NCBI GenBank assembly: GCA_022827345.1
Contig: JAJDTB010000035.1
Coordinates: 1 to 64,000, forward strand
Origin: Gemmatimonadota bacterium
GTDB taxonomy: Bacteria; Gemmatimonadota; Gemmatimonadetes; Longimicrobiales; Gaopeijiaceae
Direction: 5' to 3'
Length of the DNA stretch: 64,000 nt
Shown: in pieces, positions 1-64,000 of the stretch
Position numbering within the stretch: the first letter of the stretch is position 1
How the letters are laid out: every line of letters starts with the position of its first letter
Translations under genes and position numbers: made by a program
The notes under the pieces: generated by a model
Seen by the model: the letters and a program-made list of their open reading frames with translations, nothing else
The model's database searches: none
Told to the model about the DNA's origin: nothing

Positions 1-47
1 CACCCCCGCGCCGCACCGCGGGCGCTGCCCCGCCCGGGCGGGCCGCC

Positions 48-1418
48 TCACCGCCCCCGCCGCCCGTCGCGCGACCACGCCGGCCCCTCGCACCGGCACA
101 ACACGCGGATGTGCGCCACCAGCGCCCGCTTCTGCTCGTGGCTCAGCGAAGCACCGAACGCGGGCATGCGGTGGCTCTTGCCGAGGATCCACCCCCCGGC
201 GTGGATGCCGTCGTAGAGGGTGTCGTCGGGGCGCTGGGACATGGCAGCGGAGTCGGCGTGCACCGTGGGCGCGACGGGGAGGAAGGGCGCGTTGAAGCCG
301 TCGCCGCCGCCCTGGACGCCGTGACAGGCAGCGCATTGCGCGTTGTAGAGCGCGGCGCCGTCCACCGCCGCCCCGGGCGCCGCGGCACCGACATCCGGCA
401 GCGCCGGCATCCCCGCCACCGCTTCGCTCCCCGCCCACGCCCCCTCCCGCCGCACCAGGTACGACGCGATCAGGTCCATCCGATCCGGCTGCTCCAGCGA
501 GGCCGGCATGACGGTTCCCGGCGCAAGGTGCCCCGGGTCCTGGATCAGGGCGCGCACATATGCCGGCCGCAGCCTGTCGGCGATCCCGTCGAGGCGAGGG
601 CCGATGCGGCCGCCGTCATCCCCGAGCTGGTGACAGCCCAGGCAGCTCCAGCGGTCGCGCAGGAGCGTCGCCGCCTTGGCGCCGGCGAAGGGAGAGAGCG
701 CCAGAGGCTCCCACGCCGGGATGTCGGCGCCGCGCTGCTCCATCAGGAAGCCGGTAATGGCCTCAACTTCCGCCGCGCTCAAGCGGAAGTCCGGCATCTG
801 GCCGCCCCGTCCCGGGACCGGCCCCGCCGGGCGGATCGTCACCGGCGCCGACAGGTACCCGCCGAGCCAGTCCTCCCGCACCCGCTGCCCGGTCGCGCTC
901 AGATCGGGGGCCGTGGCCCGCGGCGCGACATCGGGATGGGCGTGGCAGCCCGCGCAGTTCAGCGTCTCGAAGAGCGCCGCGCCCGTCGTCCGGTCCGCGT
1001 CGGGGTGGCGGGCCATCGCCGCGCGCATGGCGTCGTCCATCCCTCGCAGCTCCTCGTCGTTGGTGACGAAGAGCGCGAGCGCCACCCGCTGCCGCTCGTC
1101 GAGCTCGTAGCGGGGCATCCGCGCCGGGGCGATGTCCGGCCGTACCGTCTGCGGATCGGCCAGATAGTGGAACAGGTAGGCCGGCGCGATCAGTGCGGTC
1201 CCGGCGCCAAACGGCCGCGCCGCGCCGCGAATCGTCCCGCCGTCCGGCACCCCCGCGTGACAGGCCGCGCACCCGAGCGCCTCGACCAGTTCCCGTCCCT
1301 CAGGCGGCTCCTGGGGTGTCGAGGCGGACCCGCCCGTCCAGGTGGCCGCCGGACCTGCCGCCAGGCCCGCCACCGCGCCCACCACCACCGCCACCCCCGC
1401 GCCCCGAACAACCCGCAT
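48..1418 (-). CDS. Tetrahaem c-type cytochrome, exported
   Basis: A 456-residue protein with an N-terminal hydrophobic signal segment (residues 1-25) and four CxxCH haem-binding motifs: CAACH at about 50, CAGCH at 155, CLGCH at 259 and CAACH at 362. The motifs are spread over three or four cytochrome c modules, so it should be a periplasmic electron-transfer protein. The start ATG shares one base with the TGA stop of the upstream YIP1-like gene (TGATG), so the two are translationally coupled. Partner enzyme unknown; nothing in the window identifies its electron donor or acceptor. Seen: haem motifs and coupling. Inferred: periplasmic electron transfer. Confidence 0.85.
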   Translation of the reverse strand: MRVVRGAGVAVVVGAVAGLAAGPAATWTGGSASTPQEPPEGRELVEALGCAACHAGVPDGGTIRGAARPFGAGTALIAPAYLFHYLADPQTVRPDIAPARMPRYELDERQRVALALFVTNDEELRGMDDAMRAAMARHPDADRTTGAALFETLNCAGCHAHPDVAPRATAPDLSATGQRVREDWLGGYLSAPVTIRPAGPVPGRGGQMPDFRLSAAEVEAITGFLMEQRGADIPAWEPLALSPFAGAKAATLLRDRWSCLGCHQLGDDGGRIGPRLDGIADRLRPAYVRALIQDPGHLAPGTVMPASLEQPDRMDLIASYLVRREGAWAGSEAVAGMPALPDVGAAAPGAAVDGAALYNAQCAACHGVQGGGDGFNAPFLPVAPTVHADSAAMSQRPDDTLYDGIHAGGWILGKSHRMPAFGASLSHEQKRALVAHIRVLCRCEGPAWSRDGRRGR

Positions 1419-1879
1419 CAATGCAGCACCAGCGCCAGCACGAACCAGTACGGCAACACCCCGACGAGCGCCGTCAGCACCGCCCTCACCGTCCCGAAGT
1501 CGAGCGCCTGCCGGATCGCGATTACCCCCGCCGCCAGCACCCACGCCTGCACGAGGAACCCGATCCCGCCCACAACCGGAGCCAGCACGATCAGCAGCCC
1601 CGGCGTGCGCGCAAAACCGAGGGTGCGCAGCAGTTCGCCCCAGGACGCGGTCCCCCCGAACAACCTCGTCCCGATCAGCCAGGTGGTCCCCGCCCAGAGC
1701 AGCCACGCCGACACACTCGTCACGCCCGCCGAAGCCACCGCCAGCCAGCCGAGTTCGTAGTCCTGCACGGCCGTCACCAGCGACACGACCAGCACCACCC
1801 CCACAGCCTGCCCGGTCGCGCCGACGTCCGCCTCCACCTCCTCGTAGACCTCCGCCCTCAGGATGGCGGCGCCGAACAT
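1418..1879 (-). CDS. YIP1 family multi-pass membrane protein
   Basis: About 153 residues with four to five hydrophobic segments. The N-terminal motif RAEVYEEVEADVGATGQA followed by alternating hydrophobic helices is characteristic of short bacterial YIP1-domain proteins. No enzymatic role is known for the bacterial members. The reading frame stays open to 2014, but the upstream part reads like non-coding sequence, so the ATG before FGAAILRAEVYEE was chosen; a start a few codons upstream is possible. It is coupled to the tetrahaem cytochrome, so the pair may act together at the membrane (inference). Confidence 0.7.
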   Translation of the reverse strand: MFGAAILRAEVYEEVEADVGATGQAVGVVLVVSLVTAVQDYELGWLAVASAGVTSVSAWLLWAGTTWLIGTRLFGGTASWGELLRTLGFARTPGLLIVLAPVVGGIGFLVQAWVLAAGVIAIRQALDFGTVRAVLTALVGVLPYWFVLALVLH

Positions 1880-2090
1880 CCTGGCCAGCAGCCCCCGCTC
1901 GGCCACATCGCTCAATGATGCCTCCAGGTTGGCGCGAAGTCGCAGGGCATCGCCCCGTCGGCTGCGAGAAACATGCGCCCGGCTCCGAAGCGCGCCAAGT
2001 CCGGGTTGTCGCAACCGCCCGATCCGCTACACTTTCCGGCGGCTCCAGAACCGCCACAGCGCCAGGCCACCCCGATCCCCACGGTCAATC
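1880..2090. other. Divergent intergenic region, probable promoters
   Basis: Gap between the divergently transcribed YIP1-like gene and the acyl-CoA ligase gene. Both frames stay open across it, but the translations are rich in Arg, Pro and Ser and show no family similarity. I see no convincing -35/-10 pair or operator palindrome. It must hold the two promoters. Confidence 0.4.
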
Positions 2091-3716
2091 CTGCACACCG
2101 ACGACTTCCCATCGACCCTCCCCGCCCGAATCGGGCGCGCTTCCTTCGCAGGCCGGATTGCGGTGGTGGATGAAGGGCGACCGTGCAGCTACGGCGACCT
2201 CCACCGCGAGGCCCTGGCCTGGTCCGCCCGGCTCACGGAGGAGTCCCGCGGCATCGGCGACGGCCTCGCCGGCGAGCGCGTGGCCTACCTGATCCCCCCG
2301 GGACGGACCCACGTCGCGCTGCAGCTCGGCATCTGGACCGCCGGCGCGGTCGCCGTGCCGCTCGCCCTCTCGCACCCGCCCCGCGAGCTGGAGCATGTGC
2401 TGGACGACGCCCGTCCCCGCATCGTCGTCCTCGACCCCTCCCTCCCCCACGCCCGCCACCTCGCGGTTGCCGCCCGGACCCGCCGCGCGGCCGTCGTCGC
2501 CCTTCCTCCCACCGCCATCCCGCCCACCGACCCCGCACCCCCACCCCATCCCCACCCCCCCAGCCCCCCTCCCCCAACCGCACCCGCCCTGATCATCTAC
2601 ACCAGCGGCACCACCGGCCGCCCCAAGGGCGCACTCACGACCCACCGCAACCTCGCGGCCCAGATCACCGCGCTCACGACCGCGTGGGGCTGGTCGGCCG
2701 ACGACCGGATCCTGCACACGCTGCCGCTCCACCACATCCACGGCGTCGTCAACGCCCTGGCCTGCGCGCTCTGGTCCGGTGCGGCGTGCGAATTCGGCTC
2801 CGGCGCGCCGGCCTCCACCTGGGACCGCCTCGCGTCGGGCGAGCTCACGCTCTTCATGTCGGTCCCCACCGTGTACGCGCGTCTGATCCGCGCCTGGGAA
2901 GAGGCGCCGGTGCATGTGCGGCGGCGGTGGTCTCGGGGCGCCGCCCGCCCCCGCCTGATGGTTTCCGGCTCGGCGGCGCTCCCCGTGGCGACGCTGGAGC
3001 GGTGGCGCGAAATCACCGGCCACACCCTGCTCGAGCGGTACGGCATGACCGAGATCGGGATGGCGCTGTCGAACCCGCTGGTCGGGGAGCGCCGCCCGGG
3101 TCATGTGGGCCTGCCGCTTCCCGGCGTCGAGGTCCGGGTCGTCGACGATCGCGGCCGGCCCGTCCCGCCGGGCGAACAGGGCGAGATCGAGGTGCGCGGC
3201 CCCCAGGTCTTCCGGGAGTACTGGAGGCGCCCCGAAGAGACCGCCGAGGCCTTCCGCAGCGGCTGGTTCCGCACCGGCGACGAGGCGCGCGCGGGCGAGG
3301 GCGGCTACTACCGGATCCTCGGGCGCCGCAGCGTCGACATCGTCAAGACGGGCGGCTACAAGGTGTCGGCGCTCGAGGTGGAGGAGCTGTACCGCACCCA
3401 CGCCGCGATCCGCGACCTGGCGGTGGTGGGGGTCCCGCACCCCGAATGGGGCGAGCAGTTGCGCGCGGCATGCGTCCCGGCGAGCGGGGGCGACGCCCTC
3501 TCCGGCGACGAACTGAGGGCCTGGGGCAAGGAGCGCCTCGCGCCCTACAAGGTCCCCCACGAGTTCACCGCCGTGCCCGCGCTGCCGCGCAACGCGATGG
3601 GCAAGGTGCAGAAAGCGGCCGTCACCCGCATGTTCATGGATCGCGATTCCGGGTCCCCGGCCGTACCGCCCGGCGCCACCCCGCAGGCGTCACCCGCCCC
3701 CAAGGAGCCCTCTTGA
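2091..3716 (+). CDS. Acyl-CoA synthetase, malonyl-CoA synthetase (MatB/ACSF3)-like
   Basis: AMP-forming ligase that should adenylate a carboxylic acid and transfer it to CoA. The P-loop YTSGTTGRPKG, the LPLHHIHG segment, the YGMTEIGMALSNP signature and the C-terminal hinge with the NAMGKVQK lysine motif are all intact. The LPLHHIHGVVN and SVPTVYARL motifs resemble malonyl-CoA synthetases, so malonate is the likely substrate, not proven. A Pro-rich insert (15 of about 30 residues are Pro) sits just before the P-loop. The start is uncertain: the only ATG (1863) overlaps the opposite gene; CTG 2091 or GTG 2164 fit the domain start better, and TTG 1929 is possible. Its stop overlaps the next gene's TTG. 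Confidence 0.8.
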   Translation: MHTDDFPSTLPARIGRASFAGRIAVVDEGRPCSYGDLHREALAWSARLTEESRGIGDGLAGERVAYLIPPGRTHVALQLGIWTAGAVAVPLALSHPPRELEHVLDDARPRIVVLDPSLPHARHLAVAARTRRAAVVALPPTAIPPTDPAPPPHPHPPSPPPPTAPALIIYTSGTTGRPKGALTTHRNLAAQITALTTAWGWSADDRILHTLPLHHIHGVVNALACALWSGAACEFGSGAPASTWDRLASGELTLFMSVPTVYARLIRAWEEAPVHVRRRWSRGAARPRLMVSGSAALPVATLERWREITGHTLLERYGMTEIGMALSNPLVGERRPGHVGLPLPGVEVRVVDDRGRPVPPGEQGEIEVRGPQVFREYWRRPEETAEAFRSGWFRTGDEARAGEGGYYRILGRRSVDIVKTGGYKVSALEVEELYRTHAAIRDLAVVGVPHPEWGEQLRAACVPASGGDALSGDELRAWGKERLAPYKVPHEFTAVPALPRNAMGKVQKAAVTRMFMDRDSGSPAVPPGATPQASPAPKEPS

Positions 3717-5212
3717 TTCAAGCCATCCTAGACAACCTGCGCACCTACTGGATCGTGCACCTGCTGCTGCTGGCGTATACGGCGCTGCTCGCCTGGCACG
3801 CCTGGACCGGAAACCGGAAGACCAGCGGCGTGGCCGACTACTTCGTCGGGGGGCGCTCGATGGGGCCGATCGCGATCGGGCTGTCGTTCTTCGCGACCTA
3901 TTCCAGCACCAATTCGTTCGTGGGCTTCTCGGGGCAGGCGTACGACTGGGGCGTGACCTGGTTCCTGCTCGTGCCCTTCGTGGTGGGGCTGTCGCTGTTT
4001 GCCTGGGTCGGGGTGGCGCCGCGGCTGCGCACCTTCACCGAGTCGCTGGGGTCGCTGACGATCCCCGACTTCATCGGCTTCCGCTTCGGCAGCCCGGGGG
4101 CGCGGGTGCTGGCCGCGGTGATCGTGCTCTTCGCGTCGTTCTTCTACATGACCGCGGTGTTCAAGGGGATCGGAAACCTGCTCGAGGTGTTCCTCGACAT
4201 CCCCTACCGCACGGCGATCATCATCGTGTTCTTCATCGTGATGCTCTACACCGTAATCGGCGGCTTCATCTCGGTGGTGAAGACGGACGCCGTGCAGGGC
4301 CTTGCCATGGTAGTCGCGGCGGTGCTGCTGTTCACCGGCGTGGTGTCCGCGTCGGGAGGACTGGGGTCGTACGCGGTGCTGGCCGAGGATCCGGCCACGG
4401 AGCCGCTGCTGCGCTGGGGCGGCGGGGTGGCGGTGCCGCTCGCGCTGGGGGTCGTCTTCGCCGGGACGGTCAAGTTCGCGGTCGAGCCGCGCCAGCTCTC
4501 GCGCTTCTACGCGCTCGAGAGCCGGGCGGCGATCCGCAAGGGGGTGTGGGTCTCGACCATCGCCTTCGTGGTGGTGTACTCGCTGCTCATCCCCGTCGGG
4601 CTGTACGCGCGCAACATCATCCCAGGCGGGCTGGCCGACACCGACCTGGTGGTGCCGCAGCTGCTCACCACGCCGGGCGTCTTTTCGGCCGGGGCGAGCG
4701 CCTTCCTGCTGCTGGCGATGGTCGCGGCCGCGATGTCGTCGCTCGACAGCGTGCTTCTGGTGATGGCGTCGACGGCGCAGCGCGACATCGTGGGGATGCT
4801 CCGCCCGTCTCACTCCGAGCGCTCCGTCCTGACGGCAACCCGGCTCTACGTCGCGCTCTTCGCGCTCATCACCGCGGTCATCGCACTCAACCCCCCCGAC
4901 GGGATCGTGGGGCTGACGGCGCTGTCCGGCGCCATCTACGGCGCCTGCTTCGGCCCCGCCCTGCTGATGGGGCTCTATTGGCGCCGCGGCAACGGGACCG
5001 CGACCATCGTGTCCTTCGTGACCGGGCTGGTCGTCCTGCTCCTCTGGAACCGGCTCCCCTGGAACGGGGGCATCCACCAGGTGTTTCCGGGGGTGCTGCT
5101 GTCGTTCGCGGCCTACTGGGCGGTCGCGAAGTTCACGCCCGGCTACGAGTCGGACGAGATGGACGCGCTCTTCGAGGCGGAACGGACCGGGGCTGCAGTG
5201 TCAGATACTTAA
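3713..5212 (+). CDS. Sodium:solute symporter (SSS family)
   Basis: A 499-residue transporter with about 13 hydrophobic helices. The N-terminal segment DYFVGGRSMGPIAIGLSFFATYSS, split as the SSS signature, and the GGFISVVKTDAVQG motif are typical of the SSS family, which couples solute uptake to sodium. The TTG start at 3713 overlaps the ligase stop (TTGA) and has a perfect AAGGAG at 3702-3707, so translation is coupled. Pairing with an acyl-CoA ligase suggests uptake of a short organic acid that is then activated (inference). Its TAA stop lies inside the left arm of a palindromic repeat. Confidence 0.88.
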   Translation: MIQAILDNLRTYWIVHLLLLAYTALLAWHAWTGNRKTSGVADYFVGGRSMGPIAIGLSFFATYSSTNSFVGFSGQAYDWGVTWFLLVPFVVGLSLFAWVGVAPRLRTFTESLGSLTIPDFIGFRFGSPGARVLAAVIVLFASFFYMTAVFKGIGNLLEVFLDIPYRTAIIIVFFIVMLYTVIGGFISVVKTDAVQGLAMVVAAVLLFTGVVSASGGLGSYAVLAEDPATEPLLRWGGGVAVPLALGVVFAGTVKFAVEPRQLSRFYALESRAAIRKGVWVSTIAFVVVYSLLIPVGLYARNIIPGGLADTDLVVPQLLTTPGVFSAGASAFLLLAMVAAAMSSLDSVLLVMASTAQRDIVGMLRPSHSERSVLTATRLYVALFALITAVIALNPPDGIVGLTALSGAIYGACFGPALLMGLYWRRGNGTATIVSFVTGLVVLLLWNRLPWNGGIHQVFPGVLLSFAAYWAVAKFTPGYESDEMDALFEAERTGAAVSDT

Positions 5213-5228
5213 CATTATTGTTAACTAT
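5205..5228. repeat. 24-base palindrome, copy 1 (ATACTWAACA family)
   Basis: Left arm ATACTTAACA, spacer TTAT, right arm TGTTAACTAT; the arms are complementary at 9 of 10 positions. It fills the 8-base gap between the convergent symporter and M29-like genes and contains both of their TAA stop codons. It is AT-rich in a GC-rich setting and has no U-tract, so it is not a typical terminator. Five further copies lie at 40891, 40945, 56415, 56460 and 56599. Confidence 0.8.
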
Positions 5229-6462
5229 CGTCCGCGCTGAGCGCGACCAACACTCCGTCCCGCACCCACTCCTCGCCGCCCACGGTCACCGTCGCGTCGG
5301 TAAAGAAGTTCCAGCGCACGTACCCGCCGCCGACCGATCCTCCCAGCTCCGTGTTGTCGCCCAGCGACAGCCGGATGACGCCCGCCCCGTAGCCATAGTA
5401 CGGGATCCACTCCACACCGTCCGGGATCGCCAGCAGCGGGTTGAGCCCGACGGCCAGTTCGCGGAAGGTGCCGGCCGCATCTCCCCCGTCCTCCATCTCC
5501 GCGAGCACCCCTGCGCGCCCGGTCTCGGCCTCGACCTCGACCACGCGGCCTCCCTCGAAGCGCAGCACCAGCCCCTCCACCCGCTCGCCACCCCACATCG
5601 CGGGCGGGAAGGCGATCGCGCCGTTCACCGTTTCGAGCATGGGCGAGACCCGCGCGGCACCCGCCGGCAGCTCCACCTCGCGGTCGATCAGGTTGCGGGC
5701 CGCCGCCGCGCGCGCTGCCGAGGCGTCGCCGTCCTGACGCGTCACCGGCCGGTCCCCCACGTCGAAGCTGATGTCGGTCCCGCCAGGCGTCGTCACCCGC
5801 ACGGTCCCCCCGCGCAACGCGGCCTCGAACGCGGACAGCGCCTCGGTCAACGCCGCGTAGTCGGTGTCGAGCAGCGCGGTCTGGTACACCTCGTCGGCGT
5901 GTGCATCCATCGGCAGCTCCTCCAGCCCGAACGACGTCTTGCCCGCCCAGTGGAAGTGGACCGTGCGGCCGTGGCCGCCGCGAAGCACGTCCTGCAGCAC
6001 GCGGTACACGTCTGTCGGAACCGAGGGATCGGGAGTCGCACCCGGCAGCTTGACCGCCACATCGACCCCGCCCAGCGCCTCGGCCCACCCGTCGGGCCCG
6101 CCGGCGAGCATGGTGGTAAACTCGGTCGGTTCCGCACCGGCGACCGCACCGCCGTAGATGTCCACCGCGCCCAGATCGGCAGCGCCCGCCGCGGCCACGC
6201 CCGCCCGCAGGAGCGGCACGAGGGCGTCCCAGCGGCCCCCGCCCTGCCCCGCCACCAGCAGCACCCGCTCGCCCGGCTGGAGGTCCATCCGCTCCAGGAG
6301 CATCGCCGAGATCGCGCCGAAGTCGAGGCCGGCCGCCACCCCCGCGGCCGTCACGGCCTCGTCCGCGTCGCCGGAGTCCCGCGCGCCATCGGGCGAGCAG
6401 GCCGCCAAGGCGACGAGGGGAACGATCGGGAGGGTGGCCAGCGGGATGGGTCGGCGGCGCAT
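5221..6462 (-). CDS. M29 aminopeptidase-like lipoprotein, metal ligands apparently lost
   Basis: A 413-residue protein with a lipoprotein signal (ending ALAAC) and overall similarity to thermophilic metallo-aminopeptidases (family M29). The RELAVGLNP, IRLSLGDN and GGEEWVRDG segments align with the family's conserved blocks. The expected metal-binding residues look substituted: the His in the HLALG block is Arg (IRLSLGDN), the NGAIAFPP block lacks the usual GEV glutamate, and the SxxHxD block reads YVRWNFF. It may therefore be a binding protein rather than a peptidase. ATG 6462 has AAGGAG ten bases upstream. M29 enzymes are normally cytoplasmic, so the lipoprotein signal is also unusual. Confidence 0.7.
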   Translation of the reverse strand: MRRRPIPLATLPIVPLVALAACSPDGARDSGDADEAVTAAGVAAGLDFGAISAMLLERMDLQPGERVLLVAGQGGGRWDALVPLLRAGVAAAGAADLGAVDIYGGAVAGAEPTEFTTMLAGGPDGWAEALGGVDVAVKLPGATPDPSVPTDVYRVLQDVLRGGHGRTVHFHWAGKTSFGLEELPMDAHADEVYQTALLDTDYAALTEALSAFEAALRGGTVRVTTPGGTDISFDVGDRPVTRQDGDASAARAAAARNLIDREVELPAGAARVSPMLETVNGAIAFPPAMWGGERVEGLVLRFEGGRVVEVEAETGRAGVLAEMEDGGDAAGTFRELAVGLNPLLAIPDGVEWIPYYGYGAGVIRLSLGDNTELGGSVGGGYVRWNFFTDATVTVGGEEWVRDGVLVALSADDS

Positions 6463-6638
6463 GGTCTTCTCCTTGCTGGTGACACGGCGGTCCCGAGCCG
6501 AGCGGCGCGGCGGTTCCGAAGGTAGGTGATCGGCGGCGCGGTCGTCCACGTGCGGCAAGGCGGGCGCGGGTCCCCTGCAGGGTTTACCTTGAGACTGCAA
6601 CCGAGGACGCGGCCGGGGCGCCGCGCGGGAGTGGTGCC

Positions 6639-7583
6639 ATGGAACAGCACAGCAGGCGTGTTCGCCGCCGGTTCCGGAAGCCGGTGGGCGCCGGATTGGC
6701 GGCGGCGCGCACGGTGGCCGCGGTCGCCGTGATGGCCGCGGGGATCACGCTGGCCTCGGCAGGCGCCGTCCCCGCGAAGGCACAGACGATCCGCGGGACC
6801 GTCACCGACCCCGCATCCGGCGCGGTCGTGGCCGATGCGCTGGTGGTCATGGTCAACGACGAGGGCGAGCGCGTCGCCACCATGTTCACCTCGGCGGACG
6901 GCACCTTTGCATTCGCGCCGCCCGGGCCGGGAGGCTACATGGTGGGCGTCACGGGGCTCGGCTATCAGCAGGCGATCACGCCGCGGCTCGCGCTCGGCAC
7001 CGCGGACATCGCCCTCGACATCTTCCTGCCCCCGGACCCGGTCACCCTCGACTCGCTCACAGTGGTCTCGACGCGAAACACCCCCGACGCGGGACGGCTG
7101 CGCGGCCTGATCATGCCGGAGCGGCACCGCGGTACGCTGGTCGGGCGCCTCACCCGGGCCGAAATCGAGTCGCGCGGACCGCGCGGCGACCTGGTCTCGC
7201 TGCTCGCGACGATGAACATCCCGGGCCTGCGCGCCCGCAGATACGCCCTGTCGACGGGTGCCCCCGAGACCGGAGTGTGCGTGGAGCTGGGACGCAATCG
7301 CTCCGTGCTGGCGAAGACGGGCAGTCGGCTGAGGCTGGCGTCGGACCCCCTGGGGTTCGCGACCCAGGACGACATCGAAGCCCGCGCCGACGCGTGCGCC
7401 ATGATGGCGGTCTATGTCGACGATTTCCCCGTTTCGGACCCGGCCAGCGTCCTCTCGGCGATCACGCCGACGGAGCTGGATCGGATCGAGGTGCTGCCTC
7501 CGCTACAGGCCCTCGCCCGCTACGGCGCGCGGGCCGCCAACGGGGCCCTCATGCTCTGGACGATGAAGGAGCGCCGGGACTGA
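6639..7583 (+). CDS. Carboxypeptidase-regulatory-like and orphan TonB-plug domain protein
   Basis: A 314-residue exported protein with a signal peptide ending about AKAQ, then a carboxypeptidase regulatory-like (CnaB/Ig-type) domain starting TIRGTVTDPASG, and a C-terminal segment resembling the end of a SusC/TonB plug (VYVDDFPVSDP ... LDRIEVLPPLQALARYGARAANGALMLW). No beta-barrel follows: the gene stops right after the plug. A second protein of this design is at 32737-33795. Function unknown; outer-membrane association inferred from the plug similarity. Confidence 0.75.
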   Translation: MEQHSRRVRRRFRKPVGAGLAAARTVAAVAVMAAGITLASAGAVPAKAQTIRGTVTDPASGAVVADALVVMVNDEGERVATMFTSADGTFAFAPPGPGGYMVGVTGLGYQQAITPRLALGTADIALDIFLPPDPVTLDSLTVVSTRNTPDAGRLRGLIMPERHRGTLVGRLTRAEIESRGPRGDLVSLLATMNIPGLRARRYALSTGAPETGVCVELGRNRSVLAKTGSRLRLASDPLGFATQDDIEARADACAMMAVYVDDFPVSDPASVLSAITPTELDRIEVLPPLQALARYGARAANGALMLWTMKERRD

Positions 7584-7664
7584 CGGGTTTGACAGCCCGG
7601 ACCGCGCCGGTACATTGCGGGACTGCACCATCGAGTGAATCCACACACCGGAAGGGCGTGTCGA

Positions 7665-8732
7665 ATGGCCAGAATGAATCGCTGGATCGTCGCGGTATTG
7701 CTGGGGCTGGCCGTTCCGGCCGGACCGACGATGCTGGCAGCCCAGGAGCTGCCGCCCGAGATACAGGCGGATCTGTACCTCGTGCGTGCCGAACGACAGG
7801 CCCAGAGCGGGGATTTCGCTGCGGCTCTGGAGTCCCTGGACGTTGTCCTGGCGCTGCAGGCCAACTACGGCCTGGAGACGCCGGTCGAACTCTGGTTCAG
7901 ACATGCACGAGTGGCTCTGGGCGCCGATTACCCCCAAACGGCCATCGCGTCGGTCACCCGATACCTGCAGGAGGCCGGCCGGACCGGCGAGCAGTACTCG
8001 GCTGCGCTGGCACTGCTCGATCAGGCGCAAATTCGGGCAGAGGGTGCAGCGGCACCGTCACGGGCGCCGGCCGCGGCGCCCGGGGCGCCCATGCCCGCGC
8101 CCGCCGTCCAGCCAGCCGAGAGCAGCAGCGGCCTCGACCTGACCCTGCTCTTCCCACTTGTCGGCGTGAACGCGGCAAACATGACGTTCGCGAGCAGCGG
8201 GCCGGCGACCTTCGATGCGTCCCAATACACGGGCATGGCCGGGGGGATCGGTTTCTCCTTCCCCGTCGGCAACGGTCCGCTGGGCGTCCAGATCGGCGCC
8301 CAGTGGGCACAGAAGGGCGCGCGACTCTCGGTTGGTCTCAACGACCTGTCCACCACCGCGGACGTTTCGTTCCAAAGCATCGATTTCACGGCGCTGGCGC
8401 GCATTTCGCCCCCGGCGGCTCCCGACCTGCCCTTCTATGCGCTCATCGGCCCATACGTCTCCCTGGAGACCGATTGCAGCATCACCCTGGGCAGCACGGT
8501 CGGGACGGGGCGCTTCACCGCCAGCGACGATTGCGCAAACGCGAACTTCGATACGCAGCCGGTTGACTTCGGGCTGTCCGGCGGAGTGGGCTTCGAGGTG
8601 GCCGTGAGCTCCATTCGCGTCAACGTCGGACTACTCTACAGCCACGGCCTGCAGGACGTCGACAAGTTCGTCGGCGACACCGCCAGGCATCGCGTCTTCA
8701 GCGTCCACGCCGGGTTCGCTACGGCGTTCTGA
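7665..8732 (+). CDS. Outer-membrane beta-barrel protein with N-terminal helical repeats
   Basis: A 355-residue protein with a signal peptide ending LAAQE, an alpha-helical TPR-like region (about 25-130), an Ala/Pro-rich linker and a C-terminal region of alternating amphipathic strands ending in Phe (HAGFATAF), as in OmpA/porin-like eight-stranded barrels. Two cysteines in a loop (CSITLG and CANANF) could form a disulfide. ATG 7665 has GGAAGGG eight bases upstream; ATG 7674 is an alternative. No substrate can be deduced. Confidence 0.7.
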   Translation: MARMNRWIVAVLLGLAVPAGPTMLAAQELPPEIQADLYLVRAERQAQSGDFAAALESLDVVLALQANYGLETPVELWFRHARVALGADYPQTAIASVTRYLQEAGRTGEQYSAALALLDQAQIRAEGAAAPSRAPAAAPGAPMPAPAVQPAESSSGLDLTLLFPLVGVNAANMTFASSGPATFDASQYTGMAGGIGFSFPVGNGPLGVQIGAQWAQKGARLSVGLNDLSTTADVSFQSIDFTALARISPPAAPDLPFYALIGPYVSLETDCSITLGSTVGTGRFTASDDCANANFDTQPVDFGLSGGVGFEVAVSSIRVNVGLLYSHGLQDVDKFVGDTARHRVFSVHAGFATAF

Positions 8733-8754
8733 CGCGGAGCCGACTCGGCCGCGA

Positions 8755-9642
8755 TTACCTCTTCTCGGCATGGACGAGGAAGACGAAGCTGTCCCCGTCC
8801 TGATTGCGGCTCATCATGACCGCCAGCGTCCGGTCCGCGCCCATCCCCTTGCGCTCCGCGAAGATGCGGCCCTGCTCCCGCCGATTGTCGAACCGCGTCT
8901 TTGACGCCAATGTCCCGAAGCCCGCCCCGGGCAGGTTGTCGATGTACCAGTCGTACACCTGGCGGGGGTTCGCATCCGAAACCATGACGGCCCCGCCGGC
9001 CGATCCCTTGCGCGAATCGGTCGAGAAGCGGCGCTGGACCGTCGCGTCCGGGTACACCGGCACCCACCGGGGCAGCCGGCGCGCTTCGTCCCCAGCCCCG
9101 AGGCGGACCCTCTCGCGGGGACCGCGGATTCTCACAAAGCCGCCTTCGTCGTCACCCCGCAACTCGAGAATCGTGCGCCCGTTGTTGCTCCTGACGCGCA
9201 GGAACCCGCCCGATTCGTCCGCCCTGCCGTCGATGCGAACGCCCTCGGCCGCCGCTTCCTCGAGCGCCGACCCGATGCCGTCCTCCAGCCAGTCGCCCAG
9301 ATCGGAGAAGTCGATGTTGATTTCGTCGGCCTGGTCCGCGAGGCGCAGGGTAACCGACTGGTCCGCGCCGTCGGTCTCGACGAACGCCAACTCCTCGCCC
9401 AGAACCGATTCGGCCATGTTGGCGAAGGTCTCCGCGGGGCTCCCCTCGAAGCTCATCTCCTCCAGCGTGACTTCGGTCCGCTCGACGATTTCGTCAGCCA
9501 TCTTGCGCGCGAATATCAGCCCGACCACTGCGATGGTCACCAGCACAGCGGCAAACAGTCCGCCACCCACGAGGATGACCTTGACGAAGGTCGGAAGGCG
9601 GTTGCGGTCGTGGCGTGTGGCTTCTTCGTACGGATCGGACAT
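8755..9642 (-). CDS. Single-pass membrane protein, unknown function
   Basis: A 295-residue protein with a short cytoplasmic N terminus, one transmembrane helix (about 19-45) and an extracytoplasmic region. The C-terminal 100 residues (RWVPVYPDATVQRR ... VYDWYIDNLPGAGF) look like a small alpha/beta domain that recurs in uncharacterised exported bacterial proteins. ATG 9642 has AGGGAG nine bases upstream. No catalytic motif is visible. Confidence 0.7.
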   Translation of the reverse strand: MSDPYEEATRHDRNRLPTFVKVILVGGGLFAAVLVTIAVVGLIFARKMADEIVERTEVTLEEMSFEGSPAETFANMAESVLGEELAFVETDGADQSVTLRLADQADEINIDFSDLGDWLEDGIGSALEEAAAEGVRIDGRADESGGFLRVRSNNGRTILELRGDDEGGFVRIRGPRERVRLGAGDEARRLPRWVPVYPDATVQRRFSTDSRKGSAGGAVMVSDANPRQVYDWYIDNLPGAGFGTLASKTRFDNRREQGRIFAERKGMGADRTLAVMMSRNQDGDSFVFLVHAEKR

Positions 9643-9760
9643 CGTCGTTCTCCCTGTGCGGGGCCGGAGGCATCTGTTACCAATATCAGAGTCTACGAGC
9701 GAGGCCGGTGGTTGTTTCGCGGGCCGGCTCCTCTGGCACCCGGAACCGGAGACGTCACAC

Positions 9761-10342
9761 ATGTCGTGGGTCACCGAAATCCCCCGCGAGCAGGCCACGG
9801 GGCTGCTGCGCCGCGAGCTCGACGCCGCGGTCGAGCGGTCCGGCCGGGTGTGGAAGATCGTCCAGGTGATGAGCCTGAACGCCCCCGTGCTCAGGGCCAC
9901 GATGGGCCAGTACGCGGCGATCATGTTCGGGCCCTCGCCGCTCTCCCGGGTCCAGAGGGAGCTGCTCGCGACCGTCGTGTCGGCCGAGGTGGGGTGCTTC
10001 TACTGAACGCAGGCGCACGCGCATGACCTCCGGGCCGAGGTCGAGACAGCGGGAGCAGCCGCCGAAGAGGCAGACGCTCTCATTCACAACATCGTCCGGG
10101 ACTGGAGGACGGCCGGCCTGTCCGATGCGGACAAGGCGCTCTGCGAGTACGCGGCCAAGCTGACCCGCAGCCAGCACGCGATGGAACACGGGGACCTCGA
10201 GCGCCTGCGGCGTGTAGGCCTTGATGATCGCGGCATCCACGATGCGACCCAGGTGATCGGGTTTTTCAACTACATCACGCGGGTGGCGGACGGACTCGGC
10301 GTGGAGCCGGAGGAGTTCATCGAGGAGTGGGGGCGAAGTTAG
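9761..10342 (+). CDS. AhpD/CMD-family peroxidase-related selenoprotein (in-frame TGA = Sec82)
   Basis: Read through one in-frame TGA (10004-10006), the frame gives a 193-residue protein matching the carboxymuconolactone decarboxylase/AhpD-like peroxidase-related family over its whole length, from EIPREQATGLLRREL to the FFNYITRVADGLGVEP end. The family active site is CxxC-xxx-H; here it reads C79-F-Y-U82-T-Q-A-H86, so the TGA replaces the attacking cysteine (AhpD Cys133 equivalent) and the conserved His follows. A perfect 6-bp hairpin starts 19 bases after the TGA. Reading it as a pseudogene would require loss at exactly this residue with no other damage. Sec readout is inferred; sequence features are direct. 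Confidence 0.8.
10004..10042 (+). promoter_or_regulatory. UGA codon and candidate SECIS hairpin of the CMD-like selenoprotein
   Basis: TGA at 10004-10006 followed by a perfect stem GACCTC (10025-10030) / GAGGTC (10037-10042) closing a six-base loop that carries GGG, 26-28 bases after the TGA. Bacterial SECIS elements place a G-containing apical loop roughly 16-37 bases downstream of the UGA, within the coding region, so distance and shape fit. Confidence 0.6.
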
Positions 10343-10441
10343 CGTCCCCGCGGTGGACGAACCGGCCGATGTCGGCGCGGCGGTCGTGCGGCGAGCATGG
10401 CTTGCGGTGTTTGAACATGAACCCGAGACGGAGGAACTCCG

Positions 10442-10711
10442 ATGCCATACCCTGTCGCTGAGGCCCTGGTGATTGTGCTGGCCGTCTACGCGCTTGCCGG
10501 CGTGTGCTTTGCGGTGCCCTTCGTGTGGAGGGGCGCGGGCGCGATCGATCCGGCGGCGCGGGGCGGGACGTGGGGGTTTCGGGTTTTCATCTTCGCGGGC
10601 GCGGCGGCGCTGTGGCCGTTGATGCTGGTGAAGTGGCGGCGGGCGGCGGGGGGCGGCGGCGGTCCGCGGGAGGGCGAGTCCGGGAGCGCACCACGGAGCG
10701 GCGGGCGGTGA
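10442..10711 (+). CDS. Small membrane protein
   Basis: An 89-residue protein with two hydrophobic helices and a basic, Gly-rich C-terminal tail. ATG 10442 has GGAGGA eight bases upstream. It starts a chain of seven genes in which every junction overlaps; the next gene begins with GTGA. A role as a small subunit of the downstream membrane redox module is an inference from position only. Confidence 0.65.
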   Translation: MPYPVAEALVIVLAVYALAGVCFAVPFVWRGAGAIDPAARGGTWGFRVFIFAGAAALWPLMLVKWRRAAGGGGGPREGESGSAPRSGGR

Positions 10712-11151
10712 CGCGCGGGCATCGCGGGGCGCACGTGACGGTCGTGATCGCGGCAGCGGTCGTCGGTGGCGGGGTTTTCGCGTTCGCGTGGGCGGACCGG
10801 GCGGCGCGCGCGGTGCCGGAAGCGGCGGCGATCGCGCTCCCGGCGGCGGGCCGGCCGGTGTGGGAAGTCGCGCTGGAGACGCCCGCCGGGACGGCGCGGC
10901 TGGGGCTGGAGGCGGGCGCTGCAGGCGGTGCCGTGCTGCGGGTGTGGCTGCCGCCGGAGCTGGATGCTGCCGAACCCGGCGTGGTGTTGGAGGTGGGGAG
11001 TGCGGCCCCCCGGGTCCTGGGAAGCGTGCGCGCGGGGAGGGCCGCGATCCCGCTTGCGGGGAGCCTGCCGGAAGGGGGGCTCCTGGTGCTGAAGGACCTC
11101 GCGCGGGACATCCGGCTGGGCGAGGCGGCGGTTCCGGGAGGTGGACCATGA
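10708..11151 (+). CDS. Membrane-anchored protein of unknown function
   Basis: A 147-residue protein with an N-terminal hydrophobic helix (about 10-30) and a predicted periplasmic beta-rich domain with no recognised motif. GTG start overlaps the preceding stop (GTGA) and its stop overlaps the next ATG (ATGA). Context ties it to the ferric-reductase/Rieske fusion that follows. Confidence 0.6.
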   Translation: MTRGHRGAHVTVVIAAAVVGGGVFAFAWADRAARAVPEAAAIALPAAGRPVWEVALETPAGTARLGLEAGAAGGAVLRVWLPPELDAAEPGVVLEVGSAAPRVLGSVRAGRAAIPLAGSLPEGGLLVLKDLARDIRLGEAAVPGGGP

Positions 11152-12305
11152 GCCACGTCTACCGGGCGGTGGGGTGGTCGCCCCAGAAGCGGAAGTACGA
11201 CCTCGTGATCGCGGGTTGCATGGTCGTGTATTCGGCGATCTTCGCGGCCGTCACCCTCCTGGTGCAGCCCCATGTGACCGCCGAGACCCTGCTGCTGCGG
11301 GCGATGGGCAGCCTCGCCTTCGTGATGCTGTCGTTCATCCTGCTGGTCGGGCCGCTGGCGCGGATTTCGCCGCGTTTCCTGCCGGTGCTGTACAACCGGC
11401 GGCACCTGGGCGTGGCGACGTTTCTGGTGGCGCTCGTGCACGGCTTCTTCGCGGTCTTCCAGTTCCACTTCCTCGGCGAACTCAACCCCTTCGCGAGCGT
11501 GCTGAGCAGCGACGGGAGCTTCGGCGGCAGCGGGGGCTTCCCGTTCCAGCCGCTCGGCGCGGTGGTGCTCGCCGTGCTCTTCGTGATGGCCGCCACCAGC
11601 CACGATTTCTGGCTCGCCAACCTGACGCCGCGGGTCTGGAAGGCTCTCCACATGACGGTGCATGCGGCCTACGCGGTGCTGCTGGCGCACATCGTGCTGG
11701 GCGCGCTGCAGGGCGAGGGCAAGGCGTACCTGTGGCCGGTGACCGCGGCGGTCGCGGGGACGGTCTTCGCGCTGCACCTGTATACAGGGCTGGCGGAGCG
11801 GCGGCGGGATCGGGGTGGGGGCACTGGCGTGGCGGCGGCTGGGCGGGGGGGCGCGGCAGGCGGCGCTGACGAGCCGGACGGGTATGTGCGCGCCGTAGCC
11901 GTGGCCGAGATACCGGACCTGGAGGGGCGGGTCGTGGTGCTCGGCGACGAGCGGGTCGCCGTATTCCGCAACGGGAACGAGATCTCGTGTGTGTCGAACG
12001 TCTGCCGTCACCAGATGGGGCCGCTCGGCGAGGGGCGGATCATCGACGGCTGCATCACCTGCCCGTGGCACGGGTTCCAGTACGACCCCGTGAACGGATG
12101 CGCGCCCCCGCCCTTCGACGACAGGATCGAGACGTACGACGTCGAGGTGCGGGGCGGCTACGTGTGGGTGAACCCGGTGGCCAACGAGCTGGGAACGGCT
12201 TCGCGGACGGCGCGGCTGCCGGTGGTTGCAGCTGATCCTGGCCCGGCGGACAACGGCGATCCGGCGGGAGGCGGCCCCGCGGCCGGAAAGGACGCAGACC
12301 GATGA
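11148..12305 (+). CDS. Ferric-reductase-like membrane domain fused to a Rieske [2Fe-2S] domain
   Basis: A 385-residue fusion. Residues 1-220 hold about six transmembrane helices of the ferric reductase/MsrQ type, with several intramembrane histidines (for example VHGFFAVF and MTVHAAYAVLLAHI) suited to haem b binding. After a Gly/Ala linker, residues 243-360 form a Rieske domain: Cys286-x-His288 and Cys305-x-x-His308 (CRH and CPWH) ligate the cluster. The organisation implies electron transfer between a membrane haem and a 2Fe-2S cluster. Overlaps both neighbours by four bases. The true partner and direction of electron flow are unknown. Confidence 0.8.
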   Translation: MSHVYRAVGWSPQKRKYDLVIAGCMVVYSAIFAAVTLLVQPHVTAETLLLRAMGSLAFVMLSFILLVGPLARISPRFLPVLYNRRHLGVATFLVALVHGFFAVFQFHFLGELNPFASVLSSDGSFGGSGGFPFQPLGAVVLAVLFVMAATSHDFWLANLTPRVWKALHMTVHAAYAVLLAHIVLGALQGEGKAYLWPVTAAVAGTVFALHLYTGLAERRRDRGGGTGVAAAGRGGAAGGADEPDGYVRAVAVAEIPDLEGRVVVLGDERVAVFRNGNEISCVSNVCRHQMGPLGEGRIIDGCITCPWHGFQYDPVNGCAPPPFDDRIETYDVEVRGGYVWVNPVANELGTASRTARLPVVAADPGPADNGDPAGGGPAAGKDADR

Positions 12306-13039
12306 CGGACTTCTACGTCGGATACCACGATCCCCCGCCCCGCCGGGTGCGCCGCTTCCAGCGGGCGGTCGCCGCGCTGACCCTGGCCGCCGGGGTGGCC
12401 GCGGCGCTCATCGCGGCGCTCGGCCAGCGGGAACTGCCCGCCGCGGCCTTCGAGTTCGGCACCATTCGCGGCTTCGAGGGACTCGTCGTCGCGGACCCGT
12501 ACCCGTCGCTGATCGTGCCGCGCGGGACCACCTCGTCGCGCTACCTCCTGGCGGGGCCGGGAAAGGCGGGGGCGGACGCTCTCGTGGAGGCGGTGGTCGG
12601 GGAGTGGGCAGGGCTGGAGGGCACGCTCGTCTACCGCGACGGCCAGGCGATGATCCAGGTCGAGCCCGGTTCGGTGGCCGCGCTGCCCGCCGCGGACTAC
12701 GCATACGTCCCCCCGGATGTCGATCTGGGCGACGCCTATCTCGAGGGAGAGATCGTCGGGTCCAAGTGCTACCTGGGCGTCATGAATCCGGGCTCCGGAA
12801 TCACGCACCGGGCGTGCGCCAACGTGTGCATCCAGGGAGGCGTGCCGCCGCTGCTCGAAGTGCGCCGCGAGGACGGCCGCTCCGAGGGGATCATCCTGGC
12901 GGGAGCGGAGGGCGAGGCCATCGGAAGTCGCCTGGCGGAGCTGGTCGCCACGCCCGTGGGGGTGACCGGACGCCTCGTGCGCCGGGGATCGGCGCTGCTC
13001 CTCCATGTGGACCCCGCAGACATCCGGAGGCTGCGGTGA
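12302..13039 (+). CDS. Membrane-anchored protein with conserved Cys/His motif
   Basis: A 245-residue protein with one N-terminal transmembrane helix (about 20-42) and an extracytoplasmic region. The C-terminal part carries KCYLGVMNPGSG-x2-HRACANVCIQGGVPP, with three cysteines and one histidine that look like a metal or cofactor site. I have a general recollection of this pattern in exported redox-associated proteins but cannot name the family. Overlap with the Rieske fusion (ATGA) suggests it is part of the same complex. Confidence 0.65.
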   Translation: MTDFYVGYHDPPPRRVRRFQRAVAALTLAAGVAAALIAALGQRELPAAAFEFGTIRGFEGLVVADPYPSLIVPRGTTSSRYLLAGPGKAGADALVEAVVGEWAGLEGTLVYRDGQAMIQVEPGSVAALPAADYAYVPPDVDLGDAYLEGEIVGSKCYLGVMNPGSGITHRACANVCIQGGVPPLLEVRREDGRSEGIILAGAEGEAIGSRLAELVATPVGVTGRLVRRGSALLLHVDPADIRRLR

Positions 13040-13884
13040 GCACCCCCGGGCGCGGCAGACTTGCAGCCTCTCCCTCCGACACATCGCGTCGGCGGGCCAG
13101 CCGGGCCTCGGGTTTTCCGGTGGCCGAGGAGTCGCTGCCCGTGGACGCGATCGACTACGGCCGCTACCGCCTGAGTTTCGTCCGGTCCCGGGACGACCTG
13201 GCCGCCGTCCAGCGGCTGCGCTTCGAGGTCTTCAATCTGGAGTTGGGAGAGGGGCTGGAGTCGTCCTATGCTTCGGGGCTGGACCGGGACGACCTGGACG
13301 ACGCCATGCACCACCTCCTCATCGTCGACCGCAGGACGGGGACCGCGGTCGGCACCTACCGGATGCAGACGGCGGCGATGGCAGCCGCCAACTGCGGATT
13401 CTACTCGGCGCGCGAATTCGACATCTCCGGCTTCCCGGCGGCGGTGGTCGAGGACGCCGTCGAGGTGGGCAGGGCCTGCATCGCGCAGGAGCACCGCAGC
13501 CGCCGGGTCCTGCACCTGCTCTGGCGGGGACTCGCGCAGTACCTGCAGTGGACGGGGAAGCACCATCTCTTCGGCTGCTGCTCGCTCACCACGCAGGACG
13601 GCCGGCTTGGCAACGAGGTCCACTCCCGGCTGGTGGATGGGGGGCACCTCCACCCCGAAGTGAAGGCCTGGCCGCTGCCCGGACTGGAGTGCGGCCTCCA
13701 CGAGCACGGGAATGAGCCGGTCGAGTCCACCAAGATACCACCGCTTTTCCAGAGCTACCTCAACCTCGGCGCCAGGATCTGCGGGCCTCCCGCCGTGGAC
13801 AGGGACTTCCGGACCATCGACTTCCTGGTCGTGCTGGATGTGCGCAGGTTGGAGCCCCATGTCTACCGCAGCTTCTTCGGATAG
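13036..13884 (+). CDS. GNAT acyltransferase, ornithine-acyl-ACP N-acyltransferase (OlsB)-like
   Basis: A 282-residue protein of the Acetyltransf_5 type used in ornithine-lipid synthesis. Diagnostic segments are LRFEVFNLELGEGL, the GTYRMQ strand and VEVGRACIAQEHRSRRVLHLLWRGLAQY (split as strand and helix), followed by HLFGCCSL. In OlsB it would acylate ornithine from acyl-ACP to lyso-ornithine lipid. GTG start overlaps the preceding stop. The next gene is an OlsA/PlsC-type acyltransferase, which supports this reading, but members of this family also act on other amines. Confidence 0.72.
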   Translation: MSTPGRGRLAASPSDTSRRRASRASGFPVAEESLPVDAIDYGRYRLSFVRSRDDLAAVQRLRFEVFNLELGEGLESSYASGLDRDDLDDAMHHLLIVDRRTGTAVGTYRMQTAAMAAANCGFYSAREFDISGFPAAVVEDAVEVGRACIAQEHRSRRVLHLLWRGLAQYLQWTGKHHLFGCCSLTTQDGRLGNEVHSRLVDGGHLHPEVKAWPLPGLECGLHEHGNEPVESTKIPPLFQSYLNLGARICGPPAVDRDFRTIDFLVVLDVRRLEPHVYRSFFG

Positions 13885-14734
13885 CCCGCGGGAAACGGGG
13901 CCGCCGATGCCGCGCCTCGGTCCGGTCGAGTGGCTCCGCGTGGTGTGCCGGGTGTCGTTGGTCGCCGTCTGGACGTCGGCTGTGGTGGCGCTCGTGCTCC
14001 TGGGCACACTGACGGCCCGGTTGCTGCCGCAGGGGGGCGCCGCATGGAAGGCGAGGGTGCAGCGGTGGGGCCTTCAGAGATGGGGCCGGGGGATGATGCG
14101 CGCCTGCAGCGTGCGGGTGGCGTGCGAGGGCGAGCCGCCGCCGCAGGGGTCGCTCGTCGTCTCCAACCATCTCGGATACCTGGACATTCCGGTGCTGAGC
14201 TCCGTGGTCCCGATGGTGTTCGTCGCCAAGGCCGGGCTGCGGCGCTGGCCCTTCTGGGGATTCGCGGCCACGGCGGGGGGGACGATCTTCGTCAATCGCT
14301 CCACCAAGCGCGACGTGCTCCGGGTGCGCAGGGAAATGGGGGACGCGCAGGCTCGGGGGAGCAGCGTGATCGTCTTTCCGGAGGCCACCAGCACCGCAGG
14401 CGAGACGATCCTGCCGCTGAAGCCCGCGCTCCTGGCCGACGCGGCCGCGCGGGGGGCGCCCGTGTACTGGCTCACCGTGTCCTACCGGACGCCGCCCGGC
14501 AGCCCGGCGGCCCGGGACCGCGTCTGCTGGTGGGGCGACATGGGCTTCGTGCCGCATGCGCTGGGGCTGTTCGCGCTCAGGCGGATTCACTGCACCGTGC
14601 GGTTCGGCGGCGATCCCGTGCGCTCGGCTGACCGGAAGGCGATGGCGGTGGAGTTGCGCCGCGCGATGCTGCGGCGCTTCGAGCCTGTGGTAAGCCGGGG
14701 GGCGGGGCGCGAGGCGGCGGACGAGGCGCCGTGA
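13859..14734 (+). CDS. 1-acylglycerol-3-phosphate acyltransferase (PlsC/OlsA)-like
   Basis: A 291-residue PlsC-family enzyme. It has an N-terminal transmembrane helix, the catalytic NHLGYLD (H-x4-D) motif, the GGTIFVNR block and FPEATST in place of the more usual FPEGTxS. Next to an OlsB-like gene it would be the second acyltransferase of ornithine-lipid synthesis; an ordinary phosphatidate role is the alternative. ATG 13859 overlaps the preceding gene by 26 bases; ATG 13907 is a shorter option. Confidence 0.78.
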   Translation: MSTAASSDSPRETGPPMPRLGPVEWLRVVCRVSLVAVWTSAVVALVLLGTLTARLLPQGGAAWKARVQRWGLQRWGRGMMRACSVRVACEGEPPPQGSLVVSNHLGYLDIPVLSSVVPMVFVAKAGLRRWPFWGFAATAGGTIFVNRSTKRDVLRVRREMGDAQARGSSVIVFPEATSTAGETILPLKPALLADAAARGAPVYWLTVSYRTPPGSPAARDRVCWWGDMGFVPHALGLFALRRIHCTVRFGGDPVRSADRKAMAVELRRAMLRRFEPVVSRGAGREAADEAP

Positions 14735-17349
14735 GGGCGCATCGGCGCGGGCGTCTCAAGCGCGTCGTCCTTCTGGTGTACCTGGTGTTGCTGGGTGCAT
14801 CGCACGTCGTGCGAAGCGGGAGGCCGGAGGCGGGCGCGCGGCCGGGGCAGCGCGCGCAACTGGTCGCAGGCTCACCGGAGCCGTCCAACGGCGCTGTCAG
14901 GATCGCCTACCGCGTGTGGATGACAGATTCCACCGAGAATCTGTCGTTGGACTCCCCACAGGGCAGCTCCGGCGCCGGATCCGAGCCGCCATACCCGGTT
15001 CTGCTGCTCCACGGCAGTCCCGGATCAGGGTCGGCCTTCCGCCGGCTGGGGCCCGAACTGGCCGGCCAGCGGACGGCCATCGCCCCGGATCTGCCGGGGT
15101 TCGGGGGGTCCAGCGCAACGGTCCCCGACTACTCGATCCGCGCCCACGCCCGGATGGCGCTGCAGTTCCTCGACTCGCTCGGGGTCGCACGCGCGCATGT
15201 CGTGGGGTTCTCCATGGGGGGAGGGGTCGCGCTGGAGATGTACCGCGCCGACCCGGTGCGCATCGCGTCCCTGACGCTGCTTTCGTCGATCGGCGTGCAG
15301 GAGCACGAGCTCCTCGGCGACTACTACCTGAATCACGCCATCCACGGCCTGCAGCTCTTCGGCATCTGGACGCTGCGCGAACTCGTCCCGCATTTCGGGC
15401 TCGCCGACGACGGCTTCCTGAGCTACGCCTACGCCCGCAACTTCTACGACACCGACCAGCGCCCCCTCCGCCAGATCCTGCGCGGCTACCCCGGGCCGAT
15501 GCTCATCGTGCACGGGACCGACGATCCGCTCGTCCCCGTGGCGGCCGCCGAGGAGCACCACCGCATCGTCCCGCAGTCCGAAATGGTCATGCTCGAGGGC
15601 AACCACTTCATGACCTTCCTCGAGCCGGAGCGCATCGGGCCTCCGATCGCCGATTTCCTCGACCGTGCCGAGGCCGGCGAAGTCCTCCTGCGCGCCTCGG
15701 CCGACCCCGCCCGCATCGCCGCCGCCACCCCTCCCTTCGACCCCGCCACCGCCCCTCCCGTCGCCGGGTTCGCGCTGGTCATCACCCTGCTGCTGATCGT
15801 GGCGGCCACCTTCGTCAGCGAAGACCTCACCTGCATCGGCACGGGACTCCTCATCGCGCGCGGCTCGCTGCCCTGGACGGCCGGGGTGGTCGCCTGCCTG
15901 GTCGGCATCGCGGTGGGTGACCTGCTCCTCTACGCCGGCGGCCGCCTGATCGGGCGCCCCGTCACCCGCGTCGCACCGCTGCGCTGGCTGATCCGCCCGG
16001 AGGAGCTCGAGCGGGCCTGCCGCTGGTTCACCGAGCGTGGAGCGGCCCTGCTCCTCGGCGGCCGCTTCGTTCCGGGCACGCGCCTGCCCACCTATGTTGC
16101 CGCGGGCGTGGTGAAGATGCCGCTGGTCCCCTTCTCGTTCTGGATCCTGGTCGCGGCCGCGCTGTGGACGCCGCTCCTGGTGGGCGGCACGGCGATCTTC
16201 GGAGCGGCGGCCGCCGAGCGGATCGGGACGTTCCAGGATCGCACGCTGCCGTGGCTTCTGGTCATGGCGGTCGTGTCCCTGGTGGCGCTGCGGGTCGGGA
16301 TTCCGCTGCTGAGCGCGGCCGGGCGCCGCCGTTTCCTCGCACGGTGGGGACGCGTGCGCCGGTGGGAGTTCTGGCCGACCTGGCTCTTCTACCTCCCCGT
16401 GCTGGGGTGGGTGCTGTGGCTGGCCGTGCGGCACCGGTCGCTCACCGTCTTCACCGAAGCCAACCCGGGGTTTCCCGACGGCGGATTCGTGGGGGAGTCG
16501 AAATCGGACATTCTCGGCGCGATCGGGGACCGGGCGCGGGTCGCGCGGACGGTGGTGGTGGAGGGGGGAGACGGCGATGCCGGGCGCGCGGCGGAGGTGG
16601 CCGGGGCGGTGGGGGGGCTGCCGGTGGCGGTCAAGCCCGACGTGGGGGAGCGGGGGGCGGGGGTGTCCATCGCGAGGAGCGAGCCGGAGCTGGCGGCGCG
16701 GCTCGCCGAGGAGGGGCGGAAGCTGATCGTGCAGGAGTACGTGCCGGGTGAGGAGCTGGGCGTCTTCTACTACCGGATCCCCGGGCACGAGCACGGCCGC
16801 ATCTTCGGGATAACCGAGAAGCGCCAGCCTTCCGTGACCGGTGACGGGCGGCGGCCGATCGCCGACCTGATCCTCGACGACCCCCGCCTCCGCTGCCAGC
16901 GCCGAGTCTTTGCCAGGCAGCCCGGGGCGGAACAGGACCGGGTTCCGCGCCGGGGAGAGCGCGTCGTCCTGGAGGAGCGGGGGAATCACAGTTACGGGTG
17001 CGAATTCCGCGACGGCAGTCACCTGGAGACCCCTGCCCTCGCTGCCGCCATCGACGACGTCAGCCGGGGCATCGACGGCTTCCACTTCGGACGCTACGAC
17101 ATCCGCGGCGCCTCGGTCGGCGAGATGCAGGCAGGGCGATTCAGGATCATCGAACTGAACGGTGTGTCGTCGGAGGCGACCAACCTCTACGACCCGCGCA
17201 ACTCCCTGGGGGAGGCGTACGCCATCCTCTTTCGGCAGTGGTCGCTCGCGTTCCGGATCGGGTCGGCCAATCGGGCACGGGGCCACCGGCCCACACCGCT
17301 CCGAACGCTGCTGCGCACCCTGGCCAGGCACTTCGGGGACCCGCGATGA
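14731..17349 (+). CDS. Three-domain fusion: alpha/beta hydrolase, DedA/VTT membrane domain, ATP-grasp-like domain
   Basis: An 872-residue protein. Residues 1-30 form a signal/anchor helix. About 85-330 is an alpha/beta hydrolase with the nucleophile elbow GFSMGG, an acid in HGTDDPLVP and His in EGNHFM. About 345-510 is a DedA/SNARE-associated (VTT) membrane domain (VSEDLTCIGTGLLIARG, GGRFVPGTRLPTYVAAG). After more hydrophobic helices, about 590-850 resembles an ATP-grasp carboxylate-amine ligase-type domain (LPVAVKPDVGERGAGV, IVQEYVPGEELGVFYYR, IIELNGVSSE). GTG start overlaps the acyltransferase stop. DedA proteins move or scramble lipids, so a lipid-remodelling role with the upstream genes is plausible but unproven. 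Confidence 0.75.
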   Translation: MRAHRRGRLKRVVLLVYLVLLGASHVVRSGRPEAGARPGQRAQLVAGSPEPSNGAVRIAYRVWMTDSTENLSLDSPQGSSGAGSEPPYPVLLLHGSPGSGSAFRRLGPELAGQRTAIAPDLPGFGGSSATVPDYSIRAHARMALQFLDSLGVARAHVVGFSMGGGVALEMYRADPVRIASLTLLSSIGVQEHELLGDYYLNHAIHGLQLFGIWTLRELVPHFGLADDGFLSYAYARNFYDTDQRPLRQILRGYPGPMLIVHGTDDPLVPVAAAEEHHRIVPQSEMVMLEGNHFMTFLEPERIGPPIADFLDRAEAGEVLLRASADPARIAAATPPFDPATAPPVAGFALVITLLLIVAATFVSEDLTCIGTGLLIARGSLPWTAGVVACLVGIAVGDLLLYAGGRLIGRPVTRVAPLRWLIRPEELERACRWFTERGAALLLGGRFVPGTRLPTYVAAGVVKMPLVPFSFWILVAAALWTPLLVGGTAIFGAAAAERIGTFQDRTLPWLLVMAVVSLVALRVGIPLLSAAGRRRFLARWGRVRRWEFWPTWLFYLPVLGWVLWLAVRHRSLTVFTEANPGFPDGGFVGESKSDILGAIGDRARVARTVVVEGGDGDAGRAAEVAGAVGGLPVAVKPDVGERGAGVSIARSEPELAARLAEEGRKLIVQEYVPGEELGVFYYRIPGHEHGRIFGITEKRQPSVTGDGRRPIADLILDDPRLRCQRRVFARQPGAEQDRVPRRGERVVLEERGNHSYGCEFRDGSHLETPALAAAIDDVSRGIDGFHFGRYDIRGASVGEMQAGRFRIIELNGVSSEATNLYDPRNSLGEAYAILFRQWSLAFRIGSANRARGHRPTPLRTLLRTLARHFGDPR

Positions 17350-17438
17350 TCACTGGACAGACAGGCGGGATCGCAATACCTTGCGGCGAATCGTTTCCGA
17401 GCGTATCGCCGGAACAAACTCACCAAGGAGCTGAGTGA

Positions 17439-17879
17439 ATGAGCGGACAGGGCGGAACCCGGATCAGAGTCACAATGAGATGGTTGCAGATCCTCGATGA
17501 CCTCGAGCCGTTTTTCAAGGACAAGGGCGAGTTCGTCTTCTGGGCCAAGGTGTGGACGGACAACGGCGACGGCCACGTGCAGGAAACGCGCATGCCGCGC
17601 AAGGGACACTACCCGATTTCCGATCACCCGCGCTGGAACAGGCTCAACAACCTGGACAAGGTGCTCTTCGAGGGCGAGGTGGTCGATCACCTGGCGATCG
17701 AACTGCGGGGCGAGGAACTCGACCAGTTCAGCGGCAACGACCAGCTGGAGTTCTACACCCGCACCTTCACCGGCGCAATCGGGGACCATTGCCGGCTGAT
17801 TCAGCCGGGCGACGAGGGCTCGGACGATCCCGAGAACATGGCCAACTGGCGGGTCGGCTACGAGATCGAGGCGGTCTAG
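17439..17879 (+). CDS. Hypothetical protein, 146 residues
   Basis: Soluble acidic protein without signal or transmembrane segment. Alternating strands and motifs such as HPRWNRLNNLDKVLFEGEV and RGEELDQFSGNDQLEFY suggest an all-beta fold. I do not recognise the family. ATG 17439 has AAGGAG eight bases upstream. It follows the seven-gene chain after an 89-base gap, so it probably has its own promoter. Confidence 0.65.
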   Translation: MSGQGGTRIRVTMRWLQILDDLEPFFKDKGEFVFWAKVWTDNGDGHVQETRMPRKGHYPISDHPRWNRLNNLDKVLFEGEVVDHLAIELRGEELDQFSGNDQLEFYTRTFTGAIGDHCRLIQPGDEGSDDPENMANWRVGYEIEAV

Positions 17880-17907
17880 CCACCTCCGCGAAAACCCCGA
17901 AGACGGA

Positions 17908-18336
17908 TCAGTTCGCCGCGTCACGCGCTGCCAGCGACAGCGCGACGCGGCGGATTTTTTCCACCATCGAGTAGAATCCGTTGCGGCGGTTCGGGCTCAG
18001 CGCCTCCCCCAGTTCGAGGCGCTCGAAGATGTCGGACAGATCCACCGCCAGGGCCGCCTCCGGTGGCTGCCCGTTGTAGACGCCCGCGAGGATCGCGAAC
18101 AGCCCCTTCACGATCACCGACTCCGAGTCGCCGACGAATCGCAGCGTCGGAGGCTCCCCGTCTTCGAGCCAGCCGTCCAGCCAGGCCGGGCTCATGCACC
18201 CCCGCACCTGCGTTCGTTCCGTCTTCAGCTCCGGGTCCATCGCCGGGAGGCGCTTGCCGAGCTGAATGATGTAGTGGTAGCGAAGCGTGCGGTCGCCGAG
18301 GGCATTGAGCCGCTTCTCCAGCTGTTCGATCGTCAT
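17908..18336 (-). CDS. sufE: SufE family sulfur acceptor
   Basis: A 142-residue SufE-like protein that accepts persulfide sulfur from cysteine desulfurase SufS for Fe-S assembly. The acceptor cysteine lies in VRGCMSPAW, and the YHYIIQLGKRLP and SPNRRNGFYSMV blocks are typical. No other suf gene is adjacent. ATG 18336 with AGAGGA upstream is preferred over ATG 18357, which has no ribosome binding site. Confidence 0.9.
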   Translation of the reverse strand: MTIEQLEKRLNALGDRTLRYHYIIQLGKRLPAMDPELKTERTQVRGCMSPAWLDGWLEDGEPPTLRFVGDSESVIVKGLFAILAGVYNGQPPEAALAVDLSDIFERLELGEALSPNRRNGFYSMVEKIRRVALSLAARDAAN

Positions 18337-18386
18337 GCCGGTGCGTTCCTCTTGCATGAATCCGAATAAATACCGAATATTGCAGG

Positions 18387-19433
18387 ATGCGTATTCTTCC
18401 CGTCAGGGGCCGGGGCGTAGCTTACGACCCTCCGAACCGTTTCGAAACGGTCCACGTCGAAATGGAACCCGGGCACTACGCCGAAGAGAAGCCCCGCACC
18501 GAGTTCCTGGCCGACGCCACGCGTTCCATCGTTGCCCGCAACCAGAGTCCGGATGTGGGATTCGACGCCTCGGTCAATCCCTACCGGGGATGCGAACACG
18601 GGTGCGTGTACTGCTACGCCCGGCCCACGCACGAGTACCTCGGGTTCTCCTCGGGACTGGACTTCGAGCGGAAGATCCTGGTGAAGCTCCGCGCGCCGGA
18701 ATTGCTGCGCGACGCGCTGTCCCGGCCTTCCTGGCGCCCGCAGGTCCTCGGCATGTGCGGGGTCACCGACGCCTTCCAGCCGGTCGAGCGCCGGCTCCGC
18801 CTGACCCGCGGCTGCCTCAAGGTTCTGCGCGACTTCCGCAACCCCGTCACCATCGTCACCAAGAACCACCTGGTCACGCGGGACGCCGGCATCCTTGCCG
18901 AGATGGCCGGCCACGCCTGCGCCCAGGTGACGATCTCGGTCACCACGCTGCGAAACGAGCTGCAGAGGGTCATGGAGCCGCGCACCTCGGTCCCGGCCCG
19001 GCGGCTGGACGCGATCCGCACACTCGCCGGCGCCGGCGTGCCGGTCGGGGTCTTCGTCGCGCCGGTGATCCCCGGGCTGACGGACGAGGAGCTGCCTGCG
19101 ATCGTCCAGGCCGCGGCCGACGCGGGCGCCCGCTACGCCTCCTACCTCATCCTCAGGCTGCCCGGGGGCGTGGCGGACCATTTCACGCATTGGCTCGAGG
19201 CCCACTTTCCGGACCGGAGGGAGAAGGTGCTGGGCAGGATCCGCGGCATGCGCGGCGGCAAGCTGAACGATCCGGCCTTTCACCGGCGGTTTCGCGGCCA
19301 GGGCGAGTACGCCGGCCAGATCCGCGGGCTCTTCCGCGCGGCCGTGCGCAAGGCGGGCCTGGACCGGACACCCCGGCCGCTTTCCACCAAGGCCTTCAGG
19401 CGCGGCGGCGGGGTGCAGGGCGACCTGTTCTGA
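18387..19433 (+). CDS. PA0069-type radical SAM protein
   Basis: A 348-residue radical SAM protein with the cluster motif in NPYRGCEHGCVYCYARPTHE (C-x3-C-x2-C). The overall layout (DASVNPYRGCEHGC, PVTIVTKNHLVTRD, RLPGGVADHF) is that of the PA0069/SplB-like subgroup. It is divergent from sufE with 50 bases between starts. The substrate of the subgroup is not established; a DNA repair role is sometimes suggested from SplB similarity. Confidence 0.85.
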   Translation: MRILPVRGRGVAYDPPNRFETVHVEMEPGHYAEEKPRTEFLADATRSIVARNQSPDVGFDASVNPYRGCEHGCVYCYARPTHEYLGFSSGLDFERKILVKLRAPELLRDALSRPSWRPQVLGMCGVTDAFQPVERRLRLTRGCLKVLRDFRNPVTIVTKNHLVTRDAGILAEMAGHACAQVTISVTTLRNELQRVMEPRTSVPARRLDAIRTLAGAGVPVGVFVAPVIPGLTDEELPAIVQAAADAGARYASYLILRLPGGVADHFTHWLEAHFPDRREKVLGRIRGMRGGKLNDPAFHRRFRGQGEYAGQIRGLFRAAVRKAGLDRTPRPLSTKAFRRGGGVQGDLF

Positions 19434-19467
19434 AGCGGGAGCGCGGTCCGGCGCGCCGCGGGCCCGG

Positions 19468-19962
19468 CTACATCCGGCTCAGCATGTAGGCGTATGCGGC
19501 GACCGCGTTCACCTGCTCGTCGGTCAGCGGCATGCCCGCCCTGGGCAGCATGGACCCAAGGTGCTCGACCGGCTGGGGAACGCCCGTCTTCACGAGTTCG
19601 ACGATCGACGAATACTCCCCGTCCACGTTGATCCACACGTCATCCGTCAGATCCGGCGCCAGCGGCCCGCCGGTGGCCTCGACGGTGTGGCAGGTGAAGC
19701 AGATGCCGCCGCCGTTGAAGAGGTCCCTGCCCTCCTGCACCATCTCCACCGTCACTCCCTCCGGGAGCAGCGCGGGGTCGATCGACAGCTCGGGGGCGCC
19801 ACCGCTCCGGGCAGCGCCCTGCGATGTCAGGTCGGAACCGGTGGCCGCCGGCTCGGACGCGTCGCCCGAACCGCCCGAGTCACCGCCGCAGCCCGCAATG
19901 AGCGCGATGGCCAGCACGGCCGGCGCAGCGAGTGTGAGCGTACTGTTCTTTTGCATGGTCAT
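19468..19962 (-). CDS. Monohaem cytochrome c lipoprotein
   Basis: A 164-residue lipoprotein (signal ending LIAGC) with a Gly/Ser/Ala linker and a cytochrome c domain: CFTCH haem motif and a C-terminal MPLTDEQVNAVAAYAYMLSR helix. A Met in the MLPRAGMP segment probably gives the sixth ligand. ATG 19962 chosen over the in-frame GTG 19992 upstream. Divergent from the ferredoxin reductase gene. Confidence 0.85.
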   Translation of the reverse strand: MTMQKNSTLTLAAPAVLAIALIAGCGGDSGGSGDASEPAATGSDLTSQGAARSGGAPELSIDPALLPEGVTVEMVQEGRDLFNGGGICFTCHTVEATGGPLAPDLTDDVWINVDGEYSSIVELVKTGVPQPVEHLGSMLPRAGMPLTDEQVNAVAAYAYMLSRM

Positions 19963-20073
19963 TATCTTGATTCCGCAGTCGGTTGAATTCACCTGTTCGT
20001 TCTGGAAGCTCGCCCATGCTCGTGATTGCGGTCAACCATCCGCGCATCCGCGCCCGGCAGACGTGACGACGCC

Positions 20074-21483
20074 ATGACCGAAGCGCCCACGCGGGTTGCC
20101 ATAGTCGGTGCCGGACCCGCCGGTTTCTTCGCCGCCGAAGCGTTGCTGAAGGCCGGCGGCGCGGCGGCCATCGACATCATCAACCGGCTCCCTCCCCCAT
20201 ACGGCCTCGTCCGGGACGGCGTCGCGCCCGACCACCAGGCCATCAAGTCGGTGGCGCGCGTGTACAGCAAGCTCCTGGCCCGGGACGAGGTCCGCTACTT
20301 CGGCAACGTCACCCTCGGCACCGACGTGACCGTCGACGACCTCCGCGCCCGCTACGACCAGATCGTCTACGCGGTGGGAGCCCAGAGCGCCCGCCGTCTC
20401 GGCATCCCCGGCGAGGATCTGCGCGGCAGCCACGCCGCCTTCGAGTTCGTCGCCTGGTACAACGGCCACCCCGACTACCGCGACGCGCGCTTCGACCTCG
20501 ACGCCGAGCACGTCGTGGTGATCGGCAACGGGAACGTCGCCATCGACGTGGCGCGCATCCTCGTCCTGTCGCTCGACAGGCTCGCCGCCACCGACATCGC
20601 CGACCACGCCCTCGCCGCCCTGCGCCACCGCCGCGTGAAGCGGGTGACGCTGCTGGGCCGCCGCGGCCCCGCGCAGGCCTCCTTCACCAACCCCGAGCTG
20701 CGCGAGTTCGGCCGCCTGGACGAGGTCGGCGCGCAGGTCGACGCCCGCGAGCTCGACCTCGACCCGCAGAGCGAGGCGTCGCTGGAGGGCAACGCGGTCA
20801 GGACCCGCAACATGAACACCCTGCGCGGCTACGCGGAGGCCGCGCCCGCCGGCGGCGACCGCATCGTGCACTTCCGCTTCCTGGTCTCGCCGGTCGAGAT
20901 CCTGGGCGGCGAGGACGGGCGCGTGACGGGGGTGCGCGTCGAGAAGAACCGCCTGGTCCCGCAGGAGGACGGCTACATGCGCGCGGTCGGCACCGGCGAT
21001 ACCGAGGTCGTGCCGTGCGGGATGGTGGTCCGCTCGGTGGGCTACCGAGGCAAGCCGATCCCGGGTGTGCCCTTCGACGAGCGGCGCGGGATCGTGCCGA
21101 ACGAGGGGGGCCGGGTGACCGGCGCGGGGGGCGGCACGGTGCCGGGCGAGTACGTGGTCGGGTGGGCCAAGAGAGGTCCGTCTGGTGTGATAGGGACAAA
21201 CAAGAGCGACGCCGCGGCCACGGTGGACCTGATGCGCGAGGACCGGGAGGCCGGGATTGTCGCGGGGCGCCTGCGGGAGGGTGGCGATCCGGCCCCGGCA
21301 GCACCCCGGCGCGTGGCCGACCTGGCCGGCCTGCTCCGCCAGCGCGGTGTCCGCCGGGTCGACGAGGCCGCGTGGCGGCGGCTGGACGAGCACGAAACCG
21401 CGCGCGGCAAGGCCGAGGGCCGCCCCCGGGTCAAGCTCTGCTCGGTAGAGGAGATGCTGGAGGCGGCGGGAGTCGGAACTTAG
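20074..21483 (+). CDS. FAD-dependent ferredoxin-NADP reductase, adrenodoxin-reductase type
   Basis: A 469-residue flavoprotein that should exchange electrons between NADP(H) and a ferredoxin. N-terminal FAD site VAIVGAGPAGFFAAEAL, central NADP site VVVIGNGNVAIDVAR, and the C-terminal FAD motif WAKRGPSGVIGTNKSDA are characteristic of the adrenodoxin reductase/FprA class. Length is normal for the class. The convergent feo operon and nearby sufE make an iron/redox neighbourhood. Confidence 0.9.
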   Translation: MTEAPTRVAIVGAGPAGFFAAEALLKAGGAAAIDIINRLPPPYGLVRDGVAPDHQAIKSVARVYSKLLARDEVRYFGNVTLGTDVTVDDLRARYDQIVYAVGAQSARRLGIPGEDLRGSHAAFEFVAWYNGHPDYRDARFDLDAEHVVVIGNGNVAIDVARILVLSLDRLAATDIADHALAALRHRRVKRVTLLGRRGPAQASFTNPELREFGRLDEVGAQVDARELDLDPQSEASLEGNAVRTRNMNTLRGYAEAAPAGGDRIVHFRFLVSPVEILGGEDGRVTGVRVEKNRLVPQEDGYMRAVGTGDTEVVPCGMVVRSVGYRGKPIPGVPFDERRGIVPNEGGRVTGAGGGTVPGEYVVGWAKRGPSGVIGTNKSDAAATVDLMREDREAGIVAGRLREGGDPAPAAPRRVADLAGLLRQRGVRRVDEAAWRRLDEHETARGKAEGRPRVKLCSVEEMLEAAGVGT

Positions 21484-21496
21484 CCGCCACCGCCGG

Positions 21497-23821
21497 TCAG
21501 CCTCCGCCCCCCGCCAGCCGCCACACCTGCGCCACCAGGAAGCAGACCACGAACCCCATCGCCAGCGGCAGCAGCGTCGACAGCGTCGTCCAGCGCCCGC
21601 TCTTCGTCTCCTTGTAGATCGTGTAGATGGTCGTGGAGCAGGGATTGTGGAGAAGGCTGAAGAGCATGAGGTTGACGCCGGTCAGGAGCGTCCACCCGCC
21701 GGCGCGCAGCAGCCCCTCCATCTCGCCGATGGAGTCCGACTCGAACATGACCCCGGCGCCGGCGCCCAGCTCCGGGTTGCCGAGCGTCGCCACGGTCAGC
21801 ATGAGCACCGTCGGGATCACGATCTCGTTGGCGGGGATCGCGATCACGTAGGCCAGCAGGATCACCCCGTTCAGCCCGAGCAGGATCCCGAACGGGTCCA
21901 GCAGGTCGATCCCGTGCGCGGCGAGCGACGCCCCCCCGACGGTGATGTTCGAGAGCAGCCAGATGACGGCGCCGGCGGGGACCGCGAAGAGCACCGCGCG
22001 CCACAGTATGATCAGGGTGCGGTCGATCACCGACGTGTACAGCGTCTGCAGGACGCGTGGGGGGCGGTAGGGGGGGAGTTCCAGCGAGAAGGTCGTGGCC
22101 TCGCCCTTCAGCACTGTGCGAGAGAGCCCCCACGAAGTGATGAACATGAAGGCGATGCCGAGCAGGGCGATCCCCACGACAGCCCCCGCCGACACCACCC
22201 CCGCCAGGTGTGAGGGGACCAGCGCGCCGATGAAGATCGCCGCGATCAGGATCTGGGTGGGCCAGCGCCCGTTGCACAGCGAGAAATTGTTGGTGATGAC
22301 CGCGATGAGCCGCTCCCGGGGGCTGTCGATCACGCGCGTCGCCACCACCCCGGCCGCGTTGCACCCGAACCCCATGCTCATCGTCAGCGCCTGCTTGCCA
22401 TGGGCGCCCGCGCGGCGGAAGAGCGAGTCGAGGTTGAAGGCGACCCGCGGCAGGTAGCCGAAATCCTCGAGCAGGGTGAAGAGGGGGAAGAAGATGGCCA
22501 TCGGAGGGAGCATGACGCTCACCACCCAGGCCGTGGCCAGGTAGACCCCGTCGAAGAGGAAGCCGCTGAGCCACCAGGGCATTCGCGCCCACTCGCCGAA
22601 GGCCAGCAGTTGGGGGTGCAGGTTGTCGATGAGAAGGGTGGCGAGCATGCCGGACGGGACGTTGGCGCCCGCGATGGTGAGCCAGAACACGACCGCCAGG
22701 ATCGCCAGCATGAGCGGGAAGCCGAACACGCGGCTGGTGAGCCAGCGGTCGAGGGCGCGGTCGAGGCGCACGCCGGTTTGCCGCGGCGTCCTCTGCACGG
22801 AGGCGTCCGCGATGCGCGTGGCTTCGGCGTAGATGTTCTCGGCAAGCGCATCGTGGAAGCCGGGGCGCAGGTTCCAGCGGTGCCGCGTGGCGGCCTTGAG
22901 GATGCGTTCGCGCCCCCCGGCGGCGGTGGGTGAGCGGCCCGATCCCGCTGCGGCGCCCGAATGCGGTTCGGGGTTGCCGGTGGCGGTGGCCGGGCGCACC
23001 CGGGAGGCAGCCCCGCTCGGCGGCGTGGATCCGGCCCCGTCGCCGTTGCCCCCGAGCTGCCCGATCTCACCCGACCGGACGGCCTCGGTCACGCGCTCGT
23101 CCGCGTTGAGGAGGCGGAGCGCGACCCAGCGCGCATTCGGCAGCGTCGGAAACTCCCTCTCGACCAGCGGCTCGATGGCGTCCACGGCGTCCTCAACCGC
23201 GGCGGGGTGCGAGCGGATGCGGTGCGGGCGGTTCTTCCGGGTCCCGGCCGCAACCTCGGACGCCGCCTTCAGCAGCGCGTCCATCCCCTTCCCCTGGCGC
23301 GCCACCGTCGGCACCACCGGCACACCGAGTTCGCGCTCGAGCGCGGCAACGTCCACCGTCACCCCGTGGCGATGCGCCTCGTCCACCAGGTTCACGCAGA
23401 CCACGACCCGGTCGGTGATCTCCAGGATCTGCAGCACGAGGTTGAGGTTGCGCTCCAGCCGGGACGCGTCGACCACGACCACCGTCACGTCCGGCTGCCC
23501 GAAGAGGATGAAGTCGCGCGCGACCTCCTCGTCGGCGCTGCCCGCCTGCAGCGAGTAGGTGCCGGGCAGGTCCACCACCTTGACCCGGCGGCCGTCGTGC
23601 ACGAACGCCCCCTCGGCGCGCACCACCGTCTTGCCCGGCCAGTTCCCCGTATGCTGGCGAAGCCCGGTGAGCGCATTGAAGACGGTCGTCTTGCCCACGT
23701 TCGGGTTGCCCGCCAGCGCGATCAGGTGGTCCCAGCGGTGCGGGCTCAGGCCGAGGCGAACCAGATTGCGGGAACGCTGGGGCGCGCCTCCCGGGTCGGC
23801 GGCAACGGCAGGGGTGTTCAC
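21497..23821 (-). CDS. feoB: Ferrous iron transporter FeoB
   Basis: A 774-residue FeoB. The N-terminal G domain has G1 GNPNVGKTT (38-46), G3 DLPGTYSL and the FeoB-type [13 protein letters not shown]; the C-terminal two thirds hold two Gate motifs and about ten transmembrane helices ([31 protein letters not shown]). Between the G domain/GDI region and the membrane part lies a Gly/Ala/Ser/Pro-rich insert of roughly 50 residues not usual for FeoB. Its ATG overlaps the regulator stop (ATGA). Imports Fe2+ across the inner membrane. Confidence 0.95.
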
Positions 23822-24852
23822 GCCGCCCCCTTGTCCAGCGAGGCGTCGGTGACCTGGATGTGGGCGGCCTGTTCACGCCGCAGCGCGATGAGGGCGCCCC
23901 GTATGTCGTAGGCCACCGGATCGCCCCCCGCACTGCGCATCCTCGCGTGAACGACCGTGCCCGGCACCACGCCGAGATCGAGGAGACGGCGGCGCGCCGG
24001 CCCGCGGCAGAGCGGCGAGATCGCGGCCACCGTGGCGGATTCCCCCGGCTCCACGTCGGCCAGCGTGCGCGTCCAGCGCGGATCGCTCACATCCTGCGAC
24101 GGCTCGACCGTGATGTTGCGCGCCACCGAACTGGAGACCTCGTGGTGCTGCCCGGCGATGCGGAAGCGCACCCGTCCGGCATCCCCCTCCAGCCGCTCCA
24201 CCGGAGTCATGAGGCCCAGCCCCAGGGCGACGATCTCGCTATAGATCTCCCGCGGCTCGTCCTCGAGGTGGGTAATGAGGCCGCGCGCCCCCGGCTCAAG
24301 CGCGGAGAGCGGCACCCCCGACTGCAAGGGCATCTCGCCGGTCGTGGTGGGGATCGGGTCGCCGTGCGGGTCATAGACGGGATGGCCCAGAGCGGCAGCC
24401 AGGTCCTCCGTCTCGGCGACGGTCATCAGGTGCTCGCGGGCCTCGGCCTGGCCGTGCCAGTCCTCCGGCGGGGTTCCCGTGCGGTCGGCCAGGAATCGCT
24501 CCCACAGACGGTGCGTGCGCACGATGTGCAGCGCTTGGGCCCGGCCGGGGTCGGTCAGGTCGAAAGTGGCGGCGGTTGCGGTCACCAAGTCCCGTTCCTC
24601 CAGGCGCTGCAGGAGCCGGATCGCCTGCTGCCTGGAGATCTGCACACCCCCCGCGACGCTCTCGGCGGTCGCCGGCAGCTCGTCGTACTCCAGCTTGTAG
24701 AGCTGTTTGAGGACATCTTCCATGCGGACCCGCTCGGTGAGACGGGCCAGTCGGCGCAGGCGGGCTCCGATTCCCCGGCGGGGCCACAGAATGACCGCGG
24801 CCACGAGGAGCAACGCGAAAAACGACAGTAGCGCTATAGCTGGGTCGGGCAT
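23818..24852 (-). CDS. Membrane-anchored DtxR-family metalloregulator with two FeoA domains
   Basis: A 344-residue protein. Residues 5-22 are a transmembrane helix; then a DtxR winged helix ([28 protein letters not shown], split) and metal-binding dimerisation domain. The metal ligands match DtxR: H-R-L-x-E (His79, Glu83), W-H (His98) and E-A-R-E-H (positions 102, 105, 106, with Glu for Cys102). Two FeoA/SH3-like domains follow (about 165-250 and 255-335). It overlaps feoB by four bases and a DtxR-type box lies upstream, so it probably represses its own operon when iron is replete. ATG 24852 used; a TTG at 24894 would put the box directly at the start. Confidence 0.82.
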
Positions 24853-24899
24853 GTCGGAGCAGTCTGGGTTGGGGTGTGGTATCCTGGCTTCCAAAAAAA

Positions 24900-24913
24900 T
24901 TAGGCAAGCCTAA
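24900..24913. promoter_or_regulatory. DtxR/IdeR-type iron box
   Basis: Perfect inverted repeat TTAGGC-AA-GCCTAA flanked by A/T runs, 48 bases upstream of the regulator ATG and in the divergent region shared with the secreted SnoaL-like gene. It matches the TTAGG-type half-sites bound by DtxR family repressors. Autoregulation of the feo operon is inferred. Confidence 0.78.
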
Positions 24914-25009
24914 ATTCATGCGCAACCCCCCTCCGACACTACCTTCGGGGGACGGCCAACCCTATTTTGCGAGGGTGTGCAGTATCCGGCAGGACGAAGG
25001 ACGGATCGA

Positions 25010-25555
25010 ATGATGCGAACAACTGTTTCATGCGTCGCCATCGCGTGCGCGCTCCTCTCGCATGCGGACGCGGGATCGGCGCAGCGGGCTCGCCGTTTTC
25101 CGGGCGCGCCGGGCAGCGACGGCTTGTCCGCAGCATCGAACCGCGCCGAGTACTACGCCGATGTCATGCTGCACACCAACGCGCTGCTGGGTGAGTGGCG
25201 CGCTGCGTGGGCCGCCGACGACCTCGAGACGCTGCTGGAGCTCTACACCGAGGACGCCAACTTCATCTTCAACCAGGACGATCCGGTGCGGGGCCGCGAC
25301 TCGATCCGGGTGAAGCTGACATCGCTCCTGCAGGAGTCGGGCGAGGTGCAGGCGTCGTTCACCGACTTCGACGCGAGCGGCCGCATGGGGGTGATCACGG
25401 GACTGCTGACCTTCCAGATTCGCAACGGGAGGATATCGCGGACGCTGACCGGGGTGCACATGACCGTGCTGATTCGGCGGGGTCGCGACTGGGGGATTCG
25501 CAGCCAGCTGATCCGGCTGGACCGGGAACCGGGCGCAACGTCACCGATCGGGTAG
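25010..25555 (+). CDS. Exported SnoaL/NTF2-like protein
   Basis: A 181-residue protein with a signal peptide (ending about GSAQ) and an NTF2-like fold of the DUF4440/SnoaL kind: WRAAWAADDLETLLELYTEDANF followed by RGRDSIRVKL and strands ending in GRDWGIRSQLI. Such domains bind small ligands or act as enzymes; no catalytic residue is evident. ATG 25010 has AAGGA nine bases upstream; ATG 25013 is equally possible. The iron box lies about 100 bases upstream in the shared divergent region, so iron control is possible. Confidence 0.75.
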   Translation: MMRTTVSCVAIACALLSHADAGSAQRARRFPGAPGSDGLSAASNRAEYYADVMLHTNALLGEWRAAWAADDLETLLELYTEDANFIFNQDDPVRGRDSIRVKLTSLLQESGEVQASFTDFDASGRMGVITGLLTFQIRNGRISRTLTGVHMTVLIRRGRDWGIRSQLIRLDREPGATSPIG

Positions 25556-25597
25556 CTCGCAGCGGACGCTCGGGAACGCCGCGGGCGGTGTGCGAAA

Positions 25598-25620
25598 GCG
25601 TTTCAGCTGAAACGCGTTTC
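25598..25620. repeat. GTTTCAGCTGAAAC palindrome between convergent genes
   Basis: An 18-base perfect palindrome (arms GCGTTTCAG and CTGAAACGC, 25598-25615) overlaps a second 12-base palindrome GAAACGCGTTTC (25609-25620). It lies in the 76-base gap between convergent genes. Decayed relatives are at about 40933 and 56540, inside the two clusters of the ATACTWAACA palindromes, so this is a second motif of the same element or a terminator type. Confidence 0.6.
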
Positions 25621-25631
25621 CGGAATCCCCC

Positions 25632-26915
25632 CTACTTGTTGATCCGGTACATCCGCACGTACTGCACGTCCAGCTCGTCCGTCCAGACGCCCAGCACGTA
25701 GTCCTCGCCGATCTCCAAGTAGGGGGCCTGGTACTGGACAAACGCGCGTTGGAGACCGGGCGGCAGTGCGACGCTGCCCAGCCAGGTTCCGTCCGGGGCG
25801 TGAATTTCGTAGGGGGATGGGTCGGCGCCGGCCACGTAGTAGGGCTGGAGCCACAGGTTCCCGGCCGCGTCGAGGTGGACGGAGCGGAGGACGGGGAGCT
25901 GCGGCGACCGCGGGAAGCTGCTCCACATCTGCCGAAACTCCTGAACCGCTGCCGGTGGCACGCGATCCGGATCCGGGAACGCGATCTCCACCAAGCCGTC
26001 CAGATGCAGGTCGAACAGGGAAGCGGACGCTGCCGGGGGCGTAACATCGCGCCGGACGAGCGCGGTCGCCGCTCCGTCGCGGGGGGAGAGCATCCGCACC
26101 GTCCAGGCTTCCGTGTCGACCGCCGCGACACGTCCCGCGGCGGCGGCGGACTCCGGCCCTCTGAAGAAGACGTAGCGGCCGGTCGACCATCGTCCCCCTT
26201 CCCGGACGCGCACATTCGCCTCGTGGCCGGGCGTCACCATCAGCGTCCAGCCGGTACCGTCCGCCAGGTCCACCGCTCCCAGGCGTTCCAATGGCCACCG
26301 CACGATCCCGGTGGGCATTTCGTCGAAGTCGGCGTAGTCGACGAAGCGCGCGATGAGCAGGCCATCCACGACCCCTACCGCCTTGTCGGCCACCGCTGCC
26401 TGGCCAGCGGCGTCGCCCTCGGTGATCTCCACCCGCAATGTCCGCGCCAGCTCACCCAGCGGGCCGAATACCTGCGCGCGCAAGAGGCTGGAGTCGTACG
26501 CAACCAGCGAATCGCCGGCTGTGGTGCCGAGAAAGTCGAGGCTCTCGAATTCGCCGGGGCCCTCCCCGAATCTTCCCGCGCGCCACTGGAATGTCCCCAT
26601 GGCATCATAGCTGCGCAGTTCGAAAGCGCCGCCGTCGGCGACCACGATGTCGCCGTTGCCGAGCCGCACCGCCGCGACCACATCGGCAAACTGGTACTCG
26701 GGTGCGCCGTCGAGGGTGCCTATTTCAACGACGGGTTCGTCCGCGACCGTCCAGCCATCGCCTGGTCCCCAGAGCGGTTCCACGGCGGTGGCGATGGCGA
26801 TGCCGGCCGAGTCGGTGTGTATGGTGTGTATCGGCGCCGGAGGCGTGTCGCAGGCGGCGACGCCCAGGCCTGCGAGGGCCAGGATCGCCGCGAGTGTCGA
26901 TTTGGGGTCGGGCAT
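25632..26915 (-). CDS. 6-bladed beta-propeller lipoprotein, paralogue A
   Basis: A 427-residue lipoprotein (signal ending GVAAC) with NHL-type propeller blades such as GNGDIVVADGGAFELRSYD and GRFGEGPGEFESLDF. These proteins are common in Bacteroidota and Gemmatimonadota and are of unknown function; binding at the outer membrane is the usual guess. It lies 13 bases downstream of a close paralogue with nearly identical N-terminal and C-terminal regions and a more diverged middle, indicating tandem duplication. Confidence 0.8.
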   Translation of the reverse strand: MPDPKSTLAAILALAGLGVAACDTPPAPIHTIHTDSAGIAIATAVEPLWGPGDGWTVADEPVVEIGTLDGAPEYQFADVVAAVRLGNGDIVVADGGAFELRSYDAMGTFQWRAGRFGEGPGEFESLDFLGTTAGDSLVAYDSSLLRAQVFGPLGELARTLRVEITEGDAAGQAAVADKAVGVVDGLLIARFVDYADFDEMPTGIVRWPLERLGAVDLADGTGWTLMVTPGHEANVRVREGGRWSTGRYVFFRGPESAAAAGRVAAVDTEAWTVRMLSPRDGAATALVRRDVTPPAASASLFDLHLDGLVEIAFPDPDRVPPAAVQEFRQMWSSFPRSPQLPVLRSVHLDAAGNLWLQPYYVAGADPSPYEIHAPDGTWLGSVALPPGLQRAFVQYQAPYLEIGEDYVLGVWTDELDVQYVRMYRINK

Positions 26916-26928
26916 GCCAGTTACCGGC

Positions 26929-28206
26929 CTACTTGTTGACCCCGTACATCCGCACGTACTGCACGTCCAGCTCGTCCGTCCAGACGCCCAGCACGTAGTC
27001 CTCGCCGATCTCCAAGTAGGGGGCCTGGTACTGTATGAACGCGCGTTGGAGGCCCGGTGGCAGTGCGACGCTGCCCAGCCAGGTGCCGTCCGGGGCGTGG
27101 ATCTCGAAGGGAGGGGGGTCGGCGCCGGCCACGTAGTAGGGGACCAGCCAGAGGTGTCCGGCCGCGTCGACGTGGATGGAGCGGAGGACGGGGAGCACGG
27201 GCGCTCTGCGACGGTCGCGCCACATCTGCCGAACCCGGTCGATTTCTTCCGGTGGCGCCCCGCTGAGCATTTCAAGAATCCCGGCCAGATGAAGTTCGAA
27301 GAGGGCGTCCGTCGCTTCCCGCGGCGCCAGGTCGCGGCGCACAACGCGCTCGACGATTCCATCCGTGGGAGAAAGCACCCGCACCGAAAACGCCCTGGTA
27401 TCGATGACGGCGACCCGGTCAGCCGCCGCGCCGAACTCGGGCATGTTGCCGAAGGTCAGGATTGTAGTGGACAGGTCCCGCAGCCTCTCCACCTCTTCGC
27501 CGGGCACGACTGTCAGGACGCTGGCGCTTCCATCCGCCAGATCAATGGCGACCAGGCGCTCGTTGAGCCATCGGACGATGCCGGGATCGGTCCCCTCGGC
27601 CAACTCGATGAAACGGATGATCAGATTGTTTTTCGCGATCCCGACTACCTTGTCGGGGGCCGAGCCACCGGGTGCCGCATCGCCGCGCGGGAGAACCGCC
27701 CTGACCGTCCGTCCCAACCCGCCGTGAGCATCGAAGAGCTGCAGGCGCAGCAGCCGCTCATCGTAGGTCACCAGGGAATCGCCCGCCGTGGTGCCGAGGA
27801 AGTCGAGGCTCTCGAACTCGCCCGGCCCTTCCCCGAACCGTCCGGCCCTCCACTGGAAATCGCCCGCGGCGTCGTAGCTCCGCAGTTCCGAAGCTCCCCG
27901 GTCGGCGACCACGATATCGCCGTTGCTCAAACGCACGGCTCCCACGACATCGCCGAACTGATATTCGGGTGCGCCATCCACCGTCCCGATCTCGACGAGT
28001 GGCTCCGCGTCGACCGTCCAGCCGGCGCCGGGGGCCCACAGCGGTTCGACGGCGGTGGCGATGGCGATGCCGGCCGAGTCGGTGTGTATAGTGTGTATTG
28101 GCGTCGGGGCGGTGTCGCAGGCGGCGGCCGTTAGCAGGATCGTCGCGGCTGCTGTCGTTACCGCGGCGATGTGCCTCACCCCGGCCGGGTGTTTCTCCCC
28201 GGCCAT
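26929..28206 (-). CDS. 6-bladed beta-propeller lipoprotein, paralogue B
   Basis: A 425-residue lipoprotein (signal ending TAAAC) with the same blade pattern as its downstream neighbour. The first 30 mature residues (PIHTIHTDSAGIAIATAVEP) and last 85 residues are almost identical in both, including long runs of identical DNA. ATG 28206 is used; GTG 28215 would overlap the stop of the BNR-repeat gene (GTGA) and may be the true coupled start. Probably one operon with paralogue A and the BNR-repeat gene. Confidence 0.8.
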   Translation of the reverse strand: MAGEKHPAGVRHIAAVTTAAATILLTAAACDTAPTPIHTIHTDSAGIAIATAVEPLWAPGAGWTVDAEPLVEIGTVDGAPEYQFGDVVGAVRLSNGDIVVADRGASELRSYDAAGDFQWRAGRFGEGPGEFESLDFLGTTAGDSLVTYDERLLRLQLFDAHGGLGRTVRAVLPRGDAAPGGSAPDKVVGIAKNNLIIRFIELAEGTDPGIVRWLNERLVAIDLADGSASVLTVVPGEEVERLRDLSTTILTFGNMPEFGAAADRVAVIDTRAFSVRVLSPTDGIVERVVRRDLAPREATDALFELHLAGILEMLSGAPPEEIDRVRQMWRDRRRAPVLPVLRSIHVDAAGHLWLVPYYVAGADPPPFEIHAPDGTWLGSVALPPGLQRAFIQYQAPYLEIGEDYVLGVWTDELDVQYVRMYGVNK

Positions 28207-28211
28207 GCGTC

Positions 28212-31200
28212 TCACCGCGGCCACCTGGGGATCGGCCGTCCTGGGGTCCAGGGCACGCCGGCGGCCTCCAGTTCCGCCTCCAGCGCGGCGAGGTCGCCTT
28301 CCACCAGGGTCCGCAGCGCGGCCGACATCTCGCCCAGCTGCGCCGACGCCACCGCGTAGCTGTCGCGCTGGGTGGTCGTCGGCGCCGAAGTCGCCCTGAA
28401 CTGCGCGCCCACGACGCGCGAGATGCGCTGCATGACAGACGGGGGCGCGAACTCGGCACGGTCGAGCGCGGTGCGGTCCCGGGACAGGACGCGGCCGATG
28501 TCGAAGAGGCGCGCCTCGAAGGCGGTGATGCGGGTCTCAAAAGGTGCCGCGTCCAGTCCGGGGGCGGCGCGCACGGCGCGGCGGAGCAGGTCGAGCCGCT
28601 CCGAGGTGGCCCGGGCCGCGCGGTCGGTGGCGATGGCGGCCCGCTGCAGCTCGGCGACCTCGCGTTGGAAGGCCAGCAGTGCGTCGCGGTCGGCGGCGGC
28701 AAGCGTGGCCGTGCCGAGGGGCTTGACGGTGAAGGACTGCGGCGCCGTGAGGTCCTCGTGGCCGCCGGCGGTGACGAGGACGAGCTGGGCGGAGAACTCG
28801 CCGGGCGCGACCATGGGGCCGTCGGCTTCGCTGCCGTCGGACGAGGGGGGCTCCAGCGACGCGTACCGCAGGTCCCAGGCGATGCGGTGCAGGCCGGCTC
28901 GCCTGGGGGCCGGAACGCGCCGCACGACATCGCCGGCAGCGTCGGACACCACCACGAGTACCTCCGGGGGCCGTTCCATGTCTTCGGCGGTCAGGGTGGC
29001 CTGGTCGGGGTATTCGATGTCATCGCCCCGTGCCAGCGCCTCCCGTTCCAGCCGCTGCCGCCGCTCCTTGAGCGACTCGTAGCTGTCCCGGAGCAAGTAG
29101 GTGAAGACGGCCCCGAAGGCCGGGTTGGGCGCCGTGAAGAAGGCGTCGCCGAAGGTCCCCTTCTCCTGACCGCCCAGCGGTCGCGCGGGGATGTACGCCC
29201 ACGGGTCCTTCACCGGGAAGAGGTGTGCCGGGCCGGCCGCCACCGCCTCGTCCATTTCCCTGAGCGGCGAGTAGTCGTCCAGGATGTAGAACCCGCGCCC
29301 GAAGGTCGCCAGCACCAGGTCGTCCTCGCGGCGCTGGATCTCCAGGTCGCGCACCGCGATCGTCGGCAGGCCGCCGCGCAGCCGCACCCAGGACCCGCCC
29401 CCGTCACGCGTCACGAAGAGCCCGAACTCGGTGCCCAGGAAGAGCAGGTCCGGGTCGACGTGGTCCTCCATGAGCGTCCAGGTCGACTGCCCGTCCGGCA
29501 CGTCCCCGGTGATGTTGGCCCAGGTCGCGCCCCGGTCGTCGCTGCGCACGACGTACGGCGCGAAGTCGCCCTCCTTGTGGTTGTTGAAGACGGCGAAGAC
29601 CCGGTCACCCATGTGCCGGGACGCCACCACATCGGCCACGTAGGCCATCGCAGGCACCGCCGGGAACACCTCCTGCCGGCGCCAGCTGCCACCTCCGTCC
29701 TCGCTCACCTGCACGAGTCCATCATCCGTACCCACATAAAGCAGCCCTTCGACGACAGGCGACTCGTCGAGGGCCACGATCGTCCCGTACGGCGAAGTGA
29801 AGACGTTCTTCCAGACGGCCTCGGGCGGCCAGATCCGGCCCATCACCGGACGCTGGTTGCGGTCCAGCCCGCGGCTGAGGTCGCCGCTAACCGCGGTCCA
29901 CGTCTCGGCGCGGTCGTCGGAGCGGAAGAGCTTCTGGGCGGCGAAGTAGATACGGCGCGAGTCGTGCGGACTGATGATCAGCGGCGAGTCCCAATGCCAG
30001 CGGAGCGCCCCCTCCCCCGCCTCGGGCTGCGGCTGGATGTCGAGCTCCTCGCCGCTGGCCCGGTCGTAGCGGACAATGCCCGCGTACTGGGACTGCGTGT
30101 AGACGATGTTCGGGTCTTCGGGGTCGACGCGCGCCTGGAATCCGTCGCCGCCGTGGGTGATGAACCAGTCGCTGTTGCGGATCCCGTGGACGTTGTCGGT
30201 GCGCGAGGGGCCGCCGACCGACGAGTTGTCCTGCGTGCCGCCGTAGACCGTGTAGAAGGGCGACATGTTGTCGATGCCGACGCGGTAGAGCTGAAACAGC
30301 GGCATGTTGCCCGACGCATAGCGCCAGGTTCGGGTGCCGTCGAAGGTCTCGTAGAGCCCGCCATCGGAGCCGACGAGCATGTAGTCGGGGTCGTCCGGGT
30401 CGAAGACGATCTCGTGGTTGTCGACGTGCTTGAAGCGGGTGTTGACCCGGTCGAAGGTGCGCCCGCCGTCGCTGGTGACGTGGATGAACACGTCGACCGC
30501 GTAGACCCGGTCCATCCGGTGCGGGTCGGGGTAGAGCTCGCCGTAGTACTGCGGGTCGACGACGATGTAGTCGGACATGCGCACCCACGTCTCGCCCCGG
30601 TCGGGCGAGCGGTAGAAGCCGCTGCGGTCCTCGGTGGCGGCGGCATTGGCGTAGAGGACGTCGGGGTCGATCGGGGAGACGGCGAGCGCGATGCGGCCGA
30701 GGTCGCCGGCCGGCAGGCCCGCGGTGATGTCGCGCCAGGTCTCGCCGCCGTCGGTGCTCTTCCAGACGCCGGACTCCGGGCCGCCGGCGATCAGCACGCC
30801 CACGTGGCGCCGCCGCTGGAAAGCCACCGCATATAGAACGTCCGGGTCGCGCGGGTCCATGTGGACATCGGCGATGCCCGTGTTCTCGCTGATTTCGAGC
30901 ACGGGGGCCCAGGTGGCGCCGCCGTCGGTGGTCTTGAAGAGGCCGCGGTCGCCGCCGGGCGCCCACAGCCCGCCCATGGCCGCCGCGTACACCACGTCGG
31001 GGTCGCGCGGATCGATCAGAATCTGGCCGATGTGCTCGGAGGTGCGCAGGCCCGTGTTCGACCAGGTGCGCCCGCCGTCGAGGCTCTTGTAGACGCCGTC
31101 GCCCCAGCCGACGCTGCGCTGGCTCGTGTTCTCGCCGGTCCCGAGCCAGATCACGTTCGAGTCGGTCGGGTCGATGGCGATGGAGCCGGTGGAATACGAG

Positions 31201-31586
31201 GGGTAGTCGTCGAAGATGGGCGTCCAGGTCGTGCCGCGGTTGACGGTCTTCCAGACGTTCGACGACGAGGTCGCCACGTACCACACGCTGCGGTTGGTGG
31301 GGTCCACCGCCACGTCTGCGATCCGGCCGGACATGAAGGCCGGGCCGATGCCGCGGAGTTGGAGGGCGGAGAGGAGGCCCTCGTCGACGGCGGGGGCGCC
31401 GGGGGGCTGGGCCTCGAGCGGGGTGAAAGCGGTGCAGATGGCGGCCAGTACGAGAGCGGTGGCCGTGGGTGGTAGGAAGAGGGCGGCGATCCGGGGCACG
31501 GCATTGGCCCAGGCCCGAACCGTCATGAACAGGGTTGCGGGCAGCCTGCGGAAAACGGGGGTTGCAGCAGCGGCGAAGCGGCTCAT
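28212..31586 (-). CDS. Large BNR/VPS10-like repeat exported protein
   Basis: An 1124-residue exported protein. After a signal region (cleavage about TPLEAQ) come many BNR/Asp-box repeats of the form S-x-D-x-G-x-T-W (KSLDGGRTWSNT, KTTDGGATWAPV, KSTDGGETWRDI, RSPDRGETWVRM, RSDDRGATWANI), as in sortilin/VPS10-like and sialidase-like propellers. Residues from about 850 form a Fn3-like segment and helical C terminus. Bacterial members are often labelled glycosyl hydrolase, but I see no catalytic evidence. ATG 31586 chosen; ATG 31526 gives a shorter signal. Confidence 0.82.
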   Translation of the reverse strand: MSRFAAAATPVFRRLPATLFMTVRAWANAVPRIAALFLPPTATALVLAAICTAFTPLEAQPPGAPAVDEGLLSALQLRGIGPAFMSGRIADVAVDPTNRSVWYVATSSSNVWKTVNRGTTWTPIFDDYPSYSTGSIAIDPTDSNVIWLGTGENTSQRSVGWGDGVYKSLDGGRTWSNTGLRTSEHIGQILIDPRDPDVVYAAAMGGLWAPGGDRGLFKTTDGGATWAPVLEISENTGIADVHMDPRDPDVLYAVAFQRRRHVGVLIAGGPESGVWKSTDGGETWRDITAGLPAGDLGRIALAVSPIDPDVLYANAAATEDRSGFYRSPDRGETWVRMSDYIVVDPQYYGELYPDPHRMDRVYAVDVFIHVTSDGGRTFDRVNTRFKHVDNHEIVFDPDDPDYMLVGSDGGLYETFDGTRTWRYASGNMPLFQLYRVGIDNMSPFYTVYGGTQDNSSVGGPSRTDNVHGIRNSDWFITHGGDGFQARVDPEDPNIVYTQSQYAGIVRYDRASGEELDIQPQPEAGEGALRWHWDSPLIISPHDSRRIYFAAQKLFRSDDRAETWTAVSGDLSRGLDRNQRPVMGRIWPPEAVWKNVFTSPYGTIVALDESPVVEGLLYVGTDDGLVQVSEDGGGSWRRQEVFPAVPAMAYVADVVASRHMGDRVFAVFNNHKEGDFAPYVVRSDDRGATWANITGDVPDGQSTWTLMEDHVDPDLLFLGTEFGLFVTRDGGGSWVRLRGGLPTIAVRDLEIQRREDDLVLATFGRGFYILDDYSPLREMDEAVAAGPAHLFPVKDPWAYIPARPLGGQEKGTFGDAFFTAPNPAFGAVFTYLLRDSYESLKERRQRLEREALARGDDIEYPDQATLTAEDMERPPEVLVVVSDAAGDVVRRVPAPRRAGLHRIAWDLRYASLEPPSSDGSEADGPMVAPGEFSAQLVLVTAGGHEDLTAPQSFTVKPLGTATLAAADRDALLAFQREVAELQRAAIATDRAARATSERLDLLRRAVRAAPGLDAAPFETRITAFEARLFDIGRVLSRDRTALDRAEFAPPSVMQRISRVVGAQFRATSAPTTTQRDSYAVASAQLGEMSAALRTLVEGDLAALEAELEAAGVPWTPGRPIPRWPR

Positions 31587-32044
31587 GCGTGGCCTCGGTT
31601 GTGGTTGCGTGGGGGAGGTGGCGCGGCACGTAGCAGGATGCTTCCGGCTGCGCGCCCCCGCAATCACCCCGACTTCCCAGTCGTCCAGGGTCGTCAAGCA
31701 GCGCCTCCTTTGCCGCGACCGAGTAGAGCCACCATGCTTCCTCGCTCCAGCAACTTGAAAACCCCGTCCGATTGTGGTCATAAGCGGGCGATTCTCGTTC
31801 ATTTCTTTCTGAAGTCATTGGAAAACAGTGATTTACGATTCCGGTGATCGATTTCATATTGCGCGCTGGAGATTCATAACGTGATCGCGGCGGGTACGAA
31901 CCGGAAATACGATCCATCCTCCGTACCTCGCCATAGCCCGAGCCACACGCGCACTTCGCCGTCATGTGAACGGTACATCGATTCCTTATCCGACCGGCTG
32001 TTCCCGATCGTAACGCCGCTCCTCCACCAAATCGACCCCCACAA
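31587..32044. other. Intergenic region upstream of the BNR-repeat operon
   Basis: 458 bases without a convincing gene. Open frames exist but have no family similarity. The part 31790-31880 is unusually AT-rich for this genome (for example TTCATATTGCGC and GATTCATAACG) and is the likely promoter region for the minus-strand BNR-repeat/propeller operon. No clear hairpin terminator is seen after the MerB-like gene. Confidence 0.4.
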
Positions 32045-32740
32045 TTACCCCATCTCCCAGAACTCTCCCCGCAGCCCCGCGTCCCGCAGCACGGCCCTCT
32101 TCACGGCGGGCGACAGCGGCCGCCACTCGTCGCTCATCCGCCCGCCGTACCAGCCCCGGCTCAGTTCGCCCAGGGTCTCGATACCGACGGCGATGGCCGA
32201 ATCCAGTCCCTGCCCCGCCGCCCAGGCCATCGCATCCGCTTCCGACCGGAAGGCGAGGATGTTGTTTCAGGTGAAACCGATGTCGTCCCAGAAGTGCCGG
32301 GCTGGAACGGGAAGGAGCACGACTGTTCCGCCGGGCTCGACACGTCCCCCCGCGACCACCAGGTCGATGATCGCGCCCGACCGCGGACACCGGGCCCGCG
32401 TCCGCCCCTCGGTGTCGAGAATGATCGGGATCGCGATCGCGTCCCACGCACAGTTTGCCCAGTAGCCACCGACCGGTGTCTCGACGCGGTACGGGGTCGG
32501 GATGGCCGAAAAGGGGTGTGCCATGAGGACTTCGCCGTGTTCGTCCAGGGCCAGGACGTGGGAGTCGGCAAGGAAGCGGAGCGCATCGCTAATCCGACTG
32601 TCGGTTGCGCGCAGGCGGGTCCGGAGTTCGGCCCGGGTCGGGACCGTCCCCGTTTTCCGGGTTCTTCGGTACAGGTGCCCTCGGAGGCGCCAGGCGAAGG
32701 ATTCCCGGTTGCCGGCCGACTTCCGGGCGGTGCCGGTCAA
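32045..32740 (-). CDS. MerB-like organomercurial lyase selenoprotein (in-frame TGA = Sec158)
   Basis: Read through one in-frame TGA (complement of 32267-32269) the frame gives a 231-residue alkylmercury-lyase family protein. E. coli MerB uses Cys96, Asp99 and Cys159 to cleave the C-Hg bond. Here YWANCAWD gives Cys97 and Asp100, ARCPRSG matches MerB Cys117, and the TGA falls at residue 158 in GFT-U-NNILAFRSEADAMAW, aligning with SFC159CHVHFFASVPTAEDW. So only the second catalytic Cys is replaced. A SECIS-like hairpin with a GGUC loop follows. TTG start overlaps the upstream stop (TTGA) with AGGGAG ahead. No merA, merR or merT is adjacent, so the natural substrate is open. Confidence 0.8.
32233..32269 (-). 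promoter_or_regulatory. UGA codon and SECIS-like hairpin of the MerB-like selenoprotein
   Basis: On the coding strand the TGA (32269-32267) is followed after five bases by CATCC, then CTTCC, loop GGTC, GGAAG and GGATG: an outer 5-bp stem, an asymmetric internal loop (TCGC/C), an inner 5-bp stem and a GGUC apical loop 20-23 bases after the UGA. The E. coli fdhF SECIS also carries GGUC in its apical loop at about this distance. Confidence 0.75.
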
Positions 32741-33795
32741 CCCACTCCCTGCCGGGTGGTCCAGATGAGCACCCAGCCTCCACAGTCCCGGTTGCGGCGC
32801 CTCTCCCAGATCTCGATCAACTCCACGGACTCCGGCGCAATGTCGTCGATGAACAGCCTCGACTGAATGGGCAGATTGGTCTGCCGACGGATCCCGTCCA
32901 CATACGGAGCGAGGCGTTCATTGCATTGTCCGAGGTACAGGTGGGGCGATCCCGATGCGAGATTACGGATGCGGATAGCCGGCACCTTCCTGAACACGTC
33001 GGTAAGCTGGGCGGGGGCGAGCTCGTCAAGCATGGGTCGGGTGACCACATGCGTCCGCTTTCCGTATCGGTTCATGTTGTCGTGAACGCCGTCCCCGGCC
33101 ATGTGCAGGGAGCGTATTTCGGTTTCGATCGGTCTGGGCGCAGCCGGTTCGACCATCATTTCAACCCGTGCGGCAGTGGTCCGGTCCGGACTGAGCGCCA
33201 CAGGCGCGGCGCGCTTGCCGTAGCCGGTCGACTCCACCTCGAATCGGACCACAGGATCTTGCAGGTCCCCGAACTTCGCCAGCCCGTCCAGGTCACTGAC
33301 GCGGCTCTCTCCCTCCGCCAGTGACACCAGAGCCCCCTCGATCGGATCTCCGGATTCGCCATCCACAACCCTCACCAGCAGGGTGCCGGGCGCGTCGATG
33401 TCGATGTCTCTCGTCTTGTACATGTGCAGCGTCACTTCACCTGCATGGAGCACATCCAGATGACCGGTCAGCCTGTCGTATCCCCACCTCCTCGCGGTGA
33501 CCCAGTAGCGGCCCGAGGGGACATCGATCACGGCGCGACCGTCCGCATCGGTCACGTACCGGCCGTCCATGCCGGCAAGCACGATCACGGCCCCGGTCAC
33601 CACTTCCTCGCTGGCGGGGTCGTATACCCGTGCGGACAGACGGACCATTTCCCCTTCCTGCGGGGTCTCCCGGGCCTCGATCGCCAGTGCGGGAGTCAGG
33701 GTGGCCACGGACACGCCGGCGACAAGTCCTATCAGAAAGTTGCGGGGTCGATGCCAGTGTCGCGAGGGCACGCTACGCCGTGTGCGTCGGTCCAT
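32737..33795 (-). CDS. Carboxypeptidase-regulatory-like domains with orphan TonB plug
   Basis: A 352-residue exported protein with a signal segment (about 12-40), two carboxypeptidase regulatory-like domains (VRLSARVYDPASEE and LLVRVVDGESGDPIEG) and a C-terminal plug-like region (VFRKVPAIRIRNL, APYVDGIRRQ, ESVELIEIWERRR) with no barrel. It resembles the protein at 6639-7583 in design. ATG 33795 has AAAGGAG ten bases upstream. Its TGA stop overlaps the TTG start of the MerB-like gene, so the two are made together. Confidence 0.75.
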   Translation of the reverse strand: MDRRTRRSVPSRHWHRPRNFLIGLVAGVSVATLTPALAIEARETPQEGEMVRLSARVYDPASEEVVTGAVIVLAGMDGRYVTDADGRAVIDVPSGRYWVTARRWGYDRLTGHLDVLHAGEVTLHMYKTRDIDIDAPGTLLVRVVDGESGDPIEGALVSLAEGESRVSDLDGLAKFGDLQDPVVRFEVESTGYGKRAAPVALSPDRTTAARVEMMVEPAAPRPIETEIRSLHMAGDGVHDNMNRYGKRTHVVTRPMLDELAPAQLTDVFRKVPAIRIRNLASGSPHLYLGQCNERLAPYVDGIRRQTNLPIQSRLFIDDIAPESVELIEIWERRRNRDCGGWVLIWTTRQGVG

Positions 33796-33838
33796 CGGCG
33801 GGTCTCCTTTCAGGCCGGCAACGGAAGAGTCCATGGAC

Positions 33839-34270
33839 CTATCCTGCCTTTCGTCTCAGCCAGTCGTCAGGGCTCAGACTGTCTTCCTCAAACATGGCCA
33901 GAAGCACGATCAGCAGGACCGCGCGCGGGATCACATGCGTGTCGAAGGCGTACAGCGGCTCGGCCAGGAGGTGCCCGAAGGTGACGAGCATCAGTACGGC
34001 GCCCAGGCCGATCGCCGCCGCAAAGCGCTTCCAGCCGGCGAGCATGAGGGCGCCGCCGATCAGCTCGACGTGGGGGACGACGACGCCGGTAAACCAGAGC
34101 GACCATTCGGGCAGCGGACTCGATGCGTAGGGCTCCACGAAGAGGCTGCGGGCGTGCTCGACCGCGCCGAGCCTGAAAACCTTCCAGAACCCGGCCGCGA
34201 AGAAGATCAGCCCGAGGATGATGCGGGCGAGGAAGACGGCCCAGCTCTTCGGTGTGATTGTGGTTTGCAT
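33839..34270 (-). CDS. DoxX family membrane protein
   Basis: A 143-residue four-helix membrane protein of the DoxX type (LARIILGLIFFAAGFWKV at the start, WFTGVVVPHVELIGGALMLAG in the middle). DoxX proteins are linked to thiosulfate oxidation or redox stress systems in some bacteria; no such partner is visible here. ATG 34270 preferred over a TTG at 34309. Confidence 0.8.
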   Translation of the reverse strand: MQTTITPKSWAVFLARIILGLIFFAAGFWKVFRLGAVEHARSLFVEPYASSPLPEWSLWFTGVVVPHVELIGGALMLAGWKRFAAAIGLGAVLMLVTFGHLLAEPLYAFDTHVIPRAVLLIVLLAMFEEDSLSPDDWLRRKAG

Positions 34271-34362
34271 CTCGTGGGGCAACCTTGCGTCGGGGCTGGC
34301 GCGAAACAATGACGTGGGGCGCCGGCACGCGGCAAGCGACGAACGCCGGGAGGGACACGGGA

Positions 34363-34794
34363 ATGGCGCAGCGCGACTACATACTCCGCCTGATCGAGGA
34401 ACTCGGCGCGGCGCTGATCGCGCTCCGCAACGCGATCATCGGGGGCGGGGCACCGGCGGGCAAGGTGGAGGCGACGCTGCGCCGGGCGGCCAGCGAGGCG
34501 GGGATGGAACTGGAACTGGCCCGCGCGGTGTCGGCCGATGCCTTGCCGGCGATGGTGGCGCCCACCGGCGAGGTCGAGCCCGCGCGGTGCTGGGTGCTGG
34601 CAGAGGCGCTGATGACGGACGGGGTGAATCGCCTGCAGGAGGGCGAGCCGGAGCTGGCGAGGTCGTCGCTCGCGAAGGCGGCGGTGCTCTTCCAGCTGGT
34701 GGCGCCGTGGGGCGCATATCTGACGGGGTTCCCGGAGGCGAGCGAGCGGATTGAGGAGATCGAAGGGCTGCTCAGCTCTATCGAGCAGCGGTAG
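34363..34794 (+). CDS. Hypothetical helical protein (DUF6483-like)
   Basis: A 143-residue all-helical soluble protein. The N terminus (RDYILRLIEELGAALIALRNAI) resembles uncharacterised DUF6483 proteins, and the rest looks like one or two TPR-type hairpins (ARCWVLAEALMTDGVNRLQEG). ATG 34363 has GGAGGG nine bases upstream. Function unknown. Confidence 0.65.
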   Translation: MAQRDYILRLIEELGAALIALRNAIIGGGAPAGKVEATLRRAASEAGMELELARAVSADALPAMVAPTGEVEPARCWVLAEALMTDGVNRLQEGEPELARSSLAKAAVLFQLVAPWGAYLTGFPEASERIEEIEGLLSSIEQR

Positions 34795-34819
34795 CGATGG
34801 CACGCTGGTAATGTCTACT

Positions 34820-34832
34820 TTACATAATGTAA
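34820..34832. repeat. Short AT-rich inverted repeat
   Basis: TTACAT-A-ATGTAA, a perfect 6-base inverted repeat in the 67-base gap between convergent genes. Its position resembles that of the 24-base palindromes but arms and spacer differ, so it is at best a decayed relative. Confidence 0.35.
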
Positions 34833-34861
34833 TGCAAACATGACATGCGATGGATGGGTCG

Positions 34862-35905
34862 CTATTCCCCCGCCCCGGCAAGCACCTCCCGCACCACCTC
34901 GCCCGCCCGTCCGACATCGTCCATGGAGACGTCCCGGTGCGCCACCGCACGCACCGCGCGCAGCCCCGACACCAGCATGAGTACGCCCCGCGCGCGGCAT
35001 CCGTCGACGAAGGCGGCCGCGGTCCCCGGCACGTTGAAGCGCAGGATGTTCGTCTCGACGTGCTCGCGCTCCAGTTCGACGCCGGGGATCGAGACCAGGA
35101 CATCGGCCAGGTGGCCCGCTTTTTCATGGTCGTGAGCGAGGTCGCCGCGGTGGTTTTCCAGCGCGTGCAGCGCACCCGCGGCGATGATCCCCGCCTGGCG
35201 GAAGCCGCCGCCGAATAGCTGCTTGAAGCGGCGGGCCCGCTCGACCAGGGCGGCCGAGCCCGCCAGCGCCGACCCCACCGGCGCACCGAGCGCCTTCGAG
35301 AAGCACACCGAGACGCTGTCGAAGTCGCGCGCGTAGCGGGCGGGCGGGATGCCGGTCGCGGCCGAAGCGTTCCAGACGCGGGCGCCGTCGAGGTGGCAGC
35401 GCAGACCGGCGGCGCGGGCAATCGCGACCACTTCGTCGAGGAGCTCCAGCGGCCAGATGCTCCCTCCGCCGCCGTTGTGGGTGTTCTCGAGGGTGAGCAA
35501 GCTCGCGGGCGGGGTCAGGGTGGTGGGCGATCCCGAATGCGTGACCCCGAGGGCATCGCGCAGCTGGGCGGCCGTGAAGATGCCGCGGTCCCCCAGCAGC
35601 GGCTGCACGGTCGCGCCCGAGAGCGCCGCCGGCCCGCCGCCCTCCGAGCGCACCACGTGCGACGCGATGTCCATGATCACGCGGTCGCCGGGCTCGGTCT
35701 GGGCGCGGATCGCGACCTGGTTGGTCATCGAGCCGGTGGGCATGTAGACGGCGTCCTCCTTGCCCAGGAGCTCGGCGGTGCGGGCTTCGAGACGCCGGAT
35801 CGTGGGGTCGTCGCCGTAGACGTCGTCGCCCACGTCGGCGGCGGCCATCGCCTCGCGCATGGCGGGGGTCGGCCGCGTGACGGTGTCACTGCGAAGATCG
35901 ATCAT
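34862..35905 (-). CDS. ltaE: Low-specificity L-threonine aldolase
   Basis: A 347-residue PLP enzyme that cleaves L-threonine/allo-threonine to glycine and acetaldehyde. The N-terminal [19 protein letters not shown] and [15 protein letters not shown] blocks are diagnostic, [11 protein letters not shown] holds the PLP-contacting Asp, and the Schiff-base lysine is in [12 protein letters not shown]. Full length. Confidence 0.92.
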
Positions 35906-35950
35906 GCCGCAACGCTATGCGGAAGCGGGGGCGCGGATCAAGCCCCGGCG

Positions 35951-36799
35951 TCACACAAAGTCGACATCCATGACGTCGAGGAGCGGGCGGTAGCCCAGGC
36001 GGCGGTAGATGCCGTTCGAGGTCGGGTTGGCCAGGTCGGTGTAGAGGACGCAGTGGCTGAAGCCGGACTCCAGGATCTGGCGGCTGACCTGCGCCACGAG
36101 CGCGGTCGCGTAGCCGAGGCGGCGGTGCCGCGGCGGCGTGTAGACGTAGCCGATCCGCACGCCGTGCCGGGTGCGGGCGGGAAACCCGGCCATCGACACC
36201 GGGGCTCCGTCCTCCCACAGCGCCAGCAGGGAGTCGCCGCCATCGCCGCCCGTGAGACTCCGGGCCCGCGTGCGCGGATCACCCGGCTCGGGCAGTCCGG
36301 TTTCCCGCGAAAAGGCCTCGAGCCAGCCGGCCACAAGCGGGATATCCGCGGAAGTGGCCGGCCGCATCGCCCCCGGCGGCATCGTCCCAGGCGCAATCAC
36401 ACCCTCCAGGACATGGATGCGCTGCCGCGCGCCGTCGACCGCCTTCACGCCCCTGAGAGAGGCCCACGCCGCACCGAAGGCGCGCACCACCCTGTTCGGG
36501 CCGAGGGCGGCGGGGATCGAGTCATACGCTCCGGCCACGTCGCCCGCGAGCAGCGGGATCGCGCGGGCGGGCATCCGGGTCAGGCCCAGTTTGTAGGGCG
36601 GCGTGCGAAAGGCGCATCCCCGGACGTCATCGCCCTGCTCGACGGTCGCGAAATACAGAGGGGAACCGTAGCGGTCCGTGCCCCGGGCCACCGACCCGAC
36701 AATCCCCAGCGGCAGGTTGTTCTCGGCCTCCCGCGCCAGCAGCCACGCCTCGGCCCGGTCGAGGAAGGCGCGGGGCCCGTCGTGGCGGACTACGCGCAA
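35951..36799 (-). CDS. GNAT family N-acetyltransferase
   Basis: A 282-residue protein with a C-terminal GNAT domain ([25 protein letters not shown], the acetyl-CoA loop, then [16 protein letters not shown]) and an N-terminal degenerate GNAT-like half, as in two-domain acetyltransferases. Substrate unknown. TTG 36799 just after the upstream stop is the best start I can see, without a clear ribosome binding site. Confidence 0.78.
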
Positions 36800-36816
36800 C
36801 GCGTCGGGCGGCCCGG

Positions 36817-37524
36817 CTATCCGTCCGATTCGTCCCCCGTTACGAGAGTCCTGACGAAGTCGTCGACCCCGGAAATCCGGGCCATCAGCGTGACGTGAAT
36901 GTCGTGCACCCGCGTCTCGCCACCGTTCCTTCCGTAGTAGTCGCCCACCTCGAAGAGGAGGGAACCGCCGCCCAGGGGCGCCTCGACGCCGAATCCGCCG
37001 TGCCAGGCACGCTCGCGCTCCGCGCCTGTGAGGGAGTAGGGCAGAATGGGGGTGCCGTCCGTGGCGCCGATGATCTTGGAGCCGTAGCCGGAGAACATGT
37101 AGCCGCGCACGCCCTGGTGCACGGGCGTGTAGAAGACCGCGTCCACCATCACCGTCTCGAAGTACTCCAGCTCGGAGGAACTCCGCGGCGAGGACGGGTT
37201 GCCGAGCAGCTCGGTCGCCAGATCCCGCTGCGGCTCCCACGCCATCGACCGCTCGAACAGCGCCCTTGCGCCGTACCAGGAGTCCTTGCGCTTCACGGCC
37301 AGCTCCATCCCGTAGGTGGGCCGGCGCAACGCGCGCTGCGAACCGGAAGCACCCTGCTGCGGCAGGAAATACCCCATTCGGGGAGCGAACGAGACCTCCC
37401 AGCCGTCGGGCTGCGCGGCGTTGGCGGCGCTCCCGGGAGGGGCCTGCGCGGATCCGGCAATCGGCAAGGCGGCGCTCACGATCGATGCGGCGATGGCCAG
37501 TGTGGCGAGTCGGACAAGCTTCAT
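36817..37524 (-). CDS. Exported outer-membrane beta-barrel-like protein
   Basis: A 235-residue protein with a clear signal peptide (ending about GSAQA) and alternating strands with aromatic ends ([37 protein letters not shown]), typical of small outer-membrane barrels of this lineage. ATG 37524 has GAGGAG seven bases upstream. The GNAT gene follows after 17 bases. Function unknown. Confidence 0.7.
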
Positions 37525-37573
37525 GCGGCAACTCCTCGGGTTGACGGCGCCGGCGCCGGCGCACGCTTGCCGT

Positions 37574-38524
37574 CTATGATAGCACGCCCCTGTATCCGGA
37601 CGCGAGCGTGAACAGCCCGTTGAGTCGTGTGCGGAGTACAGGGCGGTAACCCCGCCCGGCGAGCCAGTCCTCGAGCTCCGGCGGCCGTTGGTCGTCGCGG
37701 TGCGCCTGCGGGAGTTCCACGATCAGGTGGCGGGGCCACAGCGCTTGTGGCGAGCTCCGCAGATACGGCTTGATGACGTCGGCCTCGTGCCCCTCCACGT
37801 CGACCTTGAGGCAGTCGATCCGGTAGAGGCCGGCTTCGCGCACCACGTCCGCGAGGGTGAGCACCTCGACGGGGATGGTGGCGCCGGCGTCGTGGGCCCC
37901 GGTGTCCGCCTCGGCAGCCGAGCGGCGGCTTCCGGCTGCGGCGTGAGTCGCGCCCCGCCCCACCAGACGGCTTTCACCCGAGTTGCGCGTCCCGACGAGC
38001 AGCGTGCCTCTCTCCCGCTTCGCCCCCACAGCCGCCTCCACCACCCGCACGCGGTCCGCTGCGCCATTCGCGTCCACGTTGAAGCGCAGCTGGCGTGCCA
38101 GGGCGGGATTCGGCTCCACCGCCACGATGCGCCCGGACGCGCCGAGACGGGAGAGTGTCCAGAACGAGTAGCCGCCGGCGTTGGCGCCCACGTCGACGAA
38201 GGTGAAGCCGAGCGAGATCCACTTGCCCAGCACCTTGCGTTCGGCGCGGTCCCAGGCCCGGGGCAGAAACAGGATCCTCGCCTCCGAAACCGAGCGGTCC
38301 GGGAAGAGGCGGAGGCGCTGTCCCCACACCTCGGTGTCCACCGGGCCGGTCAGGTGGCGCCGCGCGGCCCGGCGGGCGAGGAGCGCGAAGCGGCTCCAGG
38401 GCCACGTGCCCGGCAGCGCCCGGGCGATGGCCAGCCAGATGGCCCCCGGTCCCCCGGGCGGATGTGCCCCCCAGGAACCGGTTTCGTCGTGTGAATTGGT
38501 GTTGTCGCCGTGATTTTCGCCCAT
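37574..38524 (-). CDS. FkbM family methyltransferase
   Basis: A 316-residue SAM-dependent methyltransferase. The SAM motif I is FVDVGANAGGYSFW, with the acidic VAVEPNP after it and the FkbM-type IDCLKVDVEGHEADVI in the middle. Between them lies a Ser/Gly/Ala-rich insert. Many FkbM enzymes methylate sugar or glycan hydroxyls; the divergent flippase-like gene fits surface glycan work but does not prove it. Confidence 0.85.
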   Translation of the reverse strand: MGENHGDNTNSHDETGSWGAHPPGGPGAIWLAIARALPGTWPWSRFALLARRAARRHLTGPVDTEVWGQRLRLFPDRSVSEARILFLPRAWDRAERKVLGKWISLGFTFVDVGANAGGYSFWTLSRLGASGRIVAVEPNPALARQLRFNVDANGAADRVRVVEAAVGAKRERGTLLVGTRNSGESRLVGRGATHAAAGSRRSAAEADTGAHDAGATIPVEVLTLADVVREAGLYRIDCLKVDVEGHEADVIKPYLRSSPQALWPRHLIVELPQAHRDDQRPPELEDWLAGRGYRPVLRTRLNGLFTLASGYRGVLS

Positions 38525-38624
38525 GCCCGCCGCCGTTCATGGTCCTTTTCACAGGGGTTATTGTATGGGCTGACGCCGTACACTTCAAAGCGGGCGCTCG
38601 GTCCGCACGGAGACGAAGCAACCG

Positions 38625-39929
38625 ATGAACCCCGCACCCGGAGGGACGCTGACCTCCGGGACCATCGCCCGGTTCTGGTCCCCCCTGGCCGCGACCTGGA
38701 TCATGATGGCGCTCGAGGGCCCGCTCATCGCGGCCACCATCGCCCGTCTTCCCGATCCCAAGCTCAACCTGGCCGCGCACGGGGTGGTCTTCGCGATGGC
38801 GATCCTCGTCGAGGCGCCGGTGATCATGCTGATGACGGCGGCGACCGCGCTGGTGCGCGACCGCGTCAGCCTCCGCCGGCTGTGGATCTTCGCGCAGGGA
38901 CTGAACGTGCTGGCGACGGCGCTGATCCTCTTCCTGCTCCTCCCCTTCGTCTTCGATCCTCTCGTCTTCGGCCTGCTGGCGCTTCCCCGCGACATCGCGC
39001 ACCTCATCCAGGGCGCGCTGTGGATCTTCCTGCCCTGGCCCGGCGCGATCGGCTACCGGCGCTTCATTCACGGCGTCATGATCAGCGCGGGCCAGACGCG
39101 CCAGGTCGCGCTCGGCACCGTTTTCCGCCTGGTCGCGATGGCTGGAACCGTATTCGCGCTGCCGGTGTTCACGGATCTGCACGGGGCGTGGGTCGGCGCC
39201 GCCAGCCTCACCGTCGGCGTCTGCGTCGAGGCGCTCGCCGCCCGCATCATGGCCGCGGGAGCCATCCGGCGCTATCGGGCCACGTCCCCCGAAGAGAGCG
39301 GCACCGCGGCGCCGAGCTTCCGGGGCATCGTGTCCTTCTATTACCCGCTGGCGCTCACCTCGCTGGTGGCGCTGGCAACCCACCCCATCCTCACCTTCCT
39401 CGTTGGGCGGTCGCGGGATCCGCTGGAGTCGCTGGCGATCCTGCCCGTGGTGCACGCGCTGTCGTTCCTCTTCCGCGCGATGGGGCTCAGCTATCAGGAG
39501 GCGGCGATCGCGCTGATGGGCAACGAGTTCGAGCACCGGCGCGCGGTGGGGCGCTTCGCGCTGCGCATGGGGCTGGCAACCTCGGTCGGGTACGCGCTGA
39601 TCGTCCTGACGCCGCTATTCGGGGTCTGGTTCGAGGGTATTTCGGGGTTGACGCCGGAGCTGGCGGGGTACGCCCGGATCCCGGCGCTGGTGCTGATCCC
39701 GCTGCCGGGACTGGGATTCTGGCTGGCCCAGCAGAGTGCGGTTATGGTGTTGAAGCGGCGGACGAAGGCGATCACGATGGCGACCACGCTGGGGCTTGTG
39801 GGCATCGCGGCGGTCTTCCCCGCTCTGGCCTGGGGGCTGGGGTGGGTGGGCGCGACAGCCGCCTTCGTCGCGTTCTGCGTGGGGCGCATCGCCTCGAACC
39901 TGTACCTGCACTGGAGCGATTCACGATGA
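38625..39929 (+). CDS. MOP superfamily flippase-like membrane protein
   Basis: A 434-residue protein with about 12 transmembrane helices. The EGPLIAATIARLPDPK start, the long LVEAPVIMLMTAATAL helix and two-fold organisation suggest a MATE/polysaccharide flippase relative, close to the progressive-ankylosis (ANKH) type. Transported substrate unknown. Its TGA overlaps the ATG of the metallo-beta-lactamase-fold gene. Confidence 0.7.
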   Translation: MNPAPGGTLTSGTIARFWSPLAATWIMMALEGPLIAATIARLPDPKLNLAAHGVVFAMAILVEAPVIMLMTAATALVRDRVSLRRLWIFAQGLNVLATALILFLLLPFVFDPLVFGLLALPRDIAHLIQGALWIFLPWPGAIGYRRFIHGVMISAGQTRQVALGTVFRLVAMAGTVFALPVFTDLHGAWVGAASLTVGVCVEALAARIMAAGAIRRYRATSPEESGTAAPSFRGIVSFYYPLALTSLVALATHPILTFLVGRSRDPLESLAILPVVHALSFLFRAMGLSYQEAAIALMGNEFEHRRAVGRFALRMGLATSVGYALIVLTPLFGVWFEGISGLTPELAGYARIPALVLIPLPGLGFWLAQQSAVMVLKRRTKAITMATTLGLVGIAAVFPALAWGLGWVGATAAFVAFCVGRIASNLYLHWSDSR

Positions 39930-40897
39930 GCATCAGCCGTCGCCAGTTCGTTGCCGCCTCCGCCGGTTGCGCCTCCTACCTCGCCGCAGCTGGGCCGTTT
40001 CTGTCCGCCTCCGCGCTGCGGCGTTGGAGTGGGATCGGCGCGCGGCGGGTGGTCGCGCAGACGCCGTGGGCCCGCATCGAGGAGGTGGGCGAGGGGATGT
40101 ACGCGATCATCTCGACGCCGCTCGACGGGGACTTCACCACGGTGTGCAACGGGGGGATCATCGGGGGGTCGTCGGGCACGGTGGTGGTGGAGGCGTTCAA
40201 CACGCCCGAGGGGGCGGCGTGGGCGGCGGGGCAGGCGCGGGCGCTGACCGAGCGGTGGCCTGACCAGGTGGTGGTGAGCCACTACCATGGGGATCACTCG
40301 GCCGGGCCGGCGGGGTTCGCGGCGGAGGGTGAGGGGGTGCCGCGACTGCGGGCGACGGCCGCGACGCGGGAACTGGTGGAGGGGTCGCCCGGGGACGAGG
40401 CCGCGAAGGCGCCGTGGGCCGATGTGGTGGTGGTGCCCGAGGACGGGCCGGTCGAGATCGATCTGGGGAGCCGGGTGGTTGAGGTGGTGCCGCGCCGGGG
40501 CCACACCGCGAGCGATCTGTCGGTGGAGGTGGACGGGGGGGAGGGGCCGGTGTGGTGCGGCGATCTGGTGTGGAACGCGATGTTCCCGAACTACATGGAC
40601 GCGGTGCCGTCGCGGCTGTCGCGGACCGTGAGGGCGCTGCAGGCGATTCCGGCGGGCGTGTTCGTGCCGGGGCACGGGCCGCTGGCCGATGCGCAGGCGA
40701 TGTCCCGGTACGTGGCGCTGATCGACTCGGTCGAGGAGACGGCGCGGTATGCCTGGCAGCGGGGGATGACGGCTGACGAAGCGGCCGAGAGCTATGAGGT
40801 GCCGGCGGAATTGGGCGACTGGATGAGTTTCAACCCGAACTTTCACCTGCGGGCGATGCAGGCGTGGATGGACGAGTTGGCGGGGGCAGAATACTAA
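39926..40897 (+). CDS. Tat-exported MBL-fold metallohydrolase
   Basis: A 323-residue metallo-beta-lactamase-fold hydrolase with a Tat signal (SRRQFVAASAG, cleavage near VVAQ). Zinc ligands are in HYHGDHSAG, with RGHTASD, WCGDLVW and PGHGPL giving the further His/Asp positions. It is closest in layout to the glyoxalase II/quinoprotein-relay group; substrate unknown. Its TAA stop lies in the left arm of the palindrome at 40891. Confidence 0.82.
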   Translation: MSISRRQFVAASAGCASYLAAAGPFLSASALRRWSGIGARRVVAQTPWARIEEVGEGMYAIISTPLDGDFTTVCNGGIIGGSSGTVVVEAFNTPEGAAWAAGQARALTERWPDQVVVSHYHGDHSAGPAGFAAEGEGVPRLRATAATRELVEGSPGDEAAKAPWADVVVVPEDGPVEIDLGSRVVEVVPRRGHTASDLSVEVDGGEGPVWCGDLVWNAMFPNYMDAVPSRLSRTVRALQAIPAGVFVPGHGPLADAQAMSRYVALIDSVEETARYAWQRGMTADEAAESYEVPAELGDWMSFNPNFHLRAMQAWMDELAGAEY

Positions 40898-40914
40898 ACA
40901 TACATGTTAACTAT
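40891..40914. repeat. 24-base palindrome, copy 2
   Basis: Left arm ATACTAAACA, spacer TACA, right arm TGTTAACTAT (8 of 10 pairs). The left arm contains the TAA stop of the metallohydrolase gene. It forms a 78-base unit with copy 3, separated by a GC-rich segment that includes GCGTTTCAGCTGA. Confidence 0.8.
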
Positions 40915-40944
40915 CATGGGCCAGGGTGGCAGGCGTTTCAGCTG

Positions 40945-40968
40945 ACACTGAACATTGTTGTTAAGTAT
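40945..40968. repeat. 24-base palindrome, copy 3
   Basis: Left arm ACACTGAACA, spacer TTGT, right arm TGTTAAGTAT (8 of 10 pairs), in the gap between the convergent metallohydrolase and aminotransferase genes. Copies 2 and 3 are also inverted relatives of each other. Confidence 0.78.
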
Positions 40969-40976
40969 TGGGCAAA

Positions 40977-42158
40977 TCAGGCGTCGAACGCCCGCCTGAC
41001 CCGCTCCCCCAGCCCCCGCAGCCGCCCCACCGGCTCGTTGCTGAACACGATCCGCACGAACCGGGCCGCATTCTCCCGGCCCCAATGCGTCATGGGCGTG
41101 GCAGCGATCTTCCCGTGCTCCAGCAGCCGCGCCGACGCGGCGGCCCCATCCAGGCCCAGCGCCCCGGTGTCCACCAGCAGCGACCATCCCCCGTCGCCGC
41201 GCACCACAGGGAGGCCGTCCAGTTCGGCCAACACCGCATTGCGGCGGCGCTCCCACTCCTCAACCGCATCCGCCACACCCCCGCCATTCGGGTCGGTGAG
41301 CGCGGCGAGCGCACCCGGCTGCGTCACCCCCACGGGCGTCACCACGTTGTAGATGCTGACCAGCCCGATGCGGTTCATCACGCGGCGCGGGCCCGTCACC
41401 CAGCCCACGCGCCACCCGATCATGCGGTACTCCTTGGAGACGGAACCGACCGTGATCGTGCGGTCCGCGAGTCCGGCCACGCCGGCGGGGTGAATGTAGG
41501 CGCGGCCGTCGAAGAGGATGCGCTCCATCGCGGCGTTGTAGAGGAGCCAGATGCCGCGCTCTTCGCAGACGCGGGCGATCTCTTCCCAGTCTTCGCGGGC
41601 GAGCACCGCGCCTGACGGGATCGACGGGTTCATGAGGAAGATGACGCGGGTGCGCCCGGTTACCGCGTCGTGGAAGCGGTCGAGGTCGAGCGCCCAGCCG
41701 CCGCCCTGGACCACGAAGGGCGCAAAGCGGGCCACGCCGCCGGCGAGGCGGACCCGGTAGAGCATGCCGGCGTAGGTCGGGTCGGTGACGACGACTTCGT
41801 CGCCGGGCTCGATGAGGGCGAGGAGGGCGTTGAAGAGCCCCTCGGTGCCGCCGGCGGTAATGATGGTCTGCGCGTCGGGGTCGTGCGGGACGCCGCTGAG
41901 GCGGGTGACGTGGGCGGCGGCCGCGGCGCGAAGCTGCTCGCTGCCGAGGAAGGGGAGGTAGCTGTTGGCGTCGTCGTGGCCGATCGCGGCCCGGGTGGCG
42001 GCGACGGCGGCCGCGGGGGGCGGGATGTCGGTGTCGAGATTTTCGAGGCGGAGGATGTCGGGGTCGGCCTCGGCGGCCGCTGCGACACGGTCGATCGAGA
42101 AGCCGGCGATGTCGCCGAGGCGGCCGGTTGTGCCCGGGCCGGAGCCGGTGCTGCTCAC
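40977..42158 (-). CDS. Class I/II PLP-dependent aminotransferase
   Basis: A 393-residue aminotransferase. The YLPFLGSEQLR, MNPSIPSGAV and SVSKEYRMIGWRVGW segments are present, the last with the Schiff-base lysine and phosphate-binding Arg. Asn in the usual Asp-x-x-Tyr block (LLYNAAMERI) replaces the typical DE(I/V)Y, so cofactor contact may differ. GTG start overlaps the upstream LOG-like stop (GTGA). Amino-acid substrate unknown. Confidence 0.82.
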   Translation of the reverse strand: MSSTGSGPGTTGRLGDIAGFSIDRVAAAAEADPDILRLENLDTDIPPPAAAVAATRAAIGHDDANSYLPFLGSEQLRAAAAAHVTRLSGVPHDPDAQTIITAGGTEGLFNALLALIEPGDEVVVTDPTYAGMLYRVRLAGGVARFAPFVVQGGGWALDLDRFHDAVTGRTRVIFLMNPSIPSGAVLAREDWEEIARVCEERGIWLLYNAAMERILFDGRAYIHPAGVAGLADRTITVGSVSKEYRMIGWRVGWVTGPRRVMNRIGLVSIYNVVTPVGVTQPGALAALTDPNGGGVADAVEEWERRRNAVLAELDGLPVVRGDGGWSLLVDTGALGLDGAAASARLLEHGKIAATPMTHWGRENAARFVRIVFSNEPVGRLRGLGERVRRAFDA

Positions 42159-42700
42159 GGTGCCGGAAGCGTGGCCGCGAGAAAGGCGGGCAGACTCCGC
42201 CGCACGAAGTCGATGACCTCGTCCACGGTGGCGGCGGTGGCGACGTGCGGCGGCAGGGCGTCCGTGCGGGCGAGGTCGCCGAAGAGGATGATGGGGCGCC
42301 CGTATTCCAGCGACAGTTCGACCTCGGAGGCCGTGCCGACGCTGCCGGGAAGCGCCACCACCACGTCCGAGGTAAGGATGTTGACGTGGTTCCGCGAGGA
42401 CAGGTCCGCGCCCAGCTTGCCGAGGTGGGTGCGGATCGGGACTTCGACCCACGGGTTGGGGTAGTCGCCGCCCGCCGCGGGTCCGCCGTCCTCCACCGCA
42501 AGGGGCAGCACGCCGATCACGACCCCCGCGCGGTCCTCCACCTCGGCGAACGCGCGCGACACCGATGTCATCACGCCCGTGCCGCCCCCGGTCAGCAGGT
42601 GGACCCCGAGCCGGGCGAGGCGTCGGCCCAGCGGCACGGCCAGCTGTTCGTGGGCGTGGGCGCCGGCGCCCATCACGCCGACGATGGGAAGGCGGTTCAT
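42155..42700 (-). CDS. LOG/TIGR00725-like nucleotide-binding protein
   Basis: A 181-residue Rossmann-type SLOG protein with VGVMGAGAHA, LLTGGGTGVM and the PGSVGTASE motif of the LOG (lysine decarboxylase-like) family. Such proteins hydrolyse nucleoside monophosphates to free bases or bind nucleotide ligands. Translational coupling with the aminotransferase is seen; the joint role is unknown. Confidence 0.78.
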   Translation of the reverse strand: MNRLPIVGVMGAGAHAHEQLAVPLGRRLARLGVHLLTGGGTGVMTSVSRAFAEVEDRAGVVIGVLPLAVEDGGPAAGGDYPNPWVEVPIRTHLGKLGADLSSRNHVNILTSDVVVALPGSVGTASEVELSLEYGRPIILFGDLARTDALPPHVATAATVDEVIDFVRRSLPAFLAATLPAP

Positions 42701-42765
42701 CGCAGGATAGGTTGGAAGGACGGTTTCTCCGCGTTCACCTTCAACCTCGCCCTTCCCGGAGCCTC

Positions 42766-44127
42766 ATGCCAATCCGGCCCGCCGCAAGCGAAGCAGTGCG
42801 CCCCGACGCGGCCGCGCAGTCGGGCGCCGCAAAGGGCTACGGCCCCTACGCCGCCACCTCGGTCGTCGTCGCCAACATGATCGGCACCGGCGTCTTCACC
42901 AGCCTGGGCTTCCAGCTCCTCGACATCCAGTCCACCTTCCCGCTGCTGCTCCTGTGGGTGGTCGGGGGCGCGGCGGCCTTCTGCGGCGCCGTCTCGTACG
43001 CGGAACTGGGCGCGGCCATCCCCCGCTCGGGCGGCGAGTACACCTTCCTGTCACGGATCTACCACCCCGCCGCCGGCTTCGTCTCGGGCTGCGTGTCGGC
43101 CACAGTCGGCTTCGCGGCCCCCACCGCCCTCGCGGCGATCACCTTCGGCACCTACTTCGCCTCGGTCTTCCCTTCCCTCTCGCCCACCTGGCTCGGCGCC
43201 GGGCTCGTGGTCGTGATGGCGGCCGTGCACGCCACCAATCACCGCAACTCCAGCCTCCTGCAGAGCGGCTTCACCACCGTGAAGGTCGTGTTGATCGCGG
43301 CCTTCTGCCTCGCCGCGGCCACCCTCGCCGACTCCCCCCAGCCCACCTCCCTGCTGCCCGCCGCGGGCGATGGCAGGCTCGTCTTCGGCGGGGCCTTCGC
43401 CATCTCGCTCATCTACGTCTCCTACGCCTACACCGGATGGAACGCGGCCACCTACCTCAGCAGCGAACTCGACAACCCCCAGCGCACCCTGCCGCGCATC
43501 CTGGGAACGGGCACGCTGCTCGTCACGGTCCTGTACGTCGCGCTGAACTGGTCGTTCCTGCGCGCGGCGCCGATGGGGGAGATGGCGGGCAGGATCGAGG
43601 TCGGGTACGTCGCGGCCACGCACATCTTCGGCCCGGCGGGGGCGGCGATCATGGCGGCGACGCTGGCGCTGTTGCTCGTCTCGACGGTGAGCGCGATGGT
43701 GCTGGCGGGCCCGCGCGTGCTGCAGGTGATCGGCGAGGACTACCCGCTCTTCCGCCGCCTGGGCCGCAGGAAGGCCAACGGGATCCCGGCGGTGGCGATC
43801 CTCGTGCAGACCGGGCTCACCCTGATCTTCGCGCTGACGGCATCGTTCGAGACCGTGCTCGTATTCACCGGCTTCGTCCTCGGGCTGAACAGCTTCCTCA
43901 CCGTCGCGGGCGTCTTCGTGCTGCGCATCCGCGAACCGGAGCTGGAGCGCCCCTACCGCACCTGGGGGTATCCCTTCACCCCACTCGTGTACCTCGGCTT
44001 GACCTTCTGGACGCTGGTCTTCATCGCGCGCGACCGGCCGGTGGAGGCGCTGATCGCGGGAGGGCTGATCGGGGCGGGGCTGCTGCTGTACCGCGTGGCG
44101 GGCCGGGCCGCCTCACCGACGGAATGA
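42766..44127 (+). CDS. APC superfamily amino-acid permease
   Basis: A 453-residue transporter with 12 predicted helices. ATSVVVANMIGTGVFTSLGF is the APC helix 1 signature and SYAELGAAIPRSGGEYTFL the helix 2/3 block. Divergent from the LOG-like gene with 65 bases between. Substrate not deducible. Confidence 0.88.
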   Translation: MPIRPAASEAVRPDAAAQSGAAKGYGPYAATSVVVANMIGTGVFTSLGFQLLDIQSTFPLLLLWVVGGAAAFCGAVSYAELGAAIPRSGGEYTFLSRIYHPAAGFVSGCVSATVGFAAPTALAAITFGTYFASVFPSLSPTWLGAGLVVVMAAVHATNHRNSSLLQSGFTTVKVVLIAAFCLAAATLADSPQPTSLLPAAGDGRLVFGGAFAISLIYVSYAYTGWNAATYLSSELDNPQRTLPRILGTGTLLVTVLYVALNWSFLRAAPMGEMAGRIEVGYVAATHIFGPAGAAIMAATLALLLVSTVSAMVLAGPRVLQVIGEDYPLFRRLGRRKANGIPAVAILVQTGLTLIFALTASFETVLVFTGFVLGLNSFLTVAGVFVLRIREPELERPYRTWGYPFTPLVYLGLTFWTLVFIARDRPVEALIAGGLIGAGLLLYRVAGRAASPTE

Positions 44128-44142
44128 CGTCCCCGCCGACCC

Positions 44143-44811
44143 CTACTCGACCCCCAGCAGCTCGATCTCGAAGATGAGAACCTGGTTCGGACCGATGTTC
44201 GGGGGCGCTCCGGCCGCGCCGTAGGCCAGCCCCGAGGGAATGAACGCGCGGAGGTGGCCGCCCACCTGCATCAGCTGGATCGCTTCGCCGAAGCCGGCGA
44301 TGACCTGGTCCACCCCGAAGGTAGCGGGCTCGCCGTCGTAGGATGTGTCGAACTCGGTTCCGTCGGTCAGCGTTCCGCGGTAGTGCAGCCTGACCTCCTG
44401 GCCCGGCATGGGCGACGCCCCGTCTCCCTCGCGCAGAACGATGTACTGGAGCCCCGACTCCGTCGTCATGACCCCTTCCTGCCCGGCGTTCTCCTCGAGA
44501 AAGGCCTGGCCGGCCTCCCGCTCCCGCGCCGCCTCCTCCTCCATCGCCGTCTGCACGACCTGGCTGAAGGCATTCATCGCGTCGTGGATCTCCTCCTCGC
44601 TCAGGGCCGCGTCGAGCCCGCCGAGCGCGTCGGTCATTCCCCGCGTGAGTGCAAGCATGTCCACGTGCTCGGAGACTTCGGCGAGCGACCGCCCCATGTC
44701 GTAGCCGATCGCGTAGCTGGCCTTCTGGGTGTCGGTGTCGAGCGAGGCCTCGGGCAGACAACCCGCCAGGGCCAGGAAAGGGATCGCAAGGGCTGCGCGG
44801 CGGATGGCCAT
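44143..44811 (-). CDS. FKBP-type peptidyl-prolyl isomerase lipoprotein
   Basis: A 222-residue lipoprotein (signal ending ALAGC) with an FkpA-like helical dimerisation region (ASYAIGYDMGRSL) and a C-terminal FKBP domain (VRLHYRGTLTDGTEFDTSYD, IPSGLAYG, VLIFEIELLGVE). It should help fold exported proteins in the periplasm or at the membrane. ATG 44811 with AGGA upstream chosen over TTG 44826. Confidence 0.9.
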   Translation of the reverse strand: MAIRRAALAIPFLALAGCLPEASLDTDTQKASYAIGYDMGRSLAEVSEHVDMLALTRGMTDALGGLDAALSEEEIHDAMNAFSQVVQTAMEEEAAREREAGQAFLEENAGQEGVMTTESGLQYIVLREGDGASPMPGQEVRLHYRGTLTDGTEFDTSYDGEPATFGVDQVIAGFGEAIQLMQVGGHLRAFIPSGLAYGAAGAPPNIGPNQVLIFEIELLGVE

Positions 44812-44892
44812 GGAGGGATTCCTCAATTGCGGGATGTCGAAAGCAGGTGCTGAATGTAACCCGCCGGGCCGGTCCGGCGAGAATCGGGGCGC

Positions 44893-45525
44893 TCAGGCAA
44901 GAATCGAGTGCAACTCCCGCAGGTCGTGGATGACAGAGAGCGCCACCTTTTCCGCCCCGCCGCCCGACATGCGCGTCGGGTTGTGCCAGACGACCGTCAG
45001 GCCTGCGCGAGTTGCGCCCTTGATGTCGAGGGGAGATCCGGCCACGAATAGGACCTCGTCGGTGAGGGGTGCCGGGACGGCCTGCCCGGCGGCGAGACCC
45101 GCGACGCCTGCGTGGTAGACGCGCGGGTCCGGCTTGTAGAACCCGGCGGACTCGGCGGTGACCACCGCGCGGAAGGGCGCGCCGACAAGCGCCGCGGCCC
45201 GCTGACCCATCGCCTCGGAGCAGTTGGTGGCGACCGCCAGCGGCCTTTCACGCGCCAGCTCGGTCAGCACTTCGCCCGCCCGCGGCCAGGGGGCGAGCTC
45301 GTCCCAGCGCCGCTGCAGCTCGTCGGCGAAGACGCGCGGCATCCCCACGGCCTCGGCCGAGTCTGCCACCAGGTCGAGGTACGGGACGTAGGCGCCCCTG
45401 GCGTAGGTTCGCCGCAGGTATTCCATGCGCCACCTCCGGCCCGGCTCCTTGCCCCCGGCGATGTCGTCCCACAGCGACCAGGAGTCGATGAGCGCGGAGA
45501 GGAGGTCGAAGAGGACGGCCTTCAT
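44893..45525 (-). CDS. HAD superfamily hydrolase (2-haloacid dehalogenase-like)
   Basis: A 210-residue HAD protein. Motif I is KAVLFDLLSALIDSW; the first Asp is present but the second position is Leu, as in dehalogenase-type members rather than phosphatases. Motif II ATNCSEA, the Lys in GFYKPDPRVYHAG, and motif IV VAGSPLDIKGATRAG follow. Start overlaps the AKR-RidA stop (ATGA). Substrate unknown. Confidence 0.82.
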   Translation of the reverse strand: MKAVLFDLLSALIDSWSLWDDIAGGKEPGRRWRMEYLRRTYARGAYVPYLDLVADSAEAVGMPRVFADELQRRWDELAPWPRAGEVLTELARERPLAVATNCSEAMGQRAAALVGAPFRAVVTAESAGFYKPDPRVYHAGVAGLAAGQAVPAPLTDEVLFVAGSPLDIKGATRAGLTVVWHNPTRMSGGGAEKVALSVIHDLRELHSILA

Positions 45526-47021
45526 CCCGTCACCGCCTCGGCCTCGATCTCGACGAGCAGGTCGTCGCCGACCGTGTCCGCGCGCACAAGCGTGTTGGCC
45601 GGCCGGATGTTCGCGAAGCGGAGGCCGTGCGCCCGGGCGACCGGCTCCCAGTCGACGTCGCCGCGGATGAACACGCGGGTGCGCACCACATCGTCGAGCC
45701 CGGCGCCCAGCGATTGCAGCGCCCCCTCGATCTTGTCGATGATGAAGTGGGTCTGCGCGCCGGGATCGCGACCGCCGATCAGGCGGTCGCCGTGCGAGGC
45801 GGTGGTGCCGGCGACCATGATGCGGTTGCCCTTGCGCACCGCGCGGCTGTAGCCGGCAAGCGCCTCCCAGGGGGTGCCGGTCGAGACGCGATCGGTGCCG
45901 TCGCGGCTTTCGACGGGGTAGGGCGCGGGGAAGTGCGTGATATGGTGGCTGAGGTCGCCCGAGGCGGTGAGGAAGGGGGGGCGCCGGTACTCGTCGCCGC
46001 AGTCGCCGCCGATGGGGTCGAGTTCGGCGCAGGCGGCGTCAAGGGCGGTGCGCGCCGCGTTGTCGAGGTCGAAGCGGAAGAGGTTGAGGTTGTCGTCGAT
46101 GTGGTCGCTCTCGCCGAGGCGGGCGCCGACGATGATCCCCGCGACGGCCGGGTGGTCCAGGATGTAGCGGCAGGCGACGTTGGCGATGGACCACCCTGAC
46201 GTAACGTTAGGGTTGGTCTCATTCAACCCTGTTGCCACACGCGCGACCGTCCTCAGGAGGTGCTGGAAGCGCTCCCAACCGCCGCTCTGATCAATAAACC
46301 GACGGTACTTCATCTGCGACCAGGTCAGGGATTCGTCGATCGGGGGCTCCTCGCGGCCCAGCCAGCGCTCGCTGAGGAAGCCGCCGGCCAGGGTTCCGTA
46401 GGCCAGCAGCCCGATCCCGTGAGTGCGGCAGACCTCAGCCAGCGCGCCCGCGGCACGCCGGTCGATCAGCGAGAAGGAGACCTGGTTGGAGACGATCGGC
46501 ACGCCGCTGCGGATGGCCATGTCGAGGTGCACGGCGTCGCAGTTGGTGAGGCCGAGGTGACGGATCCGGCCCGCCGCCTGGTGCTCGGCCAGCATGAAGA
46601 GACAGTCCAGCCAGCTCGGGTCGGCGTAGTTCCAGGCGTGGAATTGCAGGAGGTCGATGGCGTCGGTCTGGAGGCGGTCGAGAGCGCGCCTGACGGCAGC
46701 GGCGACGGCCTTCTCGCTGGCCGGTCCCGGCTCCGGCACCCACTTGGTGAGGAGTTGCACATCGCTGCGGCGGCGGCCGAGCGTGCCCGCGATGACCTCG
46801 GCCGAGCCGTAGTGGTCGGCCATGTCGAAGGTGGTGAGGCCGGCGTCGGCGTAGGGATCCATCGCGCGCGCGGCTTTGCCCGGGTCGAGGGCCGCCCCGT
46901 CACGCTCCTGGTCGGCGACCTGCCAGAGCCCCGTTACGACGCGGGAGATCTCGAGGCCGGGAGCGAGGGCGGTTCGTTCCACCACGGCCTGCCGGCCCCC
47001 CGGGCGATCCGGTCCGCCCAC
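45522..47021 (-). CDS. Aldo/keto reductase fused to a RidA-like domain
   Basis: A 499-residue fusion. Residues 10-345 are an aldo/keto reductase with the catalytic Asp-Tyr-Lys-His set (FDMADHYGSAE, LLTKW, LLQFHAW) and NADPH-binding C-terminal part (IIVGARLGESDHIDDNL). Residues 370-499 are a RidA/YjgF-type domain (RVSTGTPWEALAGYSRAV, ALQSLGAGLDDVVRTRVFI). RidA domains remove reactive enamines/imines, so the fusion may protect or complete an aldehyde/ketone conversion (inference). GTG 47021 start. Confidence 0.85.
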   Translation of the reverse strand: MGGPDRPGGRQAVVERTALAPGLEISRVVTGLWQVADQERDGAALDPGKAARAMDPYADAGLTTFDMADHYGSAEVIAGTLGRRRSDVQLLTKWVPEPGPASEKAVAAAVRRALDRLQTDAIDLLQFHAWNYADPSWLDCLFMLAEHQAAGRIRHLGLTNCDAVHLDMAIRSGVPIVSNQVSFSLIDRRAAGALAEVCRTHGIGLLAYGTLAGGFLSERWLGREEPPIDESLTWSQMKYRRFIDQSGGWERFQHLLRTVARVATGLNETNPNVTSGWSIANVACRYILDHPAVAGIIVGARLGESDHIDDNLNLFRFDLDNAARTALDAACAELDPIGGDCGDEYRRPPFLTASGDLSHHITHFPAPYPVESRDGTDRVSTGTPWEALAGYSRAVRKGNRIMVAGTTASHGDRLIGGRDPGAQTHFIIDKIEGALQSLGAGLDDVVRTRVFIRGDVDWEPVARAHGLRFANIRPANTLVRADTVGDDLLVEIEAEAVTG

Positions 47022-47030
47022 GTCAGCTCG

Positions 47031-48566
47031 TCACTCCGGCGGAAGCTCCCGGAAGAGCGCCCCGGTGTCGGCGCCTTCCCGCTGCATCCGCGTCACCCGA
47101 ACGATGAAGATCGTGGACGCGAGCGCCATCACCCCGAGCCATACCCAAGTGGAGTGGAAGTACCAGGCGGCCACGTCCGCAGTCAGATCCTTGTTGATGT
47201 GGACGGCCAGGAAGACGGTCAGCAGGATGACGCCGGCGGTGCCGACCACGAGCTGGCCGGTGCGTCCCTTCAGCACCGTGATCCTCGCCGCGCGCTCCGG
47301 ATTGCGGCGGGCAAGGTTGAGCAGCGACAGACACATCAGCAGGAAGTTGACCAGCATCGCGGTGACGAGGATGTCGATGCCCAGGAAGAAGTCGCCCGCG
47401 AGGTGGCTGCCCAGGATGCCCACGGTGGCCATCAGGCCGCTGCCCACCAGCGCGACATGCGGGGTGCGCCAGCGCGCGTTCACGGCGGCGGCGGCGCGCG
47501 GGAAGATCCCGTCCTCGGCCCAGGCGAACATGAGGCGCGATACCGCCAGCAGCATGGCGGGGAGGTCGTTGATGAGGGCGACGGCCGCCCCCGCGACGAT
47601 CGCCACCGTCCAGTACCAGGGGAGGAGGTAGCCCAGCAGGCCGGGCGCGGTGAGGTCGCGCAGCTGCGCCTCCTCGGCCACGAAGCTCCACGGGACCGCG
47701 TGGTAGACGGCGGCCGTGAAGAGGAGGTAGAACGTTCCCACCGTGACGACCGCGAGGCCGGTGGCCAGGGGGAGGTTGCGGCCGGGATTGCGCGCCTCGC
47801 CGCCCGCCTGCGCGATCGAATCGAAGCCGATGAAGCTGGAGAAGAGCAACGCGGCGGCGGCGAGGAGGGAACCGAGGCGGAAGGGGGCCGCGGGTTCCGC
47901 CGGGACGGCGCGGCCCTCGGTGGCCATGAGCGCCGATGCGAAGTCGCCGTGGTCGAAGAGGAATCCGGCCACGATGACCACGCTTCCCAGGGCGAACATC
48001 AGGAACATCATCGGCACGAGGGTGCGCTCGTAGATGCCGAGACCGCGCAGGTTGACGATGACGAAGGTCCAGAGGAAGGCGAGCGCGATCCCCACGCGAA
48101 TCGGCCCGGTATCGAGCGCTTCCGCCACCCCCGCCCATCCGACGGCCCCCGCGATGTCCCTGAGGAAGGGCACGAGGACGTACGACACCACGCCGATCGC
48201 AATCGACAGCCCGAACCACTGCGAGAAGCTCGCCACGAACCCCCAGAAGGGGCTCAGCGACCGGCTGACGTAGATGTAGCTGCCTCCCGCTCGCGGCATC
48301 GCCGACGAGAGGCTGGCGTAGGCGACCGCCGCCACCAGCGCCGGCAGCGCCGCCAAGAAGTACGACGTCAGGACGTGGGGCCCGATCCCCGGGACGTTCC
48401 GCTGCAGCATGATCGGGATCAGGTTGATCGCCGCCCCGAGCATCGCGCAGATGCCGGTCGCGGTCAGCCCCAGGAGCCCGAGCTGCCGGCTCAGCCCGGG
48501 AGACTGTTTGCCGCGAGCCGGGCCGCTGGAACCACCCGCACCGCCTGTCCCACCACCGTTCGTCAT
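47031..48566 (-). CDS. APC superfamily amino-acid permease
   Basis: A 511-residue permease with 12-13 helices, a Gly-rich N-terminal tail and the LGLTATGICAMLGAAINLIP helix 1 with SYASLSSAMPRAGGSYIYVSR-type block (here VAYASLSSAMPRAGG). ATG 48566 overlaps the upstream stop (ATGA) and has GGAG eight bases upstream. With the AKR-RidA and HAD genes it forms one operon, suggesting uptake and conversion of an amino acid or amine. Confidence 0.87.
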   Translation of the reverse strand: MTNGGGTGGAGGSSGPARGKQSPGLSRQLGLLGLTATGICAMLGAAINLIPIMLQRNVPGIGPHVLTSYFLAALPALVAAVAYASLSSAMPRAGGSYIYVSRSLSPFWGFVASFSQWFGLSIAIGVVSYVLVPFLRDIAGAVGWAGVAEALDTGPIRVGIALAFLWTFVIVNLRGLGIYERTLVPMMFLMFALGSVVIVAGFLFDHGDFASALMATEGRAVPAEPAAPFRLGSLLAAAALLFSSFIGFDSIAQAGGEARNPGRNLPLATGLAVVTVGTFYLLFTAAVYHAVPWSFVAEEAQLRDLTAPGLLGYLLPWYWTVAIVAGAAVALINDLPAMLLAVSRLMFAWAEDGIFPRAAAAVNARWRTPHVALVGSGLMATVGILGSHLAGDFFLGIDILVTAMLVNFLLMCLSLLNLARRNPERAARITVLKGRTGQLVVGTAGVILLTVFLAVHINKDLTADVAAWYFHSTWVWLGVMALASTIFIVRVTRMQREGADTGALFRELPPE

Positions 48567-49081
48567 CCTCGATCTCCGGGTCTCACGGTTGCCTCGTCGT
48601 CCGAACCGGCCGGGGGAGACGACGTATGACCGGAAACGAAGAGCCACCGGCCGCCTTCCCTGCGCAGCACGATGGTCATCGCTCCGGCGAATGCGAATCC
48701 GGCCCCGCCCTCGATACCCACCTCCTGCACAAAGTGGCAGGTCGCGACCGCGGCGTCCGGGCCGAGCGCCGTCAGGGTGAGATCCGAAAGGGTCAGCGTG
48801 GCCGACGACGCCATCGCGCCCAACCCGGCAAGCGATTCGCGCGACTCCTCGGCCGAGTGATAGCGGATCTCTCCCTGCTCGATCCACTGAAAGTCCCCCG
48901 ATGGGGAGTAGAAGGTGCCGGCCGAGTCGAAGTCCATCGCGTTCAGGGCTTCCACATAAGCCTCGATGCCGGCCTGGGCCTCGCTGGCCGCGGCTGACAG
49001 CGCCTCGGGAGCAGTATCGCGCGCGCATCCGGCAGCGGCGATGGCAGGCGCCAACAGCGCAAGAGCTCGAATGGGGCGCAA
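48563..49081 (-). CDS. SnoaL/NTF2-like lipoprotein
   Basis: A 172-residue lipoprotein (signal ending AAAGC) with an NTF2-like domain (AGIEAYVEALNAMDFDSAGTFYSP, EGGRWLFVSGHTS). TTG 49081 is used as start, two bases after the FmdB stop. Its stop overlaps the permease start. No catalytic residues identified. Confidence 0.72.
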   Translation of the reverse strand: MRPIRALALLAPAIAAAGCARDTAPEALSAAASEAQAGIEAYVEALNAMDFDSAGTFYSPSGDFQWIEQGEIRYHSAEESRESLAGLGAMASSATLTLSDLTLTALGPDAAVATCHFVQEVGIEGGAGFAFAGAMTIVLRREGGRWLFVSGHTSSPPAGSDDEATVRPGDRG

Positions 49082-49083
49082 AA

Positions 49084-49335
49084 TCAGCCGTGCCGGTCGT
49101 GGCTCTCTTCGTACCGGATGCGTTCGTGCATGCGGTCGCGCGCCTGGGTCGCGTCCCGCTTCTTCGCGGCCCGCATGGCCATGTCATGGGTGCTGGACGA
49201 CTTCACGCGGGGCAGCGAGATGCGCTTTTCGAGTTCCTCGCTCTCGCAGCCCGGGCAGGTCGGTGTCTTGCGACCCAGCACCAGGCGTTCGAACTCGAGT
49301 CCACAGTCCCGGCAGGTGTATTCGTAGATGGGCAT
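49084..49335 (-). CDS. FmdB-type zinc ribbon protein
   Basis: An 83-residue protein starting PIYEYTCRDCGLEFE with CxxC pairs at CRDC and CPGC, the FmdB regulatory-protein zinc ribbon, followed by a charged helix. These small proteins are thought to be regulatory. Reads into the SnoaL-like lipoprotein gene. Confidence 0.9.
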   Translation of the reverse strand: MPIYEYTCRDCGLEFERLVLGRKTPTCPGCESEELEKRISLPRVKSSSTHDMAMRAAKKRDATQARDRMHERIRYEESHDRHG

Positions 49336-49415
49336 AGGTGGAATGTATGCGCGGGAGCAGGCGGTGGACAGGCCGCTCGGAATCGGCCCGGGCCGACGGC
49401 GAACGGGCGATCCGG

Positions 49416-50933
49416 TCAGCCTCCGGACGGCAGCGGCATCTCGGGGCTGTCGATCTCCCGTGCTCTCTCGAAAGCGGGACGGGCTTCGGACGATCGAACC
49501 TGTTCGAGCCAGAACACCCCGTCCCAGACAGAGCTGTTTCCGCGGGTGGAGACGAAGTCCACATCCCCGTCGCCATCCATGTCGCGGGGCAGGAACTTGT
49601 CGAACATGCCGCGTTGCCGCCTTGAAATGTCATGGCGCGTCCAGTCGCCGCTGGGGTCGCCGGGGTTCCGGTACCAGGCGAGGCGGCCGAGCGGATCGGA
49701 GACGGTCACCTCGCCGTCGGTGTCGCGGGGCCCGCGGCTGTAGCCTCCGGTCATCACATCCGCGTCGCCGTCTCCGTCGATGTCGGCGACCACGAGTCCG
49801 ACGAGCTGATCGGGGGCGCCGTTGCCGATTGCGTGGAGCGGCCAGGGCTCGTCGGGCCGCGCCGGCTGCTCCAGCCACACCAGGTAGCGGAAGTCCTCGG
49901 CGAGCACGATGTCGAGCCGGCCATCGCGGTTGAGATCGGCGAAGTCGACGTTGAATCCGGTGACCAGGGCGCGATCGTCCTCCTCCTCCCCCGGCGGCCG
50001 GTCTGCCGCAGGGATCGAGGTCCCGTCGATCTCGATGCGGTGCTCGCGGAAACGGATTTCGCCGTCGGTCACGTTCTCGTACCAGAAGATGCGGCTCTCG
50101 GCCACCGAACCGCCCAGCACGTCGAGGTCGCCGTCGCCGTCCAGATCGACGGGCCGGGAGTTGATCGGCCACGGGATCCGCGTGAGCTCGTGTTCGACCC
50201 AGCTCTCCGCGTCGAGGGGGTCGCCGCGCAGCTCGAACCAGGAAATCGGGCGGGGCTCGGTGCCATCGCGCCCGGGACTCTGCGCGCCCTTGTTGGCCGT
50301 GACGATCTCGGGCCGTCCGTCCCGGTCGAAGTCGGCGAGGAAGACCCGGATGAACGACCCGCGGCCCGTGACGACGGGCGGGACGATACGCTGCCAGGGC
50401 GCCGAGCGCGCATCCGGGCCCGGATTCTCGAGGTAGACGAGGTGGCCGAGTTCGCACGCCGCGACCACGTCGGGCCATCCGTCGCCGTTCAGATCGCCTA
50501 TCGCCGCGTCCTCGGCCGCTCCGGCGTCGGGGCCGTCCACCAGGGTGGCGAGCTCCCAGCTGTCCGGGTCCGCCGAGCCGAACGCGACACGGACATGACC
50601 GTCCGCCACCCCGTCGTACTCGGTGTCCGACTCGTGCACCGACACGATGTCGAGGTATCCGTCCCGGTCGAGGTCACCCATGACGGAGCCGTCGGCCCCC
50701 CGGATCGCGACGCCGCCAAGCGCTTCGTCGTCGATCAGGTGCTCGCGCCACGAGATGTAGCTGCCGTCGGCGGCCGTGGCCCCGGTCGGGGTCGACGCGA
50801 CGTCCACTCCGTCCGGTGCCCCCGGCGGCGCGCAGGCTGCGAGAAGGCCGATCGAGATCGCCCACGCGCCCCGGGCCTCAGCGGCAAATCGTGCCACCCG
50901 GAGCGCGCTCACGGCGGGGACGGCGGGGACCAC
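49416..50933 (-). CDS. FG-GAP/VCBS repeat lipoprotein
   Basis: A 505-residue exported lipoprotein (signal ending LLAAC) with at least six calcium-binding-like DxDxDGxxD motifs (GDLDRDGYLDIV, GDLNGDGWPDVV, DLDGDGDLDVL, DLNRDGRLDIV, DIDGDGDADVM, DMDGDGDVDFV) spaced as in FG-GAP seven-bladed propellers. A binding role at the cell surface is likely. GTG start four bases after the stop of the peptidase gene, same operon. Confidence 0.85.
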   Translation of the reverse strand: MVPAVPAVSALRVARFAAEARGAWAISIGLLAACAPPGAPDGVDVASTPTGATAADGSYISWREHLIDDEALGGVAIRGADGSVMGDLDRDGYLDIVSVHESDTEYDGVADGHVRVAFGSADPDSWELATLVDGPDAGAAEDAAIGDLNGDGWPDVVAACELGHLVYLENPGPDARSAPWQRIVPPVVTGRGSFIRVFLADFDRDGRPEIVTANKGAQSPGRDGTEPRPISWFELRGDPLDAESWVEHELTRIPWPINSRPVDLDGDGDLDVLGGSVAESRIFWYENVTDGEIRFREHRIEIDGTSIPAADRPPGEEEDDRALVTGFNVDFADLNRDGRLDIVLAEDFRYLVWLEQPARPDEPWPLHAIGNGAPDQLVGLVVADIDGDGDADVMTGGYSRGPRDTDGEVTVSDPLGRLAWYRNPGDPSGDWTRHDISRRQRGMFDKFLPRDMDGDGDVDFVSTRGNSSVWDGVFWLEQVRSSEARPAFERAREIDSPEMPLPSGG

Positions 50934-50936
50934 CCC

Positions 50937-53813
50937 CTACGACACTTTCCTCTTCACCTCGAGCCCCAGCGTCTTCCCCTTCAGCACCGCCGGCACGCCT
51001 TCTTCCATCCACACCGGCGCCGGCGCGTCCATCAGGTAGTGGTCGAAGAACTGCTGCATGCGGATCGCCCAGTCCTTGCGGTCGGCTTCGCGGCTCAGCC
51101 CGTGGCCCTGGCCGTTGTAGTTGAGCATCCAGACCGGCTTCTGCAGGCGGCGCATGGCGACGAACATCTCGATCCCCTGGTACCAGGGAACCGCGCCGTC
51201 CTCGTCGTTGTGCATCATGAGCAGCGGTGTGTGGATCTTGTCGGCGTAGAAGACCGGCGAGTTGTGCAGGTACTCGTTGGTGGACTCCCACAGCGTGCCG
51301 CCGATACGGCTCTGGGTGCGCTCGTACTGGAACATGCGGCTCATGCCGGACTGCCAGCGGATGCCGCCGTAGGCACTCGTCATGTTGCTGACGGGGGCGC
51401 CCGCCTCGGCCGCCGCGAAGAGGTTCGTCTTGGTGACCATGTAGGCGATCTGGTAGCCGCCCCATGAATGCCCCTGCACGCCGATCTTGTCCTCCTTGAC
51501 GAAGCCGCGGGCGACGAGGCTCAGCACGCCGGGCACGACCGCGTCGAGTGCGCTCTCGCCGGGATAGCCGATCTCGTAGGGGATGTCGGGAATGAATACC
51601 ACATAGCCACGGCTGACGTAGAAGGGCACCGAGACCGAGGAACCTCCCGGCCGGACCGAGCGATGCTGGTGGATCCCGTCGGACATGCGCTCGTAGAAGT
51701 AGACCATCATGGGGTACTGCTGCGCGGGATCGAAGCCGTCGGGCGTGAAGAGGATGCCCTGCAGCGGGGTCCCGTCGTTGGAGTTCCACTCGACGATCTC
51801 GGCGGAGCCCCAGCGGTAGTCGGCCTGCTGGGGATTGGCGTCGGTCATCTTCGCCATGTCGTCGAAGGCGATGTCCACGCCCTCGCCGCCGGTCACCCAG
51901 AGGTCGGGGAACTCGCGGAAGTCCTCGCGGCTGACCAGCCAGCGGTCCGCGTCGTCCGCCTTGCCGCGGATGCGGAAGGTCTTGTCGGCGACGATGACCG
52001 GCTCGGGCGCGGCGGCCCGGTCGGTGCGCCCGCGCTGGAAACCGCCCTGTTTGCCCATGTAGTGGAAGGACTGCCAGAGCGCGTCGCCCTCCGGGATGGC
52101 CGGCTCTCCGAAATCGGTCCGGGCGTAGCGGAAGCGGGTGCCCGAGTCGCGGCCCGCGCCGCCGGTGAGGTTGGTGACCTCGCCGGTGGCGGGCTCGTAG
52201 CGCCAGGCGTCGTAGCGGTCGTAGAAGAGGAGCGCGTTGTCGCCCTCGGTCCAGAATGCCGGGCCGTAGGGAGGCGGCAGGTCCGGGTGGTCGTCGAGTT
52301 CGTTCCAGACTGCGTGGGGGACGTCGGCGCTCGCCGCGACGGGGTCGCCGGCGGCGGTCGGCGCCACCATCCAGTGCCGGGCTTCTCCGTCCCACCAGGA
52401 CATGAAGGTGCCCATCGGCGACATCGAGGCGCCCCCGAAGCCCTTCATGCGCTGCGCGACCAGGCGCCGCTCACCGGTAGCCACGTCGATCGCGTAGACA
52501 TCGTTGTAGCGCCCGTCCCACGAGATGAGCTGCCGGTAGGGCACGTCGGTTGCGCCGATGGCGTAGTCGGCGTCGCCCTCGGCCGCGAATCGCACGGTGG
52601 GAACGTCCGGCGTGCCCAGCTGCACCACCGCCCCGCCGTCCAGGTGCGCCACGGCCGCGTAGGTGCGGTTGCGCTCCTGGTTGGCCTGCACCAGCTGCAT
52701 CGGCTGCAGGTAGGGATCCCGCCAGTTCCACACGTCGAGTGTGACCTTGTCATCGTCGAGCGTCTCGTCCTCCTCCTCGGGCTCGGGCCGGGGCGCGGTC
52801 CCGAAGCGGATGCGGCCACCGCCGTCCGAGAAGGTGACGTTGCCGTTCTCGCTCACCCACCACCCGTCCGGCACGCCATCGGTAGCCGAATTGGCTACAG
52901 CGGCCCCGGACCACGACGGCCCGGCTCCATGGTAGAGCGTGAACTCGGCCTGCTCGGCTTCGTAGTCGTCCCGGTCGGAGAGGAAGGCCACCTGGGAGCC
53001 GTCCTCGGCGATCGCCAGCTGCTCGTAGTTGCCCAGGCCCTCCAGCACCGCATGCCGCGACATGTCGTCGAGCGTGACCACAAACACGCCGTCGCCCTCG
53101 CCGTCCTCGGCGGAGGTGGCGAAGGTCAGCACGGCAGCCTCGTCCGCGAAGAAGTAGTCGGTAACCTTCTCGTACCGCGTCTCGCCACCGGTGGCCAGGT
53201 TGAGCAGGACCAGCGCAGACCCCTCGTCCTTCTCCTTCTCGTCCGCGTCGTCCTCCCCTTCCTCCTCGGCCTCAGCCTCACCCTCCGGCTCCGCCGCGGC
53301 TTCCTCCTCACCCTCCCCGGCTTCCTCGTCCTCGACCGGCACGTAGGCCACCCATGCGCCACTCCCGGCCACCCTGTGCCCCTCGATGGCGCCAACCGTG
53401 CGGGCCTCGGGTCCACCGCTCCCCAGCGCGATCACCCCCAGCGAGTCCTTCGGCAGCGCGTCGCCCCGCTTCCCTTCGCGCCTCAGCGAATCCACGACGG
53501 CCTCCACCGGCGGCACCTCGAACACCACGAACCGCGAGTCGGATGTGAACACCGGGCTGCTTCCGCGCATGGTCAGCGGCGTGGCACCTTCGCGCGCGGC
53601 CCGGATTGTGAGCACGGGATCGCCCTCCATCGCGGTCAGCACGTAGACCAGCCAGGCACCGTCGGGCGACAGCGATGGGCTGGCGATCGTGTTCCAGTGC
53701 AGAACGTCCTCGTGGTCGAGGGCCCGCTGCTGCGCGGCGGACGGAGCGGCCGCGACGGCGACGAAGGCGAGCGAAAGGGCGGCGGCCGCGGTGAATAAAC
53801 GCGGGAAAATCAT
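50937..53813 (-). CDS. S9 family prolyl oligopeptidase-like exported peptidase
   Basis: A 958-residue peptidase with signal peptide (ending PSAAQQ), an N-terminal beta-propeller and a C-terminal alpha/beta hydrolase domain with nucleophile GHSWGG, acid in HNDEDGAVPW and His in GQGHGL. Cuts short peptides, probably in the periplasm. The propeller carries a very acidic insert near residues 160-200 (about two thirds Glu/Asp). ATG 53813 has GGAG nine bases upstream. Confidence 0.9.
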   Translation of the reverse strand: MIFPRLFTAAAALSLAFVAVAAAPSAAQQRALDHEDVLHWNTIASPSLSPDGAWLVYVLTAMEGDPVLTIRAAREGATPLTMRGSSPVFTSDSRFVVFEVPPVEAVVDSLRREGKRGDALPKDSLGVIALGSGGPEARTVGAIEGHRVAGSGAWVAYVPVEDEEAGEGEEEAAAEPEGEAEAEEEGEDDADEKEKDEGSALVLLNLATGGETRYEKVTDYFFADEAAVLTFATSAEDGEGDGVFVVTLDDMSRHAVLEGLGNYEQLAIAEDGSQVAFLSDRDDYEAEQAEFTLYHGAGPSWSGAAVANSATDGVPDGWWVSENGNVTFSDGGGRIRFGTAPRPEPEEEDETLDDDKVTLDVWNWRDPYLQPMQLVQANQERNRTYAAVAHLDGGAVVQLGTPDVPTVRFAAEGDADYAIGATDVPYRQLISWDGRYNDVYAIDVATGERRLVAQRMKGFGGASMSPMGTFMSWWDGEARHWMVAPTAAGDPVAASADVPHAVWNELDDHPDLPPPYGPAFWTEGDNALLFYDRYDAWRYEPATGEVTNLTGGAGRDSGTRFRYARTDFGEPAIPEGDALWQSFHYMGKQGGFQRGRTDRAAAPEPVIVADKTFRIRGKADDADRWLVSREDFREFPDLWVTGGEGVDIAFDDMAKMTDANPQQADYRWGSAEIVEWNSNDGTPLQGILFTPDGFDPAQQYPMMVYFYERMSDGIHQHRSVRPGGSSVSVPFYVSRGYVVFIPDIPYEIGYPGESALDAVVPGVLSLVARGFVKEDKIGVQGHSWGGYQIAYMVTKTNLFAAAEAGAPVSNMTSAYGGIRWQSGMSRMFQYERTQSRIGGTLWESTNEYLHNSPVFYADKIHTPLLMMHNDEDGAVPWYQGIEMFVAMRRLQKPVWMLNYNGQGHGLSREADRKDWAIRMQQFFDHYLMDAPAPVWMEEGVPAVLKGKTLGLEVKRKVS

Positions 53814-54002
53814 GGTCCGGATCTCCGGTTGGGGGACTTCAGGGCTGCGGAGGCCGCCGTCAGGGACGCAACCCGCCGTCCCCAACGGCACTCCCAGCGA
53901 CATAGCTTGCGCCAGATCGACGCTGGCCGCCAGTAGCGCGGGGGGCCGCCGGGTCACCCACGGATGCTGCACACCGCCGGGCTCAGCGGCCCGAAGGCCT
54001 GC

Positions 54003-54368
54003 TCAGTCGCCCCCCGTGCCGAAGATGGTCGCCAGCATGTCCCGGTTGAAGCCGACCACGAACGTCGTGCCGACCCGCATCGCGGGCGCCCGCAGCTTGC
54101 CCCAGCGGCTGGTCATCATGCCTGCGAGGTCGTCGTCCGCGGGCCGGTCGTCCGCCGTAAGATCCACGCGCACCAGCTTCCTGCCCTTGGCGACGCAGAG
54201 TTCGGTCATGCCGTCGAGCAGGGACAGCGCCTCGGAGGCCGCCACCGGGTCCTTGCTCGCGCTTCTGGTTTCAGCCGCTTCGATATCGTTCTTCGCAAGA
54301 AACTCCTGCGTGCGCTTGCAGCTGGTTCAGCCCGGGCGGTGGTAGCGCCACTCGAGGTTCCGGCTCAT
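54003..54368 (-). CDS. ArsC-like thioredoxin-fold selenoprotein (in-frame TGA = Sec14)
   Basis: Read through one in-frame TGA (complement of 54327-54329) the frame gives a 121-residue ArsC/Spx-like thioredoxin-fold protein: EWRYHRPG-U14-TSC17-KRTQEFLAKNDIEAAE, then ... GKLRAPAMRVGTTFVVGFN with the cis-proline strand. In relatives the first residue of the motif is Cys (CxxC). ATG 54368 has AAGGA seven bases upstream. The TGA is followed by a 5-bp hairpin. Likely a thiol/selenol reductase; substrate unknown. A truncated 81-residue start at 54245 would remove the active site and is not credible. Confidence 0.8.
54295..54329 (-). promoter_or_regulatory. UGA codon and candidate SECIS hairpin of the ArsC-like selenoprotein
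   Basis: On the coding strand, TGA (54329-54327) is followed seven bases later by GCAAG, a 15-base loop containing GGAG, and CTTGC. The GG lies 21-22 bases after the UGA, in the normal SECIS window. A competing CTGC/GCAG stem is also possible, so the exact fold is less clear than in the MerB-like gene. Confidence 0.55.
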
Positions 54369-54448
54369 TGGGGGATCCTTGTGTTCGGGGGTTGTTGCGC
54401 CTTGTCGATCCTGCCCGGCGGGCCCGCGGCCGTTCGGTCCGACGCCGC

Positions 54449-55687
54449 CTACCGGCCCCTCAAGGTAAGCTCGCGGACCTCCACGCGCTCGACGCCGAGG
54501 GCGTCGGTGAACACACCGACAATCTGCCCGCCGCTCACCTCCTCTGGCCGGAACGAGGTCGGGATCTCCACCCGGCCGAGGTGCTGTCCGCTTGTGCCGA
54601 AGACGTCCCAGCGGGCCATGTCCGCGCCCCGCTGCCGGTACCGTCGCGCCCACAGCTCTCCCGTGTCCGTGAACAGGAGTTCATCGTACCCGGGCAGCCG
54701 CTCGGGCATGGGCATGTCGCGGTACATGTCGATTCTCGCCTGAACGGACGCTTCATCACTGAAGGGGCTTCCGGAATTCCTGACGTAGGCCTCCAGGTGT
54801 CCGTCGGTGCGAAGCGGTGGCGCCACGCGCAGTCGCAGAATCCGCTGCAGCGCGCCTGTCTGGTTGTAGAGAGCGACCTCGTAGTCGCTGCCCCCCGCAA
54901 CCGCGACTCCCTGCGGAGAACCCACGGCGGTGGGCTGGCGGGAAAAGGGAACGACCAGCAACTGCAGACTCATCTGCCCGCCGCTGCCGGACGTCGACAT
55001 CGACATGGTCTGACCCTGCCGCCGTGCCAGTGTGTCGACCAGTTCGGCGTCCAGGCGGTGCCTGAGGAAAACGACCGAGGCCCCGTCCCCCTCGATGGCG
55101 TCTTCAAGGCTCCGAAGAGCCGATGCATCGGCCGACGGGGTGACGCCAAAGTCCATGACCTGGCTCAGGACGACCTCCGGGCCGGCCAGGCCCCGCATAG
55201 TGAGTGCTCCACCGCTGCCGGTGAACTCGGCGGTCCCGATCAACGAGCCCGCGGGGTCGAACCGTGTGATGCGCCCCAGCCGCCGGTCCAGCGCGACTAC
55301 GGTTCCATCCGCGCCGGGCCAGGCCCCGCTCAGTACCTGAAACTCCCCAGGCCCTTCACCCTTGCGCCCGAAGGTGCGCAGATGACTCCCGCCGGCGTCG
55401 AAGATGCGGATCTCCCCGGCACCGTTGTCGGCCACGATCAGGTTGCCGCCACCGTCCCGGGCCACCGATGCGATCCGGCCGAACATGAGCTCGTCGGCAC
55501 CCTCCAGAGTGCCGAGCGACAGAATCGGCTCCCCGGCCAGGCGCGCGTACACCATGTCCGCGGGCGTACTGGTCACGATCGTGACGCCCGCCGAATCAGT
55601 AACCTGGGCCTCTGGCGCGCCGGACGGTTCTTCGCCGCCACAGCCGCCAACGACCAGGATCGCGCACCCGCACAGAGCCCGTCTCAT
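54449..55687 (-). CDS. 6-bladed beta-propeller lipoprotein, third member
   Basis: A 412-residue lipoprotein (signal ending VVGGC) with blades such as GNLIVADNGAGEIRIFD and GRKGEGPGEFQVLSG, same family as the pair at 25632-28206 but much diverged. It lies upstream of the ArsC-like selenoprotein on the same strand with an 80-base gap. Function unknown. Confidence 0.8.
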   Translation of the reverse strand: MRRALCGCAILVVGGCGGEEPSGAPEAQVTDSAGVTIVTSTPADMVYARLAGEPILSLGTLEGADELMFGRIASVARDGGGNLIVADNGAGEIRIFDAGGSHLRTFGRKGEGPGEFQVLSGAWPGADGTVVALDRRLGRITRFDPAGSLIGTAEFTGSGGALTMRGLAGPEVVLSQVMDFGVTPSADASALRSLEDAIEGDGASVVFLRHRLDAELVDTLARRQGQTMSMSTSGSGGQMSLQLLVVPFSRQPTAVGSPQGVAVAGGSDYEVALYNQTGALQRILRLRVAPPLRTDGHLEAYVRNSGSPFSDEASVQARIDMYRDMPMPERLPGYDELLFTDTGELWARRYRQRGADMARWDVFGTSGQHLGRVEIPTSFRPEEVSGGQIVGVFTDALGVERVEVRELTLRGR

Positions 55688-55854
55688 ACTTCCGCCTTTC
55701 CCCGTACTTCACCGGAGACTCGCGCCGCCGACCAGTCTTGCCGCGCGGGCCGGGTCAAACTTATCCTCGCACCCACTTTGGACATCCGGGGCAGCGGCTC
55801 CCGTTGTCCGCGAAACCGTACTCCGACCCCAACATACGCGAAAGGCAAGTCCCC

Positions 55855-56352
55855 ATGACCACCGCAACTCTGCGTGCCCCGGCGCTCCCCGCGATCGCCG
55901 CCACCCTCCTCGTCCTCGCTACCGCTTGCGCAGCCGGCGACATGCCCGACGACGCCATGCAGGACGCGGGGCCTACCGTCCAGTTCGTGAATCCGCGTTC
56001 GCCGGCTGACGGTGAGGGGCTTCCACCGTTCAGCGGAGCGGTATGGGTCGACAACACTTTCTACGTGTCGGGCATGCTCGGTCTCGAAGGAGGACAGGTC
56101 CCGGAAACCGCCGAGCAGGAGGCCGCCAACGTTCTCGACGCCATCAAGGGCGTACTCGAGGGCGAGGGGCTGACGATGGATGACCTGGTGGTCGTCCAGG
56201 TGTACGCCTCGGATGTCGCGGACTACGGAGCCTTCAACGACGTCTACCGCACGTATTTCACCAGCGAGTTCCCGGCGCGGGCGTTCCTGGGGTCCGGGCC
56301 GCTGCTCTTCGGGGCACGGTTCGAGGTGATGGGGACGGCGGTCAGGCGGTAG
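55855..56352 (+). CDS. RidA family lipoprotein
   Basis: A 165-residue protein with a lipoprotein signal (ending ATAC) and a RidA/YjgF domain: PPFSGAVWVDNTFYVSGMLG, NVLDAIKGVLEGEGLTMDDLVVVQVYA (split) and FPARAFLGSGPL with the conserved Arg that contacts the imine. RidA enzymes are normally cytoplasmic, so an exported lipoprotein form is unusual but known. Confidence 0.85.
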   Translation: MTTATLRAPALPAIAATLLVLATACAAGDMPDDAMQDAGPTVQFVNPRSPADGEGLPPFSGAVWVDNTFYVSGMLGLEGGQVPETAEQEAANVLDAIKGVLEGEGLTMDDLVVVQVYASDVADYGAFNDVYRTYFTSEFPARAFLGSGPLLFGARFEVMGTAVRR

Positions 56353-56414
56353 GGGACGCGGTTCCTGGCCACTCCCGCTGCACTGTCGGAGCACCAGCGG
56401 GTCGCCGACAGCGA

Positions 56415-56438
56415 ACACTAAACACGAATGTTCAGTGT
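56415..56438. repeat. 24-base palindrome, copy 4
   Basis: Left arm ACACTAAACA, spacer CGAA, right arm TGTTCAGTGT (9 of 10 pairs). First of three copies in the 299-base gap between the convergent RidA lipoprotein and class V aminotransferase genes, which otherwise holds no gene. Confidence 0.8.
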
Positions 56439-56459
56439 CGCGTGGCCCCTTGGCCGCCA

Positions 56460-56483
56460 ATACTTAACAAGTATATTTAATAT
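56460..56483. repeat. 24-base palindrome, copy 5
   Basis: Left arm ATACTTAACA, spacer AGTA, right arm TATTTAATAT (7 of 10 pairs). Starts 45 bases after copy 4; the spacer between them carries GGCC-rich sequence. Confidence 0.7.
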
Positions 56484-56529
56484 TGACTGCTGTTGGAGGC
56501 TTGTGACCTGCTCTCCCCGGCCCCGGAAG

Positions 56530-56562
56530 AGCGTTTCCGCGTTTCACCTGGAACGTTTTGCG
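56530..56562. repeat. Decayed GTTTCA-type palindrome
   Basis: GCGTTTCCGCGTTTCACCTGG then AACGTTTTGCG (split): a degenerate version of the palindrome at 25598, lying between copies 5 and 6 of the 24-base element. Confidence 0.45.
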
Positions 56563-56598
56563 ACCCGGCTGCCGCCCGATCCGCCAATTCACCGGCCC

Positions 56599-56622
56599 AT
56601 ACTAAACCACAATGTTTAGTAT
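56599..56622. repeat. 24-base palindrome, copy 6
   Basis: Left arm ATACTAAACC, spacer ACAA, right arm TGTTTAGTAT (9 of 10 pairs), 29 bases from the end of the class V aminotransferase gene. Confidence 0.8.
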
Positions 56623-56651
56623 TCAAGCCACCGGCGGCGATGCCCGCTCTC

Positions 56652-57989
56652 CTACCCCAGAATCACGCCTCGCAGCGCCTTAACGCCGTCGACCGCGCGC
56701 GCCACATGTTCCCGCGTGTTGTACACGTGCGGACACAGCCGCAGCCCCCCCGTCCCCGCCCCCGCGATCCCGTGCTCCTCGTACAGGCGGCGCAGCGCCG
56801 TGCTGCGGTCGCCCGGCACCTCGATGATGCACACGCCACCGGACAGCTCCGCCTCCATCGGCGTCACCAGCGTCATCCCCAGCCCGGCCAGCCCCTCCTT
56901 CAGCTGCGTGGCCAGGGCGCTCATCCGCGCCTCCGTCTCCGCCCCGCCGATCGCGGTGTGGAACTCCGCCGCGGTGCCGACCGCCGCCAGACAGGCGTCG
57001 TCGCGCTGGCCGAGCGATTCGAACTTGCGGGCACCCACTACATCCGGGTCGGCGTCGTTGCCCCACCCGGGCGCGACGATGTTGGGCCACACCTCCGGAA
57101 TGCGGTCCTCCCTGACGTAGAGCACGCCCGCCTCCTTCGGCCCCATGTACCACTTGTGCGCCGAGGCGGAGTAGGAGTCGCAGCCGAGCGCCCGAAGGTC
57201 CACATCGAGCGCACCCCAGCTCTGGGCGCCGTCCAGGTGGACGTGAATGCCGCGGGGGCGTGCCGCCTCGACCAACTCGCGAACCGGCAGCCGGATCCCG
57301 CTGACGTTGGAGACGTGGGTGAGCGACAGGACGCGGGTCCGGTCGGTCAGCGCCGCGACGAAGGGGTCGATCAGCTCCTGGGCCGAAGCCGGGCGGCGGG
57401 GCACCGATACCCTCTTCACGGTGATTCCGAAGCGCGCCGCCCGCACGTCCCACGCCACGTTGTTGGTCGGGTGGTTCTGATCCCACAGCACCACCTCGTC
57501 GCCCGCGCGCAGGTCCACCCCGTTGTTGATCGTGTTGTTGGACTCGCTGGTGTTGCGGACGATCGCGATCTCGTCTGCGCTGACCCCGAGCTGCGCGGCC
57601 ACGCCGGCCCGGGACTGCTCGGTGAGTCCGCTGAACTTGGCGCGGTTGTTGAAGGAACAGTCGCGGTCGATGTCGCGGGTCAGCTCTTCCACCCGCGCCG
57701 CCACCGACCGGGGCGAGGGGCAGAGGTTGGCCGCGTTCATCGGGACGCGCTCCTCTGTGAAGGAGAACTGGGCGCGCACCATCTCCCACCAGGCCTCGTC
57801 GCGGGAGGCGGGGGCGTCGGCGGGCAGCGGGGGCGCGGCCCGGCCGGAAGGAGGCGACGGGTCGGTGTCGCCGGGCGAGGGGCGGAACCCCGGCATGCCC
57901 CCGTGGGCCCCGGTCAGCGCCGCCGGCAAAACCACGGCTCCGGCGGCCATATCGGTGAGGAAGGTGCGGCGGCTGGCGTGACGCTTCAT
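56652..57989 (-). CDS. Tat-exported class V aminotransferase-fold protein
   Basis: A 445-residue PLP-type protein with a Tat signal (SRRTFLTDMAAG) and Pro/Ser-rich linker. The class V fold features are VRNTSESNNTI, HVHLDGAQSWGALDVD (PLP-binding Asp and Gln) and the lysine in SASAHKWYMGPKEAG. It resembles isopenicillin-N epimerase/cysteine desulfurase-like proteins that occur exported in soil bacteria. ATG 57989 has GGAG eight bases upstream. Confidence 0.82.
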   Translation of the reverse strand: MKRHASRRTFLTDMAAGAVVLPAALTGAHGGMPGFRPSPGDTDPSPPSGRAAPPLPADAPASRDEAWWEMVRAQFSFTEERVPMNAANLCPSPRSVAARVEELTRDIDRDCSFNNRAKFSGLTEQSRAGVAAQLGVSADEIAIVRNTSESNNTINNGVDLRAGDEVVLWDQNHPTNNVAWDVRAARFGITVKRVSVPRRPASAQELIDPFVAALTDRTRVLSLTHVSNVSGIRLPVRELVEAARPRGIHVHLDGAQSWGALDVDLRALGCDSYSASAHKWYMGPKEAGVLYVREDRIPEVWPNIVAPGWGNDADPDVVGARKFESLGQRDDACLAAVGTAAEFHTAIGGAETEARMSALATQLKEGLAGLGMTLVTPMEAELSGGVCIIEVPGDRSTALRRLYEEHGIAGAGTGGLRLCPHVYNTREHVARAVDGVKALRGVILG

Positions 57990-58118
57990 GGGACTGGCTC
58001 CGGGCAATGGCCGACTGACGCTTGTCTTGATCATACTGGCGGCGCAGCTTCGGTTGCCAGTGGTCGCCTTCCTCCGGGGGCCGCCGAAATCCACCGGGCC
58101 GTCAACAAGGAGACCCCC

Positions 58119-59435
58119 TTGGCCGTCATCTCCCACCGCATGAGCCAGCTGGGCACCGAGAACGCCTTCAAGCTGGGCGACGACATTCAGCGCTGCGTCG
58201 ACATGGGCCTCGACGTGATCCGCTTCAACCTGGGCGCGCCCGACTTCCGCAGCGCCCCGCACCTGAACCGCGTCGCGATGGAGTCGCTCGAAGCGGGACG
58301 GTCGGGGTACTGCGATCCGGCCGGAATCCTGCCCTTCCGCGAGGCGATCGCCGCCCATGTGACGCGAACGCGCGGGATCGAGGTGAGCCCCTCGCGCGTC
58401 GTGGTCACGCCCGGCGCCAAGCCCCCGATCGGCTACACGCTGCAGACGTACGTGGACGAGGGCGACGAGGTCATCTATCCCTCGCCGGGCTTCCCGATCT
58501 ACGAGTCGTGGGTGCAGTTCACGGGCGCGGTCCCGGTGCCGCTGCCGCTCTCCGACGACCGCGACTTCGCCTTCAACGCCGACGACCTGGCGGAGCTGAT
58601 CACCGAGCGGACCAAGGTGATCATCCTCTGCTCGCCGTCGAACCCGACCGGAGGCGTGCTGTCGCGGGACGAGCTGGCGGGGATCGCCGAACTGATCCGG
58701 ACGCGGTGCCGCCCCGACATCCGCATCTACTCCGACGAGATCTACGAGCAGATCCTCTTCGACGGGCTCGAGCACGAGAGCATCGCGTCGCATCCGGGGA
58801 TGGCGGAGCGGACGGTGATCGCGAGCGGCCATTCGAAGGGCTTCGCCATGACGGGGTGGCGGCTGGGGTGGGCGGTGCTGCCGACGGAGGAGGAGGCCGC
58901 GCTCTTCAAGCAGATCAACATCAACATCATGTCGTGCGTGCCTCCGTTCCTGCAGGACGCGGGAGCGGCGGCGTACGAGGACCCGGCCTCGGCGCCGGTG
59001 GTGGCGCGGATGGTCGCGGCGTTCCAGAGGCGGCGGGACTGGATCGTGCCGGCGCTGAACGAGGTCCCGGGAGTGAGGTGCAGGAAGCCGAAGGGGGCGT
59101 TCTACGTCTTCCCGGACGTGTCGGGGCTGTGCGGGCGGCTGGGGGTGCATGAGGCGCACGCCGCGCTGCCGGGCGACGCGCGCGGCCGGGTGACGCCGGC
59201 GGGGATGCTGCAGATGTTCCTGCTGTACCGCTACGGCGTGGCCACGATGGACCGGGCCTCGTTCGGGCGGATCGGGGCGGAGGGGCAGGATTTCCTGCGC
59301 ATGTCGATCGCGAACAGCATGGACGACATCAGGCGGGGGGTGGGGCGGATCGCGGAAGCGGCCGGGGACGCCGCCGGGTTCGCCGGGTTCGTGAGCGCCG
59401 AGGCGGCCCGGGGCGCCAAGGGACTCTTCGCATGA
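58119..59435 (+). CDS. Class I/II aminotransferase
   Basis: A 438-residue PLP aminotransferase of the aspartate aminotransferase type: VIRFNLGAPDF, CSPSNPTGGVLS, YSDEIYEQILFDG and the Schiff-base lysine in SGHSKGFAMTGWRLGW. An insert near the C terminus (HEAHAALPGDARGRVTPAG) is unusual. TTG 58119 with AAGGAG six bases upstream is a better start than the later ATG. Overlaps dapB (ATGA), suggesting a link to lysine/diaminopimelate synthesis. Confidence 0.85.
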   Translation: MAVISHRMSQLGTENAFKLGDDIQRCVDMGLDVIRFNLGAPDFRSAPHLNRVAMESLEAGRSGYCDPAGILPFREAIAAHVTRTRGIEVSPSRVVVTPGAKPPIGYTLQTYVDEGDEVIYPSPGFPIYESWVQFTGAVPVPLPLSDDRDFAFNADDLAELITERTKVIILCSPSNPTGGVLSRDELAGIAELIRTRCRPDIRIYSDEIYEQILFDGLEHESIASHPGMAERTVIASGHSKGFAMTGWRLGWAVLPTEEEAALFKQININIMSCVPPFLQDAGAAAYEDPASAPVVARMVAAFQRRRDWIVPALNEVPGVRCRKPKGAFYVFPDVSGLCGRLGVHEAHAALPGDARGRVTPAGMLQMFLLYRYGVATMDRASFGRIGAEGQDFLRMSIANSMDDIRRGVGRIAEAAGDAAGFAGFVSAEAARGAKGLFA

Positions 59436-60235
59436 GCATCAAGGTCTGCGTGGCGGGGGTGACGGGGTGGTCGGGCCGGGCGGTGGCGGAGGCGGTGATC
59501 GAGTCGTCCGACTTCCAGCTGGTCTCGGCGGTGGCGCGGTCGACCGTCGGCCAGGACGTGGGTCCGGCGATCGGCCGGGACGGCCCCGTCGGCGTGTCGA
59601 TCACGGCGGATCCGGCCGAGGCGCTGGCTCCGGGCCCCGACGTCTGGATCGACTACACCCATCCCGCCGCGGTCAAGGGGCACGCTCTGGCCGCGCTCAA
59701 AGCCGGGACGCGGGTCGTCATCGGCACCTCCGGCCTGGACGAGGACGACTACCGCGACATCACCGCGGCCGCCCTCGCCGCGCGCTCCGGGGTCATCGCG
59801 GCGGGGAACTTCTCCCTCACCGCGGCGCTCCTCAAGCACCTGGCGGGGATCGCCGCCCGGCACCTGCCCCACCGCGAGATCATCGACTACTCGCACGCCA
59901 ACAAGCCCGACGCCCCCAGCGGCACCGCGCTGGAGCTCGCCGAATACCTGGCGACCGTCTCGCCCAATGAAATGGGGCTGCCGGTGGAGGAGACGCTGGG
60001 AGAGCCCGCCACCCGCGGCGCGTCGATCGGCGGCACCCAGGTGCATTCGCTGCGGCTGCCGAGCTACCTGATCGCGGTGGAGGCCCTCTTCGGTCTGCCC
60101 GACGAACGGCTTACGATCCGCCACGACGCCGGCAACAGTCCCCAGCCCTACGTGGCGGGCACGCTCCTGGCCGTCAGGCGCGTCGGCGACGTTGCCGGGC
60201 TGGTGAGGGGCATGGGCGAGCTTCTGTTCGGGTAG
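59432..60235 (+). CDS. dapB: 4-hydroxy-tetrahydrodipicolinate reductase
   Basis: A 267-residue DapB that reduces hydroxytetrahydrodipicolinate with NAD(P)H in lysine and peptidoglycan precursor synthesis. Rossmann motif VAGVTGWSGRAV at the start, GTSGLDEDDY, and the substrate-binding HANKPDAPSGTALELAE signature. ATG overlaps the aminotransferase stop. Confidence 0.92.
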   Translation: MSIKVCVAGVTGWSGRAVAEAVIESSDFQLVSAVARSTVGQDVGPAIGRDGPVGVSITADPAEALAPGPDVWIDYTHPAAVKGHALAALKAGTRVVIGTSGLDEDDYRDITAAALAARSGVIAAGNFSLTAALLKHLAGIAARHLPHREIIDYSHANKPDAPSGTALELAEYLATVSPNEMGLPVEETLGEPATRGASIGGTQVHSLRLPSYLIAVEALFGLPDERLTIRHDAGNSPQPYVAGTLLAVRRVGDVAGLVRGMGELLFG

Positions 60236-60265
60236 ACGGGCGGCGGCGCGGGACTCCCCCGCCCC

Positions 60266-61120
60266 TCACCCTCCGCCGATCGCGATCTCGAACATCTCCG
60301 GCCAGAGTTTGCCGGTGACGTAGAAGGTGCCGGTCGCGGCGTCGTACGCGATCCCGTTGAAGACCGCGCCGGGATCGGCCGGGCGGCGGCTGGCCAGGGC
60401 GAGACCCAGGGCGTCCAGCTCTCCGGTGACCTCGCCGGTCGCCTTGTCGATCCGCACGATGCGGTTTTCCATGTAGATGTTGGCGTAGATGTCGTCGCCG
60501 ACGCACTCCAGCTCGTTGAGGTTGCGGGTCGAGAAGCCGTCGCGGGTGACCCTGAGCTCTCCGAGGACGGCGAACGTCGCCGGGTCGCGGCGCTGCAGCG
60601 TCCCGGAGCCGTCGGAGAGGAAGAGCGACTCGCCGTCGTAGCACAGTCCCCACCCTTCGCCTTCGTACGAGAGCGTGTCGGTGGGAGCGAAGGTGCCGAT
60701 GTCGTAGACGAACGCCAGCCCGGCCTTCCAGGTGAGCTGGATGACCCGGTCGCCAACCACCGCGATGCCCTCGCCGAAGTGCTCTTCCGAGAGGACCTGG
60801 CTGCGCCGCACCTCACCGGTGGCGATGTCGACCTGCCGCAGCTCGGACTCCCCGTACTGCCCGGTGCTCTCCAGGAACGTGCCGTCGTGGATGACCAGGC
60901 CCTGGGTGTAGGCGCCGGGGTCGTGCGGCAGGGTGCGCAGCACGTCGTAGCCGAGTTCGGGGACCGCCCCCCCCTCGCAGCCCAGCATCACCAGGACCAG
61001 TGCGGCCCCCCAGGCCGCCCCCACCCTCCACGAGGCCGCCGATCGTCCGCCGCCCGCCGCGATTGACGCCTCCGTCGACCGTCCCCCGTCTGTCCGCCTT
61101 TTCAACATGGCCACCTTCAT
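60266..61120 (-). CDS. Glutaminyl-peptide cyclotransferase, exported
   Basis: A 284-residue lipoprotein (signal ending LVMLGC) of the plant/bacterial glutamine cyclotransferase type, a five-bladed propeller that converts N-terminal Gln to pyroglutamate. Diagnostic: HDPGAYTQGLVIHDGTFLES, GEGWGLCYDGESLFLSDGS, LNELECVGDDIYANIY and FNGIAYD. Confidence 0.9.
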   Translation of the reverse strand: MKVAMLKRRTDGGRSTEASIAAGGGRSAASWRVGAAWGAALVLVMLGCEGGAVPELGYDVLRTLPHDPGAYTQGLVIHDGTFLESTGQYGESELRQVDIATGEVRRSQVLSEEHFGEGIAVVGDRVIQLTWKAGLAFVYDIGTFAPTDTLSYEGEGWGLCYDGESLFLSDGSGTLQRRDPATFAVLGELRVTRDGFSTRNLNELECVGDDIYANIYMENRIVRIDKATGEVTGELDALGLALASRRPADPGAVFNGIAYDAATGTFYVTGKLWPEMFEIAIGGG

Positions 61121-61195
61121 CCTCGTCTCGTCTGCTTCCGGTGCCTCTCGCGACCGGCTAATGTAGTACGCTCACTCGACCCCAAGGAGGCAGAC

Positions 61196-62353
61196 GTGCC
61201 CGGGCTGCTACCCGACATCGACCCCGATGGACTTCTGGAGTACTCGGTCGTCTTCACGGACCGATCACTGAATCACATGTCGTCGCGCTTCCGCGAGGTG
61301 ATGCGCGACATCTCCGCGACCCTCAAGGATACCTACACCGCAGACGCCGTGGTGGTCGTCCCGGGCGGCGGCACCTATGCGATGGAGGCCGTCGCGCGCC
61401 AGTTCGGAACCGGGAAGCGGTGCCTCGTGTTGCGCAACGGGTGGTTCAGCTACCGCTGGACCCAGATCTTCGACGCGGGCGACATACCCGCCGAGGCGAT
61501 CGTGCTGAAGGCCCGCCCGGTGGACGGCAGCGACGCCCCCGCCTTCGCGCCCGCGCCGATCGACGAGGTGTGCGAGACGATCGCGGCCGTGCGTCCCGAT
61601 GTCGTCTTCGCGCCCCACGTCGAGACATCCTCCGGCATCGTGCTGCCCGACGACTACGTGCGCGCGGTCGCCGACGCCGTGCACGCGGTGGGCGGCATCT
61701 TCGTCCTCGATTCCATCGCCTCCGGCGCCCTGTGGGTGGACATGGAGGAATCGGGGGTCGACGTCCTGATCAGCGCGCCCCAGAAGGGGTGGAGCGGTTC
61801 GCCGTGCGCGGGCCTCGTCATGCTCAATCCCCGGGGACGTGCGCTTGCGGCGGCCACGCGCAACACCAGCTTCGCGTGCGACCTCCACATGTGGCTCAGG
61901 GTGATGGACGCCTACGTCGACGGCGGACACACCTATCACTCGACGATGCCCACCGACGCCCTGCGCTTCTTCCAGGAGGTCATGAACGAGACGCTCGCGT
62001 TCGGTCGCGTGCGGGCCAGAGAGCGGCAGTGGGAACTTGGGAACCGCGTTCGGGCGCTCCTCGCCGACCGCGGTTTCAAGAGCGTGGCCGCGCCGGGATT
62101 CGAGGCCCCGGGGGTCGTGGTCAGCCATACCGACGACCCGGCGATCCAGAACGGCTCCCGATTCGCCGCGGAAGGCCTGCAGATCGCCGCCGGAGTACCC
62201 CTGCGCTGCGACGAGCCCGACAGCTTCCGAACCTTCCGGCTGGGGCTCTTCGGCCTCGACAAGCTCGGCAACGTGGACCGCACGGTCGACACCCTGGCCG
62301 CGGCGCTGGACCGCGTCCTTGCGGGGGCCGAACCGGCGGTGCCCGTGGGATGA
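61196..62353 (+). CDS. Class V aminotransferase (serine-pyruvate/alanine-glyoxylate type)
   Basis: A 385-residue PLP enzyme with VVPGGGTYAMEAVARQF, VFAPHVETSSGI, FVLDSIASGALWVDM and the lysine in SAPQKGWSGSPCAG. GTG 61196 has AAGGAGG six bases upstream. The short divergent region before it contains a possible -10 (TAATGT at about 61160). Exact amino donor unknown. Confidence 0.85.
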   Translation: MPGLLPDIDPDGLLEYSVVFTDRSLNHMSSRFREVMRDISATLKDTYTADAVVVVPGGGTYAMEAVARQFGTGKRCLVLRNGWFSYRWTQIFDAGDIPAEAIVLKARPVDGSDAPAFAPAPIDEVCETIAAVRPDVVFAPHVETSSGIVLPDDYVRAVADAVHAVGGIFVLDSIASGALWVDMEESGVDVLISAPQKGWSGSPCAGLVMLNPRGRALAAATRNTSFACDLHMWLRVMDAYVDGGHTYHSTMPTDALRFFQEVMNETLAFGRVRARERQWELGNRVRALLADRGFKSVAAPGFEAPGVVVSHTDDPAIQNGSRFAAEGLQIAAGVPLRCDEPDSFRTFRLGLFGLDKLGNVDRTVDTLAAALDRVLAGAEPAVPVG

Positions 62354-62763
62354 ACGCAAAGATCGTCTCCCGTTTCGAAGTGACCGGCTGGGACGCCACG
62401 CCCTACGGTGAAGCGGGCGAAGGCCCCCTGCTCTCCGAAGCGCAGGTCGTGAAGCGCTACCACGGCGACCTCGATGCCGAGGGCCGCGCGCGCGTCCTGA
62501 TGTGCCGCGCCAGCGCCGACGGTCCCCTGGCCAACGCGGGGTACGTCGCGTCGGAACAGGTGTCGGGCTCCCTGGACGGGCGCGAGGGCACGTTCGTGCT
62601 GCAGCACTGGGGCATCGCCGAAGCGGCTGCTCGACCGAGCACCGCCGGACACGTGGTGCCGGGATCCGGGACTGGCGACCTGGCGGGCCTGTCGGGAACC
62701 ATTGGGATCACGGTGGGCGAGGACGGCACTCACACGCTGTCGCTGGATTACCGCATCGAGTAG
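62350..62763 (+). CDS. DUF3224 family protein
   Basis: A 137-residue soluble beta-barrel protein with VSRFEVTGWDATPYGE, VVKRYHGDLDAEGRA and SGSLDGREGTFVLQHWG, the DUF3224 pattern. Function unknown. ATG overlaps the aminotransferase stop (ATGA). Confidence 0.88.
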   Translation: MNAKIVSRFEVTGWDATPYGEAGEGPLLSEAQVVKRYHGDLDAEGRARVLMCRASADGPLANAGYVASEQVSGSLDGREGTFVLQHWGIAEAAARPSTAGHVVPGSGTGDLAGLSGTIGITVGEDGTHTLSLDYRIE

Positions 62764-62870
62764 GGGGCCGGCCTTGCCTCGGGCGCTTGCGCCAAGTCGC
62801 GCCGCAGGACCAGCTTTGCAATAGCTGCGGTTGGATCAGCGGCCAAATCAAGCAACCCTTGAGAGCGATC

Positions 62871-64000
62871 ATGCACGAGACACGAATCGCCACGGCCACC
62901 AGGGCAACGGGTTCGCGCGCCGCACATGGTGCGGGGATCGCCACGGTGCTTCTGCTCGCGGCGTGTTCCTTCGCGCCGCCGCCCGCCGTTCCCGAAGCGG
63001 CCGCTGAACTTCCGGAGGATTTCGCAGGGGACGGTGGCGCCGGCAGCTACGAAGCTCGCGAATGGTGGACGGCCTTCGAGGACCCGGTCCTCAACACCGT
63101 GGTCGATTCCGTCCTGGCCGCCAACTTCGATCTCGCCGAAGCGGTGGCCCGGGTCCAGCAGGCCCGCGCCCAGGCGGGGATCGCCCGTGCCGCGCTCTTC
63201 CCCAGCATCGGAGCCAGCGCCTCGGCGACCGACTCCGACAGCCCCAGCAACGCCGGATTCGGTCAGCAGTTCCGGGAGTTGGCCGGCGGCGAGGACAGTC
63301 CGCTGCCGGGTGGTTTCCAGTTCCCCGACCGGCTCGGGATCACCACCTATTCGCTCGGCACGGACTTCGCCTACGAACTCGACTTCTGGGGGCGGGCCCG
63401 CAACGACGCCAGGGCGGCCGGAATGGACTACCTGGCCTCCGAATCGGACTACGACGCGGCGCGCATCGGTGTCCTCGCCACGACGATCACGACCTATTTC
63501 GAGATCGTCGACCTGCGCCGCCGCACCGCCCTGGCCCGCGAGAGCGTCGACGTGCTGCTCGAGCGCGAGGAGCTGGCAGAGACCCGGTACGACCGCGGCC
63601 TCGTCACCTCCTTCGAGCTCTACCAGGTGCGGCAGGAGCTGCGCAACACCCAGGCCGGGCTGCCCCAGATCGAAAGCGCGCTCGTCAACGCCGAGGGACG
63701 CCTCGCCGTGCTGCTCGGCGGCTTCCGCGGCAAGCTGGAGGCGATCCTGCCGGACTCGCTGGCCCCCATGACGGCGGGCGACCCCGTTGCCGCGGGCGTG
63801 CCGGCCGACCTTCTGCTGCAGCGACCGGACGTGCGGGCGTCCTGGCTGCGCCTCGAGGGCGCCCGCTACGCCATTGGAGCCCGGCGCGCCGAACTGCTTC
63901 CCTCGCTGTCCTTCTCCGGCACGATCGGCGTTCAGGCGTCCGAGGTCGACGGGCTGTTCAGCGTGGACCAGTGGTTCCGCAATCTGCTGGGCAACCTGAC
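62871..64000 (+). CDS. RND efflux outer-membrane factor (NodT/OprM type), 3' end outside window
   Basis: N-terminal 376 residues of an outer-membrane channel lipoprotein (signal ending LLLAAC). EWWTAFEDPVLNTVVDSVLAAN, ARVQQARAQAGIARAALFPSIG and YELDFWGRARNDARAA are typical of NodT-type TolC relatives, and DLLLQRPDVRASW starts the second repeat. The gene continues past the window end. RND pump partners presumably lie downstream. Confidence 0.9.
   Translation, partial: MHETRIATATRATGSRAAHGAGIATVLLLAACSFAPPPAVPEAAAELPEDFAGDGGAGSYEAREWWTAFEDPVLNTVVDSVLAANFDLAEAVARVQQARAQAGIARAALFPSIGASASATDSDSPSNAGFGQQFRELAGGEDSPLPGGFQFPDRLGITTYSLGTDFAYELDFWGRARNDARAAGMDYLASESDYDAARIGVLATTITTYFEIVDLRRRTALARESVDVLLEREELAETRYDRGLVTSFELYQVRQELRNTQAGLPQIESALVNAEGRLAVLLGGFRGKLEAILPDSLAPMTAGDPVAAGVPADLLLQRPDVRASWLRLEGARYAIGARRAELLPSLSFSGTIGVQASEVDGLFSVDQWFRNLLGNL

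Follow-up and report, generated by a model that had tools for sequence, protein, structure and literature searches.

A predicted AhpD-like CxxU selenoprotein encoded with an in-frame UGA in a Gemmatimonadota genome

The window, a stretch of 64,000 nucleotides of Gemmatimonadota DNA taken at its full length, contains a reading frame on the forward strand that runs from an ATG at 9761 to a TAG stop at 10340-10342 and holds a single TGA. When this codon is read through, a protein of 193 residues is obtained in which the TGA occupies the second residue of a CxxC-x3-H motif (AEVG-C79-F-Y-U82-T-Q-A-H86). Both the coordinates and the CxxU motif given in an earlier note on this DNA were found to be exact upon re-reading of the frame. 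The features of the locus are the following:

9761-10342, + strand: predicted selenoprotein gene, 193 aa, AhpD-like 'peroxidase-related' (TIGR01926)
9959-9961, + strand: Glu67, corresponding to Glu118 of the AhpD relay
9995-9997, + strand: Cys79, first residue of CxxU and putative resolving Cys for Sec82
10004-10006, + strand: predicted Sec-UGA codon, residue 82
10016-10018, + strand: His86, corresponding to His137 of the M. tuberculosis AhpD relay
10025-10042, + strand: predicted bacterial SECIS hairpin, GACCTC - CGGGCC - GAGGTC (arms 10025-10030 and 10037-10042)

A gene annotation ending at the TGA would lose the active-site residue together with over half of the protein.

The readthrough protein scored 121.1 bits with the NCBIfam model TIGR01926 (peroxidase-related enzyme), for which the cut-off is 81.8, and 37.5 bits with Pfam CMD. 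The TIGR01926 match spans residues 3-184, bearing out the similarity on both sides of the TGA that had been noticed earlier, and the same model was matched by 34 of the 34 members of set A3. The canonical AhpD model TIGR00777 was absent from the matches of the protein at E values up to 0.001, and the core domain model TIGR00778 was the sole AhpD model to match it (28.0 vs 27.8 bits). Membership in NF041238 (AhpD_rel_CFYUT) was considered on account of the common CFYUT motif and was rejected, as the score was 68.4 bits against a cut-off of 175 and the match was confined to positions 215-339 of the 357-position model, that is to part of its second half. A search of the whole genome with NF041238 also remained below cut-off.

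AhpD-like selenoproteins have been reported from metagenomes before, as the earlier note stated: 27 AhpD-like CxxU sequences were described from the Sargasso Sea in 2005 (PMC1088965) and 299 sequences of 'AhpD-like 1' from the GOS data in 2008 (PMC2398784). A 2026 review lists an 'AhpD-like protein, TIGR01926, CxxU' with MCB9421940.1 as its example (PMC13188914). The window gene is a further member of this AhpD-like TIGR01926/COG2128 CxxU selenoprotein family, known since 2005, with which it shares the NCBIfam model, Sec as the second motif residue and a SECIS directly downstream. Nothing basic differs from the family; what is particular here is the Gemmatimonadota host and, among the relatives, a deep clade that yielded no Cys form.

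Conservation of the TGA was evaluated with an unbiased search, in which a profile of residues 36-81, leaving out the Sec codon, was run against 84,980 GTDB species, each represented by one genome. All of the 80 best loci carried TGA at the column of residue 82, as did close homologues from the genus and family. These best relatives originated from eight phylum-level groups, namely Gemmatimonadota, Chloroflexota, Planctomycetota, Acidobacteriota, Actinomycetota, SAR324, KSB1 and Zixibacteria. Across 172 relatives the column contained TGA in 157 and TGC in 15 and nothing else. This is the Cys/Sec pairing anticipated in the earlier note, which had named any other residue at this position as evidence to the contrary. 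Among 59 genome relatives, nearly all matches of 60-78% identity had exactly one TGA, in the same column, and stop-free pieces came only from copies interrupted elsewhere. A dead gene or a sequencing error, in which a Cys codon TGC or TGT was turned into TGA, requires a change of one base, and a single genome would not tell such an event from a genuine Sec codon. Its probability is nevertheless negligible, since the TGA recurs in 80 of 80 relatives from many phyla as well as in separately assembled genomes from the genus, and since the frame remains open and conserved for 111 codons past the TGA at 39-79% identity overall.

The sequence following the TGA was compared with the bSECIS model, which specifies a loop of 3-9 nt, an upper stem of 4-16 bp, a G in the first two loop positions within G[G/U], a loop located 16-37 nt after the UGA and an MFE of at most -7.5 kcal/mol (PMC13188914). 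The perfect 6-bp hairpin with a G-rich loop that had been pointed out earlier is present at 10025-10042 and lies within every one of these limits, with a 6-nt loop that contains G[G/U] and starts 24 nt past the UGA; the MFE of the 42 nt that follow the UGA was -13.1 kcal/mol. Hairpins obeying the same rules follow 32 of the 1184 TGA triplets in the window (2.7%), so that a lone hairpin is only mildly unusual. The fold energy of the single sequence was not lower than that of shuffles (z = 0.05), a measure that is uninformative in GC-rich DNA, and no Rfam family was found in the window at gathering thresholds.

In 25 close homologues with distinct sequences, pairing was preserved in 150 of 150 cells and one pair showed 4 compensatory changes; the resulting covariation score was reached by none of 500 shuffles. 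In the compensated pair a change of Val94 to Ile (GTC to ATC) is accompanied by a change of the Asp codon from GAC to GAT, whereby C-G becomes U-A. In a wider set of 84 distinct genes of the clade, all six pairs were kept in 75 and five in 8, at least one pair being missing in nine. Codon usage in the hairpin was constrained as well. Leu90 was encoded by CTC in 84 of 84 genes, whereas CTC accounted for 31.5% of their remaining Leu codons; Arg91 was encoded by CGG or CGT in 84 of 84, compared to 42% of Arg codons elsewhere. The latter choice produces the G[G/U] that the bSECIS model expects in the loop (PMC13188914), and together the two codons indicate that synonymous freedom is taken up by the RNA. 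The case for a functional SECIS is thus a strong one, predicted from conservation of the TGA, the pairing and the codons and not from a lone hairpin; the SECIS prediction that had been proposed as a check agreed with it.

Synthesis of a selenoprotein depends on the Sec machinery, the absence of which from the genome would, according to the earlier note, have spoken against the reading. SelA (508.4 bits), SelB (320.9 bits), SelD (378.3 bits) and tRNA-Sec (76.5 bits, anticodon TCA, UCA in RNA) were all found, so that the host genome has the full four-part bacterial Sec system. SelD has an in-frame TGA of its own, in the context HGAG-U-ACK:

Genome G000, contig C61, 28808-29728, - strand: SelD, predicted selenoprotein (GAG-U-ACK), locus L049

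In order to relate the TGA form to the machinery more widely, 149 genomes of the Gemmatimonadota class were searched for TIGR01926 and SelA. Most of the TIGR01926 matches above cut-off contained one in-frame TGA. SelA was above cut-off in 79 of the 82 genomes whose above-cut-off TIGR01926 match contains TGA; of the three exceptions, G039 and G121 have pieces of SelA at contig ends, and G150, which is 84% complete, has no SelA. SelA was found in none of the 6 Cys-only genomes. The association between the TGA form and SelA gave a Fisher p of 1.6e-7, a value that is only a guide as the genome lists were compiled by hand and the genomes are related. The TIGR01926 proteins of the class thus appear to be mostly selenoproteins, and the Cys-only genomes without SelA represent a clean natural experiment on selenium dependence. 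Over the class as a whole SelA was above cut-off in 116 of the 149 genomes, making Sec machinery common in this group.

That the UGA is a true stop, or encodes another amino acid through reassignment or a suppressor tRNA, was considered against these results. An open frame downstream cannot by itself name the amino acid inserted. TGA is however the usual stop of most neighbouring genes, ending 7 of the 10 that were checked, which argues that the code is not reassigned. Furthermore, the UGA stands opposite Cys codons in relatives, the SECIS covaries and the TGA form follows SelA. This explanation is extremely unlikely, and residue 82 is almost certainly selenocysteine, as predicted from comparative sequence data.

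The relation between Sec and Cys forms was further investigated with a tree built by a quick method; the root is arbitrary and the direction of Sec/Cys change is therefore not given by it. The tree held two Sec clades, one with 76 rows (support 100) and the window protein deep inside it, the other with 39 rows (support 93), besides a Cys clade with 10 rows and a support of 85. On this tree 3 changes accounted for the Sec label, as compared to 14.5 in shuffles. The Sec clade of the window protein is deep and is without a Cys form among the 80 best genomic relatives.

A second AhpD-like Sec paralogue, roughly 42% identical to the window protein, is encoded in the same genome:

Genome G000, contig C9, 315216-315683, - strand: second AhpD-like Sec paralogue (predicted), locus L052

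The hairpin of the paralogue clade reads ACGGRG - CGGGN - CTCCGY, with a distance of 16 nt from the UGA to the loop start, 8 nt shorter than in the window gene. Its six pairs were kept in 34 of 41 genes and five were kept in 6. Conserved CTC-CGN codons form the end of the 5' arm and the start of the loop in the window clade, and the 3' arm in the paralogue clade. Two Sec clades that place their hairpins differently around one Leu-Arg codon pair would constitute a small case of a SECIS moving inside a coding sequence.

An AlphaFold2 model of the protein was built from an alignment of 69 sequences. The predicted fold is all-helical (pLDDT 97.3) and was closest to the TIGR01926-type Cys proteins 2PRR, 2OYO, 6K40, 2PFX and 3C1L, with Z scores of 24.6-25.1, rmsd of 1.8-2.1 Å and 21-31% identity. 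These structures share the whole-length fold and the CxxC-x3-H site but have Cys where the window protein has Sec82. Lower scores were obtained for the debrominase Bmp8 (Z 20.1), sestrin (12-15) and M. tuberculosis AhpD (11.2).

The proton relay of M. tuberculosis AhpD is made up of Glu118, Cys130, His132, Cys133 and His137 (PMC3141380). In AhpD structures 1GU9 and 1KNC these residues map to Glu67, Cys79, Tyr81, Sec82 and His86 of the window protein, respectively, although the helix hairpin is located elsewhere in the chain and identity is only about 13%. His132 is replaced by Tyr81, a Tyr being present also in the weak peroxidase PA0269 of P. aeruginosa. The five-residue relay Glu/Cys/His-or-Tyr/Cys(Sec)/His is thereby present: E67, C79, Y81, position 82 and H86 are invariant in the 69 aligned sequences, and Glu67 precedes the second Cys/Sec by 15 residues, as in AhpD.

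The AhpD mechanism papers reportedly assign attack on the peroxide to the second Cys. In M. tuberculosis AhpD this residue, Cys133, is exposed, and it reacts with and reduces AhpC (PMC6626918). In B. thailandensis AhpD, on the other hand, the first Cys was the more important of the two (PMC6626918), and the catalytic Cys of sestrin is the first one (PMC4674687), because of which homology does not settle the attacking residue. The best mechanism, which we infer by analogy to AhpD, has Sec82 attacking and Cys79 resolving. SelB and Sec-tRNA would bind the hairpin located just 3' of the UGA at 10004, placing selenocysteine at residue 82 in lieu of a stop, and the Glu/His relay would keep Sec82 as the selenolate. 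Sec82 may then attack either a peroxide or the disulfide of an oxidised peroxiredoxin partner, upon which Cys79 would resolve the Sec82 intermediate to a selenylsulfide that a cellular dithiol would reduce. A role in reducing hydroperoxides or a peroxiredoxin is probable from the likeness to AhpD. Taken as a whole, we consider it likely that the locus encodes a single 193-residue AhpD-like 'peroxidase-related' selenoprotein in which the UGA is Sec82 and which carries out peroxide or disulfide chemistry.

Two narrower functions were weighed against this reading. The protein could mainly recycle a partner peroxiredoxin, acting as an AhpC adaptor in the manner of M. tuberculosis AhpD, which reduces AhpC via Cys133, the position of Sec82 (PMC6626918). 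As no ahpC neighbour was observed among the scanned window genes or at the inspected cross-phylum loci, and as the fold is nearer to TIGR01926 structures than to M. tuberculosis AhpD (Z 25 vs 11), a dedicated adaptor is rather unlikely. A Sec-based reductive dehalogenase similar to Bmp8 would agree with the overall fold, which the Bmp8 structures 6OHI and 6OHJ share with the model, and with the near relatives seeming, from the names of their records, to be associated with sponges, where brominated compounds abound. Sec also suits dehalogenation, as in the deiodinases. Identity to Bmp8 is however 14%, compared to about 31% to peroxidase-related proteins, and record titles place the clade in lake and groundwater bacteria too, which argues against a halide chemistry specific to sponges. 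Dehalogenation is not indicated here and such an activity appears highly improbable. It is likewise very doubtful that the Sec-fixed clade constitutes a distinct enzyme with a selenium-requiring reaction beyond the reach of Cys, for instance dehalogenation of the Bmp8 or deiodinase type, in place of a faster AhpD-like peroxidase.

The favoured reading, a peroxidase-related selenoprotein, was also viewed in its genomic context. Neighbours within the genus included an M29-like peptidase, a beta-barrel protein, a Ferric_reduct-Rieske protein, two acyltransferases and a hydrolase-VTT protein, in an arrangement that varies. Across phyla no conserved redox-partner neighbour was seen in loci inspected by eye. 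Since the arrangement varies in the genus and the cross-phylum neighbours look unrelated, no operon partner is claimed. Close downstream in the window, at 11148-12305, a gene encodes a ferric-reductase-like transmembrane domain fused to a Rieske [2Fe-2S] domain; this fusion gene lies beside the selenoprotein gene in locus L084 as well, but not in most relatives.

Two homologues were found to contain insertions. The homologue of genome G021 (OX639991.1, locus L034, approximately 284-1500) had been considered a broken copy; this was rejected, as it is instead interrupted, beyond approximately residue 40, by a mobile element of about 1.2 kb. The inserted DNA has an opposite-strand ORF that, judged by eye, reads like an IS110-family transposase, and the Sec codon and SECIS downstream of the insertion are intact. 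In the homologue of genome G030 (locus L038) an acidic, Gly-rich insert of roughly 30 residues is located just past the stretch coding for the SECIS.
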